This document shows positions 1 to 64,000 of a stretch of DNA of 64,000 nucleotides, piece by piece; position 1 is the first letter of the stretch, and each line of letters starts with the position of its first letter. The notes beneath the pieces are model-generated. The model worked only from the letters and a program-made list of their open reading frames with translations. It did not search any database and was not told the DNA's origin. Position numbers and translations under genes: made by a program. This DNA is from Leptothermofonsia sichuanensis E412 (GTDB lineage Bacteria > Cyanobacteriota > Cyanobacteriia > Leptolyngbyales > Leptolyngbyaceae): positions 4,526,001 to 4,590,000 of the forward strand of contig NZ_CP072600.1 of the NCBI RefSeq assembly GCF_019891175.1, given 5' to 3'.

Positions 1-132
1 CGTGTGTTCCCTGTTGATGACTCGGCTAAAGTTGAGTCTCCTTTAGTATCTTCGTTGCTCCATCGAATAGGAGCGATATCGATCAGCGTTACGGGTGATC
101 TTCGTCACAGCCAAATCAGAAAACTTGCGTAG
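1..132 (+). CDS. C-terminal end of an unrecognised protein (cut by window edge)
   Basis: Frame 1 is open from the first base to a TAG at 130-132, giving 43 residues that read like ordinary protein (it includes VDDSAKVESPLVSSLLHRIG). The start lies outside the window and I recognise no family. A repeat begins only 27 bases after the stop, which suits the end of a transcription unit. It could also be a chance open frame. Confidence 0.3.
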   Translation, partial: RVFPVDDSAKVESPLVSSLLHRIGAISISVTGDLRHSQIRKLA

Positions 133-159
133 TAAAACCTGTCATGCAGTAAAACCAGG

Positions 160-253
160 TATAGCCCTTTTCAAGGGTGTGAGGTGCAGTGAGGGTACAG
201 AGCACCCCACTGTGCCTCATACTTCCGTACCTTACTCAATTGAGAAACGCTAT
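160..253. repeat. Dispersed repeat family B, copy 1 (about 94 bp)
   Basis: The element starts TATAGCCCTTTTCAAGGGTG and ends ACTCAATTGAGAAACGCTAT, so the outer ends TATAGC/GCTATA are inverted. Inside is a diverged inverted repeat around GAGCACCCCACTGTGCC. Three more copies occur at 26416, 55388 (inverted) and 59712. The intergenic position and defined termini fit a MITE-like element. Confidence 0.8.
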
Positions 254-281
254 CTCAATCTAGAGAATGAGAATTTATATT

Positions 282-375
282 CTGAAATTTCACCACAGAG
301 GCCCAGAGGAAACAACGCAATCCCTCTGTGCTCTCCGTGTCTTTGTGGTAGAACGCTAAATTTTTCGGTTTGCTT
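282..375. repeat. Dispersed repeat family C, copy 1
   Basis: The core is TTTCACCACAGAGGC followed by an imperfect inverted copy ending CTTTGTGGT. Related copies, whole or partial, lie at about 12.7, 15.2, 26.5, 30.95, 31.1, 42.7, 60.6 and 62.6 kb. As at 26.4 kb, this copy sits directly after a family B element. The rest of the 133-468 interval shows no gene. Confidence 0.7.
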
Positions 376-468
376 AATCCACCATCCTAAGCTTCAGTTT
401 TTATTAATTCATTTACCCTGTTCCCTCCTGTTATTATTTGGGCGAACTACTAAACTGGGCTTTTCACC

Positions 469-864
469 ATGTCAACTGCAACAGTTTTGCAATTTATGCA
501 AAAAACGGCTGAAGATGAAAGTCTACGTCAGCAGCTTGAGTCACTACTTGGCGTCGGTGACGGCAATATCAGTAGTGAGTCGGAATTGGATGTTGAAGAA
601 TCGGCAGCCCTCAAGGGAGAGCGTGCTCCGGTTGTAACCGAGTTTGCAGCCAGTCACGGGTATGAGTTTTCTGTGGATGAACTGATTTCAGTGGTCGAGG
701 CGTTTCAAAAGCACCAGGCAGGAGAATTGTCTGACCAGGCGTTTGCCAGTTTGTTAGGAATGCCAGTTGCAGGCGGAGGGGCTGCTGCAAGCAGTCCACT
801 CAGCCGATTTGCCAGCTACATGAGCAAAACCTATCTGGGAATTGACCTGACTGCCAGGAAATGA
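469..864 (+). CDS. Nif11-like domain protein
   Basis: 131 residues. The N-terminal part (about 1-98) is Nif11-like: an opening helix around VLQFMQKTAEDESLRQQL, an acidic linker, then a second helical block around FSVDELISVVEAFQ. Nif11-type domains occur in free-standing cyanobacterial proteins and as leaders of ribosomally made peptides. After a Gly-rich stretch (AGGGAAAS) comes a Cys-free tail ending YLGIDLTARK, so a lanthipeptide core is unlikely, and no modification enzyme is nearby. The start is the first ATG of the conserved part; the upstream spacer has no strong Shine-Dalgarno. The overlapping 180-aa frame at 95-637 is a shadow running through two repeats. Confidence 0.7.
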   Translation: MSTATVLQFMQKTAEDESLRQQLESLLGVGDGNISSESELDVEESAALKGERAPVVTEFAASHGYEFSVDELISVVEAFQKHQAGELSDQAFASLLGMPVAGGGAAASSPLSRFASYMSKTYLGIDLTARK

Positions 865-950
865 AAGGAGCAAGAGATTCAGCAACGCCACTGTTTAACC
901 TTGAAGTCTGGTAGCCTGTTTTCGTCGCCAAAATGCTCAAGTACAGATCT

Positions 951-1014
951 TCTATCCGAAAACTTCCCTAGTCTGGGCTTAGGTTTGACAATTGAGGTTT
1001 TTCGGATAGGCTTC
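951..1014. repeat. Dispersed repeat family A, copy 1
   Basis: Inverted ends TATCCGAAAACTTCC and TTTTTCGGATAGG flank a short centre (about 64 bp). The same structure recurs at 12523, 33981, 42697, 58438 and 62680. The 98-codon minus-strand frame at 879-1175 runs through this repeat and is not a believable gene. Confidence 0.7.
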
Positions 1015-1136
1015 AAAGCATTGATAATTCGAGGAAATGAATATATTCCTTGAATAAATATAGAGCTGGATGAATTGGATGCTTTCAATTGATTTAGCTG
1101 TTCAGTGATACCGCTATTAATATGGATGAAAACTGT

Positions 1137-1175
1137 ATGAAAGCCCTGAATTTTAGGATGGTTCAGGGCTTTCAT
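1137..1175. terminator. Strong 14-bp hairpin, possible terminator
   Basis: ATGAAAGCCCTGAA and its exact reverse complement TTCAGGGCTTTCAT are separated by 11 bases. A second small palindrome, ATGCATTAAATGCAT, overlaps its right edge. There is no T-run on the + strand, so a Rho-independent terminator is only one reading; a repeat or a processed RNA end is equally possible. It lies 270 bp past the Nif11 gene. Confidence 0.4.
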
Positions 1176-1322
1176 GCATTAAATGCATATATTTGATGCT
1201 CTAATTTCATCCTTCTCACCCATCACCAGAGCTTATTATTTATGATGATAATAGTAGTGATGGATTTTCCTCTCTTTCTTCTTTTTAAGCGTGTTTGAAA
1301 TCTTTATTTTTTCTTAACCAGC

Positions 1323-1469
1323 ATGAAAACACAAAATCATACCGAGCCACAAAACCAGGCTGATCAGACTCTGGCAAATACTAAGAATGCAAATTTCAAT
1401 TTTGATTTGTGGGCTATCCAGGTCAGGCAGCAAATGCTGGAATCGCTCAATCGTCGAGGGCTGAGGTAA
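1323..1469 (+). CDS. Small hypothetical protein, 48 aa
   Basis: ATG at 1323 to TAA at 1467-1469. The N-terminal half is polar (KTQNHTEPQNQADQ) and the C-terminal half contains NFDLWAIQVRQQMLESLNRR, a compact amphipathic segment resembling small cyanobacterial proteins of unknown function. There is no clear Shine-Dalgarno. It is alone in an 815-bp interval that otherwise holds repeats. I assign no function; chance is possible at this length. Confidence 0.45.
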   Translation: MKTQNHTEPQNQADQTLANTKNANFNFDLWAIQVRQQMLESLNRRGLR

Positions 1470-1617
1470 TTTGCGCTATTGAAATCCAGGATGATTGGTT
1501 TGAAAAACGGGATGATTAGACATTAGTTTTCAAGTTATCCTGCTTTTTTATGCTTCAAATTAGCAACACCAGATAATTAAGGAGATTTCCAGGTAAGAAT
1601 CTACCTCTTACTTCGCA

Positions 1618-1643
1618 GAATGGGTTAGCGTAGCGTACCCCAT
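1618..1643. repeat. Small palindrome GGGTTAGCGTAGCGTACCCC
   Basis: An imperfect inverted repeat centred on TAGCGTAGCGTA, flanked by AATG and CATCC. It lies just past the stop of the convergent pentapeptide gene. It resembles short interspersed palindromes that are common between cyanobacterial genes. Confidence 0.4.
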
Positions 1644-1680
1644 CCTGTCCAATGCTGGTATTTTCTTTTATAGAAATCTT

Positions 1681-2301
1681 CTAGGTACTGATGGGATAAT
1701 CCCGATAGTCAGGGCTGAACCTGGCACCAGTGGTCTTAGCGCCACGCAAATCTACCCCCGCGAGAGTAGCCCCTGAAAGGTTGGCATGGCTCAAGTCAGC
1801 ATCAGTCAGGTCGGCATTGCTCAGGTCGGCACCTGACAACCTGGCATAGCAGAGGTTTGCGCTCCGGAGGTTGGCGTTTGTCAGATTGGCATTTCTAAAG
1901 TCAACCCCAATCAGGTTTGCCCCCCTCAAATCAGCGTCAGTCAGATCGGCATAGCTGAGATTTGCCCCGATCAGGGTGGCTCCTCGCAGTTGTGCGTCAA
2001 TCAGGTCATCACCCGCCAGCTTTGCACCAGTCAAATTTGCGCCACTCAAATGAGCCTGGTGGAGGTTTGCGCCGGTAAAGTCATCGCCACTGAGGTCTGT
2101 TCCATCCATTTCAGCTTTGTGGAGATCAGCACAGCCAAGATTAAGTCCGCTCAAATCTGCGCCGGTAAAGTTGGGGATAATGCTGTCATTTTCTTGCCGC
2201 CACTGATTCCAGGCGTCAATTCCCTGCTCCAGGATGGTCAGGTGATTCTGGACTGCCACAAAGATTTCCTCCTGCGGAACAACGAATTTGTCATTATGCA
2301 A
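1681..2301 (-). CDS. Pentapeptide-repeat protein
   Basis: 206 residues. A helical N-terminal segment (1-43, LEQGIDAWNQWRQEN) is followed from about residue 44 to 195 by some thirty A(D/N)Lxx pentapeptides such as ADLSG, ANLTG and ADLTD. This is the right-handed quadrilateral beta-helix signature. Such proteins are abundant in cyanobacteria and mostly of unknown role. There is no signal peptide or membrane segment, so it is probably cytoplasmic. The stop is at 1681. The start at 2301 is the first ATG before the conserved helix; an overlapping 66-codon frame at 2238-2438 is a shadow. Confidence 0.85.
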   Translation of the reverse strand: MHNDKFVVPQEEIFVAVQNHLTILEQGIDAWNQWRQENDSIIPNFTGADLSGLNLGCADLHKAEMDGTDLSGDDFTGANLHQAHLSGANLTGAKLAGDDLIDAQLRGATLIGANLSYADLTDADLRGANLIGVDFRNANLTNANLRSANLCYARLSGADLSNADLTDADLSHANLSGATLAGVDLRGAKTTGARFSPDYRDYPIST

Positions 2302-2466
2302 TATTGCCTGAGCCAGTTGATTGCACCCATGAGATCGGGAGCAATGCCGTCAGGAAAGGACGATGCTGCTGAATAGCCGGATGAATTGAACGCCTTCAAT
2401 TCACACCACGCTTCATTCATTTCCAAAATCGGCAACACCGGGAAGGATCAGATGGGGCATGAGTGG

Positions 2467-3306
2467 TTAGCAGTCCTCTGGTAGAGAAGCGACAGGACTT
2501 GCAGCCTGGCGAGGTGCTTTTGTTGCAGGTAAAAAGTCATGGTTTTCCAGGATTTCATAGAGATTGATATTGGCTTCTAGCAGGCAGGCATGACCACTGC
2601 CGGGTAAAACAATAGCCTGACTATTCGGAAAAATACGAGCCAGACGATACACTTCTTCAACGGATGGCAGCAGGCGATCGCCCGTACTGCCAAGCAACAG
2701 AATGGGCAGAGTTAACTGACGCAGTTCAATATCTGAAACCTGGAACTCCGCTAACAGCAGCATCCGCCAGAGGGTTGTTTCCTGGGGAACAGACTGCACG
2801 GTGGCGTAAAAGGCATGGCGGTCGGCGATCGCCATGCGTTCCATATTCCCTAACAGCGGCATCAATGAGATGGATGAGAGGTGAAACAGGGGTGCCGGTA
2901 GCCAGCGCCCAATCTGCGCGCCCAATGTCAGCCAGGGTCGGGCGGCAAAGGAAGAGGCAGGGTTGACCAGTATCATGCGATCAAACAAATGGGGCGAGTG
3001 GAGAGCAACTTTCATTGCCAGACAACCTCCAAACGACTCACCGCAGAGGTAGACCAGACGCCCAGGCGATTTCTCAATTTCAGCCTGAATCAGCGTCACT
3101 ACCCGATTGGTCAACACGTCCCAATCGGTCAGGTCATCGGTTGGGATGGCTAAACTACGGATATCAAACGCCTGTTCCAGTCCATCTGTCTGGGTGCGGA
3201 GCAATTGCCCGGTGCCATCCATCCCTGGCAGAAAAATAAATAGGGGATAGTCTGGCTGCATGCGTTGAGGCGTCAAAAAGACCGGATGGCTCTGAATGTG
3301 GGGCAT
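2467..3306 (-). CDS. Alpha/beta-hydrolase, esterase/thioesterase-like
   Basis: 279 residues from the ATG at 3306, one base after the stop of the acyltransferase gene. An in-frame ATG at 3336 would overlap that gene by 29 bp. The fold shows as FLPGMDGTG (oxyanion-hole region), the nucleophile elbow GESFGG, and a late GSTGDRLLP / GSGHACLLE supplying the Asp and His. Together with the upstream acyltransferase it mirrors the two halves of the plant phytyl ester synthase/ELT family, where hydrolase and acyltransferase are one chain. A role in phytyl-ester or acyl-lipid turnover is inference. It could instead be a generic lipase. Confidence 0.8.
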   Translation of the reverse strand: MPHIQSHPVFLTPQRMQPDYPLFIFLPGMDGTGQLLRTQTDGLEQAFDIRSLAIPTDDLTDWDVLTNRVVTLIQAEIEKSPGRLVYLCGESFGGCLAMKVALHSPHLFDRMILVNPASSFAARPWLTLGAQIGRWLPAPLFHLSSISLMPLLGNMERMAIADRHAFYATVQSVPQETTLWRMLLLAEFQVSDIELRQLTLPILLLGSTGDRLLPSVEEVYRLARIFPNSQAIVLPGSGHACLLEANINLYEILENHDFLPATKAPRQAASPVASLPEDC

Positions 3307-3307
3307 G

Positions 3308-4030
3308 TTACTTGCATCCCGTATGCAATAAATCATGGATTTCAGTGCAGCACTGATGGGTCAGATCAGCAACCAGGGATCTGGCTTGTTTCCCCTGATA
3401 GTGTTCTCGCTGAGACTGGGAAATCCAGAAGGGGCGACCAACCAGCACATTGACCCGTTTATAGATGACCAGGGGGTGCCAGTCGTCATCAGCAAACAAG
3501 GGTTCCGAAGGGTCAAACAGACTGAGCAGGCGCAGGGGAACCCCCATACTGGAGGCTTCATCCGTGGCCGCGATCGCAACCGGAAGTACCGCCAGGTCCC
3601 TGACCGCAGCCCGCATGGCCAGGTGAGCAAACCCCCGGTGGAAGGCTTTAAGCTGCCGGGGAGAGGTTGACTGCACCATGGGTTCAGTGCCTTCTGGAAA
3701 CACACCGACAAACCGTTGAGTTTGCAATAACTCTGTGGCTTGTCTGAAAAAGTTATGCTGACGTTCGTGGGGGGGATCCAGAGGAAAGCAACCCATACGA
3801 GCCACCAGTTCTCGCAGGATGGGGACCTGCCCCATATAGTGATGGCAGGCGAAGTGAATGGGTTGGTTCAATGCCACCATCAGCAAAGGGGCGTCCATGA
3901 AGCTACGGTGGTTGCTCACAACCAGAACCGCACTGTCTTTTGGAATCCGATTCTGATAATAGGTGAATGTGCGCGTTCCCATCGCCGCCAGGAGCATCTG
4001 GGAAAGTTGAAGTGGACTTTCTAAAAGCAT
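3308..4030 (-). CDS. Lysophospholipid acyltransferase-like protein (PlsC family)
   Basis: 240 residues. The LPLAT motifs are visible: NHRSFMD is the HX4D acyl-transfer motif and FPEGTEPM is motif III for glycerol-phosphate-type substrates. LPLATs transfer acyl chains to lysophospholipids or other alcohols at the membrane face. The downstream hydrolase starts one base after this stop, so the pair is almost certainly co-translated. In plant phytyl ester synthases these two domains are fused, and cyanobacteria have a related LPLAT protein making acyl esters. That link suggests a neutral-lipid or pigment-ester role rather than a housekeeping plsC; this is inference. Confidence 0.8.
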   Translation of the reverse strand: MLLESPLQLSQMLLAAMGTRTFTYYQNRIPKDSAVLVVSNHRSFMDAPLLMVALNQPIHFACHHYMGQVPILRELVARMGCFPLDPPHERQHNFFRQATELLQTQRFVGVFPEGTEPMVQSTSPRQLKAFHRGFAHLAMRAAVRDLAVLPVAIAATDEASSMGVPLRLLSLFDPSEPLFADDDWHPLVIYKRVNVLVGRPFWISQSQREHYQGKQARSLVADLTHQCCTEIHDLLHTGCK

Positions 4031-4102
4031 AAGTTACGTTGCTACCCTGAACCTGCCCCAAAAAAAACACGTAAAAATGGTTCTCTTACTTTTTACATTA
4101 CT

Positions 4103-4909
4103 TCACAAATTCCCATGTTGACCCTGAGGGAGATCGTCTTCTATGCCTGTCCGGGCAGTGCCGAACTCAGGATCTGGGTGAGTTTGCCAGCGAATATCAG
4201 GCAGGCGCATGGCGGCTTCCCGCACTACGGTTTCCCAGAAGCGATCCATCTGAAGCAGGTAGGGAGACCCCTGATCAAGCTGGATCTGGTGGTTGATGAT
4301 CAAGCGATCGCTCTCATACAGCACAAGATTGATCGGCGGACCCACGGACAAATTAGAGCGCATGGTGGAGTCAATTGAGATCAACGCCAGTCTAGCTGCC
4401 ATATCCAGGGACGTGCTGTAGGTTAATCCATAGTCCAGAATGGGTTTGCCATACTTAATTTCGCCAATTTGAAGGAAGGGGGTTTCTGGGGTGGCCTGAA
4501 TGAAATTGCCCTGATTATAAATCAGGTAAAGTTTGGGGGCGTCTCCCTGAATCTGCCCTCCCAGGAGAAAGCGGCAACTGAAATCGATGCCATCTTTCTT
4601 TAACCAGGCGCGATGTTGATCGTGAAGTTCTCGAATTTTGCCACCAATATAGCCAGCGACATCATAGAGAGACTTGCAGGAATAGAGGTTAGTAGCTGCC
4701 TGCTTTTCGATATCTTTTTCTACACAGGTCAGCACTGCCTGGGTTAGAGAAAGACTACCAGAGGTACACAATATGATGACGCGATCGCCCGGTACCGCAA
4801 AGCTAAACAGCTTGCGATAGGTCGAAATGTTGTCAACCCCGGCATGGGTGCGCGAGTCAGCAGCCATGACCAGCCCGGTTTGAGTAATAATGCCAAGGCA
4901 ATAAGTCAT
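4103..4909 (-). CDS. Proteasome-like peptidase of the Anbu family
   Basis: 268 residues from the ATG at 4909. The start is decided by biochemistry: it begins M-T-Y-C-L-G, and removal of Met exposes the Thr that serves as the N-terminal nucleophile in Anbu and other Ntn hydrolases. An in-frame ATG four codons upstream (4921) would bury it. MAADSRTHAG and SFAVPGDRVIILCTSG follow as in proteasome beta-type folds. Anbu is often encoded near a transglutaminase-like protease, an alpha-E protein and an ATP-grasp protein. Here only a transglutaminase-like gene is in the window, 13 kb away. The substrate is unknown. Confidence 0.85.
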   Translation of the reverse strand: MTYCLGIITQTGLVMAADSRTHAGVDNISTYRKLFSFAVPGDRVIILCTSGSLSLTQAVLTCVEKDIEKQAATNLYSCKSLYDVAGYIGGKIRELHDQHRAWLKKDGIDFSCRFLLGGQIQGDAPKLYLIYNQGNFIQATPETPFLQIGEIKYGKPILDYGLTYSTSLDMAARLALISIDSTMRSNLSVGPPINLVLYESDRLIINHQIQLDQGSPYLLQMDRFWETVVREAAMRLPDIRWQTHPDPEFGTARTGIEDDLPQGQHGNL

Positions 4910-5201
4910 TGTCAAAATCAAGCCTTTAGGTTGAGCCTATCATTTCTGGCGTCTTCCCAACTGGTTGTTATCTCGCTTTAGTCCTGGGTTAGGGCAGCAT
5001 TTTGAGAGTTTCATTGAAAACTTAAGATTCCTGCGTTGAGATTTTCTCAGGGTGCACTGCATCTATCGCGCTCCACTTCAAAGCACTGCAATGCGCAAAG
5101 CCCGAATCGATGACCCTTGCCACCTCCATCCTCGAAAATTAGGGTAAGCTTTCAAAGCTAGAAGGTGAACATCAAACTTCTGAGCGATCGCTGGCGAGTC
5201 T

Positions 5202-8200
5202 ATGAATGCTGTCGAAATCGAAGAAGCTGTTTCTCGATTAGCCGAATCCCCGTTTGACCCGGCAGAGTTTCCCTTCGCGTTTCTGGAAGCCTTTGGCAAC
5301 AAGGCAACGACGATCAAACGGTTGAGAAGTCAGGGCAAAGATTCGACGAACCAGTCGGATTTAGGGGGGGTGCTCCAGCGCCATAACATTCACCTCAAGG
5401 TTTGTGTTGTGGGCGAAGTCAGCGCCACCCTGAGTGCCCTGCGAGAGAGTCCGGCAACCGCCCGCCACAAGGTGAAGTTCATTCTGGCCACAGACGGCAT
5501 CAGCTTTGAGGCAGAGAATTTGGTAGATGGGGAAACCGTTGCCTGCGACTATCCCAGTTTTGCTGACCATTTTGGCTTTTTCTTGCCGTTGGCGGGGATC
5601 ACGACCGTCAAGCAGATTCGGGAGAATGCCTTTGACATTAAGGCGACGGGGCGGCTGAATCGGCTCTATGTGGAGCTGTTGAAGGAAAATCCAGATTGGG
5701 AGCAGCGACCAGAAGAGTTTAACCATTTTATGGCGCGGTTGATCTTCTGCTTTTTTGCGGAGGATACGAATATTTTTCCCGCGACTGCCAAGGGTGAAGG
5801 GTTGTTTACGAGTACGATCGCCCAGATGAGTGCGGGGGATGCCTCAAATACCCATGAGGTACTGGCGGAGATTTTCCGAGCGATGGCGACACCGTTGCCG
5901 CAACGACAAGCGGCAGGGATTCGCCGGTGGGCAGAGGGGTTTCCCTATGTGAATGGGGGGTTGTTTGACCCTCATCCCCTAACCCCTTCTCCCAATTCCC
6001 CTCATCCCCTAACCCCTTCTCCCAAAGAGGGAGAAGGGGGATCGGCCTCTATTTCTCCCCTCTCCCCCCCTGGGAGAGGGGCCGGGGGTGAGGGCGAATA
6101 CTGGGAAATTTCCCCTGCCCTGAAAAAGAAGATGACTGAGGTTGCCCGTCAGTTTCGCAAAAAGCCAACCCCCAGTGAAGATATCCTCTGGCAAGCCCTA
6201 CGTGGAAGGAAGCTAGAAGGGCGAAAATTCAGACGGCAGCAACCAATTGGAGCGTTCGTTGTCGATTTTTTCTGTGGTGCGGAACGGTTGATTGTGGAAG
6301 TGGATGGGGGTGTGCATGACTCCCAGCAGGAAGCAGATCAACAACGGCAAGAGTTGCTGGAATCACTGGGGTTAAGGGTGGTTCGTATCCGTAGTGAGTT
6401 GGTGGAAGGGGATATAGAGGAAGCATTATCGATAATTCGGCAAGCGTTTGGCCCTCATCCCCTAACCCCTTCTCCCAAGTCGGGAGAAGGGGAACCGGAC
6501 TCTATTTCTCCCCTCTCCCCCCCTGGGAGAGGGGCCGGGGGTGAGGGCCAAGTCCCTCGCTTCAGCAAAATCGCCCGTTCCTACCTGCTCCACATCGGCA
6601 ACCTGGACTGGAAACAGATCAACCCGGATATTTTCGGCTCCATGATCCAGGCCATTGCCGAAGACGAAGAGCGCGGTGCGTTGGGAATGCACTATACCAG
6701 CGTGCCCAACATCCTCAAGGTGTTGAACCCGCTATTTCTGGACGATCTGCGTGCCCAACTCGCAGAAGCGGGCGACAATCCCCGTAAGCTGTTGAACCTG
6801 CGCAAGCGCTTGGCCCGGATTCGCGTCTTTGACCCGGCCTGTGGGTCAGGCAACTTTTTGGTGATTGCCTACAAGGAAATGCGGGCCATTGAAGCCGAAA
6901 TCAACCGCCGCCGGGGAGAACCAGATCGCCGTTCCGAGATTCCCCTCACCAACTTTCGCGGCATCGAGATTCGCCACTTTGCCTGCGAAATTGCCCGCTT
7001 AGCCTTGATTATTGCCGAGTATCAGTGTGATGTGCTCTACCGGGGGCAGCGGCTTGCCTTGGCGGAGTTTTTGCCCCTGAAGAACGAGAACTGGATTACC
7101 TGTGGCAATGCCCTGCGGTTGGATTGGTTGAGCTTGTGTCCACCCACGGGGACGGCGGTGAAGCTGGTCGCGGAGGATTTGTTTAGTACACCCCTAGAGC
7201 AGACGGAGATTGAGTTTGAAAACGAAGGCGGTGAAACCTATCTCTGCGGCAATCCACCGTACTTGGGTTCGACCTGGCAATCGGCAGAGCAAAAGGATGA
7301 TTTGAGGCTGGTATTTGGGGGACGGACGAAAACCTGGAAGTCGCTGGATTATGTGGCCGGTTGGTTCATGAAGGCGGCGGATTACGGCACCCAGACCCCC
7401 TCCGCAGCGGCATTTGTAGCGACCAACTCGATTTGTCAGGGGCAGCAGGTACCGATTTTGTGGCCGTTGATTTTTGCCACAGGCCATGAGATTGCCTTTG
7501 CCCATACCAGCTTTAAGTGGGCGAATCTGGCCAGTCACAATGCCGGGGTAACAGTGGTGATTGTGGGCATCTCGAATCACGCCGGGAAAGTACGGCGGTT
7601 GTTTGCGGTGGAAGCGACTGGGGAAACGGTTGTTAAGGAAGTTGAGACTATCAATGCGTATTTGGTGGCTGGAGCTAATGTGATCGTGGAAAAAGCTTCT
7701 AGACCATTAGCTGGTATTGCTGTAATGGATTTTGGTAGCAAACCTGTTGATGGCGGAAATCTGTTTCTGAATTTTTCTGAAAAGCAGCAACTTATTGTTA
7801 GTGATGAAAGTTCTTCAAGATTTGTTAGACCGTACTCAAATTCTGAAGAATTTATCAATGGGAAGCAAAGATTTTGTCTATGGATTGAAGACGCAGATTT
7901 AAAGGATGCACAAGAAGTTCAGGAAATATCGAAGAGGCTAGCAAATGTTGCTAGTATGCGGAAATCAAGCAAAAAATCTCAGACAAATGCTAGTGCAGTT
8001 TTTCCTCATCGTTTCGGGGAAGCTCGTCATCGAAGTAGTAAATATACACTTGTAATTCCACGTGTGAGTTCGGAGAATCGTGATTACCTTCCAGTTGGAC
8101 TTGTGCAAGGCGGGACAATCATCGGCGATCGCAACTTTGCCCTCTACGATGCCCCCCTCTGGAACATGGCGCTGATCGCCTCCCGCCTCCACTGGGTCTG

Positions 8201-8561
8201 GATCGGCACCGTCTGCGTCCGCATGAGAACCGATTTCTCCTACTCCAACACCCTGGGCTGGAACACCTTCCCCGTGCCCACCCTCACGGAGCAAAACAAA
8301 GCCGACCTCACCCGCTGTGCCGAAGACATCCTGCTCGCCCGCGAACACTACTTCCCCGCCACCATTGCCGAAATGTACGACCCAGCCCGCATGGATACCG
8401 AGTTTCCCCTCGTGCGGGAAGCCCATGAACGCAATGACGAAACCCTAGAGCGTATCTACATCGGGCGGCGGTTCAAAAACGATACAGAACGACTAGAGAA
8501 GTTATTTGAGATGTATGTCAAGATGACCAGCCAGAAGACATCGTCGAAAAAGAAAAAATGA
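5202..8561 (+). CDS. MmeI-like adenine DNA methyltransferase with in-frame DUF559 nuclease insertion
   Basis: 1119 residues. SAM-binding motif I DPACGSGNF begins at residue 544 and catalytic motif IV NPPY is at 684-687, so this is an N6-adenine methyltransferase of the MmeI-like class I type. Residues 1-255 match the N-terminal region of such enzymes, 450-530 continue the helical spacer (HIGNLDWKQINPDIFGSM), and 880-1119 are the target-recognition and C-terminal parts. Between NGGLFD (about 255) and VPRFSKIARS (about 450), roughly 194 residues are inserted in frame: a repeat, a DUF559 nuclease domain, then a second repeat. Without it the length would be about 925 residues, normal for the family. 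I see no nuclease motif in its own N-terminus. Regions around 7.62-8.10 kb are more AT-rich than the flanks, suggesting a recombined recognition domain. Confidence 0.85.
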   Translation: MNAVEIEEAVSRLAESPFDPAEFPFAFLEAFGNKATTIKRLRSQGKDSTNQSDLGGVLQRHNIHLKVCVVGEVSATLSALRESPATARHKVKFILATDGISFEAENLVDGETVACDYPSFADHFGFFLPLAGITTVKQIRENAFDIKATGRLNRLYVELLKENPDWEQRPEEFNHFMARLIFCFFAEDTNIFPATAKGEGLFTSTIAQMSAGDASNTHEVLAEIFRAMATPLPQRQAAGIRRWAEGFPYVNGGLFDPHPLTPSPNSPHPLTPSPKEGEGGSASISPLSPPGRGAGGEGEYWEISPALKKKMTEVARQFRKKPTPSEDILWQALRGRKLEGRKFRRQQPIGAFVVDFFCGAERLIVEVDGGVHDSQQEADQQRQELLESLGLRVVRIRSELVEGDIEEALSIIRQAFGPHPLTPSPKSGEGEPDSISPLSPPGRGAGGEGQVPRFSKIARSYLLHIGNLDWKQINPDIFGSMIQAIAEDEERGALGMHYTSVPNILKVLNPLFLDDLRAQLAEAGDNPRKLLNLRKRLARIRVFDPACGSGNFLVIAYKEMRAIEAEINRRRGEPDRRSEIPLTNFRGIEIRHFACEIARLALIIAEYQCDVLYRGQRLALAEFLPLKNENWITCGNALRLDWLSLCPPTGTAVKLVAEDLFSTPLEQTEIEFENEGGETYLCGNPPYLGSTWQSAEQKDDLRLVFGGRTKTWKSLDYVAGWFMKAADYGTQTPSAAAFVATNSICQGQQVPILWPLIFATGHEIAFAHTSFKWANLASHNAGVTVVIVGISNHAGKVRRLFAVEATGETVVKEVETINAYLVAGANVIVEKASRPLAGIAVMDFGSKPVDGGNLFLNFSEKQQLIVSDESSSRFVRPYSNSEEFINGKQRFCLWIEDADLKDAQEVQEISKRLANVASMRKSSKKSQTNASAVFPHRFGEARHRSSKYTLVIPRVSSENRDYLPVGLVQGGTIIGDRNFALYDAPLWNMALIASRLHWVWIGTVCVRMRTDFSYSNTLGWNTFPVPTLTEQNKADLTRCAEDILLAREHYFPATIAEMYDPARMDTEFPLVREAHERNDETLERIYIGRRFKNDTERLEKLFEMYVKMTSQKTSSKKKK
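5969..6094. repeat. Family F palindromic repeat, copy 1, translated in frame
   Basis: It starts CCCTCATCCCCTAACCCC and ends CCGGGGGTGAGGG, so the outer ends are inverted, and it contains two inner hairpins (CCCCTTCTCCC/GGGAGAAGGGG and CCCCTCTCC/GGGAGAGGGG). Its first 30 bp are duplicated in tandem, adding exactly ten codons. Read in the host frame it gives PHPLTPSP, GEG and SPLSPPGRGAGGEG without a stop. Other copies are at 6452, 8674 (half) and 9274. Confidence 0.85.
6095..6451 (+). mobile_element. DUF559 (Vsr-fold) nuclease cassette inside the methyltransferase
   Basis: The segment encodes about 118 residues (299-416 of the host protein) and contains its own ATG at 6132, the likely start of an ancestral free-standing gene. 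The DUF559 signatures are PTPSEDILWQALRGR, RKFRRQQPIGAFVVDFF and LIVEVDGGVHD, with the Asp of VDFF and the Glu of VEVD as likely metal ligands of the PD-(D/E)XK-like site. All motif residues look intact. It is bracketed by two same-orientation family F repeats, so repeat plus gene plus repeat may have entered as one unit. Confidence 0.75.
6452..6547. repeat. Family F palindromic repeat, copy 2, translated in frame
   Basis: Same orientation and nearly the same sequence as copy 1: CCCTCATCCCC at the left, hairpin TTCTCCC/GGGAGAAG, then CCCCTCTCCC/GGGAGAGGGG, and GGGGGTGAGGG at the right. It encodes PHPLTPSP, GEGE and SPLSPPGRGAGGEG, after which the methyltransferase sequence resumes at VPRFSK. 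Direct-repeat flanking would allow precise excision by recombination. Confidence 0.85.
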
Positions 8562-8673
8562 GATAAGCTGGCAGGCATAATCCAAACAAAGTCAAAAGCC
8601 ATGCAAAAAGAGGTTGTCACTGCCTCACCGAAAACGATGTATAGCTATTCCAGATCTAAAAGAGATGTCTAAG

Positions 8674-8710
8674 CCCCTCGCCCGCTCTGGGAGAGGGGTT
8701 GGGGTGAGGG
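8674..8710. repeat. Family F repeat, partial copy 3
   Basis: Only the right half is present: CCCTCGCCC, then TGGGAGAGGGG, then GGGGTGAGGG. It lies between the methyltransferase stop and the MNT gene. The rest of 8562-8763 holds no gene; the apparent upstream extension of the MNT frame runs through this repeat. Confidence 0.7.
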
Positions 8711-8763
8711 CAAGTGTTGCAAAATCAATTCCAAGGACTATATGTCAAAATGCCAAGGGGGTA

Positions 8764-9120
8764 ATGATGATTGACCAACTAAAAATTTACCAGCGACTCA
8801 ACCTGACACCAGAGCAACTCGCTGCTTTCTGTAAACAGCACCATATCCTTGAGCTATCCCTATTCGGCTCTGTTTTACGTGACGACTTCAAGGCTGACAG
8901 TGATATCGATATGCTGGTAGTCTTTGACCATGGTGCCAACCCACACTTAAGCTTGATGGATCTAGTGGGCATAGAGTACCAGCTAGAAGATATGGTTGGA
9001 CGTAGCGTTGACCTGATCGAAAAGCGTTCCATTATGGATAGCAGCAACTGGATTCGGCGCAACACTATTTTGAACACTGCCCAAGTGATTTATGCAGCAA
9101 GACCCGTCCTATCTGCTTGA
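8764..9120 (+). CDS. MNT-type minimal nucleotidyltransferase (antitoxin of HEPN/MNT pair)
   Basis: 118 residues from ATG 8764, chosen because AAGGGGG sits just upstream and the longer frame (from 8614) runs through a repeat. The nucleotidyltransferase signature is GSVLRDD at about 35-41 followed by SDIDMLV at 46-52, giving the two catalytic Asp residues. MNT proteins of MntA type AMPylate and silence an adjacent HEPN RNase toxin. The HEPN start overlaps this stop (9092), the usual arrangement, but the HEPN frame ends after 18 codons. The antitoxin is therefore now an orphan. Confidence 0.85.
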   Translation: MMIDQLKIYQRLNLTPEQLAAFCKQHHILELSLFGSVLRDDFKADSDIDMLVVFDHGANPHLSLMDLVGIEYQLEDMVGRSVDLIEKRSIMDSSNWIRRNTILNTAQVIYAARPVLSA

Positions 9121-9148
9121 TATTGCTAAGGTTTGTCAGGAAAATTGA
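9092..9148 (+). pseudogene. Truncated HEPN (DUF86-like) toxin start
   Basis: ATG at 9092 overlaps the end of the MNT gene by 29 bp. The 18 codons (MQQDPSYLLDIAKVCQEN) match the usual opening of DUF86 HEPN proteins (M-x-x-D-x-x-Y-L-L-D), then a TGA at 9146-9148 ends the frame. The RNase motif RX4-6H and the rest of the roughly 110-residue domain are absent from the following sequence. The toxin has been removed by a rearrangement that brought in methyltransferase-like sequence. The family call rests on position and few residues. Confidence 0.6.
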
Positions 9149-9167
9149 CCCCTCATCAGCAGATTGC

Positions 9168-9271
9168 TTCTACCCTCACTGAGCAAAACCAAGCCGACCC
9201 CACCCGCTGCACCGAAGACATTCTCCTGGCTCGCGAACACGAATTCCCCGCCAACCTTGCCGAGATGCAAC
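9168..9271 (+). pseudogene. Duplicated fragment of a methyltransferase C-terminus
   Basis: About 104 bp encode TLTEQNQADPTRCTEDILL and LAREHEFPANLAEM, closely matching the host methyltransferase at 8273-8374 (TLTEQNKADLTRCAEDILL, LAREHYFPATIAEM). The two differ at scattered third and first codon positions, so this is a diverged paralogue's remnant rather than a recent copy. No start or motif I/IV is associated. It ends at a family F repeat. Confidence 0.7.
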
Positions 9272-9273
9272 AG

Positions 9274-9366
9274 CCCTCATCCCCCAGCCCCTTCTCCCAG
9301 GCCGGGAGAAGGGGAGCCAGATTACAAGTCCCTCTTCCAGCTTGGGAAAGGGATTTAGGGTGAGGG
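9274..9366. repeat. Family F palindromic repeat, copy 4 (diverged)
   Basis: CCCTCATCCCCCAGCCCCTT on the left, hairpin TTCTCCC/GGGAGAAG, a diverged second half TTCCAGCTTGGGAA, and TTAGGGTGAGGG on the right. It borders the methyltransferase fragment. With copy 3 it brackets the MNT/HEPN remnant much as copies 1 and 2 bracket the DUF559 domain. Confidence 0.75.
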
Positions 9367-9483
9367 TCATCGGCAAAAGTGCTCTGCTAGCAGGATACGA
9401 GCAAGAAATTAACCAGATGCAAAAATTAGCCATAATGACTTCTATCCATAATGACTTCTATGAGTACTTGCTCTTATGCAACC

Positions 9484-10089
9484 ATGACCTATACTCCAGC
9501 CCAAATCCTCACCGTCGATCGCTTCATTGCCGACTATGGCGATGATTCTCGCTATGAGTTGGCTGATAGAGAACTGATTGACATGGAACTCACAAGTCCC
9601 CACGAAACGGTGAGTGGTAAGCTAGCCATGCAAATTGGCATCGCCATTACAAACGCCAACTATCCCTGGTTTATTCCGCGCACTTGCCTGATTCAGCCCT
9701 TTGTAGAGGTTGCCACTGCTCGTCGCCCTGATGTTGTGGTTCTGGACGAAACCTTTTTGGTGAATGAACCCCGGTGGCAGCGAGAACCCGTGATTACCTT
9801 GGGGCGATCGATCAAGCTGGTGGTTGAAGTGGTCAGCACCAATTGGGAAACAGACTATGCCCGTAAGGTCGAAGAATATGCACTCTTTGGCATTCCCGAA
9901 TATTGGATTGTTGATTATCGTGGACTGGGGGGCACTCGCTTCATCAGTAAACCTAAACAACCGACCTTCACCGTATGCCTATTGGACGGGGAGGAATATT
10001 GTCAGCAGCAATATCGCCTTGGGGAGAAGATCTCATCAGGATTGTTACCCAATTTACAACTTCGATTAGATGATGTTTTGCCTCACTAA
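9484..10089 (+). CDS. Uma2-family (DUF820) putative endonuclease
   Basis: 201 residues from the ATG at 9484 (MTYTPAQ); an in-frame ATG at 9451 adds eleven unlike residues. The Uma2 core is visible: RYELADRELIDMELTSPHE, RRPDVVVLD, LVVEVVS, and the Lys-containing ARKVEEYALFGIPEYWIVD. These carry the Glu/Asp/Glu-x-Lys-type residues of the PD-(D/E)XK fold. The family is greatly expanded in cyanobacteria and its role is unproven. It lies 12 bp before the helicase ATG, so co-transcription is likely, but it may be a passenger in the island. Confidence 0.85.
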   Translation: MTYTPAQILTVDRFIADYGDDSRYELADRELIDMELTSPHETVSGKLAMQIGIAITNANYPWFIPRTCLIQPFVEVATARRPDVVVLDETFLVNEPRWQREPVITLGRSIKLVVEVVSTNWETDYARKVEEYALFGIPEYWIVDYRGLGGTRFISKPKQPTFTVCLLDGEEYCQQQYRLGEKISSGLLPNLQLRLDDVLPH

Positions 10090-10101
10090 AACGGTCAATC
10101 C

Positions 10102-11823
10102 ATGAGCAACCCGATCGCAATCCCCGCCGTTTCCGTCACCTACGCCCAAGACGGCACCTCCACCCAAGCCAACGCCCTGGGGATGCGCCCCATGCAGGAA
10201 CGCGCCTACCAAAAGCGCGGTGAACAATATCTCCTGATCAAATCACCCCCCGCCTCCGGCAAAAGTCGGGCACTGATGTTCATCGCTCTGGATAAGCTGG
10301 AAAACCAGGGTCTCAAACAGGCGATCATTGTGGTGCCCGAAAAATCGATCGGCGCTAGCTTTCACAACGAACCCCTGAGCAAGTATGGCTTTTGGGCCGA
10401 TTGGGTGGTCGAACCCCGCTGGAACCTCTGCGATGCTCCCGGCGGCGATAACGGCGGTAAAGTCGATGCGGTGAAAAAATTCCTAGAAAGCGATGCCAAG
10501 GTGCTGGTCTGCACCCATGCCACCTTTCGCTTTGCCGTGGATCGGTTTGGGGTAGAGGTGTTGGACGATCGCCTGATCGCCGTCGATGAATTCCACCATG
10601 TTTCCGCCAACCCTGATAACAAGCTCGGCGATCATATCCGCCAACTCATGGCCCGCGACAAAACCCACATCGTCGCCATGACGGGTTCCTACTTCCGGGG
10701 CGATGCGGTCGCCGTGCTGCACCCCGATGACGAAGCCCGCTTTGAAACCGTTACCTACACCTACTACGAACAACTCAACGGCTACCAATACCTGAAGCAA
10801 CTCGACATCGGCTACTACTTCTACGCTGGTCGCTACAGCGACGAAATCACGCAGGTGCTCAACCCCAACGAGAAAACCATTCTGCACATTCCCAACGTCA
10901 ACTCCCGCGAAAGCACCAAAGACAAAATCCGTGAAGTCGAACATATTATCGAAGCACTGGGGGAATGGCAGGGTACCGACTCCCAAACGGGATTTCAACT
11001 CGTCAAAACGGCTGATGGTAAGCTACTCAAAATTGCCGATCTAGTGGACGATGACCCCAGCAAGCGCGATAAAGTCGTTGCCGCCCTCAAAGACCCCGCC
11101 CACAAACACAACCGCGACCATGTGGATATCATCATCGCCCTGGGTATGGCCAAGGAAGGCTTCGACTGGATCTGGTGTGAACACGCCCTCACCGTGGGCT
11201 ACCGCTCCAGCCTGACGGAAATTATCCAAATCATCGGACGCGCCACCCGCGATGCCCCCGGCAAAACCCGCGCCCGCTTCACCAACTTGATCGCCGAACC
11301 CGATGCCAGCGAGGAAGCCGTGACCGAGGCGGTGAATGATACCCTCAAGGCGATCGCCGCCAGCCTGCTGATGGAACAAGTCCTCGCCCCCCGCTTTGAA
11401 TTCAAACCCAAGCGCCCCGATAATCAGCCCACTCCCGGCTTTGACTACGGCGAGGGCGGCTACGATGCAAACAAATGCAACGTCGGGGTAAATCCTGAGA
11501 CGGGGCAGATTCAGATTGAAATTAAGGGACTTGCAGAACCCAAGAGTCCAGAAGCGACCCGCATCTGTCGCGAAGACTTGACCGAACTGGTGACCGCGTT
11601 TGTCCAAGACAAGCCCGCCCTCGAACGGGGCCTCTTCGACGAAGAACTGGTCCCTGAAGAACTAACCCAAGTCCGGATGGGCAAAATCGTCAAAGAGAAA
11701 TTCCCAAATTTAGATGCAGAAGATCAAGAAGCGGTGCGTCAACATGCGATCGCCACCCTCAACCTGGTGCAACAGGCTAAAAAAGAAGTGATTTACTGCT
11801 GCGATCACTCCAGCGGGCATTGA
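10102..11823 (+). CDS. Superfamily 2 DEAD/DEAH-type helicase, C-terminally truncated
   Basis: 573 residues. Motif I is PASGKSR (50-56), motif II DEFHH (162-166), motif III TGS, and motif VI QIIGRATR (from 376). This is a complete SF2 ATPase core; a C-terminal region with RMGKIVKEKFP follows. The last ten residues after QQAKKEV (IYCCDHSSGH) look foreign, and the next frame begins in the middle of a GIY-YIG protein. A deletion therefore probably removed the helicase C-terminus. Its place next to an adenine methyltransferase suggests ATP-driven DNA translocation in a restriction-type system (inference). Confidence 0.85.
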   Translation: MSNPIAIPAVSVTYAQDGTSTQANALGMRPMQERAYQKRGEQYLLIKSPPASGKSRALMFIALDKLENQGLKQAIIVVPEKSIGASFHNEPLSKYGFWADWVVEPRWNLCDAPGGDNGGKVDAVKKFLESDAKVLVCTHATFRFAVDRFGVEVLDDRLIAVDEFHHVSANPDNKLGDHIRQLMARDKTHIVAMTGSYFRGDAVAVLHPDDEARFETVTYTYYEQLNGYQYLKQLDIGYYFYAGRYSDEITQVLNPNEKTILHIPNVNSRESTKDKIREVEHIIEALGEWQGTDSQTGFQLVKTADGKLLKIADLVDDDPSKRDKVVAALKDPAHKHNRDHVDIIIALGMAKEGFDWIWCEHALTVGYRSSLTEIIQIIGRATRDAPGKTRARFTNLIAEPDASEEAVTEAVNDTLKAIAASLLMEQVLAPRFEFKPKRPDNQPTPGFDYGEGGYDANKCNVGVNPETGQIQIEIKGLAEPKSPEATRICREDLTELVTAFVQDKPALERGLFDEELVPEELTQVRMGKIVKEKFPNLDAEDQEAVRQHAIATLNLVQQAKKEVIYCCDHSSGH

Positions 11824-12311
11824 ACAAAGACAAAACCAGCCGCCGTATTACCAAACCTGAAACAGATTTCGGACCCCTATTTTCGCATGTTGAAGCAGAA
11901 GATGACTTGCCGACTGGCTATATTTACGTACTCAGAAGCCAATCTGATGATCCCTTCATTACCGGGAATCGGTCAGTCATTCATAAAATCGGTGTAACAG
12001 GTGGCGATGTCAAAACCCGAATTGCGAATGCCAAGCAAGACCCAACCTATCTGCTTGCAGACGTGGAAATCGTCGCAACCTTCAAACTGGCAAATATCAA
12101 TCGAAAAAAACTTGAGACAGTTCTTCACAATTTTTTTGACCATACTCGATTAGATGTCCAGTTGCAGGATCGTTTTGGCATCGCCGTAAAACCCAGAGAA
12201 TGGTTTCTGGTTCCACTAGAGGCAATTGAGGAGGCGATTGAAAAAGTTAAGGAAGGAACAATCGACCAATTTCGATACGATCCGCAATCAGCAAGTCTGA
12301 CACGCTTGTAA
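11820..12311 (+). CDS. GIY-YIG / T5orf172-like nuclease, N-terminally truncated
   Basis: 163 residues from a TTG overlapping the helicase stop (ATTGA), which allows translational coupling. The nuclease core is present: TGYIYVLRS (GIY strand), IHKIGVTGG (YIG-like strand), RIANAK (Arg) and a Glu-containing REWFLVPLEAIEEA. Related proteins I know are much longer, with roughly 200 or more residues before this domain, and carry KDxxGRRITEP-like sequence just where this frame begins (NKDKTSRRITKPE). The start is thus probably a deletion scar. The catalytic part looks intact. Nuclease activity is inferred from family. Confidence 0.75.
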   Translation: MNKDKTSRRITKPETDFGPLFSHVEAEDDLPTGYIYVLRSQSDDPFITGNRSVIHKIGVTGGDVKTRIANAKQDPTYLLADVEIVATFKLANINRKKLETVLHNFFDHTRLDVQLQDRFGIAVKPREWFLVPLEAIEEAIEKVKEGTIDQFRYDPQSASLTRL

Positions 12312-12397
12312 TTTCTCCAAAAGAGTAACTGTCACGAGGAAAATGATTAGAGAGCAAACGAAATGCACTTGCCAAGCGAGATAACAAATCGTTGGTG

Positions 12398-12439
12398 TAA
12401 CCTCTCCGCAGGAGTTGGGAGCCGACCGTTGAGAGGTTA
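12398..12439. terminator. Hairpin downstream of the defence operon
   Basis: TAACCTCTC and GAGAGGTTA are exact inverted copies, with a second small GC-rich hairpin in the 24-base loop. It lies 86 bp past the last defence gene. There is no T-tract, so termination is only a possibility. Confidence 0.35.
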
Positions 12440-12522
12440 TCTGTGAGCCTCTAGAGTAATCGGCGGCGGCTCATCTCAATCGATAGCGTTTTTGAATCCA
12501 GACCTGACAGAAGAGGGTTAAA

Positions 12523-12584
12523 GTCTGTCCGAAAACTTCCTCAGTCCGGATTTGGGCTTCGTCTGTTGGGGCTGGATAGGGTTT
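12523..12584. repeat. Family A repeat, degenerate copy 2
   Basis: GTCCGAAAACTTCCTCAGTC on the left keeps the family sequence, as does TTTGGGCTTCGTC in the centre, but the right arm has decayed to GGGGCTGGATAGGG. It lies in the 573-bp gap between the defence operon and the lipoprotein gene. Confidence 0.55.
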
Positions 12585-12587
12585 AAG

Positions 12588-12765
12588 ATCCATTGGCGCA
12601 GCCTGCCCAGAGGGCATAGAGCACCAGGAGTCTGCTTTGTGTCCGCAGGAGTATGGATTGATTAAGATAAGATGCCGTACTAAACAACCACAAAGACACA
12701 AAGAGCACAAAGAGCACAAAGAACTTGCTTTGTGTCTTTTGTGCCTTCGTGGTTATTTTTACCAG
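12588..12765. repeat. Family C repeat cluster (CACAAAG type)
   Basis: It holds CCATTGGCGCAGCCTGCCC, then AACCACAAAGACACAAAG with three tandem AGCACAAAG-type units, and an inverted arm CTTTGTGTCTTTTGTGCC. The first part is the reverse complement of the segments at 31.05 and 62.65 kb. No gene is visible between 12312 and 12885. Confidence 0.6.
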
Positions 12766-12885
12766 TTATTAAATCCCCGATCCTTGGCCAACAAAAATTG
12801 ATGTCGATTATTTAACTTACCTGAGCGGGATAATCTGGTAGGGTTAGGAAAACGTTGTAAGCCACGCACACTTCAGGAGACTCCG

Positions 12886-13398
12886 ATGACTTCCTTTAAC
12901 TGGCGCAAAGTCCTTGCGCCAATTGTGTTATCTGTGTTGTTGTTGGTTAGTGGATGCGCTCCCCAGGCCCCTTCCCAATTCTCCCAGGCCCAGCAGGAGA
13001 GTACCCAGAGGGGCGCGCAACCAGCCGTTGCCAAAGATGCCGAACCGGGCAGTAGCTTTAATAAATTTTTCCCAAAATCCGGGAATGGTTATGAGCGTGT
13101 CTTTACCCAGGAGAAAAAAGGATTTGCGGAAGCAAAACTAAAGAAAGACGGCAAGGATCTGGCGATGCTGGCTATTTCGGACACCATTAGCCTGCCGACA
13201 GCCGCCAAGAAGTTTCAAAACAGCCAGACCCGGATTGCCAATTATCCCTCTATGGAAATTGGCAATACCCAAACGGCTGTTTTAGTCGGCGATCGCTTCC
13301 AGGTCAAAGTCCTTTCCCGCGATCCCTCCTTTACCCCAGCAGACCGCAAGGAATGGATTCAAAAATTTGACCTGAATGGACTGGCAAAACTGAAGTAA
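12886..13398 (+). CDS. Putative lipoprotein of unknown function
   Basis: 170 residues. The signal peptide (KVLAPIVLSVLLLVSGC) ends in an LVSGC lipobox with acylated Cys at about 25, followed by a Pro/Gln-rich linker and a mixed domain from about 60 to 170 (SFNKFFPKSGNGYERVFTQE). AGGAG lies 6 bases before the ATG. It should be anchored to a membrane facing the periplasm or lumen. The next gene follows 12 bp later, so they likely form an operon. Family not recognised beyond a cyanobacterial secreted type. Confidence 0.8.
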   Translation: MTSFNWRKVLAPIVLSVLLLVSGCAPQAPSQFSQAQQESTQRGAQPAVAKDAEPGSSFNKFFPKSGNGYERVFTQEKKGFAEAKLKKDGKDLAMLAISDTISLPTAAKKFQNSQTRIANYPSMEIGNTQTAVLVGDRFQVKVLSRDPSFTPADRKEWIQKFDLNGLAKLK

Positions 13399-13410
13399 AG
13401 AGGGAAATCT

Positions 13411-14298
13411 ATGAGCAAGCCCATTTACGAATTGGTGGATGAATTGCCAACGGGCGGTTTGACGGTGATGGCACTGCGATCGCTGGATTTTGTCATTCCC
13501 GGACAGTGGCAAAATCTGGTTGGGTTCAAGAACACCATTAAAGCTGTGACTGGCGAAACAGATGAAAGTTTGATCCAGCAAATTGGCGATCGCGCCGTTT
13601 ATCTCTATAACGACAAGTCTCAGGGCTATCAACGTGCCCTGTGGCTTTACCAGACAGTGGACAGTGCGGCAACGGCTCTGGGTTACGCGGCAGCCGCAAA
13701 TAAAGTTGGTGAAGGAATTTCCTTTCTGGGTTTTCTGGATAAACTGACCCCCAAGCCGGAAAAAGCACAAAGTATTGACCTTACGGTCAAACTGGTGACG
13801 GAACTGGTGGCGTTCTGTCAGATCAATGGCATCCCTGGAGACAGCATTGGCGATTTTCTGGCATCCCTGGGGGACTACAGCGGTGAATCGCTGATGCGGA
13901 TGACTGCCCTGATTTGCTTTGATGGGCTGATTCCACTCGGCCCCTCATTCATTGAAAAAGCTCTGTCTACCATGGGTGCCCTCAGCCCGACTGAACTGGA
14001 GCAGAATCAGACGTTTAAGGGGGTGAACGAATTGATCCCCGGTGGGGACTCTGCCGGTAAATTGGGTTTTATCAACCAGAGCTTTGACTCGGTCAAAGGC
14101 TGGATGAGTGGGTTTGTCTCTTCTAAGGGGCTGACCCAGGAAAATGTGGTGGATAACCTGATGAAGTTCGTCGATGTGTCCAAAGATAAGCTGGACTACC
14201 TGGGTGCTTTCCTGGATATCACCGTCAAGTACTACTCCCATACCGGGACACAGACCCTTGCCCGTCGGTTAATTGAACGGGCAGTCGCCGAGATCTAG
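13411..14298 (+). CDS. Conserved hypothetical protein, helical
   Basis: 295 residues, with AGAGGG a few bases before the ATG. No signal peptide; the sequence is largely helical with moderately hydrophobic stretches (ALGYAAAANKVGEGISFLGF) and no catalytic motif I recognise. It is probably co-transcribed with the lipoprotein gene 12 bp upstream, so a joint envelope-related function is possible. No family assigned. Confidence 0.75.
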   Translation: MSKPIYELVDELPTGGLTVMALRSLDFVIPGQWQNLVGFKNTIKAVTGETDESLIQQIGDRAVYLYNDKSQGYQRALWLYQTVDSAATALGYAAAANKVGEGISFLGFLDKLTPKPEKAQSIDLTVKLVTELVAFCQINGIPGDSIGDFLASLGDYSGESLMRMTALICFDGLIPLGPSFIEKALSTMGALSPTELEQNQTFKGVNELIPGGDSAGKLGFINQSFDSVKGWMSGFVSSKGLTQENVVDNLMKFVDVSKDKLDYLGAFLDITVKYYSHTGTQTLARRLIERAVAEI

Positions 14299-14326
14299 AG
14301 ATTACTCTCCGGCAGCGATGGCGAGC

Positions 14327-14575
14327 CTATTGGGAGTGTGAACAGGGTTTCTGTGGGAAACTCTGTTCACACTCCTCAGCCTCCTCTCCCAGATCTTCTA
14401 CGGCTCTCCAGCCCAGGCGTTCTAAATTTCTCTCCTGCCCACAAATCACGGTGTTATGGGCAGGACAGAAAATGACCACACTATCTGCATCTATCGATCG
14501 CACAAAGCATTCCGTTAATAGCCTGTTCTGGCGATCGCACACAACCCGTTGTCCTACCTTCCAGCTTTTCATCAT
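14327..14575 (-). CDS. Small conserved hypothetical protein
   Basis: 82 residues from the ATG at 14575 (MMKSWKVGQRVVCDRQNR); a longer frame reaches 14656 but that part lacks protein-like character. The core SWKVGQRVV and DSVVIFCPAHNTVICGQ suggests a compact beta-rich domain with three Cys. The last 15 codons overlap a strong hairpin shared with the convergent gene, so the true protein may once have been shorter. Function unknown. Confidence 0.55.
   Translation of the reverse strand: MMKSWKVGQRVVCDRQNRLLTECFVRSIDADSVVIFCPAHNTVICGQERNLERLGWRAVEDLGEEAEECEQSFPQKPCSHSQ
14333..14375. terminator. Bidirectional hairpin between convergent genes
   Basis: GGAGTGTGAACAG pairs exactly with CTGTTCACACTCC and the stem continues as GGTTTC/GGAAAC around a TGTG loop, about 19 bp of stem. 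It lies 35 bp after the 13411-14298 stop and inside the 3' end of the minus-strand small gene. It probably ends transcription from both sides, though neither side has a long T-run. Confidence 0.55.
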
Positions 14576-14709
14576 CAATCCATCCATGCCGAACGCTACT
14601 ATCCAGACCTTACGGTGAAGGGTAGTGTCTCTACTTCGTTCGGCAGTACTATCCAACCAGATGAAGCGGCATAACCTGAATGGGTGATCTGGCAGTACTG
14701 TCCCCCCTC

Positions 14710-15162
14710 TTACCTCGTCACAGTCACGTCATACTTCATCTGAAACGGCTGAAAGTTGCCAGTCTTTTTAGGAGTACACTTGAGTTCTAGTTGATAAAGC
14801 CCAACGGAGGGAAAAGTAATATCCGTTCCGGGAATGCCCCGATAGTGTTCTGCGGAAACCGCTCTCAGTGAAGGGGTCAAAATCGGTTTGGCATCCGGTT
14901 TTCCGGGGCGAGAGTAAACGGCTAGCTGGCAGGTTGCCTGATCCAGAGGAAGTATCTCTCCTCCCCTGCGCGTCAGGGCAATCCAGGTTCTGGCGGGTAC
15001 TCCTGCCCTCGGATTGTGATTGGGTTCAATGTGCCAGGTGCCCGCAATATCGCCTGTGACCTGGATTTCATGGGCTTTGACGGTATGGGCGATCGCAAAA
15101 TTCAACAGCAAGCCAGTAGACAAAAAATAGAAGGGTTTGATGGAACTGAGTTGGAAAGGCAT
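14710..15162 (-). CDS. Secreted protein of unknown function
   Basis: 150 residues. An N-terminal signal peptide (FYFLSTGLLLNFAIAHTVKA) is followed by a beta-rich domain opening HEIQVTGDIAGTWHIEPNHN and closing with YQLELKC and MKYDVTVTR, which has the look of an immunoglobulin-like or copper-resistance-type sandwich. Two Cys at about 82 and 128 could form a disulfide. Expected outside the cytoplasm. I recognise no named family. Confidence 0.7.
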   Translation of the reverse strand: MPFQLSSIKPFYFLSTGLLLNFAIAHTVKAHEIQVTGDIAGTWHIEPNHNPRAGVPARTWIALTRRGGEILPLDQATCQLAVYSRPGKPDAKPILTPSLRAVSAEHYRGIPGTDITFPSVGLYQLELKCTPKKTGNFQPFQMKYDVTVTR

Positions 15163-15198
15163 GAGGAGATATCAATCTGTAGAGTCCAATCTAGGGAA

Positions 15199-15256
15199 TA
15201 AGGATTTTATAACCTGAAATTTCACCACAGAGGCACGGAGAACACAGAGCTATAAA
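15199..15256. repeat. Family C repeat, half copy
   Basis: GATTTTATAACCTGAAATTT followed by CACCACAGAGGCACGGAG and AACACAGAGC; the inverted second arm is missing. The opening AAGGATTTTATAACCTGAAA is shared with the ends of the copies at 26.5, 31.2 and 60.65 kb. Confidence 0.6.
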
Positions 15257-15412
15257 GAAACACCCCTGCCAGGCTGTGAGGTTGCCTGCATAGGGGTGAC
15301 ACTTGAGGTGATGGGCTAACGATTGCCAGGTTACATTGTCCGTGTTGGGCAATTAAGAGGCAATTAAGAATTGTCAGGGCAATACCCGAACAACCAGTCC
15401 CGGACAATCACC

Positions 15413-17806
15413 TTAAACAAACTGCCCACTCGGACGCTTACTGCGGATCCCGATCACCGCTGGTTTCGGGGGACCATTGGGATTGCCCTGAATGTTGCTG
15501 GGCCAGTGGCTCCCCCGTGGCACAGAGCGTTCCTGGCTGAACAGGGTACCATCCAGATTGAGCATGGGAATGGATCGGCTCAGGGTCTGGTCAGGACTGA
15601 AGGGTGCATCTTCACTGGGATGTTGCACCGCCAGAATTAGGGTATCCGCGATGAAGGTGGGACCCGTCATTTCGCACCGTGGTGGTCCGTAGGCAAAGGG
15701 AACGACTGCTCCTGCCATCCGTCCTGTGGTGGGAATGTAGAACAGCCAGTTGTTGCCAAATACACCAACCAGGGTAGATACATCACCAATGGCGGCGTGG
15801 TTCAGGGTGGTGGGAGTTCCGGCAGCACCCACATTGAACCCGTTGTGCAGGTTGGTGGACATATCCGTAACGCCCCAGATATTGTTGCGGTTATCGAATG
15901 CCAGGTTATCCACATTAGCAAAGCCGTTGCCATCCTCAGAGCCGTCTTCCCCTGCCTGGGAGAAGCGCTGCCAGCGGAAGGTGGTGCCAGTACTGTCAGC
16001 ACTATCTTCGATGATCTTGTACAGTCCACCCGACTGCTGAGTATCGTTGATTGCAGCCGTATACTTGCCAACTACAAACACCCGCGAATCGGGATAGCCA
16101 TCACTCCCCGGAGCGCCATCGGTGTAGGCAATGATCACTTCCCTGGGGTTGCGTGGGTTGATTTCGATGTCCTCTGGACGGGCGGAGGGAGTGCCACCCA
16201 CCAGGTTTGCTGCCGGGTAGCAATCACATAGTACCGCTCCCTGGGAGGTATAGAAGTCTGCCAGGGTTTTATTGCGGTAACCAGGTAGTGCGGTGGCTTC
16301 GTTGGTGGTTTCGCAGTTGAAGAACCCCCCATCCACGGTTTGTCCAGCAATGCCATTGCGGCGGGGAAGCACCACTCGACCCAGTGCCAGGGATCCGGTC
16401 AACCCAGCCGCGATCGCGGTTGACGCAATCTGCGAAGGGACATTGGGGTTGGTGGGAGTGCTTAACAGTAACGGAATCCATTCGCCAGTTCCTTCATTGG
16501 GACGGGTGGGATCACTGGCAGGGTTGAACTTCGCCACATAGAGAATGCCATTCTCAAACAGTTGGCTATTGGACTTTGCCCGTGGATTGGTGACGGTACC
16601 ACTGCTGACAAATTTCCAGGTATGTCCACCCCGGCGGTCATCCCCCATGTAAGCCACCAGTTTTTTACCCGCCTGAACCCGCATGGCAATGTTTTCGTGG
16701 CGGTAACGCCCCAGCCAGGAATGCTTGCGGGGTCGGAAGTTGGGATTCGCTGGATCGATTTCGACCATATATCCATATTTTTCGCCCACCAGCCCAAACT
16801 CGGCTCCACAGGTGTCTGCAATGTAACCAGTTTGTGTCCCGTTCGGTCTGACTGCCTCGGTTACACCCACAAAGAAAGTGGCACTCGCCTGATAGTTTTC
16901 TTCTGCGGATAGAACCGTACCCCAGGGAGTGTTGCCGCCAGAACAGTTGTAAGCCGTTCCAATAATCTTGTTACCCAGACCGTCGGAGCTTAGGGGGAGG
17001 ACTTCCGTAGCGACAGGTCCGGTTGCAATCAGGTAATTGTTGTCACCCTGCTGGTAGCTTTTTGATCCCCAGGAGGTGACAGACTGGTAGCCATCGCTCC
17101 GCTGACTGTTGATGCCCAGACCCGACAGCCCATGAATCCGGCGATTCTTAGGATCACTCGACACGACTCTAAAGCGAGAGCGGCGATCGCGCCGGCTAAT
17201 CCGAATTACTGACATCCCCTGGTTGTAGAAGAACTCACCCCAGAGTGTGCGCCGGTTAGCCGCCGTGGGAGCACTGGTAAAGGTTGGAAATCCGGGGATG
17301 ACTAACGGACCGGCTTCGGGAAAATTGCCTGCTACCAGATCGGGAGGAGTGGCGGGTGCCCATTTGGAGATGGGATAGCCGACGTATTCGTGGTTGACCG
17401 TTAAATAACCATCGAGTGGGGTACCTACATAACCCGTGTAGTCGCAGTTAAAGCCAAAATACTCGTCTGGATTGGGGAAGACGCGATCGCCCCAGCTAAT
17501 GATCACATAACGCTCATACTCAGGCGGCACAATCACGTCGTCATAGACGGTATATTGCCCCAGTCGGGTATCACTGGAGGGGTTCAAAATTGACCCGGAG
17601 CCAAGTCCAGTGGGCAGAAAACTTCTTTGCTCCCGGTAAATCGACAGAGGATGGGGCAAACGAATCGGGGTAAAGGGCAGTTGAGCTGCCTCAGCGACAC
17701 CAGTGGAAAAGCCAAACAGTTTTCGTTCAACGGTAGGTGCCAGAACGGTAGCCGCAGCGCTACACCCAAAAAACGCTAATAATTGTCTGCGGGAAAGCTT
17801 AGACAT
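15413..17806 (-). CDS. phoX: PhoX-type alkaline phosphatase (DUF839), Tat-exported
   Basis: 797 residues. The N-terminus LSRRQLLAFFG is a twin-arginine signal followed by a hydrophobic stretch to about residue 40, so export is folded, as known for PhoX. The body has DUF839 features: DEYFGFNCDYTGY, LTVNHEYVG, NCSGGNTPWGTVLSAEEN and ENIAMRVQAGKK. PhoX enzymes are Fe/Ca-dependent phosphatases that release phosphate from organic esters in the periplasm. The gene stands alone; about 800 bp separate it from the divergent transglutaminase gene. No convincing Pho box was found in that gap. Some DUF839 members are not phosphatases. Confidence 0.8.
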   Translation of the reverse strand: MSKLSRRQLLAFFGCSAAATVLAPTVERKLFGFSTGVAEAAQLPFTPIRLPHPLSIYREQRSFLPTGLGSGSILNPSSDTRLGQYTVYDDVIVPPEYERYVIISWGDRVFPNPDEYFGFNCDYTGYVGTPLDGYLTVNHEYVGYPISKWAPATPPDLVAGNFPEAGPLVIPGFPTFTSAPTAANRRTLWGEFFYNQGMSVIRISRRDRRSRFRVVSSDPKNRRIHGLSGLGINSQRSDGYQSVTSWGSKSYQQGDNNYLIATGPVATEVLPLSSDGLGNKIIGTAYNCSGGNTPWGTVLSAEENYQASATFFVGVTEAVRPNGTQTGYIADTCGAEFGLVGEKYGYMVEIDPANPNFRPRKHSWLGRYRHENIAMRVQAGKKLVAYMGDDRRGGHTWKFVSSGTVTNPRAKSNSQLFENGILYVAKFNPASDPTRPNEGTGEWIPLLLSTPTNPNVPSQIASTAIAAGLTGSLALGRVVLPRRNGIAGQTVDGGFFNCETTNEATALPGYRNKTLADFYTSQGAVLCDCYPAANLVGGTPSARPEDIEINPRNPREVIIAYTDGAPGSDGYPDSRVFVVGKYTAAINDTQQSGGLYKIIEDSADSTGTTFRWQRFSQAGEDGSEDGNGFANVDNLAFDNRNNIWGVTDMSTNLHNGFNVGAAGTPTTLNHAAIGDVSTLVGVFGNNWLFYIPTTGRMAGAVVPFAYGPPRCEMTGPTFIADTLILAVQHPSEDAPFSPDQTLSRSIPMLNLDGTLFSQERSVPRGSHWPSNIQGNPNGPPKPAVIGIRSKRPSGQFV

Positions 17807-18600
17807 GAACTTCTCTTCTCTCCAAGGTTCAGCGGAAATGCCAGGATCAGCAAAGGACCGGGTGTGACTGACTCAAAAGCGGAAGTTTCTGGTAGATGAC
17901 CGTTGTGACAGTCCCGGCAAAGGTCACAATCCCCCAGGCAACCTGACGGCAAGACCCACACGGCTTACTGCCACAGCAAACTGCCGGAACACAACCTGCA
18001 TTCCGACCACACAGCCTGTGACATCTGCCATTACTTCTGCAAAATCAGCGGTTGCATCCTTCAGGATTTCGTTTGGTTCGCTTTGTATAGAGCAATAACC
18101 GTGGAAATACTTGCAGTGCATCCACAAGAAAAATACCCCGACTAAATTAAGCCAGGTTAATCTCCGGGTTAATACTGACGATTGGTTTGACGTACAGTAT
18201 GGATTTTGGATTCTGCCGTGCCCTGGTAGGTCACCATTTCATCGGGATGATCTGGTTAAGAGTTGGGTCCTGAAAACTGTGCGATCGCCACCCTTACGCA
18301 GTCTTAATATGAAGCTCATGTAAAGTTACGGCATTTCACCGTCTGTTTACTCTGCTCCAGTGTGTTTCCCTATACAGTGACCAGGCTTAAACTACCGTTT
18401 ACCTGTCCAGGTACTCTGGAGGCTCAGCACACGCTAATCCCATAGGAAGTCTGGAACAGGGGCTGGTTAGAAATTTTTCCAGCAGAAGTGGCAGAAGAAG
18501 ACTAACGAATAGCCCAATTTATGCCGTAATGTACTGGATTCTTCTCCAGAATCAGCAATACTGAACGTCAGCTATAGCAATGACCATAAGGGTATTGATC
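17807..18600. other. Intergenic region between divergent genes, no gene seen
   Basis: About 790 bp between phoX (leftward) and the transglutaminase gene (rightward). Short frames here have no protein-like character and overlap each other. A pair of GGTTAAT motifs lies at about 18156-18174 but the spacing does not match the cyanobacterial Pho box. It presumably holds both promoters. Confidence 0.4.
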
Positions 18601-19416
18601 ATGCGGCTAGATGCAGGGTGTCAGCTTTCATTTGAAGGGAGTATCCCTACTCCGTTAATCCTGATGTTGAGACCCAGGAGTGGATTGGGGCAATGGGTAC
18701 TGCGGGAAGAATATATTCTGGAACCGGAGGTATCTGTTGTAGAGTACACCGATAGCTATGGGAATCTATGTCAGCGGCTGATCGCACCTGCCGGGAAGTT
18801 TCGCATCCATACGGCGGCTTGTGTCGAAACAGCCGATGAGATTGATACCTGCCCTGGCGCCCCCTTCGTTCCGGTTCAGGATCTGCCTGAAAGTACAATC
18901 CAATTTCTCTTACCCAGTCGCTACTGCCAGTCCGATCAACTTGGTGAACTTGCCAGTGAAATTACGGCTGAGCGTGAGCCGGGTTATGACCAGGTAGAAG
19001 CCATTTGCCACTGGATTCAAACCAATGTGGAATATCGCTATGGCACCAGTGACGCTTCTACTTCAGCCCTCGACACCGCTAAAACTCAAATTGGTGTTTG
19101 TCGTGACTTTGCCCATCTGGGCATCGCCTTTTGCCGCAGCCTCAGCATTCCAGCCCGTATGGTCGTTGGCTACCTTTACCAGCTTGAACCGATGGATCTG
19201 CACGCCTGGTTTGAGGCATTTGTTGGCGATCGCTGGTACACCTTCGATGCCACCCAGCCAGAACCTCGCGGTAACCGAATTGCGATCGCCTATGGGCGAG
19301 ATGCGGCTGATGTTGCCCTGTCTACCCAATTTGGTCCCCTCCAACTCACGGAGATGCACGTGTGGGTAAATGCCGTTGAATCAGGAGTAGAGAGCAGTCT
19401 GGATAGTTCTGAATAA
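18601..19416 (+). CDS. Transglutaminase-like cysteine protease
   Basis: 271 residues from the ATG at 18601 (MRLDAGCQLSFEG), preceded by an AGGG; an in-frame ATG at 18580 adds seven unlikely residues. An N-terminal beta-sandwich (1-125) precedes the transglutaminase core: Cys in TQIGVCRDFAHLGIAFCR, His in DLHAWFEAFV and Asp in YTFDATQPEP form the triad. Bacterial members act as proteases or amidases and are often encoded with the Anbu peptidase. The window's Anbu gene is 13.7 kb away on the other strand, so a link is suggestive only. Confidence 0.85.
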   Translation: MRLDAGCQLSFEGSIPTPLILMLRPRSGLGQWVLREEYILEPEVSVVEYTDSYGNLCQRLIAPAGKFRIHTAACVETADEIDTCPGAPFVPVQDLPESTIQFLLPSRYCQSDQLGELASEITAEREPGYDQVEAICHWIQTNVEYRYGTSDASTSALDTAKTQIGVCRDFAHLGIAFCRSLSIPARMVVGYLYQLEPMDLHAWFEAFVGDRWYTFDATQPEPRGNRIAIAYGRDAADVALSTQFGPLQLTEMHVWVNAVESGVESSLDSSE

Positions 19417-19469
19417 GCAGAAGGTTGTGACCATCCAGCTTAAAACCCCAGCTTCAAACTCCATAGTTG

Positions 19470-19547
19470 AATGGCCCCAAGAAATCTCCAACTTCTTCGA
19501 GAAGTTGGAGATCTGGATGATCGTATCTGGCTTAATTCAGGGCCATT
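19470..19547. repeat. Family E palindromic repeat, copy 1
   Basis: ATCTCCAACTTC and its inverted copy GAAGTTGGAGAT flank a TTCGA centre, followed by GGCTTAATTCAGGGCCATT; the outer ends AATGGCCC and GGGCCATT are inverted. The second copy is at 38339-38428. It overlaps the unconserved 5' extension of the next open frame, which argues for that gene's downstream start. Confidence 0.75.
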
Positions 19548-19647
19548 TTTCCATCGTCAACAATCTTCTGTCCGGCTCCAGTTTTTCTTCATCAATTATG
19601 TTAATTTCGGTTATCCTGGCTCCAGTGTTGCGTGTGTTGGTCGCTAC

Positions 19648-21423
19648 ATGGCACAGTCTAATCTTGTACAGCTCGCTCAGGCAGGGGATACCAATGCGAT
19701 CGCTGCCCTGATGAATTCTGCCTTGCAGGCAATTGGCGTGACTGCAAGGGTTGTCTTACGTGATGGGGATCTTCATATCTTGCTGGAGTCGGACCAACTG
19801 TTGGCTGAGCATTCCTGCGCAGAGTTTATCCAGCGGGGGATTACCCGTCTGGGAATGGCATGGCTTTCATCGGCAATTATTTACAGTCGGGTCACCGGGC
19901 AACAGGCACCCGTCTGGGTACAGAAAATTGACCTGGCAGATAGGGGAATTGCCAATCCCTTTGTGCTGGCACCCGAAGTTCAGCTTGAGGCGGATACCGG
20001 GGCGCTGGTGCGGTTGCCAGCTCCCCAACCCAGGCGGGTACGGCTGTTTGATCTGTTGATGCTAAGTTTTCCGCTGCTGGTAGTTCTGAGCAGCATTCAG
20101 ATCTGGAACCGGTATCTATCCAGCGGTTCCCAGTCCATTTTTTCAACACCTTCCACCGGGTTGAAGGCAGAAAAATCAGCTCCATCCAGGACAAATGAAC
20201 CTGAAAAGCCCGATCCCTATCGTCTGGCAATTAACCAGGCAACCCGTGCCGTAAAACTGGGAGAAACCGCTAAAACACGCCAGGAGTGGCGTCAGGCAAT
20301 TGATGAGTGGCAGCAGGCGATCGCCCATCTGGAGAGTGTCCCACAGTCTCATTCAAAATCCGCCCTGGCTAAACAGAAGATCGCCCAGTACCAGGAAAAC
20401 CTGGCAATGATCGCCAAAGACCATCTCAGTTTGTCGGGCATGGAACTGAAGAAGGTGATTTCCGGTGGAGTGTCGCCCAAGTCGGTAGTCTTTTCAGGCG
20501 ATGACCTGTTCTTTGCCCAGAACATGATGTACAGCCACACGATCACGGTCTATGACCGTGAGTTTCGCCTGGTCAAAACCATTTCAGACGCCGTGAAACT
20601 GGCTGATTTTGGCTATCCCCAGTACAAAGGGTCTCAGAAAGGCGCTCCGGTGGAAGCAGCCTTTTCCCACGGGGGACAGGTCGCCTGGGTGTCAAACTAT
20701 GAAATGTATGGAACTGGATTTCGCTCTGGTGCGGATGATGACTGTAGCCCTTCCAGTAATAACGATCCCAGTTTTCTGTACCGGATTGGTACGGGTAAGC
20801 TGGCCATTGACCATGTGGTGCAGGTCGGGGCAGTGCCCAAATTTGTTGCTACGACACCCAACAATCGCTATGTGCTGGTCAGTAACTGGTGCAGTTGGGA
20901 CCTCAGCGTCGTGGATACTCAGAAAAATAAGGAAGTCCGCCGGATTCAGTTGGGTCCCTATCCCCGTGGGATTGCCGTTGATCCCACGTCCGAAAAGGCA
21001 TACGTTGCTGTCATGGGTTCCTACGATATTGCTGTTGTCAACCTGAAGACCTTTGCCGTGGACTGGCTTCAGGGAGTTGGGCGGTCCCCCCGTCACCTCA
21101 ATATTGCTCCGGATAGTAAGTACCTCTACGCGACTTTGAACGGAGAAGGACAGGTGGCCAAAATTGACCTTGCCACCCGGCAGGTGGTCAGCAAGGTTGT
21201 CACCGGGAATGCCCCCCGCAGCATGGCGATTTCAGCCGATGGTCAGTTTATCTATGTCGTAAACTACAACTCAGATACGGTGAGTAAGGTTCGGACCCAG
21301 GATATGAAGGTTGTCCAGACGGTCAAAGTAAATCCAGCTCCAATTGGGATCACCTATGACCCCAAAACCAGCCAGGTCTGGGTTGCCTGCTATTCTGGCA
21401 GTATTCTGGTGTTTCAGGATTAG
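19648..21423 (+). CDS. Membrane-anchored YVTN-type beta-propeller protein
   Basis: 591 residues from the ATG at 19648 (MAQSNLVQLAQAGDTNAIAAL); the frame extends 59 codons further but through repeat E. Residues 1-120 form a helical/mixed domain, one transmembrane helix follows (FDLLMLSFPLLVVLSSIQIW, about 145-165), then a helical linker and a C-terminal seven-bladed-type propeller with repeats such as NRYVLVSNW, EKAYVAVMG, KYLYATLNG and QFIYVVNYN. YVTN propellers are usually extracytoplasmic binding surfaces. It sits 5' of a convergent gene and has no clear partner. Function unknown. Confidence 0.75.
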   Translation: MAQSNLVQLAQAGDTNAIAALMNSALQAIGVTARVVLRDGDLHILLESDQLLAEHSCAEFIQRGITRLGMAWLSSAIIYSRVTGQQAPVWVQKIDLADRGIANPFVLAPEVQLEADTGALVRLPAPQPRRVRLFDLLMLSFPLLVVLSSIQIWNRYLSSGSQSIFSTPSTGLKAEKSAPSRTNEPEKPDPYRLAINQATRAVKLGETAKTRQEWRQAIDEWQQAIAHLESVPQSHSKSALAKQKIAQYQENLAMIAKDHLSLSGMELKKVISGGVSPKSVVFSGDDLFFAQNMMYSHTITVYDREFRLVKTISDAVKLADFGYPQYKGSQKGAPVEAAFSHGGQVAWVSNYEMYGTGFRSGADDDCSPSSNNDPSFLYRIGTGKLAIDHVVQVGAVPKFVATTPNNRYVLVSNWCSWDLSVVDTQKNKEVRRIQLGPYPRGIAVDPTSEKAYVAVMGSYDIAVVNLKTFAVDWLQGVGRSPRHLNIAPDSKYLYATLNGEGQVAKIDLATRQVVSKVVTGNAPRSMAISADGQFIYVVNYNSDTVSKVRTQDMKVVQTVKVNPAPIGITYDPKTSQVWVACYSGSILVFQD

Positions 21424-21480
21424 GGAGGAGAGCAAAGGGAGAGGTGAGACATCGTCTTCCCTTTTTCCTCACCCCTCCCC

Positions 21481-22572
21481 TTAAGTGGCAGTTATCGCCT
21501 GTTCCATTCCCAAACCTTGTAACACCCGGTCCATATCAAAGTGTTCTGCCATGGTCTGATAGATATATTGCACTTTAATGGGTTCATGCACTCGTACCTG
21601 ACCAAAGGCACGATCCACAATTTCAACCGTGGTCAGGGTATCCAGATCGACAGAGAGAATCGGGATTTCCAGGTCTTCGGCACGGCTGAGGACAGCCGGG
21701 GAAGGCGGCATCTGCCCGGTCAGGATCAGGCATTGGGTAGAGGTTTCCAGGGCAGCGAGTTGAATGTCGGCGCGATCGCCCCCGGTGACAACTGCCATAT
21801 TCCGTCCCTTGCGGAAGTACTTCAAAGCAGAATTGACATTCATCGCCCCAATCGACAGGCTTTCAACCATCAAATCCAGCCGATCAGGACGGCAGAGAAC
21901 TTCGGCATTCAGTTGAGTCACTAAATCGGCGACACTGACACTGCGTAACAGAGCGCTGCTGGGCAGCAATCCCAGGATCGGGATACCCTGCCTCTCCAGA
22001 AATGGCTGAACAGTTGTTTTAACTTCCTCCATCCGATCTTCGGGGATGTCATTAATCAAGACACCCAGGAGGCGATCGCCCAACCGGCGTCTGGCTGAGA
22101 TCAACGACCCTACAATTAAAAGCGAGTGAAACCGGGCAACCAGCAAAACGCGGGCATTCAGCGCTTCGGCCACCTGACCCAGGGACAGGTCAAACAGCGT
22201 CCCTTCTTCCAGGTTTTCTGGACCTTCTAGTAATGTCAGATCCGGTCCCTGCATCTGATTATACTTAAGCAATGTCTGGAGGTAGTCGGTAGTGTCCTCT
22301 CCCCGAATCCGTTTCTGAATCGTGGCTTCATCCAGCGACAGGATTGTCGGCTGCAAACGGCTGGCGGGTAAGTCTAAAATTCGAGCAACAAATTGGGTAT
22401 CTTTATCAGCTTCTTTCCCATCGGGTCCACCCCATACCGTTCCCAACGGCTTGCCATAGGCAACATCCAACCCCCGTTCTTTCAAGTGATGGGCAATCCC
22501 CAAAACCGTCGCCGACTTACCACAGTAAGCTTCAGTCGATCCAACCAACAAATACTTTGCGGACTTAGGCAC
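21481..22572 (-). CDS. BioD-like / DRTGG-domain protein (phosphotransacetylase N-terminal type)
   Basis: 363 residues. An N-terminal P-loop domain of dethiobiotin-synthetase type (LVGSTEAYCGKSATVLGIA as Walker A; LLEGPENLEEG; VLLVARFHS) is joined to a DRTGG-like domain (MNVNSALKYFRKGRNMAVVTGGDRAD). The same pair forms the N-terminal regulatory part of long phosphotransacetylases; here the catalytic acetyltransferase domain is absent, as usual in cyanobacterial versions. Likely a nucleotide- or metabolite-sensing protein. Single gene, convergent with the propeller gene. Confidence 0.8.
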   Translation of the reverse strand: MPKSAKYLLVGSTEAYCGKSATVLGIAHHLKERGLDVAYGKPLGTVWGGPDGKEADKDTQFVARILDLPASRLQPTILSLDEATIQKRIRGEDTTDYLQTLLKYNQMQGPDLTLLEGPENLEEGTLFDLSLGQVAEALNARVLLVARFHSLLIVGSLISARRRLGDRLLGVLINDIPEDRMEEVKTTVQPFLERQGIPILGLLPSSALLRSVSVADLVTQLNAEVLCRPDRLDLMVESLSIGAMNVNSALKYFRKGRNMAVVTGGDRADIQLAALETSTQCLILTGQMPPSPAVLSRAEDLEIPILSVDLDTLTTVEIVDRAFGQVRVHEPIKVQYIYQTMAEHFDMDRVLQGLGMEQAITAT

Positions 22573-22588
22573 GCCTTCACTCCCGGAT

Positions 22589-22616
22589 TTTGACCCTATT
22601 AATTTGACCCTATTAA
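22589..22616. repeat. Perfect 14-bp tandem direct repeat
   Basis: TTTGACCCTATTAA occurs twice without spacer. It lies 16 bp upstream of the DRTGG gene start (minus strand) and about 250 bp before mfd. It could be an operator or simple slippage. Nothing else stands out in the 22573-22867 gap. Confidence 0.5.
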
Positions 22617-22867
22617 CGATTAATTCAGACTGCGACTCACGGATAACCCCATTTTAAGGATATCCAGTTGCTCGAAAAATTCCTATTATTCTACGCCAGT
22701 GGGCTGAGAAATGTGATGAGGGATTTAGATTTGAATACCAGAAATTCTGGTGCAGATCGTGTTGATTAACGTTAGCCCCCTCCCGCCCAAATCCCTATTT
22801 TTGTTAGCCTGATGTATGAAGATAGGTAAACCTTTCCCTGTTCCCTATCTCCGTAATCTCAGCATCT

Positions 22868-25800
22868 ATGGCGCTTTCTTCGATTACCCGTGCTCTGGGG
22901 CGATCGCCCCTCACCGCAGAACTCTGGTCGAATCTGCAACGACACCAATACCTGAAGCTGACTGGGCTGGCACGGCTCCCAAAAGGACTGGTCAGTTCTG
23001 CCCTGGCCCAGGCACAATCTCGTAACCTGCTGGTGATTACCGCCACCCTCGAAGAAGCCAGCCGCTGGACTGCCCAGCTTGAAACGATGGGTTGGCAAAC
23101 CGTCCACTTTTATCCCACCTCAGAAGCCTCGCCTTACGAACCCTTTGATCCGGAGTCCGAGATGATCTGGGGACAGTTGCAAGTCCTGGCAGATCTGGTC
23201 CGACGAGGGGAGAATGGAGAGTTCAGGGAACCAGCCCCCAACGCGGCTGCCAGTCTCCGCACCCTTGCCATTGTGGCGACAGAACGGGCACTGCAACCCC
23301 ACCTTCCCCCGCCTGAAACCTTTCAGCCCTATTGCCTGACACTCAAACAAAAGGCAGAACTGGACCTGGACACCCTGGCTAAGGAACTGACCAGACTGGG
23401 CTATGAGCGGGTTCCTCTGGTGGAAACGGAAGGGCAGTGGAGCCGTCGAGGGGATATTGTGGATGTCTTTCCGGTGGCATCCGAGTTACCCGTTCGTCTG
23501 GAACTGTTTGGGGACGAACTGGATCAGATCCGTGAGTTTGACCCCTCCACCCAGCGATCGCTGGACCGGATTGAGCAAATCGTTCTTACCCCCACCAGCT
23601 ATGCTCCCATTGTGCAGGCAACCTTAACTGGCGAGAGCACCGCTCAACTGAAGGGCTACCTGACTCCAGAAGAACAGGAAAAGTTTGACGCCGGACAAAT
23701 GCCGGAAGGCTGCCGCCGCTTCATGGGACTCGCCTTTCACCCCCCCGCGTCCCTGCTGGACTACTTACCGCCTAACACCCTGATTGCCATGGATGAACCA
23801 GAGCAGTGTGAGGCTCACGGAGCATCCTGGTATGAGAACGTGGCTGACCATTACGCCGAAGTGGGCCAGGGCCTGCCACCAATCCATCGTCGCCTGCAAG
23901 AGGTACTGCCCCAGTTAGAAACCTTCGATCGCCTCTACCTTTACGAACTGGCGGAGGAGCAGGCTCCCCGCTCAGCCAGCAAGGATAAAGGCCCCGCTCC
24001 GGTGAATTTATCCAGTCGCCCGGTGCCCGCCATTCCTCACCAGTTCGCCCGTTTAGCTGAAACCCTGCGGCAGGAGCGCGATCGCGGCTTTTCCATCTGG
24101 CTGGTTTCTGCCCAACCTTCCCGCTCCGTTGCCCTTTTACAGGAACACGACTGCCCCGCCCAGTTTATTCCTAATCCGCGGGACTTTCTGGCGATCGACA
24201 AACTTCAGGTGCAGCATGTCCCTGTGGCCGTGAAGTACTCCGGGCTGGCAGAACTGGAGGGCTTCATCCTGCTCACTTTCCGCCTGGTGGTTGTCACCGA
24301 CCGGGAATTTTTTGGCCAGCATACCCTCGCCACCCCCAGCTACGTGCGCAAACGGCGGCGTGCTGCTTCTAAACAGGTAGACCCCAACAAACTGCAACCG
24401 GGAGACTACGTGGTTCACCGCAGCCACGGCATTGGGCGGTTTCTCAAATTGGAAAGCCTCACTCTGAACCGGGAAACCCGCGACTATCTGGTGATCCAGT
24501 ACGCTGATGGGTTGCTGCGGGTGGCAGCGGATCAGCTCAACGCTCTGTCCCGTTTCCGGGGAGCCGGGGACACCACCCCTGAACTCAACAAAATGTCCAG
24601 TAAAGCCTGGGAGCGTACCAAGAGTAAAGTTCGCAAAGCGCTCAAAAAGGTGGCGGTAGATCTGCTCCAACTCTATGCCAGCCGCGCCAGTCAGGAGGGG
24701 TTCGCCTATCCCGTGGATATGCCCTGGCAGCAGGAAATGGAAGACTCATTTCCCTACCAGCCCACCCCCGATCAACTCAAGGCGACCCAGGATGTCAAAC
24801 AAGACATGGAGAGCGATCGCCCGATGGATCGCCTGGTCTGTGGCGATGTGGGATTTGGGAAAACAGAAGTTGCCATCCGCGCCATTTTCAAGGCTGTTAC
24901 CGGCGGTAAACAGGTCGCCCTGCTTGCCCCCACCACCATCCTGACCCAGCAGCACTATCACACTCTCAAAGAACGCTTTGCCCCCTACCCAATTCAGGTG
25001 GGTTTGCTCAACCGTTTTCGCACCGCCGAAGAGCGCCGCAACATCCAGAAGCGCCTGGCATCGGGAGAACTGGATATTGTGGTTGGCACTCACCAACTGC
25101 TGGGAAAAGGGGTCCAGTTCAAAGACCTGGGGTTGCTTGTAGTAGACGAAGAGCAGCGATTTGGGGTGAACCAGAAGGAAAAGATCAAAGCCCTCAAAAC
25201 CCAGGTGGATGTCCTCACCCTCAGCGCTACCCCCATTCCCCGCACCCTGTATATGGCACTCTCCGGTGTGCGGGAGATGAGTCTGATTACCACCCCGCCT
25301 CCTTCCCGTCGTCCCATCAAAACCCACCTCGCCCCCTATGACCCGGAAATGATTCGCAGCGCCATCCGGCAGGAACTGGATCGGGGGGGACAGGTCTTCT
25401 ACGTGGTGCCCAGGGTGGAAGGAATTGAAGAGATTGCCGCCCGAATTCGGGAAATGATACCGGGGGTAAGACTGGCGATCGCCCACGGGCAAATGCCCGA
25501 AAGCGAACTGGAATCCACCATGCTGACCTTCAGCGAAGGGGAAGCCGATATCCTCGTCTGCACCACTATCATCGAATCGGGACTGGATATCCCCCGCGTC
25601 AATACCATTCTGATTGAAGATGCTCATCGCTTCGGGCTGGCGCAGCTTTACCAGTTAAGGGGACGGGTGGGACGGGCAGGCATTCAGGCCCACGCCTGGT
25701 TGCTCTATCCGAAACAAAGCCAGCTTACCGATGCCGCCCGCCAACGTCTGCGAGCCATTCAGGAATTCACCCAACTGGGTTCCGGTTATCAACTTGCCAT

Positions 25801-26407
25801 GCGCGATATGGAAATCCGGGGGGTGGGGAATCTCTTGGGGGCAGAGCAGTCGGGACAGATGGATGCGATCGGCTTTGACCTTTATGTGGAAATGCTGGAA
25901 GAAGCCATCCGGGAAATTCGCGGTCAGGAAATTCCCCAGGTCGAGGATACCCAGATCGACCTCAATCTGACTGCCTTCATCCCTGCTGACTACATCCCAG
26001 ACCTGGATCAGAAGATGAGTGCCTATCGTGTGGTTGCTTCCGCCACAACCCGGCAAGAGTTGACCCAGATTGCCGCAGACTGGAGCGATCGCTACGGTCC
26101 GCTGCCCACTGCTGCCCTCCAGTTGATTCGAATTGTGGAACTGAAACAAATCGCCAAAAAACTTGGGTTTTCCCGCATTAAACCGGAAGGTAGCCAGCAT
26201 GTTGTTCTGGAGACGCCGATGGAAGAACCCGCCTGGAATCTGCTCAAGGCAAACCTGCCCGAACACCTCCACTCTCGCTTTGTGTACACCCCTGGGAAAG
26301 TGACTGTTCGAGGCTTGGGGGTGATGAACGCTGACCAGCAACTTGAAACCCTGATCACCTGGCTCAACCGGATGCAGGGAGCACTACTGGAACCTGCCAA
26401 TGTCTAA
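22868..26407 (+). CDS. mfd: Transcription-repair coupling factor Mfd
   Basis: 1179 residues, full length. UvrB-homology region at the N-terminus ([30 protein letters not shown]), RNA-polymerase-interaction domain near [15 protein letters not shown], then RecG-like translocase: Walker [21 protein letters not shown] box [32 protein letters not shown]. The C-terminal inhibitory domain ends at LLEPANV. Mfd pushes stalled RNA polymerase off DNA and recruits UvrA. The gene stands alone. Confidence 0.97.
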
Positions 26408-26415
26408 TTTGCGCT

Positions 26416-26500
26416 TATAGCCCTTCTCAAGGGTGTGAGGGTGCGGAGTACCCCACTGTGCCTGACATCCCTGTACTTTACTCAATTGAAAAACGCTATA
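26416..26500. repeat. Family B repeat, copy 2
   Basis: Starts TATAGCCCTTCTCAAGGGTG nine bases after the mfd stop and ends ACTCAATTGAAAAACGCTATA. The stem-forming ends could end mfd transcription. It is shorter than the other copies, lacking about 9 bp in the centre. Confidence 0.8.
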
Positions 26501-26504
26501 GGAG

Positions 26505-26618
26505 TGAGGATTTTCATAACTTGAAATTTCACCACGGAGACACGGAGAACACAGAGCAATTCCTCTGTGCCCTCTGGGATAAATGCCGGGTTTTTCAGTT
26601 GATTTAATCTGCGATCCT
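26505..26618. repeat. Family C repeat, copy directly after family B
   Basis: GATTTTCATAACTTGAAATT, then CACCACGGAGACACGGAG, and the arm CTCTGTGCCCTCTGGG, followed by TTTTTCAGTTGATTTAATC. The B-then-C order repeats that at 160-375. The remaining bases to 26861 show no gene; a promoter for the FkbH-type gene is expected there. Confidence 0.65.
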
Positions 26619-26861
26619 TACCAGAGGGTTTGCCTGGTATTAAGGGAACAATAATGCAGTAGGCGACAGGTATTACCTCCTGCACATTTGCCCCATAAAA
26701 AGTTAAAAAATGTAAAGAGTGAATAAAGATGTTATCAGGGTAATCGTCAGGCTCACAGTGGATATTGTTTCATACGAACATAGAACCGGGTTTCAGCCCA
26801 ATTTCTTGCTCTGATTGTCGTCAAAAGTTTTGTCCGTCTCATTCAGTGGAATCTATCTCCA

Positions 26862-29800
26862 ATGGTGCAAACGGTTGCTCAATCTTCAATCCTTTCCAGT
26901 CACAAGCACACACCAGCAATCGCCATCGCGGCGACCTTTACCATCGAACCCGTTGAAAATTCGCTTGCCTTCTGGGTTAAGGAACTTGATTTGCCCCTGG
27001 CGATCGCCATTGCCCCCTACAATCAGGTGTTTCAACAACTGCTCGATCCCACCAGCCTCTTCTGCCACAACTCCCAGGGGGTCAACATCATCCTGTTTCG
27101 GTTTGAAGACTGGCGACGGGATCAGGGCACAGACACTGAAGACGACTTAAGGGCAAAGGTCGAGCAAAATCTGCAAGACCTGATCCGGGCCATCAAAACC
27201 GCTGTCACAGGCTCCTCCATTCCTCATATCCTCTGTCTCTGCCCGGACTCGCCCACCGCCCTTGCTCAGTCCACCTGGTCTGGTTTTTGCCAGCGTCTGG
27301 AAGCTTGTCTGGTGTCTGAACTGGCATCCATTGGCGGGCTATACCTGGTCACACCCAAAGAATTTGAGTGTTACCCCGTTCAGGACTATTACGATCCCCA
27401 ACGGGACAAACTGGGGCACATTCCCTACACTCCACTATTCTTTACAGCCCTGGGCACCCTGCTGGCACGCAAAATCTTTGCTATCAAAAGCGCTCCCCAC
27501 AAAGTCATTGTCCTGGACTGCGACAACACTCTCTGGAAGGGAGTCGTCGGTGAAGAAGGGGTAACCGGCATCCAGATGCCACCTGCATGGAAAGCGTTAC
27601 AGGAATTTATGGTGGCGCAACAGCAGGCAGGAATGCTCCTCTGTCTGTGCAGTAAGAATGTGGAACAGGATGTGCTGGATGTGTTTCAGCAACGTTCTGA
27701 TATGCCGCTCAAGCTTGAGAACATTGTTTCCTGGCGCATCAACTGGTTGCCCAAGTCTGAGAATATTCGCTCCCTGGCGGAGGAATTGAATCTGGGACTG
27801 GATAGTTTCATCTTTATTGATGACAATCCGGTGGAATGTGCCGAAATGCGGGCAAACTGTCCCGATGTGTTAACCCTGCAATTGCCCGGTGCCGATGACA
27901 TCCCCAGATTTCTTCAACACGTCTGGGCATTTGACCACCTGAAAGTGACCGCAGAAGACCGGCAACGAACCAACCTCTATAAACAAAATGTGGAGCGAGA
28001 ACGGTTCCAGAAGCAGGCATTGACCATTGCAGATTTCCTGGCTGGTCTGGAGTTAAAGATTGATATTTCAGCCCCCACCCCCGATCAGATTGAGCGGGTC
28101 GCCCAGCTCACTCAGCGCACCAACCAATTCAATTTCACCACTCGTCGTCGTTCTGAAGGTGAGATTCAGCAGTTGGCTCAGGCAGGACTGGAGTGCTGTG
28201 TTGTGGAAGTGAGCGATCGCTTCGGTGACTATGGTCTTGTCGGTGTCATGATCGTTGGGACAGAGGCGGATGCGCTGACCATTGATACCTTTCTGCTCAG
28301 TTGTCGGGTTCTGGGGCGGGGTGTGGAACATGCCATGCTGATCCATCTGGCAAAAATGGCTCAACAGCGAAACCTGTCCTGGGTGAAGATACCCTTGATT
28401 CCTACGAAGAAAAACCTGCCTGCGCTCAACTTTCTGGAAAGTGTCGCAGCGGACTACAAGCAAGCGATGGATAACGGCCTCCAGTTTGTCATGCCAGCAG
28501 ATGTTGCGGCTGCTGTTACCTATGCTCCCGCTGCCACTGCCCCTTCCAGTCAGCAGTCTGAGCAGTCTTCTACTGCGGTATCGGTTCAGCCTCAAATCCG
28601 TCAGCAAACCAGTAAGTCTGAACGGTACGAACGGATTGCCAATCAACTGTTTGACCTGGAACATATCCTTGCCTGCACCCAGGTTGTCCAGGTCAGCACC
28701 CGTCCTCCCCTGGATCAACCCTTTGTTGCGCCAGGGACTGATACCGAGCGATCGCTGGCCGCACTATGGTCCGAGTTACTGCATATTCAAGGCATTGGGA
28801 TCCAAGATAATTATTTTGACCTGGGCGGCACCTCCCTGCTGGCAGTCGAACTGTTTGCCCGGATTGAAAAAACCTTTGGCAAGAAATTTCCCCTCACCAC
28901 CCTGATCGAAGCTCCCACCATCGAGCAGTTGGCAACCCTGATCACGGGCACCTCAAATCTGCGCGACTCCGTGGTCTTGCTGCGGGATGGCGGGTCTCAA
29001 CCCCCGGTATTCCTGATCCACGATGGAGATGGCGAAACCATGCTCTATCGCAACCTGGCCTATCGTCTCCATCCGGGCCATAAGGTCTACGGGATTCAGC
29101 CCCACTCTCGAGAGCATGTTTCCATCTTGCATACCCGAATTCCCGATATGGCAGCTTACTATGTAAAGAAAATTCGGAGTCAGCAACCCCACGGTCCTTA
29201 CCTGCTGGGAGGCATGTGCGCTGGGGGGGTGATTGCTTTTGAAATTGCCCGTCAACTGCAATCCCAGGGTGAGCCAGTTGGCATGGTTGCCTTAATCGAT
29301 GCTGCTGATGTGGAGGCACCCAGGCAGTTTGGGCGTACTGCCAGCCACCGCCTGAAGAGTTTTGCCACGATTTTTAATCAGGATCAGAACCTCAATCCGC
29401 TGGCAAAGTTACTATATATCTTCAACAAAGCCAGACAAAAAGCCATCAATCTGCTGACCTACGAAGTTCAGTCCAGGGCTACCAGAGCCTGGAACACGTT
29501 TCGCATCCAGCAATTCAGAAAGTGTCTGGATCGGGGGACTGCCATCCCTCCTTACCTGCATGACATTACAGTCCGAATGATTTATAACTTTGCCGAAACT
29601 GAATACCGACCAGATACGCCATTCCAGGGAAATGTTCTGCTCCTCAGGGCAGTGGCTGGGGAAGGAAACGATGAACCCTGGATCGAAGTATACAGTGACC
29701 CCCTGTTTGGTTGGGAAAAACGCATTACCGGCACAGTCCAGGTGCATGATGTTCCGGGCGGACACTCCAGTATGCTGCAAGAACCCAACGTCCAGGTCAT

Positions 29801-29879
29801 GGCTGAAGTCATTCAGGCTTATATTGACCAGGCACTTGCGGCTGAATCAGACCCTCAGTCTCAACTGGCAACCCTCTAA
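26862..29879 (+). CDS. FkbH-type HAD protein fused to acyl carrier and thioesterase domains
   Basis: 1005 residues. The FkbH-like region (to about 560) holds the HAD motif VLDCDNTLWKGVVGEEG near residue 218, FIFIDDNPVE, and an acyltransferase-like part (RTNQFNFTTRR, DRFGDYGLVG). A carrier domain follows with phosphopantetheine Ser in DLGGTSLLAVE (about 657), then an alpha/beta thioesterase with GGMCAGG, nucleophile Cys at about 786 in place of Ser. FkbH proteins dephosphorylate 1,3-bisphosphoglycerate and load the glyceryl unit on a carrier protein. Loading, carrying and release are thus in one chain, with no ketosynthase or adenylation domain. The neighbouring glycosyltransferases suggest glycerate transfer to a sugar or lipid (inference). 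Confidence 0.85.
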   Translation: MVQTVAQSSILSSHKHTPAIAIAATFTIEPVENSLAFWVKELDLPLAIAIAPYNQVFQQLLDPTSLFCHNSQGVNIILFRFEDWRRDQGTDTEDDLRAKVEQNLQDLIRAIKTAVTGSSIPHILCLCPDSPTALAQSTWSGFCQRLEACLVSELASIGGLYLVTPKEFECYPVQDYYDPQRDKLGHIPYTPLFFTALGTLLARKIFAIKSAPHKVIVLDCDNTLWKGVVGEEGVTGIQMPPAWKALQEFMVAQQQAGMLLCLCSKNVEQDVLDVFQQRSDMPLKLENIVSWRINWLPKSENIRSLAEELNLGLDSFIFIDDNPVECAEMRANCPDVLTLQLPGADDIPRFLQHVWAFDHLKVTAEDRQRTNLYKQNVERERFQKQALTIADFLAGLELKIDISAPTPDQIERVAQLTQRTNQFNFTTRRRSEGEIQQLAQAGLECCVVEVSDRFGDYGLVGVMIVGTEADALTIDTFLLSCRVLGRGVEHAMLIHLAKMAQQRNLSWVKIPLIPTKKNLPALNFLESVAADYKQAMDNGLQFVMPADVAAAVTYAPAATAPSSQQSEQSSTAVSVQPQIRQQTSKSERYERIANQLFDLEHILACTQVVQVSTRPPLDQPFVAPGTDTERSLAALWSELLHIQGIGIQDNYFDLGGTSLLAVELFARIEKTFGKKFPLTTLIEAPTIEQLATLITGTSNLRDSVVLLRDGGSQPPVFLIHDGDGETMLYRNLAYRLHPGHKVYGIQPHSREHVSILHTRIPDMAAYYVKKIRSQQPHGPYLLGGMCAGGVIAFEIARQLQSQGEPVGMVALIDAADVEAPRQFGRTASHRLKSFATIFNQDQNLNPLAKLLYIFNKARQKAINLLTYEVQSRATRAWNTFRIQQFRKCLDRGTAIPPYLHDITVRMIYNFAETEYRPDTPFQGNVLLLRAVAGEGNDEPWIEVYSDPLFGWEKRITGTVQVHDVPGGHSSMLQEPNVQVMAEVIQAYIDQALAAESDPQSQLATL

Positions 29880-29924
29880 TCATCGTCTCACTTCAATTCA
29901 TCCATCTATCGATCCACCGTTCCT

Positions 29925-30920
29925 ATGAATGACACCGCTCAACCTCCTGAAAAGTGTCCCCTCTTAATCGTGATTGTGAATTACCGGACAGCAGATTTGA
30001 CCATCAACTGCCTGCACTCTCTGGTAGGTGAGGTGAAATCCTTACCCGGTACCCAGGTCGTTGTCGTAGACAATCCATCTGGTGATGATTCTGTTGCCAG
30101 AATTCAGGAGGCGATCGCCACTGAAGGCTGGCAAAACTGGGTATCTCTGGTGGCGGCTGAACGTAACGGTGGTTTTGCCTATGGTAATAATCTGGCGGTG
30201 CGCTCAGCCTTACAATCTCCCAACCCACCGGATTACTATTGGCTGCTCAATCCAGATACCCTCGTTCGCCCCGGAAGTTTGAAAGCACTGGTGGACTTTA
30301 TTACCCGGCATCCCAATGTCGGCATTGTGGGTAGTAGCTTTGAGGAAGCTGACGGCAAACCCTGGCCCTTCACTTTCCGCTTTCCGACCATCTTGAGTGA
30401 ACTCGATTCGGGTTTGCAACTGGGTATTGTTACAAAATTATTGCAGAAATGGACATTGGTGCGGGAAATGGACAATCAGCCTGCCCCGGTTGATTGGTTG
30501 CCAGGAGCCAGCATGATGATCCGACGCGAGGTCTTTGAGTCAGTGGGTTTGATGGATGAAGCCTATTTCCTCTATTACGAGGAAACGGATTTTTGCTTAC
30601 AAGCCAGACGGGCTGGCTGGTCATGCTGGTATGTTCCCCAGAGTCGAATTATGCATATTGCCGGTCAGAGTACTGGCGTGACCGTTAGAAACGCTGAACC
30701 AAAACGCCTACCTCAGTACTGGTTCGACTCTCGACGCCGCTACTTTATGAAAAATCATGGCTGGCTCTATTCAGCCGTAGCAGATGCCACATGGTTGGCT
30801 GGCTATCTGCTCTGGCGTTGCCGCCGGGTGATTCAGCGGAAACCGGATACGGATCCGCCCCACCTGTTGGAGGATTTTCTGCGCAACACGGTTTTTGTCA
30901 AACCCAACATGCCAGGGTAA
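29925..30920 (+). CDS. Family 2 glycosyltransferase, rhamnosyltransferase-like
   Basis: 331 residues. The GT-A fold shows as VIVNYRTADLTINCL at the start, VVVVDNPSGDDS for nucleotide-sugar binding, LLNPDTLV as DxD-like site, WLPGASMMIRREVF and EETDFCLQARRAGW. This arrangement is typical of WbbL-type rhamnosyl- or related transferases acting on lipid-linked sugars at the inner membrane face. It begins 45 bp after the FkbH-type gene on the same strand, so the two probably form an operon. Sugar donor unknown. Confidence 0.88.
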   Translation: MNDTAQPPEKCPLLIVIVNYRTADLTINCLHSLVGEVKSLPGTQVVVVDNPSGDDSVARIQEAIATEGWQNWVSLVAAERNGGFAYGNNLAVRSALQSPNPPDYYWLLNPDTLVRPGSLKALVDFITRHPNVGIVGSSFEEADGKPWPFTFRFPTILSELDSGLQLGIVTKLLQKWTLVREMDNQPAPVDWLPGASMMIRREVFESVGLMDEAYFLYYEETDFCLQARRAGWSCWYVPQSRIMHIAGQSTGVTVRNAEPKRLPQYWFDSRRRYFMKNHGWLYSAVADATWLAGYLLWRCRRVIQRKPDTDPPHLLEDFLRNTVFVKPNMPG

Positions 30921-30944
30921 TAGGAACTGACGGTTATGAAACCC

Positions 30945-31075
30945 TCAATTCTTAAGGATCGAGGATTTCATAACCTACAGGACTGACAACGAAGGCACAT
31001 GAGGACACAAAGCAAGCTCCTGGTGCTCATGTGCTCTAGGCAGGCTGCGCCAATGGTCTTCGTGATTCTGTTTCA
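30945..31075. repeat. Family C-related repeat (CACAAAG/CTCCTGGTGC type)
   Basis: GGATTTCATAACCTACAGGA, then GAAGGCACATGAGGACACAA, AGCAAGCTCCTGGTGC and GGCAGGCTGCGCCAATGG. The middle matches 62.63 kb directly and 12.6 kb in reverse complement. Confidence 0.55.
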
Positions 31076-31104
31076 GTGAAGTATCTTAATTAATTCACAT
31101 TTCT

Positions 31105-31229
31105 TAAGGATCGTGGATTAAATAAACCGAAAAATTCAGGGTTCTACCACAGAAACCCAGAGGTCACCGAAGAATTGCTCTGTGTCCTCCGTGCCTCTGG
31201 GGTGAAATTTCAGGGTATAAAATCCTCAT
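31105..31229. repeat. Family C repeat
   Basis: AAGGATCGTGGATTAAATAA, then ACCACAGAAACCCAGAGG, arm CTCTGTGTCCTCCGTGCC and GGTGAAATTTCAGGGTATAA. Very close to the copy at 60561. Together with the copy at 30945 it fills the gap between two convergent genes; no gene is seen there. Confidence 0.65.
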
Positions 31230-31254
31230 CTCTTAGCAACTGGGCCGCGATCGC

Positions 31255-32616
31255 TCAGGTGGCCTTGCTGGCAATCCGGCTGCGTCTTGGAGCGGTTTCT
31301 GTAGAACTTGCGACCACGGCTCCCGCCAGCCCTCCACAGGTCAAAGCAAAGACAGGATTTACCATCGCGTTGAGAATACAGTCCAATGCATACATCAGCA
31401 GGCTAACCGCTAAAGCAGCGGCTGGTGCCACCGCCGGATGCGCCCACAACTTGGCAGGATAACGTCTACAGAAGGCAACCACAGGTACCAGTAACGCCAT
31501 AAAAATGCTGATCAGACCAACATATCCGTTCAGCCCGAACGCAATAATCCAGAGACTATCGGTGACCGTCGTATCCTCACCATACTCATCAAATACCCGG
31601 TTCCTGCCAAAACCACCCCATCCAAATATTGGATTTTGCCTTGCTTTCGCTGACAGAATCTCTTCATTCTCAAATCTAAAATCCAGGGACTGTACCCGCT
31701 CTGGTGGAAAAACTTGAGCAACGGCACCGGTGATTTCTGTCCGTGGGAATGCCCCGGTGGCACCCAGATTCAAGTAAATACACATCCCACCAATCAAGAG
31801 CCAGACCAGCAGAGTATTTTGAAAATATCTGGCGATTAAAAATATCACCACGGCAGCAGCAAACAGCATATAAGCGCCTGTAGACCTGACCAGCACAAAC
31901 GTGACCAGCAACAGACCTACCCACCAACTGATTGGGAAATTCCAAACTTTTTTGATGATTCCAGTTCTCCAGAGCACAACACCCATCAGGGATGCTGACA
32001 TCATCCACACACCCACCATCAGCCCGTGGTTCATGAAAACTGTGGGTCTGTAGCCGCCCAGCCGAATCGACATTAAAAAGCCGCCAGGATGAAAGCCATA
32101 AAATGCCTCATGAAAACTGAACATCATCCGTCCTTCATACAGACAGAATGGGATGTACAGCAAACCACCAATAAAGATAGCAATTGCCAGATTTCGCAAT
32201 CCTGCCAGATTGTTCAGGTAAATTCTGCCCAGGAAGTAAGGGATCCCCCAGGTGACCACCTGGGACAGCGTCGCAGATAGCCCGTCGTAAGGACCCAGAC
32301 CATTCGCCATAGAAGAGAAAAATGGACAGATACACCAGACTGCCATCGGCATATCAATCCAGCTAAACCGGAAAGTACTGAAACGCCCCACATCAAAAAT
32401 GATGGTCGAAAGTAGAATGCCATAGCTGGCGGCAGACATCTTGTTGTAGTCAGGGATGCCTGGGAACTTGATGCTTGCCATCGGCAAAAACAACCAGGCT
32501 CCCAGAAAACTGATGACCAACGCCCGCTGTGCCGGAAAGCGCGAAAAGATGTAGACAACAATCGGAAGCCAGAGGAGAAGGACAAAATTGGCAATTGCGT
32601 TCGCTTGTTGGGGCAT
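31255..32616 (-). CDS. O-antigen ligase/polymerase-like membrane protein
   Basis: 453 residues with about ten hydrophobic helices (for example FVLLLWLPIVVYIFSRF, LLLVTFVLVRSTGAYMLFAAAVVIF). A long polar loop around AQVFPPERVQSLDFRFENEE to GWGGFGRNRVFDEYGED lies before the last helices, as in Wzy/WaaL-type proteins. The likely role is joining or polymerising undecaprenyl-linked sugar units on the outer face of the membrane. A family 4 glycosyltransferase on the same strand lies 190 bp upstream. Polymerase and ligase cannot be told apart from sequence. Confidence 0.75.
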   Translation of the reverse strand: MPQQANAIANFVLLLWLPIVVYIFSRFPAQRALVISFLGAWLFLPMASIKFPGIPDYNKMSAASYGILLSTIIFDVGRFSTFRFSWIDMPMAVWCICPFFSSMANGLGPYDGLSATLSQVVTWGIPYFLGRIYLNNLAGLRNLAIAIFIGGLLYIPFCLYEGRMMFSFHEAFYGFHPGGFLMSIRLGGYRPTVFMNHGLMVGVWMMSASLMGVVLWRTGIIKKVWNFPISWWVGLLLVTFVLVRSTGAYMLFAAAVVIFLIARYFQNTLLVWLLIGGMCIYLNLGATGAFPRTEITGAVAQVFPPERVQSLDFRFENEEILSAKARQNPIFGWGGFGRNRVFDEYGEDTTVTDSLWIIAFGLNGYVGLISIFMALLVPVVAFCRRYPAKLWAHPAVAPAAALAVSLLMYALDCILNAMVNPVFALTCGGLAGAVVASSTETAPRRSRIASKAT

Positions 32617-32806
32617 GGCAGTTACTCGACGAACACCTGTGTTTGACTCATTGGGTGGGCAGTTCTGGAGGTTGATCCAAAAACTTTTTGGGTTGAATGC
32701 CGAGGTTTGGCCGTTCAGACTTTCTCAACCAGGCTTGAAAGCAGAATAAAAGCAATGACTGCAAACATCGTCTAAAAGTTCAGGCTCAACTCAGTTTCTA
32801 ATCTAA

Positions 32807-33910
32807 CTATCTATCCAGGACAGGTTCACCTCGTTTTGACCGTTCTACGGCAGTATAGAGGGCAGATTCAAATAGATCAGTAGCGTGATCCCAGGTATAA
32901 CGAGTTGCCGTGGAGTAGGCTTTGTCAGACATTGACCGCCACTCACTGTCAGAAAGGTGGCCGATATACTGGATTGCCTTTGACATATCCTCCGGATCTT
33001 CCGGTTTCACAAGAATTCCTCCTCCTTCTGTCAGGAGTTCAGGAGCAGCTCCCGCAGGCGTACCAATGACGGGAGTCCGACAGGCCATTGCTTCCAGAAT
33101 TGGCAGACCAAACCCTTCAATTCGGCTTGGAAATAACCACGCATCACAGGATTCATAAATCTGCCGGATCCGGTCATCCGTTGGTCGATATTCGTAAACG
33201 GCATTGGGAGGCAGGGGTAAAGCGTCAGTCAAGGGTTGTCCAAACGTTACTAACCGCAGATCTGGGACTGTGTTCATAGCGAGCTGTATCGCTTTCAGGG
33301 CAATGTCAGTCCCCTTACTGAACATCGTGCGATAGCCCAACCCGACAGTAAGATGTTGTTGTTTTCCTCGCGGCGAAGCGTAGAAAACCTCCGTATCTAC
33401 AGCATTTGGAGCAAGGCTGACGGGAATTTCTCCACAGTGTTTGTGAATCAGGTCAACCAGCCATTGAGCAATCGTAATGATGTGAAGTGGCAATCGCCAG
33501 GTGGGAATGATATTTTCCAACTCTTGACCAGGTGCTCCATAATCTTGCATAAAATAGGCTTTTGCACCTTTACTGGGAGACAAGTTAGCGACCCATTCAG
33601 CCGTTTCCCACCAGGTAGCAATGACAACATCAGCCTCTGGCACATCCGCATCCACAATCGGACGCCAGCTATCTATGATTCGATGCTCAACATCAATGTC
33701 GTCCAGAGGAGAGGATGCTCGACTGGGGATGTTTAACCATCCTTGTCCCTTAACTACAGATTTAATTTGCTCTAGAAAACTGGGTTGTTTGTAGGGTGTG
33801 GAGACCACAAATACCTCATGACCCCGTTTTTGCAAACGGTCAGCATAAATTGCGATGACCCGGATTCCACCACTGAGATCCGCATAAGGAAGAACGATTG
33901 TGATCTTCAT
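32807..33910 (-). CDS. Family 4 (GT-B) glycosyltransferase
   Basis: 367 residues from the ATG at 33910 (MKITIVLPYADLSGGIRV); an in-frame ATG at 33934 adds eight unlike residues. The N-terminal half has the GGIRVIAIYADRLQKRGHEV opening of GT4 enzymes, and the C-terminal half carries FPSRIEGFGLPILEAMACRTPVI, the conserved EX7E-type donor site, then GGGILVKPEDPEDM. Retaining transfer from a nucleotide sugar is expected. It belongs to the exopolysaccharide region and is transcribed toward the polymerase gene. Confidence 0.88.
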   Translation of the reverse strand: MKITIVLPYADLSGGIRVIAIYADRLQKRGHEVFVVSTPYKQPSFLEQIKSVVKGQGWLNIPSRASSPLDDIDVEHRIIDSWRPIVDADVPEADVVIATWWETAEWVANLSPSKGAKAYFMQDYGAPGQELENIIPTWRLPLHIITIAQWLVDLIHKHCGEIPVSLAPNAVDTEVFYASPRGKQQHLTVGLGYRTMFSKGTDIALKAIQLAMNTVPDLRLVTFGQPLTDALPLPPNAVYEYRPTDDRIRQIYESCDAWLFPSRIEGFGLPILEAMACRTPVIGTPAGAAPELLTEGGGILVKPEDPEDMSKAIQYIGHLSDSEWRSMSDKAYSTATRYTWDHATDLFESALYTAVERSKRGEPVLDR

Positions 33911-33980
33911 ATCAATTATTAACCCTGAATTCAATCGAAACTCGTGAGAAGCCCATACCTGCGGGCATTCAACTTACTTA

Positions 33981-34036
33981 AAGCCTACCCCAAAAGCCCT
34001 AAACAGCTAAACCCAGGAAGTTTTCGGATAGGACTT
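33981..34036. repeat. Family A repeat, copy 3 (inverted, diverged)
   Basis: AAGCCTACCCCAAAAGCC on the left and CCCAGGAAGTTTTCGGATAG on the right; orientation is opposite to the other copies. It lies about 70 bp upstream of the leftward glycosyltransferase gene. Confidence 0.55.
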
Positions 34037-34451
34037 TAATGTGCCTTATCCATACGCTGGAATAACGGTACAGACACATTTCTTTCATTGCATTCTTTTA
34101 TTGCCAGGAAGATTACAAACTCCAGTAGTCTGGGCAAAATTTAAGCAGAGGTTTGCAAGCGGGGGTTTACAACGTTGTTTTCATTTCAAAGCATTAATTC
34201 CAAAGAATAGACTCTAGCAACAAAAAATGCATACTTGACATAACTTGAATGGTCAGAGGCTTTCTCCCCATCTCAATATGAATGAAACTCGTAGAAATAC
34301 GGTGAGCAGTTCTATGATTTTTAATCATTCTTTTATATAGTGACTTTTACTTTCGGGAACTTATGAATCTTGGATAAAGTCATGGTTGGGAGAATGGAGA
34401 CTCTATCCGTGAATGTTCCATAATTACGATGATTGATTCCTGGAGGTCAGT

Positions 34452-34465
34452 GTTCTAATTAGAAC
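34452..34465. promoter_or_regulatory. 14-bp perfect palindrome upstream of export operon
   Basis: GTTCTAATTAGAAC is a perfect dyad 335 bp before the Wza-type start codon, in an 889-bp region with no gene. Dyads of this form commonly bind dimeric regulators, but no regulator can be named. Confidence 0.35.
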
Positions 34466-34535
34466 GAATTCCCTTAACATCGGGCGGTTCGTCCTGATCA
34501 AGGATCGATCAGTCTGAAAATATATCTCTGAAGTA

Positions 34536-34568
34536 CCTGTGGTCAGGCCCACAGGGCAGGCTCCTGCC
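34536..34568. promoter_or_regulatory. Double hairpin in probable leader of export operon
   Basis: CCTGTGG/CCACAGG with a 6-base loop is immediately followed by GGCAGG/CCTGCC with a 2-base loop. Two adjacent GC stems in an otherwise AT-rich leader suggest RNA structure or termination before the export genes. No known riboswitch was matched. Confidence 0.35.
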
Positions 34569-34639
34569 AGGTTCATCTCTGTCTACCAGTTAAATTTTGC
34601 TCCTGTTGAAGTGGGCTGACCGACCTGGATCAGGGAGTA

Positions 34640-34711
34640 TTCAGAAAAAGCATTCAGAAAATTCTTCAGAAAAAATGTTCGAGAAAGGAATTCAGGAAAA
34701 ATAGTTCAGAC
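34640..34711 (+). repeat. Array of six TTCAGAAAA-type units, period about 13 bp
   Basis: Units start at 34640, 34653, 34665, 34678, 34691 and 34705: TTCAGAAAA (three times), TTCGAGAAA, TTCAGGAAA and TTCAGACAG. The array ends about 90 bp before the Wza-type start codon. The spacing is not a helical turn. It may be a slippage product or a binding array. Confidence 0.6.
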
Positions 34712-34799
34712 AGTTAAAGGCTTAGATATTGGATTGCCAAGGTAAAGCTTGTCCCTCTTTGTCCCTGTTAAATTAAGCTCATTGATTGCTGGAAATTTC

Positions 34800-35912
34800 A
34801 TGTCTAAGGGAACTACTCGACTCATCGCTGGGCTGACTCTGTCTGTCTTTATTGGAACCACTCAAACCTTGCCTGCGATCGCTCAAACCCAAGCGTCCCA
34901 GGTCACCCCCATTCGGAGTGCCGCTACTTCTCTGGTTGAGGATGCTTATACCCTTGGATCAGGGGATGTGATCAAGGTAGATAGCTTCGATACCCAGGAA
35001 TTGGTTCTGGAACCTCGCTATACCGTGCTACCCGATGGCACCGTCAATCTACCCTGGGTCGGAAATGTGGCGGTCAATGGATTGACGCTGAAAGGGGCCG
35101 CCGAAGTGTTGACCCAGCGGTACAGTCGCTTTATCCGCAAGCCAATTATCACAATTAGCCTGGTTGCTCCGCGTCCACTTAAGGTTGGGGTAATCGGGGA
35201 AGTGAACCGTCCCGGTTCTTACATCATCAGTGTTATCAGTAACGAAACCACCGTTGCCAGCCTCAATCAGCGCACGGGTGGTGATGGTGGTGGTGGCGCA
35301 AATCAGTGGCCCACTATTATCAAAGCCATTCAAACAGCAGGAGGAATCACCCAGTCAGCCAATATCCGTCAAATTCAAATCCGTCGCCCCCAAGAACCAG
35401 GGGTCGAACGAATGATTGATGTTGACCTCTGGAGGTTTTTGCAGACTGGAGAACTGTCTCAAGATGTCAGCTTGAGGGATGGCGATACAATCATTATTCC
35501 GAAGTCAACGACCTTAGACCCGGCTGAGATCACGCAAGTCGCAATCACAAATTTCTCCCCTGAGATCATTCGGGTGAATGTGGTGGGTGAGGTTGTGACC
35601 CCTGGTACCGTGCAAATTCGCCCCAGTTCTACCCTGAACCAGGGAATTATGGCAGCGGGCGGGTTTAAGCTGGGTCGCAACAAGAAAGAAGTTGAGTTGA
35701 TTCGTCTCAATCCTGATGGCACGGTGACCCGAAGAAAAATTCGGGTTGACCTGTCGAAGAGTTTAAGTGAACAGGATAATCCGCCGCTATACAATAACGA
35801 CATCATTGTTGTGAATCGCAACGCGATCGCTGGAATTTCGGATTTCTTGGGAGGTACCTTAGGCCCCTTCCTGGGGCTATTAGGAATTGTCAATATTTTT
35901 GGGGGTAACTAA
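34800..35912 (+). CDS. Wza-type polysaccharide export lipoprotein/periplasmic protein
   Basis: 370 residues from the ATG at 34800 (MSKGTTRLIAGLTLSVFIG), chosen because it begins a normal signal peptide ending near PAIAQ; the open frame reaches 34749. A polysaccharide biosynthesis/export domain follows (YTLGSGDVIKVDSFDTQEL, VLPDGTVNLPWVG), then SLBB-type repeats (VGVIGEVNRPGSYI, VNVVGEVVTPGTVQI). The C-terminus ends in a hydrophobic segment (FLGGTLGPFLGLLGIVNIF). I see no lipobox Cys. It probably forms the outer-membrane or periplasmic export channel with the following kinase-type protein, 86 bp downstream. Confidence 0.88.
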   Translation: MSKGTTRLIAGLTLSVFIGTTQTLPAIAQTQASQVTPIRSAATSLVEDAYTLGSGDVIKVDSFDTQELVLEPRYTVLPDGTVNLPWVGNVAVNGLTLKGAAEVLTQRYSRFIRKPIITISLVAPRPLKVGVIGEVNRPGSYIISVISNETTVASLNQRTGGDGGGGANQWPTIIKAIQTAGGITQSANIRQIQIRRPQEPGVERMIDVDLWRFLQTGELSQDVSLRDGDTIIIPKSTTLDPAEITQVAITNFSPEIIRVNVVGEVVTPGTVQIRPSSTLNQGIMAAGGFKLGRNKKEVELIRLNPDGTVTRRKIRVDLSKSLSEQDNPPLYNNDIIVVNRNAIAGISDFLGGTLGPFLGLLGIVNIFGGN

Positions 35913-35998
35913 CTGCACCATGCTTTCGGTTGAAGTTACCAAGAAATTGGGTTCAGGGTGCGCTATGGATGGATTTAGTAGGAGAGCGAGAGGTTAAT

Positions 35999-38314
35999 AT
36001 GAGCGCCGAAGAAAGTATCCAGGATTTGTCCCTCAATGGTTCCAGCAGACCCCTGGGATTGAACGATGAACTGGAGGGCGATCTGGTTGAGTCTCCCTCC
36101 AGGCAGCAGGGCTTAAATCTGGGCTTTATTGTCAGATTGGCACGCAGAAATGCTCTTTTGATTTCGGCGATCACCCTCGCGACCACTGGAGCAGCCGCGT
36201 TTTCAGCCTTTGGACCGCCTACCTACCAGGGGCAATTCAGCATTCTGGTAGAACCAATTACCTCCCAGGCGCGGTCAACCGATCCCTCTGCAATTTCTCG
36301 CGATCGCGGTGCTGAAAATGACACCGTAGACTATCCAACCCTGCTCCAGGTGCTTCAAAGCCCGGAACTGCTGTCCAAAATTGCGGGAGAAATTCAAAGT
36401 CGCTACCCTGATGTGACGGCAGGCACTTTACTCCAGGACATTGCCAGAAAGAATCTGGTGGTGCGGCGTCCTGGGACTAACATGATGGACACCGCCAAAA
36501 TTGTGGCAGTCTCCTACGAAGGAATTGACCCGGAGCGTGTTCAGTACATCCTGCAAAAACTCTCTGATGGGTTTCTAAAGTTCAGTCTCGAGTATCGGCG
36601 AACCCGAATTGGTGGTGGGATTCAATTTATCGAAGATCAGCTTCCGGGATTGCAACAGCGGGTCAATAATTTGGAAGCCGAAATTCAAGCCCTGAAGCAA
36701 CGCTACCGGATTACCGATCCAGTGGCTGAAGGGGCGGCTCTCTCCCGGCAACTCCAGGAAACCCAGGCTGCCCGCGCCAATGCCCAGCGGGAGTTAGCCG
36801 AGCAGCAAACCCTTTATGCCAACTTGCAAAGACAGTTGGGACTGACCCCAACAGAAGCTTTAGCGGCTGCATCCTTGAGTGAAAACCCTCGTTACCAGGC
36901 TTTACTCACCCAACTGAAAACGGTTGAAACTCAGATTGCAGTGAAAGCCGCCCGGTTTAATGAGGAAAGCCCTGTGATTGAGTCCCTGCGGGATCAGCAG
37001 CGAAATCTGATCGCTTTATTGAATGAAGAGTCGCAAATTAACCTGGGTGAAACCTCAACTGTACCAGTAGGCCCCCGGGTACTGGCTTTTCAAAACCCGA
37101 CTCGGATTGAACTGATCCGGCAATACGTCGCAGCAGGCAACCTTGTGCGCCAGTTGCAGGTTCGCAACCAGGCAGTTTCCCAGTCTGAAGCGTTTTTAGA
37201 CCAGAGACTTCAGCAGTTCCCTGCTATTTCACGCCAGTACAACGACTTGCAGCAGCAGCTAGATATGAGCACGCGCACGTTGAATCAGTTCTTGACACAG
37301 CGTGAAACCCTGCGAATTGAGGCGGCTCAAAAAGAAGTTCCGTGGACAGTCATTTCTCCAGCCACCATTGCCAGGGATGCCACGGGTAAACCCCTTGCCC
37401 AGCCAGTGAAGTCTGTCAGAAACCTGGCGATGGGGGCGATCGCCGGATTAATTCTGGGCTTTGCAGCCGCCTTGTTGAGAGAAAAACGGCAGGATATTTT
37501 CTATGGTGTTGAAGATATTCGAGGGGCGTTGAAACCTCAACTCTTAGGGTCCATCCCCTACAGGGAAGGGACAAATCAGATTATAAATCCTCTGGCCGGA
37601 AATTCGGACACCTTCTCAAAGGCATTCAACGCTTTGTATACCAATATCCGATTCTTGAAATCTGACCCGGTGCGATCGCTGGTAGTTGGGTCGCCTGGTA
37701 CGGGTGATGGCAAAACAACCATTGCACTGAACCTCGCTCTGGCGGCAGCTTCAATGGGTAGACGGGTGCTACTGGTAGATGGCAACTTGCGTTCTCCCCA
37801 TATCCATTCCCTGCTGGGTTTGTCTAACTCGATGGGGTTAAGTGAACTGCTGACGGAGAGGGTTCAGGTGAGTGAAGCCGTTCAGCGCTCGTCCCTGGAT
37901 AAAAACCTTTCGATTTTGACCGCTGGTCAGCCGTCGATAGACTCTATCAGAGCACTGGGAACGGCTGAAATGCAGCGGCTCGATCAGCGGTTGCGGTCTG
38001 AATTTGATCTGATTGTTTATGACACCCCTGACCTTTCCGAATTTTCAGATGCCAAGTTTCTGGCGGCTCAATCCGATGGTCTGTTGATGGCAGTGGGTAT
38101 TGGCAGAACTAAGCGATCGCAGACGGCTCAGGTTGTTGCAGAATTAAACCGCTTCCATCTGCCAGTATTGGGCATTGTCTCGAATCAGTCTGCTAAAAGT
38201 GCCACTGCTTCCTATGCCCAGGCACAGAGGGCACAGCATACCCAGGAACAAACCGCGATTCTGGAAAACCTGGGAATCTTAAAACCCGGATTGCCTACAT
38301 CTACAAAGCAGTAA
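35999..38314 (+). CDS. Wzz/Wzc-type chain-length regulator with BY-kinase domain
   Basis: 771 residues from the ATG at 35999 (MSAEESIQDL), which has AGAGG six bases upstream; the open frame from 35930 is unlikely. A Wzz domain with two membrane helices (about 60-85 and 480-500) flanks a coiled-coil-rich periplasmic region (PGLQQRVNNLEAEIQALKQR). The cytoplasmic ATPase has Walker A GSPGTGDGKTT near 564, A' VLLVDGNLRSP and B LIVYDTPD. The C-terminal tail (YAQAQRAQHTQEQ...) has one Tyr, not the usual Tyr cluster, so tail autophosphorylation may be reduced. It controls polymer length and export with the upstream channel. Confidence 0.88.
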   Translation: MSAEESIQDLSLNGSSRPLGLNDELEGDLVESPSRQQGLNLGFIVRLARRNALLISAITLATTGAAAFSAFGPPTYQGQFSILVEPITSQARSTDPSAISRDRGAENDTVDYPTLLQVLQSPELLSKIAGEIQSRYPDVTAGTLLQDIARKNLVVRRPGTNMMDTAKIVAVSYEGIDPERVQYILQKLSDGFLKFSLEYRRTRIGGGIQFIEDQLPGLQQRVNNLEAEIQALKQRYRITDPVAEGAALSRQLQETQAARANAQRELAEQQTLYANLQRQLGLTPTEALAAASLSENPRYQALLTQLKTVETQIAVKAARFNEESPVIESLRDQQRNLIALLNEESQINLGETSTVPVGPRVLAFQNPTRIELIRQYVAAGNLVRQLQVRNQAVSQSEAFLDQRLQQFPAISRQYNDLQQQLDMSTRTLNQFLTQRETLRIEAAQKEVPWTVISPATIARDATGKPLAQPVKSVRNLAMGAIAGLILGFAAALLREKRQDIFYGVEDIRGALKPQLLGSIPYREGTNQIINPLAGNSDTFSKAFNALYTNIRFLKSDPVRSLVVGSPGTGDGKTTIALNLALAAASMGRRVLLVDGNLRSPHIHSLLGLSNSMGLSELLTERVQVSEAVQRSSLDKNLSILTAGQPSIDSIRALGTAEMQRLDQRLRSEFDLIVYDTPDLSEFSDAKFLAAQSDGLLMAVGIGRTKRSQTAQVVAELNRFHLPVLGIVSNQSAKSATASYAQAQRAQHTQEQTAILENLGILKPGLPTSTKQ

Positions 38315-38338
38315 GAGATTTGCATGAATGTATGGTTG

Positions 38339-38428
38339 AATGGCGCTGACATAAGGGGTTAAAGATCTCCAACTTCTCGAAGAAGTTGGAGATCTGAGCG
38401 ATGATATCTGGCTTAATTTAGTGTCATT
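38339..38428. repeat. Family E palindromic repeat, copy 2
   Basis: The perfect 33-bp palindrome at 38363-38395 opens AGATCTCCAACTTCT and closes AGAAGTTGGAGATCT around CGA. It is followed by GGCTTAATTTAGTGTCATT, like copy 1 at 19470. It sits 24 bp past the Wzc-type stop and could end that transcript. Confidence 0.75.
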
Positions 38429-38772
38429 CATGTATGTTTTTTGGGTTTTATCCGGGTATTCTAGATTCAGGTTATTCGGTATTATATTTTCGTGTTTCGA
38501 TTTGATTCACTCCAGTGGTTTATGAAGGGAACCTTGACTGGTAATCTAAACTTAGAAAACCTAATTTGTGACGTTTTGTTGAAACACTCCAGAATTTGTT
38601 TAGCAGACTACCGGTGCTATGTCATGCCAAGAATCAGGGGTGATAGTCAGAGCTTGTGCGCGGAAGTGCTGCGAGCCAGAGTATCGCCTGAAAACTAAGC
38701 CGTGATCTGACTTCACAATATTGCTGAACAAGTAACGCCATGGGCAACTTTTTTAGGAACAAACCCCTCTCG

Positions 38773-38873
38773 TTTCCAGGCTTTGCCTGGAAATGCCCCA
38801 GTGAGGCTCTGCTTCATGCTAAACCTGGAAGCACAGCCTCCTTTCCTCCGTTACGAGGCAGAGCCTCGTAACG
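38773..38873. repeat. Palindromic cluster (TTTCCAGG and GTTACGAGGC dyads)
   Basis: TTTCCAGG/CCTGGAAA and CGTTACGAGGC/GAGCCTCGTAACG are two strong dyads about 55 bp apart. A diverged relative may lie at about 54590-54680. The remaining bases from 38429 to 39147 show no gene; the 68-codon frame at 38492-38698 lacks protein-like features. Confidence 0.55.
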
Positions 38874-39147
38874 AGGGAAAGCCGAAAATTTGGGCTTCCC
38901 TGAATGAGGAATCAGGGGTTTCAGGCAATAAGTTGCACATCGCATAAGTACTAAATAAGCAGGTGGTGGTGAATCAACTCAACTAATAACCTGGGAGTAG
39001 TTGTTGATGCATATTTTTGATGGTTCAATTTAATCGCTTGTTACCCTGGAACCTGGTAACAACGTTATGAGTACACGGTAATCGGGTACTCCAATTTTTT
39101 TAGCGGGTGCAGGATAAGGGTATAGGGTTTTGTGGTGATGGCTGGAG

Positions 39148-40425
39148 GTGGATGTTCAGCCCCCAGGATTGCAGGATGTCCAGCTTACGATTTTCCAACT
39201 TACGTTAGAGACTTCTTTGATGGCTTTGATTTTGGGTGTAATTTCGCTGGTGGCCGCCTTGGCACTGCTGGTTCCTGTTACGGTCCTTTTCATTGAATGT
39301 ATGGCAGCCAGTTTGGGAGGGCAGCCTCCAGTTTGGGAAGAGATGTTGCCCCGGCCATCGGTAGCCGTTCTGGTTCCGGCGCACAACGAAGCTCTCGGAA
39401 TCGGCCCGACGCTGACGACACTGGTTGCTCAGATGACTCCTCTGGATCGATTGATTGTCATTGCCGACAACTGTGAAGATGAAACGGCGACGATCGCTCA
39501 ACGGTATGGTGCTACTGTAATTGAGCGGCAGGATGCAACACGGCGGGGTAAGGGATACGCCCTTGATTTTGGCTTAAAAGCATTGTATCCATTTCCTCCA
39601 GACGTGGTTGTCATCATAGATGCGGATTGCCTGGTTGCACCGGGTGCGATTGAAACAATTGCCCGTCAGGCGATCACCTATCAGCGTCCAGTGCAGGCAA
39701 CTTATCTGATGGCTCGCCCAGAGCGACTGTCGTCGAAGACCGCCGTGTCTCTGCTGGCATTTACGATCAAAAATCTTGTGCGTCCGCTTGGGTTAAATCG
39801 ACTTGGCCTCCCCTGTCTGCTGACGGGAACGGGCATGGCATTTCCCTGGGGAATGATGGAGAAAATATCCCTTGCCACTGGAAATATTGTAGAGGATATG
39901 AAGCTGGCGCTTGACCTGGCTCTGGTTGGCTATCCACCAATGTTTTGCGCTGCGGCCAGGGTGACCGGAGCTTTACCCCAGCAAGATCGGGCAGCCAGAA
40001 GTCAGAGAACCCGTTGGGAGCACGGTCATCTGCAAATGCTGTTAACTCAGGGACCTCGCCTCCTGCATGCCTCCCTGCACAAGAGACGATTTGACCTGCT
40101 GGCGATGGCTCTGGATCTTTGTATTCCGCCGCTTTCTCTGCTGGTGATGCTGTGGTTAGTCGCAACTGTTGTGGCTGTGCTCGCTGGAATTTTCGGTGGA
40201 TCCTTGATTCCAGTATCCATTCTGGCACTGGAAGGACTGTTCATTCTGGTTGCCATTCTGGTGTCCTGGGCAAACCATGCCAGCGCAGAAATTCCCTTCG
40301 GGGCACTGCTGGCAGTCCCGTTCTACGTTATGTGGAAAATTCCGCTCTACCTCGCCTTCCTGGTAAAACCGCAGACCCGTTGGGTGCGGACGGAGCGCGA
40401 TCGCGCGGATACCTCTAACCTTTGA
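39148..40425 (+). CDS. Membrane-bound family 2 glycosyltransferase (processive type)
   Basis: 425 residues. One or two N-terminal helices (LILGVISLVAALALLVPVTV), then the GT2 core: VLVPAHNEALGIGPTL, VIADNCEDETATIA, DADC as metal site, VEDMKLALDL with the catalytic Asp, and QRTRWEHG, the QxxRW motif. Three further helices end the protein. The QxxRW motif marks processive or cellulose-synthase-like transferases that use a membrane-channel architecture. Sugar unknown. It follows the export genes on the same strand after an 833-bp gap, so it is probably its own unit. The last 11 bp overlap the convergent cysteine desulfurase gene. Confidence 0.85.
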   Translation: MDVQPPGLQDVQLTIFQLTLETSLMALILGVISLVAALALLVPVTVLFIECMAASLGGQPPVWEEMLPRPSVAVLVPAHNEALGIGPTLTTLVAQMTPLDRLIVIADNCEDETATIAQRYGATVIERQDATRRGKGYALDFGLKALYPFPPDVVVIIDADCLVAPGAIETIARQAITYQRPVQATYLMARPERLSSKTAVSLLAFTIKNLVRPLGLNRLGLPCLLTGTGMAFPWGMMEKISLATGNIVEDMKLALDLALVGYPPMFCAAARVTGALPQQDRAARSQRTRWEHGHLQMLLTQGPRLLHASLHKRRFDLLAMALDLCIPPLSLLVMLWLVATVVAVLAGIFGGSLIPVSILALEGLFILVAILVSWANHASAEIPFGALLAVPFYVMWKIPLYLAFLVKPQTRWVRTERDRADTSNL

Positions 40426-41596
40426 GACATCCGGTGCTGCCAGTGGTTTCTCGCAGAGATTGAATGGTTGCCATTGCCCATTCTGCTGCCCGGTCGATTT
40501 CAGCTTCGGTATTGAACCGCCCGATGCCAAACCGGATAGAAGCATGGGCTAAAGTGGCTGAACGCCCCAGAGCCTGAAGCACATGGGACGGGGCTACTTT
40601 AGCAGCGGTGCAGGCGGCTCCAGACGAGACTGCCATCACAGGTTGTAACCCCAGATGGAGTGCCTGGCCATTCACCCCCGCCACACTGATATTGAGGTTA
40701 CCTGCCAGTCTCCGGGTCGGGTGCCCATTCAGATACAGCCCGCCTGCGGATTGAAGCTGCTGCCAGAGGCGATCGCGCAGTCGAGTTAACCGCTGCGACT
40801 CATCCGCCATCTCTGCTAACCCCAGTTCCACTGCCTTTGCAAACCCAACAATTTGAGGGGTACAGAGTGTCCCGGAACGCAGCCCCCGCTCATGCCCACC
40901 GCCATGCAGTTGGGGTGCCAGCCTTACCCTGGGATGGCGTCGCCGGACATAGAGTGCTCCAACGCCCTTGGGTCCATATATTTTATGGGCAGTCAGAGAC
41001 ATCAGATCAATGTTCATTGTCTCTACATCGAGAGGAATTTTGGCGATCGCCTGAGCAGCATCCGTGTGGAAAAGAACCTGGTGCTCCCGGCAGCGCTTGC
41101 CAATCTCTGCCAGCGGTTGCAGAACCCCAATCTCATTATTGGCTGCCATTATCGAAACCAGGATCGTATCGGCTCTGAATGCCTGCTCTAACTCGGTCAG
41201 GTCAATCAACCCATCTGCCTGCACCGGCAGAAACGTGACCTCAAATCCGAGGGACTGCAAGTAACGGCAGGGATCGAGGACGGCGCTATGCTCTGTGATA
41301 ACCGTGATAATGTGGCGGCCTCGATTAAAGGATGCTTCTGCCACCCCCTTGATCGCCAGGTTATTTGCCTCTGTTGCCCCACTGGTGAAGATTATTTCTT
41401 CAGGAGTTGCCTGAATTGCGGCTGCCAGGATTTCCCTTGCCTGCTGCACAGCCGCTTCTGCTTCCCAACCATAACAGTGACCAGTACTGGCCGCATTGCC
41501 AAAATGCTCTGTGAAAAAGGGCATCATTGCCATCAACACCCGTCTATCCACGGGTGTTGTTGCATGACAGTCCAGGTAAATGGGTCGGTGTTCCAT
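40415..41596 (-). CDS. Cysteine desulfurase (NifS/IscS class)
   Basis: 393 residues from the ATG at 41596 (MEHRPIYLDCHATTP); an in-frame ATG three codons upstream is possible. Aminotransferase class V hallmarks are SGATEANNLAIKG, HTDAAQAI, the PLP Lys in SLTAHKIYGPKG, and the sulfur-accepting Cys in SSGAACTAAKVAPSHVL. It makes persulfide for Fe-S clusters or thiolation. No scaffold or regulator gene is adjacent. Which cyanobacterial paralogue this is cannot be decided here. Confidence 0.92.
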   Translation of the reverse strand: MEHRPIYLDCHATTPVDRRVLMAMMPFFTEHFGNAASTGHCYGWEAEAAVQQAREILAAAIQATPEEIIFTSGATEANNLAIKGVAEASFNRGRHIITVITEHSAVLDPCRYLQSLGFEVTFLPVQADGLIDLTELEQAFRADTILVSIMAANNEIGVLQPLAEIGKRCREHQVLFHTDAAQAIAKIPLDVETMNIDLMSLTAHKIYGPKGVGALYVRRRHPRVRLAPQLHGGGHERGLRSGTLCTPQIVGFAKAVELGLAEMADESQRLTRLRDRLWQQLQSAGGLYLNGHPTRRLAGNLNISVAGVNGQALHLGLQPVMAVSSGAACTAAKVAPSHVLQALGRSATLAHASIRFGIGRFNTEAEIDRAAEWAMATIQSLRETTGSTGCLKG

Positions 41597-41726
41597 CTCA
41601 ACCACGTATTGACGGTTACAAGTCCAGGTTCTTAATATTAGATTAAGATTAACAAGTGTAAAGATAATTTACGCCCATTCAAATCTAAATCCGCCCAGTT
41701 GTTCGGTTCTGCTAGTTGGCAGTGTT

Positions 41727-42578
41727 ATGTCTATTCTCCAAGGTTTTATCAGTCAGTGTTCCGCTCACTTTCCATTTCGCCCCGTAGGGCGATTCCTGAT
41801 CTCCGTGGTTTTCACCCTACTCGTTTGGATTCATCCATTGAGTGCATCAGCCGCCTATGCCTACAACAACCCGGAGTTGTTGCCTGAAACTCAAACCCCG
41901 GTCATTGATCTGGCAAAGGCTTTAAGCAGTTCCCAGGAAGAATCTCTGATTAAGAACTTAGAAGACTTTGAAAAGGAGACTGGTTGGAAACTGAGAGTGT
42001 TAACCCAGTTTGAGCGGACTCCTGGTATAGCCGTCAAAGATTATTGGGGGCTTGATGACCACAGTGTTTTACTCGTTGCTGACCCCCGTGGGGGTAATTT
42101 ACTCAACTTCAGTGTTGGGAATGATTTCTACCCTCTTCTGCCACGGACCTTTTGGATTGAACTGCAAACCCGCTTCGGCAACCAGTTTTTCGTGCGAGAG
42201 CATGGAGAAGATCAGTCTATTCTGGAGGCATTGAACTCGATTCAAACCTGTCTGCGGCAGGGAGGCTGTCAGGTAGTTCCAGGATTGCCCAGAGAACAAT
42301 GGATTCTGACTTTGATTACATCGGTGGTGGGAGGGTTAGTCTGCGGATTTGCTTCCCACCCGCGCAAAGAAGGAGAGATCATTGCCTGGCAATGGGTATT
42401 GATCTTCTCCCCTCTGTGGGGTATTTTGTTCATTGCGTTTGGGATTGGTCCGGTGGTTTCTCGGACAAGTGATTGGCTCCCGCTGTTTCGCAATTTTGCC
42501 GGTTTTCTGATGGGGGCACTGGTGGCGTATCTATCGCCTGTGGTGAATCGACCATCCACCCAGGACGAAGCGTCATAG
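41727..42578 (+). CDS. psb32: TPM-domain protein, Psb32-like
   Basis: 283 residues. A signal peptide (FLISVVFTLLVWIHPLSASAA) precedes the TPM domain: NNPELLPETQTPVIDLAKAL, GWKLRVLTQFER, DDHSVLLVADPRGG, FSVGNDFYPLLP. The C-terminus has two or three membrane helices (LTLITSVVGGLVCGFA, WVLIFSPLWGILFIAFGIG, FLMGALVAYLSPV). Psb32 protects photosystem II from photodamage and assists its repair, in the thylakoid lumen. Domain order and cyanobacterial context support the name. Single gene, divergent from the cysteine desulfurase gene. Confidence 0.85.
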   Translation: MSILQGFISQCSAHFPFRPVGRFLISVVFTLLVWIHPLSASAAYAYNNPELLPETQTPVIDLAKALSSSQEESLIKNLEDFEKETGWKLRVLTQFERTPGIAVKDYWGLDDHSVLLVADPRGGNLLNFSVGNDFYPLLPRTFWIELQTRFGNQFFVREHGEDQSILEALNSIQTCLRQGGCQVVPGLPREQWILTLITSVVGGLVCGFASHPRKEGEIIAWQWVLIFSPLWGILFIAFGIGPVVSRTSDWLPLFRNFAGFLMGALVAYLSPVVNRPSTQDEAS

Positions 42579-42654
42579 CAAGCCGACAGCAATCAAACCC
42601 AGGTCTACTAACCAGATACGCTGCTTGACCCTGAAGGTTAGTGCATTGCGGCAG

Positions 42655-42828
42655 AAGTTTTTCACCACAAAGGCACGAAGGAACACAACGTTTCTTAAAG
42701 CCTATCCGAAAACTTCCTCAGTCTGGAATTGAGCTTTGTCCATTGGGGCTTTTCGGATAGGCTTTTAGTGCGCCTGGTGTCTTTGTGGTTCAACCTGAAA
42801 CTGGCGGGTTATTTTCGCCAATCTGCAC
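42655..42828. repeat. Family C repeat with family A element nested in it
   Basis: TTTTCACCACAAAGGCACGA starts family C. A complete family A element with CCTATCCGAAAACTTCC and TTTTCGGATAGGC (42697-42767) interrupts it. The C arm then resumes with GTGTCTTTGTGGTTCAACC and ACTGGCGGGTTATTTTCG. The same nested arrangement and tail recur at 62.6-62.8 kb. Confidence 0.7.
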
Positions 42829-44047
42829 TAGTAGCTTGTCAAGAAAGAATTGAGGGATAGAGTCGCTTAAGTTTGATGCGAGCATCTTCAGTCGTAAATT
42901 GCCAATCAATGGTGCGAGATTGATCATTTCTGCGTTCTTCCCAAGCAGCAATTTCCCGTTTCAACGTATCTTGATCTGGGATGCGACGATCCAAGCACTG
43001 ACGGGCTAAAACACTGAGTTCAATTTCTGCCATGTTAAGCCAACTGCCATGTTTTGGTGTGTAATGAATCTCTAATTTGTCTAGAATCCGCTTGGCTTCT
43101 TGAGGTGCAAACGTCTCATACAAGGCAGATGGGTCATGAATATTGAGTTGGTCATGCACGATGGTAATCCATTCGGCATCGGGGTAACGCACATCCACCA
43201 GATATTTCATTTGTTTGGCATAGTCTTGTTTGGTGCGCCGTTCAGTGACTTCTACATGCCGCCATCCAGCTAAGGGTTCAGAAATCATGAAGAGATTACA
43301 GACCCCATTGCGTTCATATTCATAGTCATAGCGCTTCGGTTGACCGGGTTGGGGGGAGGGGAACTTGCGTTTCGAGGACTAATTGTTTGCTGGTTTCATC
43401 GAAACAAACGACCGGGTAGCGCGGGTCATAAGGGCGTGTATAAACGCTCAAAACATCTTCCATGTAGTAAACAAACTCGCCATTGGACTTCGGCGGAATT
43501 ACCCAGCATTCCTGCAACCAGGGTTTGAGTTCGTTTTTTTCAGCGTTTGCCGCACGGTTTCATGCGAAATGCTCTCTACATATCCCAACTCAACCAGTTG
43601 GTCTGCTAACAGGCGAACGCTCCATTTCCCTTGTCCTTCAGGAGTCTCGGCACACGCCAGCGCAATCAAATGCGCTTCTTGTTCGCCATCGAGTAAGCGG
43701 GGCTTGGTTCGACTTGGAGTTTGACGCCCTAAGGCAGCCTCTAAACTCTGTGCAACAAAGCGTTGCCGGACTCGTTCAATCGTAGATACGCTAATATCGA
43801 GTGCATCACTGATATCTTGATCCCGCCAACCGCCGCCTTCCTGGTTGATGTCAGCTTTCAGCAAAATTCGAGCATGATTGAGTTTATAAACGGATGTTTT
43901 TCCGGTTGTTGTCAGACTTTCTAAAGTCTCCCGCTCTTCACAGCTAAGGGCTACGATGTATCTCTTTTGGGGCATGGTTGGTAAGAGGTATCTGCCTCTC
44001 CATTCTCCCCTAATCTATCCATCAAAACAAAGTTGACAGACTACTAG
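42828..44047. mobile_element. IS630-family insertion sequence, about 1.22 kb
   Basis: The left end CTAGTAGCTTGTCAA and the reverse complement of the right end, CTAGTAGTCTGTCAA, form the terminal inverted repeats. Both ends sit in CTAG, matching IS630-type insertion at a TA. The right-hand CTAG is also the left end of the adjacent 109-bp MITE. One transposase gene, minus strand, now in three frames. Confidence 0.85.
42839..43975 (-). pseudogene. IS630-family transposase, two frameshifts
   Basis: Piece 1 (43975-43499) holds the helix-turn-helix N-terminus (WRDQDISDALDISVSTIERV). Piece 2 (43517-43326) holds the first catalytic Asp in VVCFDET. Piece 3 (43288-42839, extendable upstream through YDYEYERNGVCNLF) holds the second Asp in IVHDQLNIHD and the Glu in LNMAEIEL. 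The first break is at a run of seven A on the coding strand and needs a -1 shift, so ribosomal frameshifting is possible. The second, in a run of C at about 43345-43352, needs another shift. Two breaks make an active enzyme unlikely from this copy. Confidence 0.8.
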
Positions 44048-44152
44048 TGTTCCGCCAGGAAAATTTTGACCGGTCGCAGACCCTCAAAATTTAACTCCAA
44101 TCAGCCTTTCAGTATTCAGTTACCTGTCAAATTTAATTTGACAGACTACTAG
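44044..44152. mobile_element. 109-bp MITE (family D), copy 1
   Basis: Starts CTAGTGTTCCGCCAGGAAAA and ends AATTTGACAGACTACTAG. The last 15 bases (TTGACAGACTACTAG) equal the right end of the adjacent IS630-type element. A second 109-bp copy is at 59833-59941. It encodes nothing; probably moved in trans by the IS transposase. Confidence 0.8.
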
Positions 44153-44396
44153 AACGCCGGTACAGAAATCGGATTTCTTCTATCGGATGCCCAGGTTTCG
44201 TTGAATTTTTCACCAGAAATCCGATTTCTTGGAATTCTGAACCGATGCTCTAGAGGGTGTAGTTTCTGATCGATTCAGGCGAGCAAAGCTTTATCGTAAA
44301 GGGTTTACGGTCATTGGGCAGGAACCATAGATAGAATTTCCGGGTTTTGGGTATGAATTAGAGTAGATTCACAACAGGAACCCGGATCTGAATCTG

Positions 44397-45440
44397 ATGC
44401 CACACATTTACTACCTGCCGGATAAACGGCTGGTGCAACCAGGGCAGGATGCTTTCACCCTGTTAGATGCTTCCCTGGAAGCCGGAATTCCCCATACCCA
44501 TGTCTGTGGTGGAAATGCCCGTTGCTCAACCTGCCGGGTTCTCATTACAGAAGGGCTGGCTTACTGTGCCCCCCGCACCCCTGCCGAACATGAACTGGCA
44601 CAACGGCTCCACCTCACCCCTGAAGTACGCCTTGCCTGCCAGACAGGAATCTCTGGAGAGGGCACCATTACCCTGCGGCGACTGTCTCTGGATGCCCATG
44701 ATTTGGGCATGTTCCATGATGAGGCTGTAGGCAAAGTTGCCCCCAGCTTTAAGGGTCAGGAACAACAAGTTGCAATTCTGTTTGCCGACATTCGTGGATT
44801 TACTGCTTTCTCTGAGGCACTGCTCCCCTATGACGTGATTTATGTCCTTGATCGCTACTTTCAACTCATGGGACAGGAAATCCAGCAGCAGGGTGGTTTT
44901 GTGAATGTATATATGGGCGATGGGCTGATGGCGCTGTTTGGTGTGGATGACCCCAACCGGGCAGTGGAACGGGCTGTGCGTGCCGGGCTGAATATGCTGG
45001 ATGCCCTTGAACGGCTGAATCCCTTGCTGGAAGATCTTTACCATCGCCGTCTGCGGATGGGAATTGGAATTAATTATGGCACTACGGTGATTGGCACGAT
45101 TGGTGACCCGAAGGCTCCGGTATGGACTGCGATCGGGGATGCTGTCAACCTTGCCAGTCGGGTGGAAGCAGCCAACAAGCCACTGGGCACTTCTTTTCTG
45201 ATTTCAGAACAGGCCTATCACGAAGTCAAGGACCTGGTGACTGTACAGCCTTATTTTCAGGTACAGCTTCCTGGTAAGAGTGGGGAGTATACCCTTTACG
45301 AAGTTATGGATATTGTTCCGCCCGCTATAGAAAAAGAGGGGAGATCGCCCGCTCCTGTGCCCCAACAGTCCTGGCTGACCTGGATTCAACAATTGAGCGT
45401 CAGAATCTGGAACTTCATGTGCTCATTTTGGGAGGGGTAA
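44397..45440 (+). CDS. Class III nucleotide cyclase with N-terminal 2Fe-2S ferredoxin domain
   Basis: 347 residues. Residues 1-95 are a ferredoxin domain with Cys 37, 43, 46 and 81 (CX5CX2C then X34C), the adrenodoxin/vertebrate-type spacing. Residues about 118-300 are an adenylate/guanylate cyclase catalytic domain: ILFADIRGFTAFSE with the metal Asp, NVYMGDGLMALFG with the second metal Asp, and TAIGDAVNLASRVEAANK. The product is probably cAMP or cGMP, with activity set by cluster redox state (inference). The C-terminal tail ends in aromatic residues (WIQQLSVRIWNFMCSFW) that could touch the membrane. Confidence 0.9.
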   Translation: MPHIYYLPDKRLVQPGQDAFTLLDASLEAGIPHTHVCGGNARCSTCRVLITEGLAYCAPRTPAEHELAQRLHLTPEVRLACQTGISGEGTITLRRLSLDAHDLGMFHDEAVGKVAPSFKGQEQQVAILFADIRGFTAFSEALLPYDVIYVLDRYFQLMGQEIQQQGGFVNVYMGDGLMALFGVDDPNRAVERAVRAGLNMLDALERLNPLLEDLYHRRLRMGIGINYGTTVIGTIGDPKAPVWTAIGDAVNLASRVEAANKPLGTSFLISEQAYHEVKDLVTVQPYFQVQLPGKSGEYTLYEVMDIVPPAIEKEGRSPAPVPQQSWLTWIQQLSVRIWNFMCSFWEG

Positions 45441-45933
45441 AGTCGGTGTTGCTGGATTGAAGTATGAATCATGCCGGAACCGGAACATCCGAGAATTTCA
45501 GATAGTGAAGTAGCAATCGAACAGCGTATCACACTAATCCTATGCACCACTTCGCCAACAAAAGCTTCTCGCTCATCCTCAGTATTGGATGCCAGTTATA
45601 ACCTGGTTCTTGAGCAACGAGTCTGGCTCTATCTGCTCCAGATTGTGATAGAGATTCCCATTGACCTCACTGTTGTAGCAGTAAAAATCTAATACCATTT
45701 TGGATTTTGGATTTGCGATTTTAGAGTGCAGAAGCCCTATGGTGCAAGACATTTAATCGGGTATCTGCCGCATTTCCCGATTAAATCGGTATAAACACCT
45801 CAATCTGTTGCTCACTGGGCAACTGTTTGACTGACTCAACAACTTGCTCATTAGTGAGAGTAAAGGCAGGAATGTGACGTGTTAGCTGGTCGCCGCCCAC
45901 TGAATTGCTCTTCCACGACCCAAAGCTCTCCGA
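45441..45933. other. Gap with possible decayed minus-strand coding remnants
   Basis: No intact gene is convincing. On the minus strand, a 39-codon stretch at 45781-45900 (GTG start) contains FTLTNEQVVESVKQLPSEQQ, which resembles the N-terminus of small antitoxin-like proteins. At 45480-45690 two overlapping frames (NLYHNLEQIEPDSLLKNQV, then TEDEREAFVGEVVHRI) look like one short gene broken by a frameshift. The plus-strand 73-codon frame here is not protein-like. Confidence 0.25.
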
Positions 45934-48900
45934 TTATTCCTGGGCGCGTATCGGTAACCAGATGCAGAACTCAGTGCCCTGCCCCAATTCCGATTGCACG
46001 TCGATGCGCCCCCCATGTTTGTCCACCACAATTTGGCGGGCGATCGCCAGTCCCAATCCGGTTCCTTTCCCCACACCTTTTGTCGTAAATAAATGGTCAA
46101 AAATTCTCGCTTGCACCTCCCCGGTCATACCTTTGCCATTGTCCCGAATTCGGATTTCAACAACGTTTTCTGGCGTCAGCGTGGTTTGAACCGTGATGGT
46201 TTGCGGCTTCGCTTGCAGGTCAGCAAATGAAGCTGTTTGAGCCGCTTCATCAAAGACATCGATCGCGTTAGCCAGGATATTCATAAATACCTGGTTCAGT
46301 TGTCCTGGGAAACATTCGATCAAAGGGAGTTCTGCGTACTCTTTGAGGACTACAATTTCGGGGCGAAACTCATTTGCTTTAAGTCGATACTTGAGGATCA
46401 AGAGTGTACTATCCATGCCTTCGTGGATATCCGCATAGACCTTATGTTCTGTATCGGCACGGGAGAAGGTGCGAAGACTCGTGCTGATAGATTTGATCCG
46501 CTCCGTTGCGCCTGTCATGGAGTCAAGTAACTTGGGCAAGTCCTCCCTCAGGAATTCCAGATCAATGTCTTCGGCATGGGTTTGAACAGGGGCAGCCGCA
46601 TTGGGATGATGTTGCTGATAGAGATCCAGATGGACAAGCAGGTCTTGTATGTACTCTCTGGCATTGTTGATGCTGCCGTTGAGGAACCCCACAGGGTTAT
46701 TAATTTCATGCGCAACCCCTGCAACCAGATTGCCGAGGGATGCCATTTTCTCACTTTGCACCATTTGCAGATGGGCACTTTGTAAATCCTGGAGAGCGTG
46801 TTCAAGTTCCTGAGATTTCTGCAAGACGGCTTTTTCGGCTTGTTTGCGAGCGCTCACATCTTGCAAGCTGGCAATAATGACCTCCTGATTATCCAGGGTG
46901 ATCTTGTTCAGGATAATTTCGGCATCAAACGCGACCCGATCACCAGGACGCTGGCTCTTCCATTCAAAGCAAACGGTTTCGCCAGCCAGTGCCCTTGCCC
47001 ATATCAGGGGAACCTGATCAAACGGATTGTCTGGGGCAGAGTAGTCTAACGCCGCGCGCGTCAGGGCTTCTTCTTTACTGCCAACCTGAAACAACTCCAG
47101 CATCCGGTTATTGACATCCAGCAGGGTGCCATCCATGTCATGGATGAATATGGCACTGGTAGAGTTGTCAAAAATCGTGCGCAGATTCTTTTCTGAAACC
47201 CTTAGAGCCGCTTCAGCCGCTTTGAGTTCGCTGATGTCTCGCAGAATAGTCGAAAAATACTCGACTTCACCATTGCTGGATTTGTGGGCAAGCACCACTT
47301 GAGAAACGGGGATTTCCTGTCCATTTCTATCCAATATTGCAGTTTCTCCCACCCACATGCCGGAACGCATCGCTTCCGGCAATGCCTGATTCATAATAAT
47401 TTCGAAAGCCCAATCCGGGTGGCGTTGAGAAATGACATCTCCTGCGACCTGTTCATGGTCTAATCCCAGCAGATTGCGCCAGGCACGATTGAGATAGAGG
47501 GTTTTCCCGGTTGGGTCGGCGGTGCCAATGAAATCCGAGGTGCTTTCCAGAATCGCCAGTAAGCGTGTTTGTTCCGCTTCAATCTGCTTGCGATCTGTAA
47601 TATCAATCAGCATCCCATCCCAAACAAGCTTTCCATCTTCTCGGCGTTCCGGTTGGGAGGCGGCCTGCACCCATTTCACAGTGCCGTTGGGAGTCACAAT
47701 GCGCCACTCATGGTGAAATGGAGTGAGCTTTTGAGCAGATTCGACAATCGCTTGAAATGAAATGTGTGGGCCTGGTCATCTGGATGTTCAAAATCACGCA
47801 GGCTGTATTTTCCTGCCATCAAATCTTCTGCCGCTACTTCATACAGCCTCTGGCAGCCAGAACTGACGTAGGACATGGAGGCGGAGCCATCCGATTCAAT
47901 CTGAATTTGATAAATTAACCCAGGCACATTATCGGCAAGTTTCTGAAAGCGAGCTTCGTTAATCCGCAGTTGTTCTAGAGACTGTTCCAGTTGCTGAGCA
48001 TAGTCTTGAGCTTGTTCATAAAGTCGGGCATTCTCCAACGAAATTGCAGCCTGGGTGCAGAGTAAGTTGAGCAGTTCAACCCGCTCGTCTGTGAAGGCTC
48101 CATTGACCAGATTGTTTTCTAAGTACAGAATTCCCATCAACTTTCCCTGACGCAGGATCGGACTGCACAAAACGCTCCTGGGTTGTTGGCGGATGATGTA
48201 TGCATCATGGGCTAAGGTTGGATCGGCACTGGCATCCCACAACACCAATGACTGCCTGTCATGTTTGACTTTATTAATCAGAGTCAAGGGAATCTCCTGG
48301 CTCTCTTCAACGGGGATCCGCTGTAAGACAATGGGGTCGGATCCCGCCGTCATTGCGCCTTTGATCAGCAGGCGATCGTCTCGCAGCACCATCAGAACAC
48401 ATTTATCCGCTCCCGCTTCTTTGATGATGATAGCCAGTAAGGAGGCGAGCAGTTTATCGAGTTTAATTTCACTGGAGAGGGTTTGGAAGGCTTTGAAAAT
48501 CGTATCTAGGTGAAGCGAATGGGAAAGGCTGCTGGAGGGTGAACTGCTGGAGGTGACGGTTCCCGTAGCAAAGACGGTTTCATGGACTGAAAGGGCAGGG
48601 CCAGCTTGCTGAAGAATCGGAGCCAGCAGTTGCGGATAGCGGCGTTCCAGGTCTGCGACTTTGGCTTTGCCCCCCCAGCGAGCATACCTGTAGTAGGCTT
48701 CGATCAGGTATTCCTGAGCGAGGCGCTCTTTGTGCCATGCCAGATAGAACTTTGCTGCCAGTTCATTGGCCAGGGCAGCTTCATAGGGATACTCATACTC
48801 CTGGGCCAGGGCGATCGCGCGATCGTAGTATTCTGAGGCTTCCGCTTTCTGGTTCAACACCCGGAGCCGTTCAGCCGCCACCAGTTCCCAGCGGTGCTGG

Positions 48901-49346
48901 TGGTTGGCAGGCACAAAACTCGCCCAACGCTGGAGGTTGTTCTGGTGAGCATTCACCTGCTCCAGAATGTCGATTTGTTCTGCCTCCGTTGCCGTCTCAT
49001 ACATCGCCAGCCGGATCAACGCATCATAAAAGTGATACAGCGGCACCACAAAGCTTCCGAGTCCGGCATCCAAATATTGCTGAGTCAGGGCAGATTTCTG
49101 AGCGGCTACTGGATAGTTACCAAATAGATAGTTCAAACTGGTCTGGTTAAAGAATAGATAGAATAACGCCGTCCGATTATTCTGAGTCTGCAACAGGGGC
49201 ACAAACTCGCGCTCATCCAGAACAGTGCCAATCAATTGATCCGGGTGTTCACTCTGACCCAGCAGATTCAGCACCGCCTGATAGTAACTGGCTAAAAAAT
49301 GGGCTGGAGTGATCTGCTTCAATTGATGGATAGCCTGATATAGCAC
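45934..49346 (-). pseudogene. Hybrid sensor histidine kinase (GAF-PAS-PAS-PAS-HK), truncated and frameshifted
   Basis: This is the C-terminal half of a cyanobacterial giant Ser/Thr kinase-AAA-GAF-histidine kinase type protein. From the N-terminus: a helical TPR-like region (49346 to about 48540), a GAF domain (DKCVLMVLRDDRLL to EERVELLNLL-like), PAS domains, then HisKA (LVAGVAHEINNP with His) and HATPase_c (NILANAID, DNGKGMTG, GLGLAI). At about 47755 the frame breaks: the first piece ends at 47694, the second is open to 45934 from upstream of 47697. The 5' end stops exactly at the IS630-type element at 49341, and nothing beyond the IS continues the gene. The kinase/AAA half is lost, so no working protein is expected. 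Confidence 0.85.
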
Positions 49347-50291
49347 TACGCATTTGGGTTAGGACGTTATTATAGAGCCATCAGGAGAGTTTAGGAACAC
49401 CTATGCCCGCCCCCTACAGCTACGACTTGCGTTGCAAAGCGATTGAAGCCGTGAAACAAGGCCACCGCAAAGTTGATGTCTGTCGAATGTTCAACATCAG
49501 TCGCCATACCTTAGACCTGTGGTTGAAACGGGAAGCAGAAACGGGAGATTGCCGAGCGATGACTGGGTTTCAGCGCGGAAATCGGCATAAGATTACCGAC
49601 TGGTCGCGCTTTCGTGAGTTTGTCAAGCAGCATGGGGATCAGACCCAAGCGAGACTGGCAACCCTGTGGGGGGATAATGTGACACAGCAGGACATCAGTC
49701 GAGCCTTGCGAAAGATTGGGTTTAGTCGAAAAAAAAGACCTATGGCTATCGGGAACGAGACGACCTGAAGCGACAGGAGTTTCAAGAGCGCTTGAGGAGT
49801 AAGCTGCCGCATCAGGTTGTCTATGTCGATGAAGCAGGCATTGATAATCGAGACGTGTATCCCTACGGCTACTGCGAGGTTGGAGAACGCTTCTATGGGC
49901 TTAAATCAGGAAAACGCACCGAACGAGTCAGTTGGATTGCTGCCTTACGAGAGAACAGCCTCTTTGCGCCAATGACCTTTGCTGGCTCGTGCAACCGGGA
50001 TTTAGTGGAGATGTGGTTGGAGGAGTGCTTAGTCCCCCAACTGCGACCGGGAGATGTGATTGTGATTGACAATGCCAGTTTCCATCATTCTCAAACCATT
50101 GAAGAGATCGGGGCTCAAGCAGGGTGTGAGATTTGGTATTTACCCCCTTATTCCCCAGACTTGAATCCGATTGAGCATTGGTGGTTTGTGCTGAAGAATT
50201 GGATGCGGCAACGCTGGGATGAATTTGACAATTTCCGTGATTGTGTTGATGCAGCTTTCAAAAGCTGTCCTAACGTGCTCCCGTAAGGCTA
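49341..50291. mobile_element. IS630-family insertion sequence, about 0.95 kb
   Basis: The left end begins TAGCACTACG and the reverse complement of the right end begins TAGCCTTACG; both share TTAGGAC at positions 19-25, giving imperfect 25-bp inverted repeats with a TA at each edge. One transposase reading region on the + strand. It has cut the hybrid kinase gene and abuts an IS1-like remnant on the right. Confidence 0.8.
49403..50286 (+). CDS. IS630-family transposase, probable -1 frameshift product
   Basis: ORF1 (49403-49768) carries the helix-turn-helix domain (HRKVDVCRMFNISRHTLDLW). ORF2 is open past 49792 to 50286 and carries the DDE core: YVDEAGIDNRD, VIVIDNASFHHS and SPDLNPIEHWW (final acidic residue Glu). 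The frames join at a run of eight A (49729-49736) where a -1 shift gives KKTYGYRERDDLKRQ, completing the expected protein of about 294 residues. Slippery A-runs are used by several IS630-type elements. A simple indel cannot be excluded, but no other damage is seen. Confidence 0.8.
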
Positions 50292-50378
50292 TACACCAAA
50301 TTCATAGCGGTTGATGAACAAACCAATGACCACATCACCACTTCCACAATTGGAGCAAAGAATCGGTTCAAGTACCAT
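50289..50378 (-). pseudogene. Possible IS1-type InsA N-terminal remnant
   Basis: The 29-codon frame opens MVLEPILCSNCGSGDVV, resembling the zinc-finger start of IS1-family InsA proteins in cyanobacteria (two of its Cys seen). The similarity then stops, and the frame is closed by a TAG formed at the IS630 edge. Too short for a firm call. Confidence 0.35.
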
Positions 50379-50580
50379 CAGCGTTGTTGATTCCAGGGAT
50401 GAATTAAGCCTTGTATGAATTGAAACTTCGTTCCAATTCATCCGGCTATTCAGCACCATCCACAAATCCAGGCTGCCTGATCAGGAAGAGTAGCCAGCGC
50501 GATCGCTTTGCAGGCGATCGCACTTTCAAGACCACCGCTACATTTTGCTCAAATTCATCTTGAGTTGGTATGACAATCCA

Positions 50581-50615
50581 TCCTCACTCCTCACTCCTCA
50601 CTCCTCACTTCTCAC
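50581..50615. repeat. Heptamer tandem repeat (TCCTCAC), five units
   Basis: Four TCCTCAC units and one TTCTCAC in tandem, 22 bp before the acnB stop codon (minus-strand gene). Heptameric tandem repeats (STRR type) are known in cyanobacteria. The rest of 50379-50636 shows no gene. Confidence 0.7.
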
Positions 50616-50636
50616 TACCAACCAATCTTCCCCCGC

Positions 50637-53228
50637 CTAACGAACCGAAGCCATGATCCTGGTCTCCTCTTCTTTGGAAATCAGACGACCCTCGTCCTCA
50701 AATCCGACAATCTGATCGAAGTTGAGGTAGCGGTAGAGGTCTGAAGCAAATGGATCGATCTTCCGAGTGACAATCTCCATATACTCTGTGACTGTGGGAA
50801 TTCGTCCCAGCAGAGCGCAAACTGCTGCCAGTTCTGCTGAACCCAGGTAGACCTGTGCCCCCTTGCCCATCCGGTTATTAAAGTTGCGGGTAGAGGTTGA
50901 AAAAACTGTCACCCCATCTGCAACCCGTGCCTGGTTGCCCATGCAGAGAGAGCATCCCGGCATTTCGGTTCTGGCTCCAGCAGCGGCAAAAATCCCGTAG
51001 TAGCCTTCTTCCCGCAGTTGCTTTTCATCCATCCGGGTGGGTGGGCAAATCCACAGACGCACCTTTGCCGGTCCTTCCCCTTCCAATACCTTAGCCGCCG
51101 CCCGGTAGTGACCAATATTGGTCATGCAGGAGCCGATAAAAACTTCGTGGATGGGGTCACCGGCACACTCCGACATCCGCTTGATATTGTCGGGATCATT
51201 GGGTGCGGCCACCAAGGGTTCCTGAATCTGATCCAGATCCACCTCAATGATGTCAGCATAGTCTGCATCGGGGTCGGCTGCCATCAACGTGGGGTTTGCT
51301 AACCACTGCTCCATTTTGGCAACGCGCCGCAGAATGGTGCGGGCATCCCCATAGCCACGGGCAACCATATTTTTCAGCAATGCAACGTTAGAGCGGAGAT
51401 ACTCAGAGACAGTATCTGTGCTGAGCTTGATTGTGCATCCGGCGGCTGATCGCTCCGCGGTGGCATCGGTCAATTCAAATGCCTGCTCCAGCTTCAGGTC
51501 AGGCAACCCTTCCATTTCAATGATTTTGCCTGAATACACGTTTTTCTTGTTTTCTTTGGCAACTGTCAGCTTGCCCTGCTGGATGGCGACGTAAGGGATA
51601 GCATTCACAACATCGCGCAGGGTAACACCTGCTTGCAGGCTACCTTTGAACCGCACCAGCACAGATTCAGGCATATCCAGCGGCATCACCCCCAGAGCGG
51701 CTGCAAAAGCGACCAGTCCAGAACCAGCTGGAAACGAAATGCCCAATGGAAACCGGGTGTGGGAGTCACCCCCTGTCCCAACCGTATCCGGCAGCAACAT
51801 CCGGTTAAGCCAGGAGTGGATGATGCCATCCCCCGGACGGAGAGAAACGCCCCCTCTAGAGTTGATGAAGTCAGGCAGTTCTTTGTGGGTGTGGATGTCT
51901 ACGGGTTTGGGATAGGCGGCAGTGTGACAGAAGCTCTGCATCACCAGATCAGCACCAAAACCAAGACAGGCAAGTTCTTTCAATTCGTCGCGGGTCATGG
52001 GTCCGGTGGTGTCCTGGGAACCAACTGTAGTCATGACGGGTTCACAGTAAGTACCGGGGCGCACACCGGGTAACCCGCAGGCTTTACCTACCATTTTCTG
52101 AGCCAGCGTAAAGCCTTTGCCCGTGTCTGCGGGCACCTGGGGACGGGTGAAGAGGGGGCTGGGACCCAGTCCCAGGGCGGCACGGGTTTTGTCGGTCAGG
52201 GTGCGCCCAATCAACAGGGGGATTCTGCCCCCGGCTCGAACTTCATCCAGCATTGTATCTGGCTTCAGCTTGAAGGTGGCAATCACTTCGCCACTCGCAT
52301 TGGTGATTTCACCCCGGTAGGGGTAGATCGTAATGATGTCTCCGGTTTCCATCTGGGTGACATCACATTCGATCGGCAGCGCGCCAGAGTCTTCAGCAGT
52401 ATTGAAGAAGATTGGGGCAATTTTGCCGCCCAGTATATAGCCACCAGTGCGTTTATTTGGGACGCAGGGAATATCCTCCCCAATGTGCCACAGTACCGAG
52501 TTAATGGCAGATTTGCGGGAGGAACCCGTCCCCACCACATCACCCACGTAAGCGACGGGATAGCCTTTTTGCTTGAGGCTGGCAATTGTGTCCAGCCCTC
52601 CTGGCATTCGGGTTTCCAGCATCACGGTGGCATGGAGGGGAATATCCGGGCGGGTGGTTGCATGGGGGGCGGGGGACAGATCGTCGGTGTTGGTTTCCCC
52701 CGGTACCTTAAAGACGGTCACTGTGATTGCTTCTGATAGTTCGGGGCGGCTGGTAAACCATTCCGCTTCTGCCCAGGACTCCATCACCTCTCTGGCGAAA
52801 GCGTTCCCCTGGTCTGCCAGTTCCTGCACGTCATGGAAGGCATCGTAGACCAGCAGGGTTTTGCTCAGAGCGGCAACGGCTGTCATCGCCAGTTCCGTAT
52901 CAGCCGTTTGCAGTAATTCAATCAGGGAGTGGACGTTATAGCCCCCCATCATTGTGCCCAGCAGTTCAACGGCCTGTTTAGGGGAAACCAGAGGACTGGT
53001 GATTTCACGTTTTGCAATGGCAGTCAAAAACCCTGCCTTGACATACGCCGCCTGGTCCACACCAGGGGGGACGCGATCGCGCAGTAATTCCAGCAAAAAT
53101 TCTGCTTCACCGGCAGGGGGGTGCTTCAGCAACTCACATAGTTCAGAGACTTGCTGGGCAGTCAGAGGCAGAGGGGGAATGCCTGATTGGGCGCGATCGG
53201 CGACGTGTTGGCGATAGGTTTCAAGCAT
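50637..53228 (-). CDS. acnB: Aconitate hydratase B
   Basis: 863 residues, standard for AcnB. The N-terminal HEAT-like domain ([20 protein letters not shown]) and the swivel domain ([20 protein letters not shown]) precede the catalytic core, the order specific to AcnB. Fe-S ligands are Cys in [12 protein letters not shown] and both Cys of [23 protein letters not shown] carries substrate contacts. It interconverts citrate and isocitrate in the cytoplasm. The gene stands alone between an IS-rich region and the aldo/keto reductase gene. Confidence 0.97.
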
Positions 53229-53358
53229 GGTCAGGTCTCGTTTTGGATTGATAGCGTTTCGACAGGGGTGTCACGGACAAGTGTTGGTATCACCTGCATA
53301 CGATACTCTCGCTGCACCGCACTTGCGGTTGGAATTGATACTTAAACACCCCCATGCC

Positions 53359-54540
53359 TTACTGCTGGGACAGTCTGGGCACAGGTTGGTCGGCCAGCAG
53401 ACGATGGGTTTCAATTAAAAGGTCCGGGATGACTTTAGCATGAGGGCTGTTAGTCAGACACGCCTGCAATCTGTCCCGATCGATTTGTTCGGCTCTGGCA
53501 CCGGGGAACCAGTGATTTGCCTGCCCTAGCAGGTTATAACGGGCTTTGGCAAAGTCAACCATGTCATAGGCGATCGCCAGGTTCCTGAGCCATAACAGCA
53601 CTGGAATGTTCAGCCCCCCAGGAGTTTCAGCCGGTGTGGGTAGCCCAATATGCCAGGTTTTATACCATTCTTCTCCCAGACGGGCGATCGCGGCTTGCTC
53701 CAGCCGTTCAATAATCGGTGGCAGAATTTCGTCGGTCCGATCCAGAAACTCCAGTGTTTTTAAGTGTTCGTCAAAGTCTTGAGGTCTGGAGGCTCCCACA
53801 CTGAGGGTATGAACCTGGGAATGGCTCAGACAGAACAGGTCGTTGAACACCATTGGGCTTAGGGGGGCACAGAGATCGACAAGGCGAGGAGGAGGATTGT
53901 AAAGCATTCCGCCCTTGTCGGAAGGACTGATAATGAAAACCCCCATATCAAAGCGGGTGGCAGCTTCAATGGCGGGCCAGTTATTCTGATTGATGTAATA
54001 CCAGTGCAGGTTTACATAGTCAAACTGATTGGTTTCAATTGCCCGTACAATCACATCCGTGGGTCCGTGGGTCGAGAACCCAACAAACCGTAACTTACCT
54101 TCTTTCTGTAGTTGTCGCACCACATCCAGACAGCCACCGGGGCGGGTGCAGTAGTCCAACAACTCATCGGTGTTGATCCCGTGCAAACCTAACAGGTCCA
54201 CATAATCCAGCTTCAGGTAGGACAGGGAACGGTCAAAGGTGCGGCGAAATTGCCCGGCATCAGCCTCGGGGCAGACTTTAGTCTGGACAATCAACTCGTT
54301 GCGGGGAAAGGTGGGCAGGACCTGGCCCAATTGCATTTCAGAGCTACCGTAACCCCGCGCCGTTTCAATGTGATTGATACCCACTTCGAGCGATCGCCGG
54401 ATCGTCGCTTCCAGCCTGTCCTGGCTGTCACGGGGAATTTCCCGCAGGGGCAAGTCTTGCCATTTGTATTGATACCGCATCCCGCCACAGGAGAAGACGG
54501 GCATCCGCAGGTTGGTCCGTCCAAATCGTCTATATTCCAT
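53359..54540 (-). CDS. Aldo/keto reductase
   Basis: 393 residues. The TIM-barrel AKR tetrad is visible: Tyr in INHIETARGYGSSE, Lys in IVQTKVCPE, His in LLGLHGIN, with the Asp-equivalent acidic residue in the first of these motifs. NADPH binding residues are expected near LSVGASRPQDFDEHL. The C-terminal 100 residues are an extension typical of longer cyanobacterial AKRs, without Fe-S Cys motifs. Substrate unknown. It is transcribed toward acnB, 131 bp away, perhaps independently. Confidence 0.88.
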   Translation of the reverse strand: MEYRRFGRTNLRMPVFSCGGMRYQYKWQDLPLREIPRDSQDRLEATIRRSLEVGINHIETARGYGSSEMQLGQVLPTFPRNELIVQTKVCPEADAGQFRRTFDRSLSYLKLDYVDLLGLHGINTDELLDYCTRPGGCLDVVRQLQKEGKLRFVGFSTHGPTDVIVRAIETNQFDYVNLHWYYINQNNWPAIEAATRFDMGVFIISPSDKGGMLYNPPPRLVDLCAPLSPMVFNDLFCLSHSQVHTLSVGASRPQDFDEHLKTLEFLDRTDEILPPIIERLEQAAIARLGEEWYKTWHIGLPTPAETPGGLNIPVLLWLRNLAIAYDMVDFAKARYNLLGQANHWFPGARAEQIDRDRLQACLTNSPHAKVIPDLLIETHRLLADQPVPRLSQQ

Positions 54541-54702
54541 TCGATCATGCTAAAACATTTGAGCAATTATGTTATGTGTTTAGCACCATTCAGGCTCTGC
54601 CAGGCTTGCCGCTAAAGCCTGATGGGCATACCAAAAAGGCAATGCCAGGGCCAGGCTGGAGCTTGGTAACGAGGCTATAAACACGCACTAATCACATCCA
54701 TC

Positions 54703-55335
54703 TCAAATGGGAGCATTGGATGGACTCGGCTTCCAGTGAGCACCCAGATAGCGCTTGCAGCCAGTCTCAATCTCAAACTTCCAATCAATGGAATGGACTG
54801 GAAATTCCTTCAGCATCATTGCCAGGTCATCCACAATTGGAATTGCAAGCTGATCGCGATAAGCGGCTTTGCCAACCAGGTTCAGGTCTTCGGAATAAAT
54901 TTCTCTGGTGTCATAGGTTCCATCTTTATTGAGAAACCGGGAAGCTTCAAAAATTGAAATTCGATGGCTGTTGGCAAACCGGCAACGGGACTTTTGCGAC
55001 TTCTGAGCACTCCGCTGGCTGCCACCAGTTTCCGGCGATTGCCAGAGATGATCCAGGCAAATATGGATGTCTCGCTTGACCTGAACACGATTGGTCTGGG
55101 TTTCCTGAAAGGGGGAAAAAATGTAAGTGCGAACTGCACTGGGGGTATCACGAGCCACCAGCTTTAAAATCCCCCGCCTGCCCCGGTACTGCTTAAGAAC
55201 TTCATAGGGTTTGTGAGTCCTTTTCTCCTTCTTGGACACAAGAACCCGCTTAATCCAGTCCAGCAGGTCAAGAAAAATTTGATCGACACGCATGGGAATC
55301 ATTAGTATTGCCTGATACATTCCTAGAATTCCCAC
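54703..55335 (-). CDS. Hypothetical protein of unknown family
   Basis: 210 residues. The C-terminal part (EASRFLNKDGTYDTREIYSEDLN) looks like folded protein, whereas the middle (SQRSAQKSQKSRCRF) is low-complexity and basic. The N-terminus has a possible amphipathic or weakly hydrophobic helix (MYQAILMIPMRVDQIFLDLL). The start could also be the Met at residue 6 or 15. No family recognised; it may be a degenerate gene with a hidden frameshift in the middle. Confidence 0.5.
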   Translation of the reverse strand: MGILGMYQAILMIPMRVDQIFLDLLDWIKRVLVSKKEKRTHKPYEVLKQYRGRRGILKLVARDTPSAVRTYIFSPFQETQTNRVQVKRDIHICLDHLWQSPETGGSQRSAQKSQKSRCRFANSHRISIFEASRFLNKDGTYDTREIYSEDLNLVGKAAYRDQLAIPIVDDLAMMLKEFPVHSIDWKFEIETGCKRYLGAHWKPSPSNAPI

Positions 55336-55387
55336 CTTTGATGAAAGATAGCTACCATCCGCAGGGCATCCGCGAGTTGCAACCAGA

Positions 55388-55481
55388 TATAGCGTTTTTC
55401 AATTGAGTAGAGTACGGAAGCGTGAGGCACAGTGGGGTGCTCCGCACCCTACTGTGCCTCACACCCTTGAAAAGGGCTATA
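55388..55481. repeat. Family B repeat, copy 3 (inverted)
   Basis: Starts TATAGCGTTTTTCAATTGAG and ends CACCCTTGAAAAGGGCTATA. It is the reverse complement of the copies at 160 and 59712, with full length kept. It lies 62 bp past the rpiA stop (minus strand). Confidence 0.8.
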
Positions 55482-55543
55482 GCCGTTCAGATACAAAACC
55501 CCTGACCAGGGTAAAAAAGACTACCCGTCTGCCAGGGCGACTG

Positions 55544-56257
55544 CTATATCTGGCGCACAACTGGTTTGCCATCCACAACTTCGCCCACCAGAACCAGATC
55601 TGTCAGCCCGACAAACAAACCATTCTCCAGCACTCCTGGAATATTGTTGAGGGTCTTTTCCAACTCAGCCGGATTGTCAATGCCATTTTCAAACTTGACA
55701 TCCAGAATCAAGTTGCCCTGATCCGTAACAACAGGTCCAGATTTTTTCACGGCCATTCGCAGTTGGGGCTTACCACCCAATTTCTCAATGGTTTTGGAAA
55801 CCGGATTCAACGCCCGTGGTAACACTTCCACAGGTAGCAAAAAGCCCAAATTGAGTTTCTCGACCAGCTTGCTGCTATCCACAATCACAATGAACTGTTT
55901 AGCAAATGCAGCCACCAGCTTTTCTTGAGTGTGAGCAGCCCCACCCCCTTTGATCAGATTCTTTTGAGGATCCACTTCATCAGCACCGTCGATCGCAATG
56001 TCAATACAATCAACTTCATTCAATGTGCTGAGAGGAATATTGCATTCCCGCGCCAGTACCTCGCCCTGAAATGAAGTGGTAATGCCCCTGATGTCCTTCA
56101 GGTCACCAGTTCTGAGGCGATCGCCCAATGCCTGGATCATAAATGCCGCCGTTGACCCGGTTCCCAAGCCTACAATAGAACCTGACTGCACCATTGCTGC
56201 CGCGGCTTCTCCAACCTGCTTTTTCATCTGTGTACTGGGGTCAAGCTCTGTGCTCAT
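55544..56257 (-). CDS. rpiA: Ribose-5-phosphate isomerase A
   Basis: 237 residues. Hallmarks are [60 protein letters not shown] and the C-terminal [15 protein letters not shown]. It interconverts ribose 5-phosphate and ribulose 5-phosphate for the Calvin-Benson cycle and the pentose phosphate pathway. GAGG lies 12 bases before the ATG. Divergent from the TPR gene; the 226-bp gap presumably holds both promoters. Confidence 0.97.
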
Positions 56258-56483
56258 GAAACTCTCAACCTCACGATTCTTAACTCTGAACGTTTAACTC
56301 TCAACGCTGACATCTAACCACAACCCACAACCAATACCTGAAGACCCCCCTCTCTCCACTTCACCCTGCGGGAACGCCAGAGGCAAACACCTCTCACCTC
56401 TTCCTCCTCGCTAACAACCAACAACTAAAAACTATCCCCCCACAAATCCCCCGTCAGTCAGTCTACTATTTCCGGGCGATCTT

Positions 56484-57788
56484 ATGAGCCAAGCCAATGA
56501 TTTTTCAGAAGTGGATTATCAGTTCTATGCTGTTCTGACACCGGAAGAGCGCCGTCAGAAGCTTCAGGACGAGGCTACCCCGGTGGAAATTCGAGTGATG
56601 TTGCTTTACCAGCAAGGACAGACGTGGGCAGATCACCAGCAGTATGAGGCGGCGATCTCCAGCTATGACCAGGCGCTTGCCCACGCACCTGGTTTTTGTG
56701 CAGCCTGGTACCATCGGGGACTTATCCTGGAAAAACTGGGGCGGATGGAGGCGGCGATCGCCAGTTATGACCAGATGCTTCAACTCAAACCAGATGACGC
56801 GAGAGCCTGGAAAAGTCGGGGTGACGTGTTGCTGAAAATGGGGCGGCAGCGAGAGGCACTGGCTAACTATGAAGAGGCACTGGAGTTGGACCTGGAAGAT
56901 GCTGGCATATGGCGAAGCCGGGGACGGGCATTGAAAGAAATAGGCGACTATGAGGAGGCGCTGTTCAGTTACGACCAGTTACTTCAGCTTGAACCAGAAG
57001 ACTATTGCGCCTGGAGAGAACGGGCGGCGCTGCTGTCCAGGTTGCGGCGCTACCCAGAGGCACTGGAAAGCTATGACCATGCCCTGAAAATTAAGCCAGA
57101 TGCGCACCACCTCTGGAATCTGCGTGCCCTTACCCTGGCCAAAATTGACCGGCATGAAGAGGCCCTGGAGAGTTGTGAGCAGGCACTGGCAGTCAAGCCA
57201 GATGAATTTAATACCTGGCGGGTTAAAACACTGGTCCTGGAACAATTAGATCGTTACGAAGAGGAGATTGAAAGCTGCGATCGCGCCTTGGACCTAAACC
57301 CAGACGACCACGAACTCTGGATCCATCGGGCAGCGGCTTTGAAAAAGTTAAACCGCAATCCAGAGGCACTAAAAAGCTATGACCGGGCATTAGAACTCAG
57401 TCCTGCCGACTACAAACTGTGGCATCAACGGGGATTAACACGGCGAAAGCTGGGCCAGGTAAACGGTGCGATCACTGATTTTGAGCGTGCCCTGGAACTC
57501 CGACCTGACTTTTATGCAGCCACCCGCAGCAAATTATTTCTCCTGATCACAACGGGACACATCCTTACGTACTTCACGGATTCTAGCAACCTGGCTGAAC
57601 GCGAGAAGCTATACCGCGACCTGAGGAATGTCCTGGATGTCTTTGTAAAGAATAAGCTCCCGACCCTGATCGTTGTAGCACTGGTTGTTCTGTCTGCGAC
57701 CCAAAGTCGAGTGATTGGCATAACCATTGCCGGAATTTTTCTACTGATCACAGTAATCAGTGATTTTATTTCCGAATCCCAACAATAG
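56484..57788 (+). CDS. TPR-repeat protein with C-terminal membrane segments
   Basis: 434 residues. Nine tetratricopeptide repeats run from about residue 48 to 355, each ending in units such as EAAISSYDQALAHAP, EEALFSYDQLLQLEP and PEALKSYDRALELSP. The C-terminus (about 385-428) has two hydrophobic stretches (LPTLIVVALVVLSAT, VIGITIAGIFLLITVISDFI) suggesting membrane anchoring. TPRs bind partner proteins; no partner is evident in the neighbourhood. Single gene. Confidence 0.85.
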   Translation: MSQANDFSEVDYQFYAVLTPEERRQKLQDEATPVEIRVMLLYQQGQTWADHQQYEAAISSYDQALAHAPGFCAAWYHRGLILEKLGRMEAAIASYDQMLQLKPDDARAWKSRGDVLLKMGRQREALANYEEALELDLEDAGIWRSRGRALKEIGDYEEALFSYDQLLQLEPEDYCAWRERAALLSRLRRYPEALESYDHALKIKPDAHHLWNLRALTLAKIDRHEEALESCEQALAVKPDEFNTWRVKTLVLEQLDRYEEEIESCDRALDLNPDDHELWIHRAAALKKLNRNPEALKSYDRALELSPADYKLWHQRGLTRRKLGQVNGAITDFERALELRPDFYAATRSKLFLLITTGHILTYFTDSSNLAEREKLYRDLRNVLDVFVKNKLPTLIVVALVVLSATQSRVIGITIAGIFLLITVISDFISESQQ

Positions 57789-57889
57789 GCTTGATCTTCA
57801 GCCAGTAGATTGCGTAGTGAAGAGGACACCCATCACCCATACCCTTTATGATAAAGATTCACTCGCCAATGAAGGCTAGTGATTCCATA

Positions 57890-58222
57890 AAAATCGCCCC
57901 TCCAGTTCGGAGGGGTTTCCTGTCTGTGTAGCAATGGTCCAGATATAGCAGGGGACAGAGAACAGGGGACGGGAGACAGAGAAGGAAAGATCACAGGATA
58001 GGGCTTTGAGCTTTCTAATTTTTCCTGGCCTGGATGGCGACTGCATATATAAACAAGAATCCCCCTGCGGTTTGCAGGGGGGTGTCTGTGGGAAAGAGGA
58101 GGGAGTTTACCGCAGAGGGCAGGGATAGGAGATAACTTAGAAAGGACGACAGGATAAGGTTTTGAGCTTTCTAACAGGTTCTCACCTTGATAGCGACCAC
58201 GACTTGATAGCGACCACGATAC
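57890..58222. repeat. Imperfect tandem duplication of about 155 bp with terminator-like hairpins
   Basis: Unit 1 has the hairpin CCCCTCC/GGAGGGG (57896-57914) and TTTGAGCTTTCTAA at about 58007. Unit 2 has CCCCCTGC/GCAGGGGG (58066-58083) and the same TTTGAGCTTTCTAA at about 58161. At the right edge CTTGATAGCGACCACGA is repeated twice (58188-58221). On the minus strand the first hairpin is followed by GATTTTTATGG, as in a terminator. No gene is seen here. Confidence 0.55.
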
Positions 58223-58230
58223 TTCCCAGG

Positions 58231-58404
58231 CTAGCGTTCGTATTGAGTGCCCCGGTAGCACAGTTGAACATGCATGGCAGGCTGAGCATGGACGTGGCTG
58301 ACTGCATAGCGATTGCCGCGATACAGTCCTTCGCATTGGGCTGAGCCAGTTTCCAGGATTACTTTAGAGCGATGGTAGCGATTGCCACGGAATTTCAGAA
58401 TCAT
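58231..58404 (-). CDS. DUF4278-type small protein
   Basis: 57 residues, ATG at 58404 and TAG at 58231-58233. The chain has the DUF4278 pattern: MILKFRGNRY at the start, GLYRGNRYAV in the middle and LCYRGTQYER at the end, three YRG-type elements. Function unknown; the family is common in cyanobacteria. A family A repeat lies 34 bp upstream. After the stop the sequence continues with two more TCGTGGTCGCTATCAAG units resembling an extended YRGRYQ tail, so the stop may be recent. Confidence 0.7.
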   Translation of the reverse strand: MILKFRGNRYHRSKVILETGSAQCEGLYRGNRYAVSHVHAQPAMHVQLCYRGTQYER

Positions 58405-58437
58405 AGAGAAAATCCTTTGAGTGGTGGGGGCGAAGCA

Positions 58438-58495
58438 CCATCCGAAAACGTCCTCAGTCTGGATTTGGGCTTTGGCCGTTGGGGCTTTTCGGATG
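58438..58495. repeat. Family A repeat, copy 5
   Basis: ATCCGAAAACGTCCTCAGTC on the left, TTTGGGCTTTGGCCGTTGG in the centre and CTTTTCGGATGA on the right. The inverted ends are kept except the final GG. It sits just upstream of the DUF4278 gene. Confidence 0.7.
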
Positions 58496-58639
58496 ACTTG
58501 TACTTGAGTTGACAGGTTTAATCATGCCGGAATTGCCCGGTACATCTGGTGATCTCTCCCACAGGAGAATAGTGATATTTCTTTGGCACAAGTATGACTT
58601 AAGCCAGCCTGAATCAAATCATTGGTCACAGCGAACCAA

Positions 58640-58934
58640 GATCCGAGTCACAATGGTTTTGATTGGGGGCGATCGCCCCGGATGCTGCTCCTGCTCATTG
58701 TCCCCCCAACAGCCTTACACAGCTTTCCTTTCCGTGTTTAACTCTGACAATAATCTGCTGGGGACTTTCTCTACTCCGGATACATCCTCCCTGACATTAG
58801 ATAATTCGGCAGTTTTTCTGGGGGTTCTAAGTGATAAAGAAAACATTGCACGCCTTGAATTCAGTTCCTCAGAACCTGATCGTGCGATTGGAATCAATAC
58901 CCTCAGCATTACCACCGCCGAAACCGACCTCTAA
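58640..58934 (+). pseudogene. Fragment of a secreted beta-sandwich protein
   Basis: An open frame whose 3' part reads PYTAFLSVFNSDNNLLGTFS and FLGVLSDKENIARLEFSSSE and IGINTLSI. This resembles the last strands of exported cyanobacterial proteins that carry a PEP-CTERM tail, but the sorting tail and signal peptide are absent. The 5' part is not protein-like, and the end overlaps the convergent DUF2808 gene by 26 bp. A decayed remnant is the simplest reading. Confidence 0.35.
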
Positions 58935-59493
58935 AGCCGAAACTGTCGTAGCTGTCATAGATATGAATACGCCCGTAGCCCAGAAACTGCCCCCTTGGTT
59001 TTTCTCCAGCAGGAAAGGCCGTTACCCCATATAGATAAACCCCACCAACATCAGGATTGCGATTGGCGTATAGCTCAATGGTGATCTTCCGCCCTGGAAG
59101 TACAGGGGGTTCAAACTCTACAGTGATTAGCCGTCTTTCTGGATCTCTGGTCACGGCTTTAATGGGCAGCTTTGCTCCAGATTGACGGCGACTGCCTTCA
59201 TAGGCCTCGGTTCTACTGAGATCAAAGTAGGCATAGGCAACGTTATTTTCCTGAGCGATCGTCACTTTGTGTAGGGGTTCTCCAGCATTTTCGGGGATTG
59301 TGATTGTAAAGGCATACCATGACCCCCAGAAGTAAACGGCGTTTTGCGAGGCTGAAGCCCCATCCAGAATGGGCATACCCGTAAATGCTACGGTTCCATC
59401 GGGCAGTTGCACGGCACGAGCAGACAGGACACCGGTTCCAAGCACAGGCAATGACACTGCCAGAATTGCCCCCAGACGGGACCACCGGATCAT
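58909..59493 (-). CDS. DUF2808 secreted protein
   Basis: 194 residues. Signal peptide (LGAILAVSLPVLGTGVLSARA) then the DUF2808 domain: WYAFTITIPENAGEPLHKVTIAQ, YFDLSRTEAYEGSRR, ITVEFEPPVLPGRKITIELYANRNPDVGG, and a C-terminal GYGRIHIYDSYD. The family is nearly restricted to cyanobacteria and of unknown role. Expected in the periplasm or associated with the outer membrane. Single gene. Confidence 0.88.
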   Translation of the reverse strand: MIRWSRLGAILAVSLPVLGTGVLSARAVQLPDGTVAFTGMPILDGASASQNAVYFWGSWYAFTITIPENAGEPLHKVTIAQENNVAYAYFDLSRTEAYEGSRRQSGAKLPIKAVTRDPERRLITVEFEPPVLPGRKITIELYANRNPDVGGVYLYGVTAFPAGEKPRGQFLGYGRIHIYDSYDSFGFRGRFRRW

Positions 59494-59711
59494 TTGTGAA
59501 ATCCCCCATAGTGCTGATATAGATAGCTTAACGCACCCATTTATGCGCCATCACACATAACAGACCGAAATCAGTTTATGAGCGTGATTCAGAGGCGCTG
59601 CCTCCAGTAAACTTCACAAAAGACAGCGCCCCCCATCGGACATCTCCAGGCAGAGATGTGGAAACGAGAGATGCTCAGAATTTATGTTCTTCAACAGCGA
59701 TTAAAGAGAGA

Positions 59712-59806
59712 TATAGCCCTTTTTAAGGGTGTGAGGTACAGTGAAGGGTGCAGAGCACCCCGCTGTGCCTTACATCCCCGTACCTCATTCAATTGAGAAA
59801 CGCTAT
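59712..59806. repeat. Family B repeat, copy 4
   Basis: Starts TATAGCCCTTTTTAAGGGTG and ends TCAATTGAGAAACGCTATA. Full length, same orientation as copies 1 and 2. It is separated by 27 bp from the family D MITE at 59833. The 59494-60012 gap otherwise shows no gene. Confidence 0.8.
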
Positions 59807-59832
59807 AGGAAAACGATACTTCCCGTTTCTGG

Positions 59833-59941
59833 CTAGTGTTCTGCCAGGAAAATTTTGACGGGTCGCAGACCCTCAAAATTTAACTCCAATCAGCCTTTCA
59901 GTATTCAGTTACCTGTCAAATTTAATTGGATAGACTACTAG
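59833..59941. mobile_element. 109-bp MITE (family D), copy 2
   Basis: Same length and about 95% similar by eye to the copy at 44044: CTAGTGTTCTGCCAGGAAAA to TTGGATAGACTACTAG. Both copies end in CTAG. No IS is adjacent here, showing that the unit is independent of the neighbouring IS at 44 kb. Confidence 0.8.
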
Positions 59942-60012
59942 ATTACGCCGTTTTGGAACAGCGCTAAGATCAGGCATATGGCAAATTTGATCTTGGAAGG
60001 GGATCTTAAGTT

Positions 60013-60447
60013 ATGGTACGGAAGTGCTTAAGTGGGCTGATTGCAGGCGCAGGCCTGTTTTTGATCAGTAGTAGTGTCATTCCAGCCTGGACTCAGACTC
60101 CACCAGCGGAAACCTTTCAACCAGGTCCCTGGCAGCCTGTGGCGAGGGTTAATCCCCGTCAACCGATTTCGATAAAAATTATTAATCGCACTGCAATTCC
60201 GATTGAATACATTTTGACCACCCAAACGGGTTTCCGACGGCTTTCTCCGGGACAGACCGCTCAACTTAGCAATTTTTCCCTGCCTGCGTATTTGAATATC
60301 AACCCAACCCGCGATCGCACTGCCATTACCTATCGCGTTTCTGTTTTAGAGAAAACCAACGCTGTCACGGTGGAGGTTTATCCTGCGGGTTCGGTTGGGC
60401 TGCACTCCATCAATATTGATCAGACCGGGGCAATTTATGTCTATTAA
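60013..60447 (+). CDS. Secreted hypothetical protein
   Basis: 144 residues. Signal peptide (LIAGAGLFLISSSVIPAWT) then a beta-rich domain (ISIKIINRTAIPIEYILTTQ, RRLSPGQTAQLSNF, ITYRVSVLEKTNAVTVEVYP). The pattern suggests a small sandwich-fold exported protein; no family name can be given. GGAAGGGG lies about 14 bases upstream of the ATG. Alone between repeats. Confidence 0.7.
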   Translation: MVRKCLSGLIAGAGLFLISSSVIPAWTQTPPAETFQPGPWQPVARVNPRQPISIKIINRTAIPIEYILTTQTGFRRLSPGQTAQLSNFSLPAYLNINPTRDRTAITYRVSVLEKTNAVTVEVYPAGSVGLHSINIDQTGAIYVY

Positions 60448-60560
60448 CGCCATGGGCAAACTGGAAGCCAGGATCCCTGATGTCTCGTGGACTTCAATTG
60501 AACTGACGGGTTAACCTCTTCAGACACCGGGGATCTGAAGATTGTCGCACTTCGCATTAT

Positions 60561-60675
60561 TGAGAATTGTGGATTCAATCAACCGAAAACCGCAGAATTC
60601 GACTACAGAAACCCAGAGAACACAAAGCCGTTTCTCTGTGCCCTCTGGGGTGAAATTTCAGGTTATAAAATCGTC
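60561..60675. repeat. Family C repeat
   Basis: GAGAATTGTGGATTCAATCA, then ACTACAGAAACCCAGAGA, arm CTCTGTGCCCTCTGGGG and TGAAATTTCAGGTTATAAAA. Near-identical in plan to the copy at 31105. It lies 36 bp downstream of the MoeZ-like gene (minus strand). Confidence 0.65.
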
Positions 60676-60710
60676 TTTTCTGAGCCAACTCTGGTGGTTA
60701 CCAGCCTGGG

Positions 60711-61886
60711 CTAATACTCCGGCACCGAGGAATCAACCTCCTTGCTCCAGGCGGTAATCCCCCCCTTCACATTGATCCCTTCAATCCCGGCCTTTTCTTT
60801 CAGGATGCTCAATGCCCTGGCAGAACGACCACCCATTTTGCAGTGGGCAATTAATCTGTGCCCATTGAGCAGTTCCTTTACCCTTTCCACACCAGAGCCA
60901 TTTTCAATATCGGGCAGGGGCACCAGCACTGCACCTGGAATCCTCGCAATATCCCACTCATGGGGATTGCGCACATCAATCAGGACAAAGTCATCGGCAC
61001 CACTATCGAGCAATTGCTTCAGTTCCTGCACGGTCATTTCCTGCATATTAGCCTTATCCTTCTCTTCAGCCGCTTTTGCCTGAGGAATACCACAAAACTC
61101 TTCGTAGTCGATTAATTGGTTAATCACAGGACGAACTGGATTTGGACGCAGTTTCAATTCACGGAACGTCATATCCAGAGCGTTGTATAGCAGGAGGCGA
61201 CCACTGAGAGTTTTGCCTGCGCCCAGGATGATCTTGACGGTCTCCGTTGCCTGAATTACCCCAATCACGCCGGGAAGAATCCCTAAGACGCCACCCTCGG
61301 CACAGGAGGGTACCAGTCCGGGTGGGGGAGGTTCAGGGTACAGGTCACGGTAATTGGGACCATCTTGATAATTAAAGACGGTGGCCTGCCCCTCAAACCG
61401 GAAAATGGAGCCGTAGACATTGGGTTTGCCCAACATGACACAGGCATCATTTACCAGATACCGGGTTGGAAAGTTGTCTGTCCCATCGACTACCACATCA
61501 TAGTCTTTGAAGATGTCCAGCGCATTCTCAGAACTGAGGCGGGTTTCGTAGAGGTCTACCTGGCAATAGGGGTTGATCTCATGGATCCGGTCTCTGGCAG
61601 ATTCGATCTTAGGTTTACCCACCCAGGATGTGCCGTGAATCACCTGACGCTGCAAGTTGGAGCTATCAACGACATCAAAATCAACAATGCCAATCCGTCC
61701 GATGCCTGCGGCTGCCAGGTAAAGCAGCAGGGGTGAACCAAGACCACCCGTACCCACACAGAGAACACTGGCGGCTTTCAGTCGCTTTTGCCCCTCCAAT
61801 CCCACTTCGGGCAAGATCAGGTGGCGTGAGTAGCGTTCATAGTCGTCCTTTGTAAGCTGAATGTCGTCAAGATTGGGATTTAGCAT
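60711..61886 (-). CDS. moeB: MoeZ/MoeB-type adenylyltransferase with rhodanese domain
   Basis: 391 residues. The E1-like domain has GTGGLGSPLLLYLAAAGIG for ATP, DGTDNFPTRYLVND and VPSCAEGGVLG with the probable catalytic Cys. A rhodanese domain (about 280-391) has active-site Cys in AHCKMGGRSARAL. It adenylates the C-terminal Gly of a ubiquitin-like sulfur carrier and passes sulfur to it, for molybdopterin, thiamine or cysteine pathways. The paired CxxC zinc motifs of E. coli MoeB are absent, as in MoeZ-type proteins. The JAMM gene is 74 bp upstream on the same strand. Confidence 0.92.
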   Translation of the reverse strand: MLNPNLDDIQLTKDDYERYSRHLILPEVGLEGQKRLKAASVLCVGTGGLGSPLLLYLAAAGIGRIGIVDFDVVDSSNLQRQVIHGTSWVGKPKIESARDRIHEINPYCQVDLYETRLSSENALDIFKDYDVVVDGTDNFPTRYLVNDACVMLGKPNVYGSIFRFEGQATVFNYQDGPNYRDLYPEPPPPGLVPSCAEGGVLGILPGVIGVIQATETVKIILGAGKTLSGRLLLYNALDMTFRELKLRPNPVRPVINQLIDYEEFCGIPQAKAAEEKDKANMQEMTVQELKQLLDSGADDFVLIDVRNPHEWDIARIPGAVLVPLPDIENGSGVERVKELLNGHRLIAHCKMGGRSARALSILKEKAGIEGINVKGGITAWSKEVDSSVPEY

Positions 61887-61960
61887 AGGGGAAGTAGAAG
61901 AGGATGAAAAGTGGAGCTAGTAGGGTAGAGACGTTCCTTCAGGGGCAGGATCTGGTGGCT

Positions 61961-62473
61961 TTAAAGATTCAGTATTAGCGACTCCCGTCGCATTCGGGAG
62001 CCTTCTATACTGTGAATGGCTTCGGGTTGAAACTGATGGTTCTCGTCCAGGACCCAGCTTTGAGCATTCGTGGCTTTGCCCTGGAGGACGGAAACAATCA
62101 GGTAGGAGTATTGGGACCAGGCAAGGCGGCGATCGCATTCTGAAGGAACCGCCGGATGGTCGGGATGGGAATGGTAAATCCCAATAATTTCCAGATTCTG
62201 CTGACGGGCATCCTTCATTGCAGACAGCATTTCTTCTGGAGCAATCCAGTAGTGGTGGGCTTTAGTGGCTGGCAAATGACTGGCTGGCGCCCTCTCTAGA
62301 AGCCCCTCCGCCATGTCGGCTGTCCAGCGATTTTCAGTGCTCCAAACGTTTAAGGTGACTCGCTCCAGCGCTGTGAGCTTGCCAACTAACAAACCGCAGC
62401 ACTCATCAGGATAAGTCCGCTCGGCATGGCTTACGATGGTTTCTAGCTGATGATCGTTAAGGATAAGAGCCAC
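61961..62473 (-). CDS. JAMM/MPN-domain metallopeptidase (Mec+/RadC-like deubiquitinase fold)
   Basis: 170 residues. The JAMM zinc site is complete: Glu in YPDECCGLLVG near residue 24 and HSHPDHPAVPSECD (HxH, then Ser and Asp). Bacterial JAMM enzymes of this type trim or release ubiquitin-like sulfur carriers such as CysO. With the MoeZ-like E1 just downstream it forms the pair seen in sulfur-transfer operons, although no carrier gene is visible in the window. E1 and JAMM genes also occur in some anti-phage operons, but nothing else here suggests that. Confidence 0.9.
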   Translation of the reverse strand: MALILNDHQLETIVSHAERTYPDECCGLLVGKLTALERVTLNVWSTENRWTADMAEGLLERAPASHLPATKAHHYWIAPEEMLSAMKDARQQNLEIIGIYHSHPDHPAVPSECDRRLAWSQYSYLIVSVLQGKATNAQSWVLDENHQFQPEAIHSIEGSRMRRESLILNL

Positions 62474-62569
62474 AGCAGAAGAACAGACACACTTCAGGAA
62501 CGCAACGTCCAGTCAAGTTTCCTATTGTAAAGCAGGATCTCTACCGGAATATCACTTTAAAGTTTCAGA

Positions 62570-62811
62570 TTTTAGGATCGAGGATTGAACGACCTGTAGA
62601 AATAACCACGAAGGCACAAAGGACACAAAGTAAGCTTCTGGTGCCCGATACCCTCTGGGCAGGCGGTACCAATGGATCTGAAAGCCTATCCGAAACCTTC
62701 TTCAGTCTGGAGTTGAGCTTTGTCCATTGGGGCTTTTCGGATAGGCTTTTAGTGTGCTTTGTGTCTTTGTGGTTCAACCTGAAACTGGCGGGTTATTTTC
62801 GGCAACCTCCA
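62570..62811. repeat. Family C repeat with family A element nested in it
   Basis: AACCACGAAGGCACAAAGGA, CTTCTGGTGCCCGATACCC and GGGCAGGCGGTACCAATGG open the unit. A full family A element (62680-62750, CCTATCCGAAACC to TTTTCGGATAGG) follows, then GTGTCTTTGTGGTTCAACC and CCTGAAACTGGCGGGTTATT. The tail is nearly the same as at 42.77-42.82 kb. No gene lies in 62474-62915. Confidence 0.7.
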
Positions 62812-62915
62812 CTAGCCTAAATTTACATTTTCGATTAATCCACGATTCCTGAAATTTCTCACTTTTGGGTCGAGTTGACCTATTCTAGGGGTGAATCCCT
62901 GTATCTTTGTGCTCT

Positions 62916-63629
62916 ATGCCTCTCACGATTCTTGTTGCAGATGACGATCTGGGCACCCGTCTATCTATCAGCGATTATCTTGAGGCAACCGGGTATTTTG
63001 TCGTCTCGGCTGAAAATGGCCGTGAGGCACTCAGGCTGGTTGAAGATTACCAGCCGCATCTGGTCGTAACGGATATCACCATGCCCCAGATGGACGGCTA
63101 TGAGCTGGTGCGCCAGATCCGCCAGCGTCCGGCTCTCCGATTGCTGCCAGTTGTGTTTTTAACAGCAAGAACCGAAACGCGAGAGCGGGTGCGGGGTTAT
63201 CAGATAGGCTGTGATGTTTACCTGTCTAAACCCTTTGAGTTGCAGGAACTGGGAGCGGTTATTCGCAATTTGCTGGAGCGCCAACAGATGATTGAGTCAG
63301 AATGGCGCTTTGCCAGAGGGGAAGGGGGGCTGACTGGCGAGGGAACTCAATCACCTGATGCGGCTCTTAAACCAGAAGCCCATCCAGAAACGGTGGAACC
63401 AGACAAGAAACCGCTGACCGCGATCGCGAGTGCAGCTTTCAATCTGACACCCCGCGAACAGGAGGTCTTAAAAGTACTGGCAGATGGCTTTTCCAATGTT
63501 CAAATTGGGGAACATTTGCATCTCAGCCCCCGCACCGTTGAAAAGCATGTGAGCAGTCTGCTCAAAAAAACAGACACCAGCAATCGTGCCGAACTTGTCC
63601 GCTTTGCCATGGATCACCACCTGGTATAA
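62916..63629 (+). CDS. NarL/FixJ-family response regulator
   Basis: 237 residues from the ATG at 62916 (MPLTILVADDDLG); an in-frame ATG three codons upstream is possible. The receiver domain has the DDD acidic pocket, phospho-acceptor Asp in VVTDITMPQMDG, Thr in FLTAR and Lys in LSKPFEL. A linker (about 130-170) leads to a LuxR-type HTH (LTPREQEVLKVLADGFSNVQ). It is a phosphorylation-dependent transcription regulator. No sensor kinase is adjacent, so its partner is unknown. Confidence 0.92.
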   Translation: MPLTILVADDDLGTRLSISDYLEATGYFVVSAENGREALRLVEDYQPHLVVTDITMPQMDGYELVRQIRQRPALRLLPVVFLTARTETRERVRGYQIGCDVYLSKPFELQELGAVIRNLLERQQMIESEWRFARGEGGLTGEGTQSPDAALKPEAHPETVEPDKKPLTAIASAAFNLTPREQEVLKVLADGFSNVQIGEHLHLSPRTVEKHVSSLLKKTDTSNRAELVRFAMDHHLV

Positions 63630-63688
63630 GAGCGCAGAAGATAGCAAGAGCCATGGGAGTCAGGATAAGCTTGCGATCGCAAAGGCGC

Positions 63689-64000
63689 TTATGAAAGTTG
63701 GTTGCCGATTGCCAACTCCTGCTTGACGTGAGCTAACAACCCTTCACAGGCATCCAGCAGTAGATCGATAACCTGGTTAAACCCCTCCGGACCGCCGTAA
63801 TAGGGATCGGGGACTTCCTTGAGGGTGTAATCTGTACAAAAATCACACATCAAGCGGACTTTCTCCCGGTATGCTCCCTCAGGGTCAAGGTAAGTAATCT
63901 CGGCAAAATTATCCCGATCCATCGCCAGGATCAGATCAAACGCCTCAAAGTCTGACCGGGTAAATTGACGGGCACGCCCTCGCAGAACAATCCCTCGCTG
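63689..64000 (-). CDS. Low-molecular-weight protein-tyrosine phosphatase, C-terminal part (cut by window edge)
   Basis: 104 codons are visible and the frame is open to the last base, so the N-terminus with the CX5R phosphate loop lies outside the window. Visible features are SDFEAFDLILAMDRDNF and the general-acid Asp in VPDPYYGG, both typical of LMW-PTPs. Such enzymes dephosphorylate BY-kinases in polysaccharide systems, but this gene is 25 kb from the Wzc-type gene. Confidence 0.9.
   Translation of the reverse strand, partial: QRGIVLRGRARQFTRSDFEAFDLILAMDRDNFAEITYLDPEGAYREKVRLMCDFCTDYTLKEVPDPYYGGPEGFNQVIDLLLDACEGLLAHVKQELAIGNQLS

Follow-up and report, generated by a model that had tools for sequence, protein, structure and literature searches.

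The question raised by this locus is how a DNA methyltransferase gene came to contain, in frame and between two copies of a palindromic repeat, a complete nuclease domain. The gene lies in a stretch of 64,000 nucleotides (nt) from the cyanobacterium Leptothermofonsia sichuanensis E412 (the window), at positions 4,526,001-4,590,000 of a genome assembled as one contig of 6.43 Mb. The features concerned are as follows (window coordinates).

5202..8561, + strand: host gene, an MmeI-like class I SAM-dependent DNA methyltransferase (1119 aa with the insert; Pfam MmeI series)
~5969..5998, + strand: partial extra repeat copy, left end only, before the left repeat (from comparison of the repeat family)
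5999..6098, + strand: left palindromic repeat, translated as SPHPLTPSPKEGEGGSASISPLSPPGRGAGGEG
6099..6449, + strand: DUF559 (Vsr-like) nuclease domain (PF04480, E 1.6e-30)
6452..6551, + strand: right palindromic repeat, translated as GPHPLTPSPKSGEGEPDSISPLSPPGRGAGGEG, 93% identical to the left copy
9274..9366, + strand: further dispersed repeat copy downstream of the host gene (genome match 9274-9314; palindrome to 9366 by reading, L030)

The reading frame at 5202-8561 has no stop over its 1119 codons, insert included. Its product comprises MmeI_N (residues 1-161), MmeI_hel (172-255), DUF559 (310-414), MmeI_Mtase (521-801), MmeI_TRD (824-1028), and MmeI_C (1031-1110) domains (Pfam) and is matched by the PADLOC model REase_MTase_IIG (E 9.8e-272); an uninserted homolog (L035) matches MmeI itself (5HR4, E 6.7e-135). 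The domain series and the match to MmeI place the host among the MmeI-like methyltransferases.

A sequence-only reading of this DNA had noted about 194 extra residues between the motifs NGGLFD and VPRFSKIARS. The segment from NGGLF to VPRFSK is 614 nt long in the window versus 44 nt in the five uninserted homologs measured, an excess of 570 nt (190 codons, close to that estimate) that is in frame and stop-free. The described order was borne out as well: a palindromic repeat, a complete DUF559 domain, and a second repeat in the same orientation, the two copies being 100 nt each, 93% identical, and spaced 453 nt apart in an open frame. Both are strong palindromes (single-strand DNA fold z of -4.33 on the left and -4.36 on the right), with 0 of 200 and 1 of 200 shuffles, respectively, folding as well. 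A short doubling of CCCTCATCC is found in similar form at the same place in four other genomes (G041, G116, G026, and G015). The start codon ascribed to the DUF559 domain is present in the window (KKKMTEVA); no methionine occurs there in a second sequence class, hence it is not a general feature.

With an uninterrupted frame from end to end, the insert would most simply be translated, adding a domain held on flexible linkers that the repeats encode. In an AlphaFold model, pLDDT is mostly above 90 over DUF559 and low over the repeat peptides, as expected of flexible linkers; two of the checks proposed in the sequence-only reading, alignment with uninserted homologs and structure prediction, gave 570 extra nt and a confident model of the nuclease. 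A Pfam scan of the whole chain (E 0.001) found no Hint or intein family, and the insert ends in repeats where an intein would have the halves of its splicing domain; the scan is profile-based and was also blank for a decayed stretch elsewhere in the same genome that by eye is intein-like.

The nuclease belongs to the DUF559 family (PF04480, 105.6 bits versus a cut-off of 20.6). Its model matches in fold 3HRL (Z 16.3), the catalytic domain of the homing endonuclease I-Bth0305I (Z 12.9), and Vsr (Z 10.0, a value equaled by Toxoplasma mitoribosomal proteins at Z 9.8-10.3); a profile search likewise matched 3HRL (E 2.6e-32) and, more weakly, I-Bth0305I (E 0.0029). Residues E76, D105, E116, D118, H122, and D129 do not vary among 43 sequences, comprising the window and 42 picked from 80 loci, and belong to an invariant core of E, W, F, Q, D, F, L, E, D, G, H, D, R, and R. 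The common core is also invariant in 18 cyanobacterial cassettes, with the row for L158 cut at shifted coordinates. Fold and conserved acidic and histidine residues together identify a Vsr/EDxHD-type nuclease; the catalytic role among the invariant residues is presumed from Vsr. Pairwise dN/dS in three groups ranges from 0.03 to 0.25, with medians of 0.06-0.12 (the class-1 group provided 17 usable pairs out of 28, with dS as high as 3.9). The nuclease is under purifying selection in the three groups tested.

Alleles of the same site were collected by a whole-protein search of 58 related genomes, a wider fetch of loci, and a repeat-peptide search of 59 genomes. At one codon position the MmeI-like gene is empty in seven genomes, carries repeats alone in four, and carries repeats with DUF559 in four, so the site has both empty and occupied alleles, as expected of a homing element. 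The empty site is found in G016, G004, G025, G008, G009, G007, and G045 (the last by adjoining match coordinates only). Repeats alone comprise a single in-frame copy in G065 (L163, 137 nt), a single copy after which the frame ends in G015, two copies in G026 (308 nt), and, in G043, out-of-frame remnants (189 nt) within a gene that has decayed. The arrangement repeat-DUF559-repeat is present in the window's genome (G000, 614 nt), in G116 (L148, 626 nt), and in G041, where the contig ends inside the right repeat; the single-contig genome G083 (L158) has repeat-DUF559-repeat-repeat-repeat (827 nt). The segment lengths 44, 137, 308, 614, 626, and 827 nt are equal modulo 3, the 189 nt of G043 being the exception, and the alleles are in frame in all but that one decayed gene. 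No target-site duplication was established at the alleles compared. The empty site of G009 carries GGGTGAGGGTCATGT, which resembles the right end of the G065 repeat and is perhaps a footprint.

A comparable series occurs in an unrelated N6_N4 DNA methylase. Two genomes, G042 and the window's own, have a single in-frame repeat and no nuclease in this gene, which in the window's genome is disrupted at another point; G214 and G023 have repeat-DUF559-repeat at that position. The allele series of the two genes therefore indicate that the repeat marks the place where the nuclease is acquired or lost; parsimony favors the order of repeat first, nuclease later. The survey of cyanobacterial genomes that the sequence-only reading had called for yielded both repeat-flanked DUF559 genes and empty sites, and the outcome that would have refuted it, a repeat-free insertion shared by all close homologs, was not observed. 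Its suggestion of a nuclease gene that can shift between paired repeats and spare the host gene gains support in outline, because the site may be empty, hold repeats only, or hold repeats with DUF559, and because similar cassettes occur in unrelated genes; movement itself is inferred from these patterns.

The association of repeats with embedded DUF559 domains was measured against control windows. Direct repeats bracket 45 of 60 embedded cyanobacterial hits, and inverted repeats 50 of 60, compared with 8/103 and 3/103 controls (gap 2.2 kb away); these counts include a second DUF559-like stretch at one locus (L131:1661-1915) and a misplaced DUF559 position for L158, and the 60 hits overlap with, and differ as a set from, the 60 clustered hosts described below. 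Among 55 loci from the class of Gillisia, 31 have repeats of either kind (inverted in 29, direct in 5), versus 3/107 controls (inverted 0/107, direct 3/107). The inverted flanks in this class look as if the nuclease lay inside one palindrome. Among the best 80 of 560 loci from a scan of named genomes, 44 of 75 usable loci have repeats of either kind (controls 2/137), and repeats bracket DUF559 at 28 of 44 viral loci (controls 8/85). No left-right repeat was detected at 24/55 loci in the class of Gillisia, 31/75 named-genome loci, and 3/60 cyanobacterial hits.

PF04480 is present in 190 of 291 genomes of the window's class (profile search), and the matches listed are mainly free-standing frames of ~120-210 aa together with long frames of up to 1817 aa. 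Frames of at least ~350 aa, chosen by eye among the matches listed and joined by loci known earlier, gave 60 embedded hosts in 12 BLAST clusters. A restriction-modification, methylase, or DUF1156 domain was found by Pfam in 22 of 24 scanned hosts (19 without DUF1156), all clusters being sampled; we count DUF1156 as a methylase on the strength of a DPPY motif seen by eye, the Pfam label being "unknown function." The domains include MmeI, Eco57I, N6_N4 methylase, type ISP, HsdR, and HsdS. The two hosts with none of them are L133, which clusters with MmeI-type proteins, and L151, a singleton that by eye resembles the Eco57I host L162. All 60 hosts look like restriction-modification or DNA-methylase genes.

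The repeat itself is dispersed in the window's genome, with at least 40 matches (all 40 candidates scored of 69; one place counts on both strands). Lone in-frame repeats were found in stop-free frames of at least 300 aa in 29 of 88 rows, the repeat-peptide query favoring copies open in the window's frame. Their hosts are restriction-modification genes or associated SNF2/PLD helicase genes in 28 of 29 cases, several of them (L163, L177, L186, and L350 among them) placed by similarity or by eye; the last (L349) is uncertain. Among 30 own-genome matches checked in six frames, in-frame copies besides that in the window gene lie in a type III Res-like gene (two copies; ResIII) and an Eco57I methylase. 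One clear exception to restriction genes in this genome is a 39-nt piece of the repeat in an apparent cysteine desulfurase (by eye); another match falls in a 169-aa frame that looks spurious. The repeats are thus palindromic, dispersed, and in frame in unrelated genes, the traits that define elements of the Rickettsia palindromic type.

The host range is wider outside the cyanobacteria. The class of Gillisia (Gillisia mitskevichiae), which we take to be Bacteroidia in GTDB (Flavobacteriia at NCBI), has PF04480 in 124 of 247 genomes. The 55 loci studied are frames of at least ~600 aa chosen by eye among the matches listed, two earlier loci being left out. Their hosts are LeuRS (23), MetH (6), Acs (4), methylmalonyl-CoA mutase (3), RecJ (3), SpoIIE-type proteins (3, one by eye), RecG (2, one by eye), MutS (2), IleRS (1), PurL (1), a UvrD-type protein (1), and restriction-modification proteins (5), with no assignment for one. 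Hosts other than restriction-modification genes, mostly housekeeping enzymes, thus make up 49 of 55, and after this survey a reading limited to restriction-modification hosts was dropped. LeuRS carries the insert at either of two sites (13 and 10 of 23), and where the pattern is legible the other site is empty, with 24 residues (5 rows) or 19-21 residues (3 rows); in one LeuRS (L446) the second site holds repeats only. Long-frame hosts among the best 80 of 560 named-genome loci include LeuRS, IleRS, MetH, UvrA, PurL, DegT, and adenine deaminase, as well as HsdR, HsdM, type ISP, and MmeI, with one HsdR in an archaeal MAG.

Taken together, these observations favor, with a probability of about 0.6, the reading that the insert is a copy of a widespread, mostly selfish in-frame cassette, translated and unspliced, in which a DUF559 nuclease is carried on palindromic repeats and aids its own spread. 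This reading is preferred because the common denominator of the hosts is tolerance of a flexible insert, in frame and free of stops, in a loop, and not restriction. A palindromic repeat would first enter a loop and, being readable through, be tolerated; the nuclease cassette could then enter or leave at the repeat via recombination between repeats. Such recombination would probably begin with a break made by DUF559 at or near the palindrome, in the manner of a homing endonuclease, and repair would copy the cassette into the site; cutting of the palindrome or the empty site and copying by repair are inferred from the fold, the conservation, and the alleles. The host would tolerate the insert since it is in frame and in a loop and, unlike an intein, stays in.

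Comparison of cassettes suggests a switch of host between the MmeI and N6_N4 genes. DNA identity of DUF559 is 75-82% between four MmeI hosts and two N6_N4 hosts and 78-88% among the MmeI hosts; same-host cassettes are overall somewhat more alike than cross-host ones. In the cassette tree the MmeI and N6_N4 cassettes are joined (92/95), apart from those of PglX-like hosts, and the N6_N4 rows are nested among the MmeI rows (81/87). A single MmeI cassette clade was not rejected by the AU test (p 0.093; 0.304 with a chimera included), values that fall short of significance as formal proof of the switch. A swap of gene halves in L147 (N-half 94% to L146, C-half 67% to the window) was considered as proof of recombination and set aside; no second match to the MmeI N-half occurs in its genome (G237), but L147 is probably an assembly join, because the missing C-half of the other parent starts at base 9 of contig C120.

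According to the strongest rival explanation, which we consider unlikely, the repeats spread by other machinery, and DUF559 is caught between them and moved by ordinary recombination and host-gene transfer, with no role for the nuclease in mobility. Repeats do outnumber DUF559 in the window's genome (at least 40 matches versus 2), solo in-frame copies are common, and repeats occur at the same site without the nuclease (in tandem in G026) and as extra copies after the cassette in G083. Against this, repeats (direct or inverted) bracket DUF559 in many phyla at frequencies far above controls, and the active-site-type residues are invariant in the aligned sequences with low dN/dS, a degree of constraint beyond that required of a passenger, unless the nuclease serves the host.

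A second rival supposes that methyltransferases poor in nuclease function become single-chain restriction enzymes on gaining an in-frame DUF559, with phage defense as the selected benefit and the repeats as mere linkers. The restriction-modification or DNA-methylase appearance of the embedded cyanobacterial hosts favors it, as do the conservation of the nuclease and, by eye, a D..HLK sequence in the window's family at the position of D-EXK, presumably the catalytic motif of MmeI (the MmeI alignment starts after this region). The sequence-only reading had taken the gain of a nuclease by a methyltransferase to be the point of the insert. This now appears too narrow, because cassettes also occur in HsdR, type ISP, HsdS, LeuRS, MetH, Acs, RecJ, and MutS. 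HsdR hosts keep their own N-terminal HSDR_N domain (Pfam), type ISP enzymes are nucleases, and HsdS is a specificity subunit; in hosts such as LeuRS, MetH, and Acs, a gained restriction activity makes little sense. The 49 of 55 hosts in the class of Gillisia that lie outside restriction-modification, together with insertion points that vary between and within host families, make this explanation quite doubtful. Blind selfish insertion alone does not explain the strong restriction-modification bias in cyanobacteria, lone repeats included; that bias may reflect the tolerance of these genes combined with their horizontal travel, or a local use of the nuclease. Embedded cases were chosen by their open frames, and out-of-frame insertions are therefore under-counted.

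Very improbable is an old domain fusion inherited with the host genes, to which repeats were added later and in which nothing moves. Same-site cassettes do recur in related hosts (in seven loci of a second MmeI subfamily and in type ISP genes), so much of the distribution is due to inheritance or whole-gene transfer, and the unrejected single MmeI clade agrees with this; yet the series of empty and repeat-only alleles at the same site, the similar cassettes in unrelated hosts, and the two separate LeuRS sites disfavor it. An assembly artefact at a repeat is extremely unlikely: repeats do break contigs, as where the G041 gene ends inside its right repeat, and the L147 chimera is probably a repeat join, but an error at the insert, which the sequence-only reading had wished to see excluded, is unlikely because the window's genome is one contig and the same arrangement recurs in the MmeI gene of G041, G116, and G083, the last again a single contig.

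The cassette resembles several known systems in part. Rickettsia palindromic elements (RPEs) have counterparts in Wolbachia. RPEs are ~150-bp palindromes that interrupt unrelated protein genes while keeping the reading frame, and the likeness drawn here is one of description; the passages on them describe no nuclease (PMC10969869), whereas here repeats of ~100 bp bracket a conserved one. Inteins and intron-encoded or free-standing homing endonucleases (EDxHD, I-Bth0305I) share with the cassette the same fold and a nuclease in genes with empty and occupied alleles; in contrast to inteins, no splicing domain was found in the window's chain (Pfam), so that the insert would stay in the protein, and homing here is putative. 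A cyanobacterial genome paper, in its part on inteins, places a DUF559 gene in the EDxHD homing endonuclease family (PMC9403480). Vsr and DUF559 proteins such as 3HRL (NGO0050) and Caulobacter VsrA, which is reported to contain a DUF559 domain and to be Vsr-like (PMC12907096), are of the same family or fold as the insert; they are described as mismatch-repair-type endonucleases and not as in-frame inserts.

Type IIG enzymes such as MmeI, the family of the host, combine methyltransferase, TRD, and nuclease in one chain, and by its architecture the window's protein is a candidate for such one-chain restriction. The nuclease of MmeI is N-terminal; that in the window is of another kind and lies between the helical spacer and the methyltransferase. 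REP elements are dispersed palindromes associated with RAYT transposases, and they and MITEs are, like the present repeats, dispersed palindromes with a candidate mobilizing enzyme; here, unlike there, the enzyme is a PD-(D/E)XK-type nuclease that sits between the repeats, in frame inside other genes.

The joint occurrence of nuclease, palindromes, and unspliced insertion across phyla and hosts is undescribed in the titles or abstract openings listed from the open-licence literature searched. The element combines known kinds, and there is a fair chance that it forms a class of its own. More specifically, and at somewhat short of even odds, it may represent a mobile element of a new class, in which a homing nuclease is inserted in frame, translated within its host and never spliced, with palindromes that serve as both target and harmless linkers. 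Such a class would extend across cyanobacteria, Bacteroidota, Chloroflexota, at least one archaeal MAG, and others, and would occupy even essential proteins such as LeuRS, in which imprecise loss would be lethal.

Known selfish nucleases maintain themselves within genes through self-splicing, at the level of RNA or of protein; if the selfish-cassette reading is correct, being read through would be a third route to persistence. It would account for the scattered occurrence of DUF559 in LeuRS, MetH, or restriction enzymes, and would offer a path for new linkers and domains in proteins to arise from palindromic repeats and a nuclease. The near confinement of the cyanobacterial cases to restriction-modification genes raises the question of why, and the empty, repeat-only, and occupied alleles of one gene offer a ready system for asking whether the nuclease drives the spread.

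The genome of the window contains two DUF559 matches, only one of them besides the window's own, and the second lies inside the gene of an unrelated N6_N4 methylase that also holds a lone in-frame repeat at a later site. This domain and two features near the MmeI-like methyltransferase are located as follows.

G000:C1:643,400-645,300 (L153:3401-5283), outside the window: second DUF559, inside the N6_N4 methylase gene
Window 9166-9366: methyltransferase C-terminus fragment leading into a repeat copy
Window 10102-12311: DEAD/DEAH helicase and another small gene, downstream of the methyltransferase

By eye, the second DUF559 is surrounded by a decayed and frameshifted intein-like stretch (ending ...EICAIHN), within which it occupies the place of a homing endonuclease; Pfam identified no intein family at this stretch.

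Many of the short-frame repeat copies among the matches listed (e.g., in genomes G054, G050, and G042) are interrupted by a stop in the very frame that stays open in copies within genes, a pattern to be expected if read-through acts as a filter on coding copies. DUF559 genes are also found on many short viral contigs (L267-L346); direct or inverted repeats bracket the domain in 28 of the 44 usable viral cases, versus 8 of 85 control windows.

The C-terminal fragment (window 9166-9282) matches methyltransferase residues 1025-1063 at 69%. Several related genomes (G016, G007, G025, and G050) have at least one comparable fragment each, located close to the methyltransferase gene or on a different contig. 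At locus L147 (G237:C81), two methyltransferases are seemingly fused, with the junction passing through the cassette; this chimera is probably an assembly join, although a search of the G237 genome turned up no further match to the MmeI N-half.

The start of the helicase also adjoins the uninserted homologues in loci L035 and L037 and is likewise present in genome G041 (L039); because of this recurrence, the methyltransferase host gene may belong to a more extensive defence locus.
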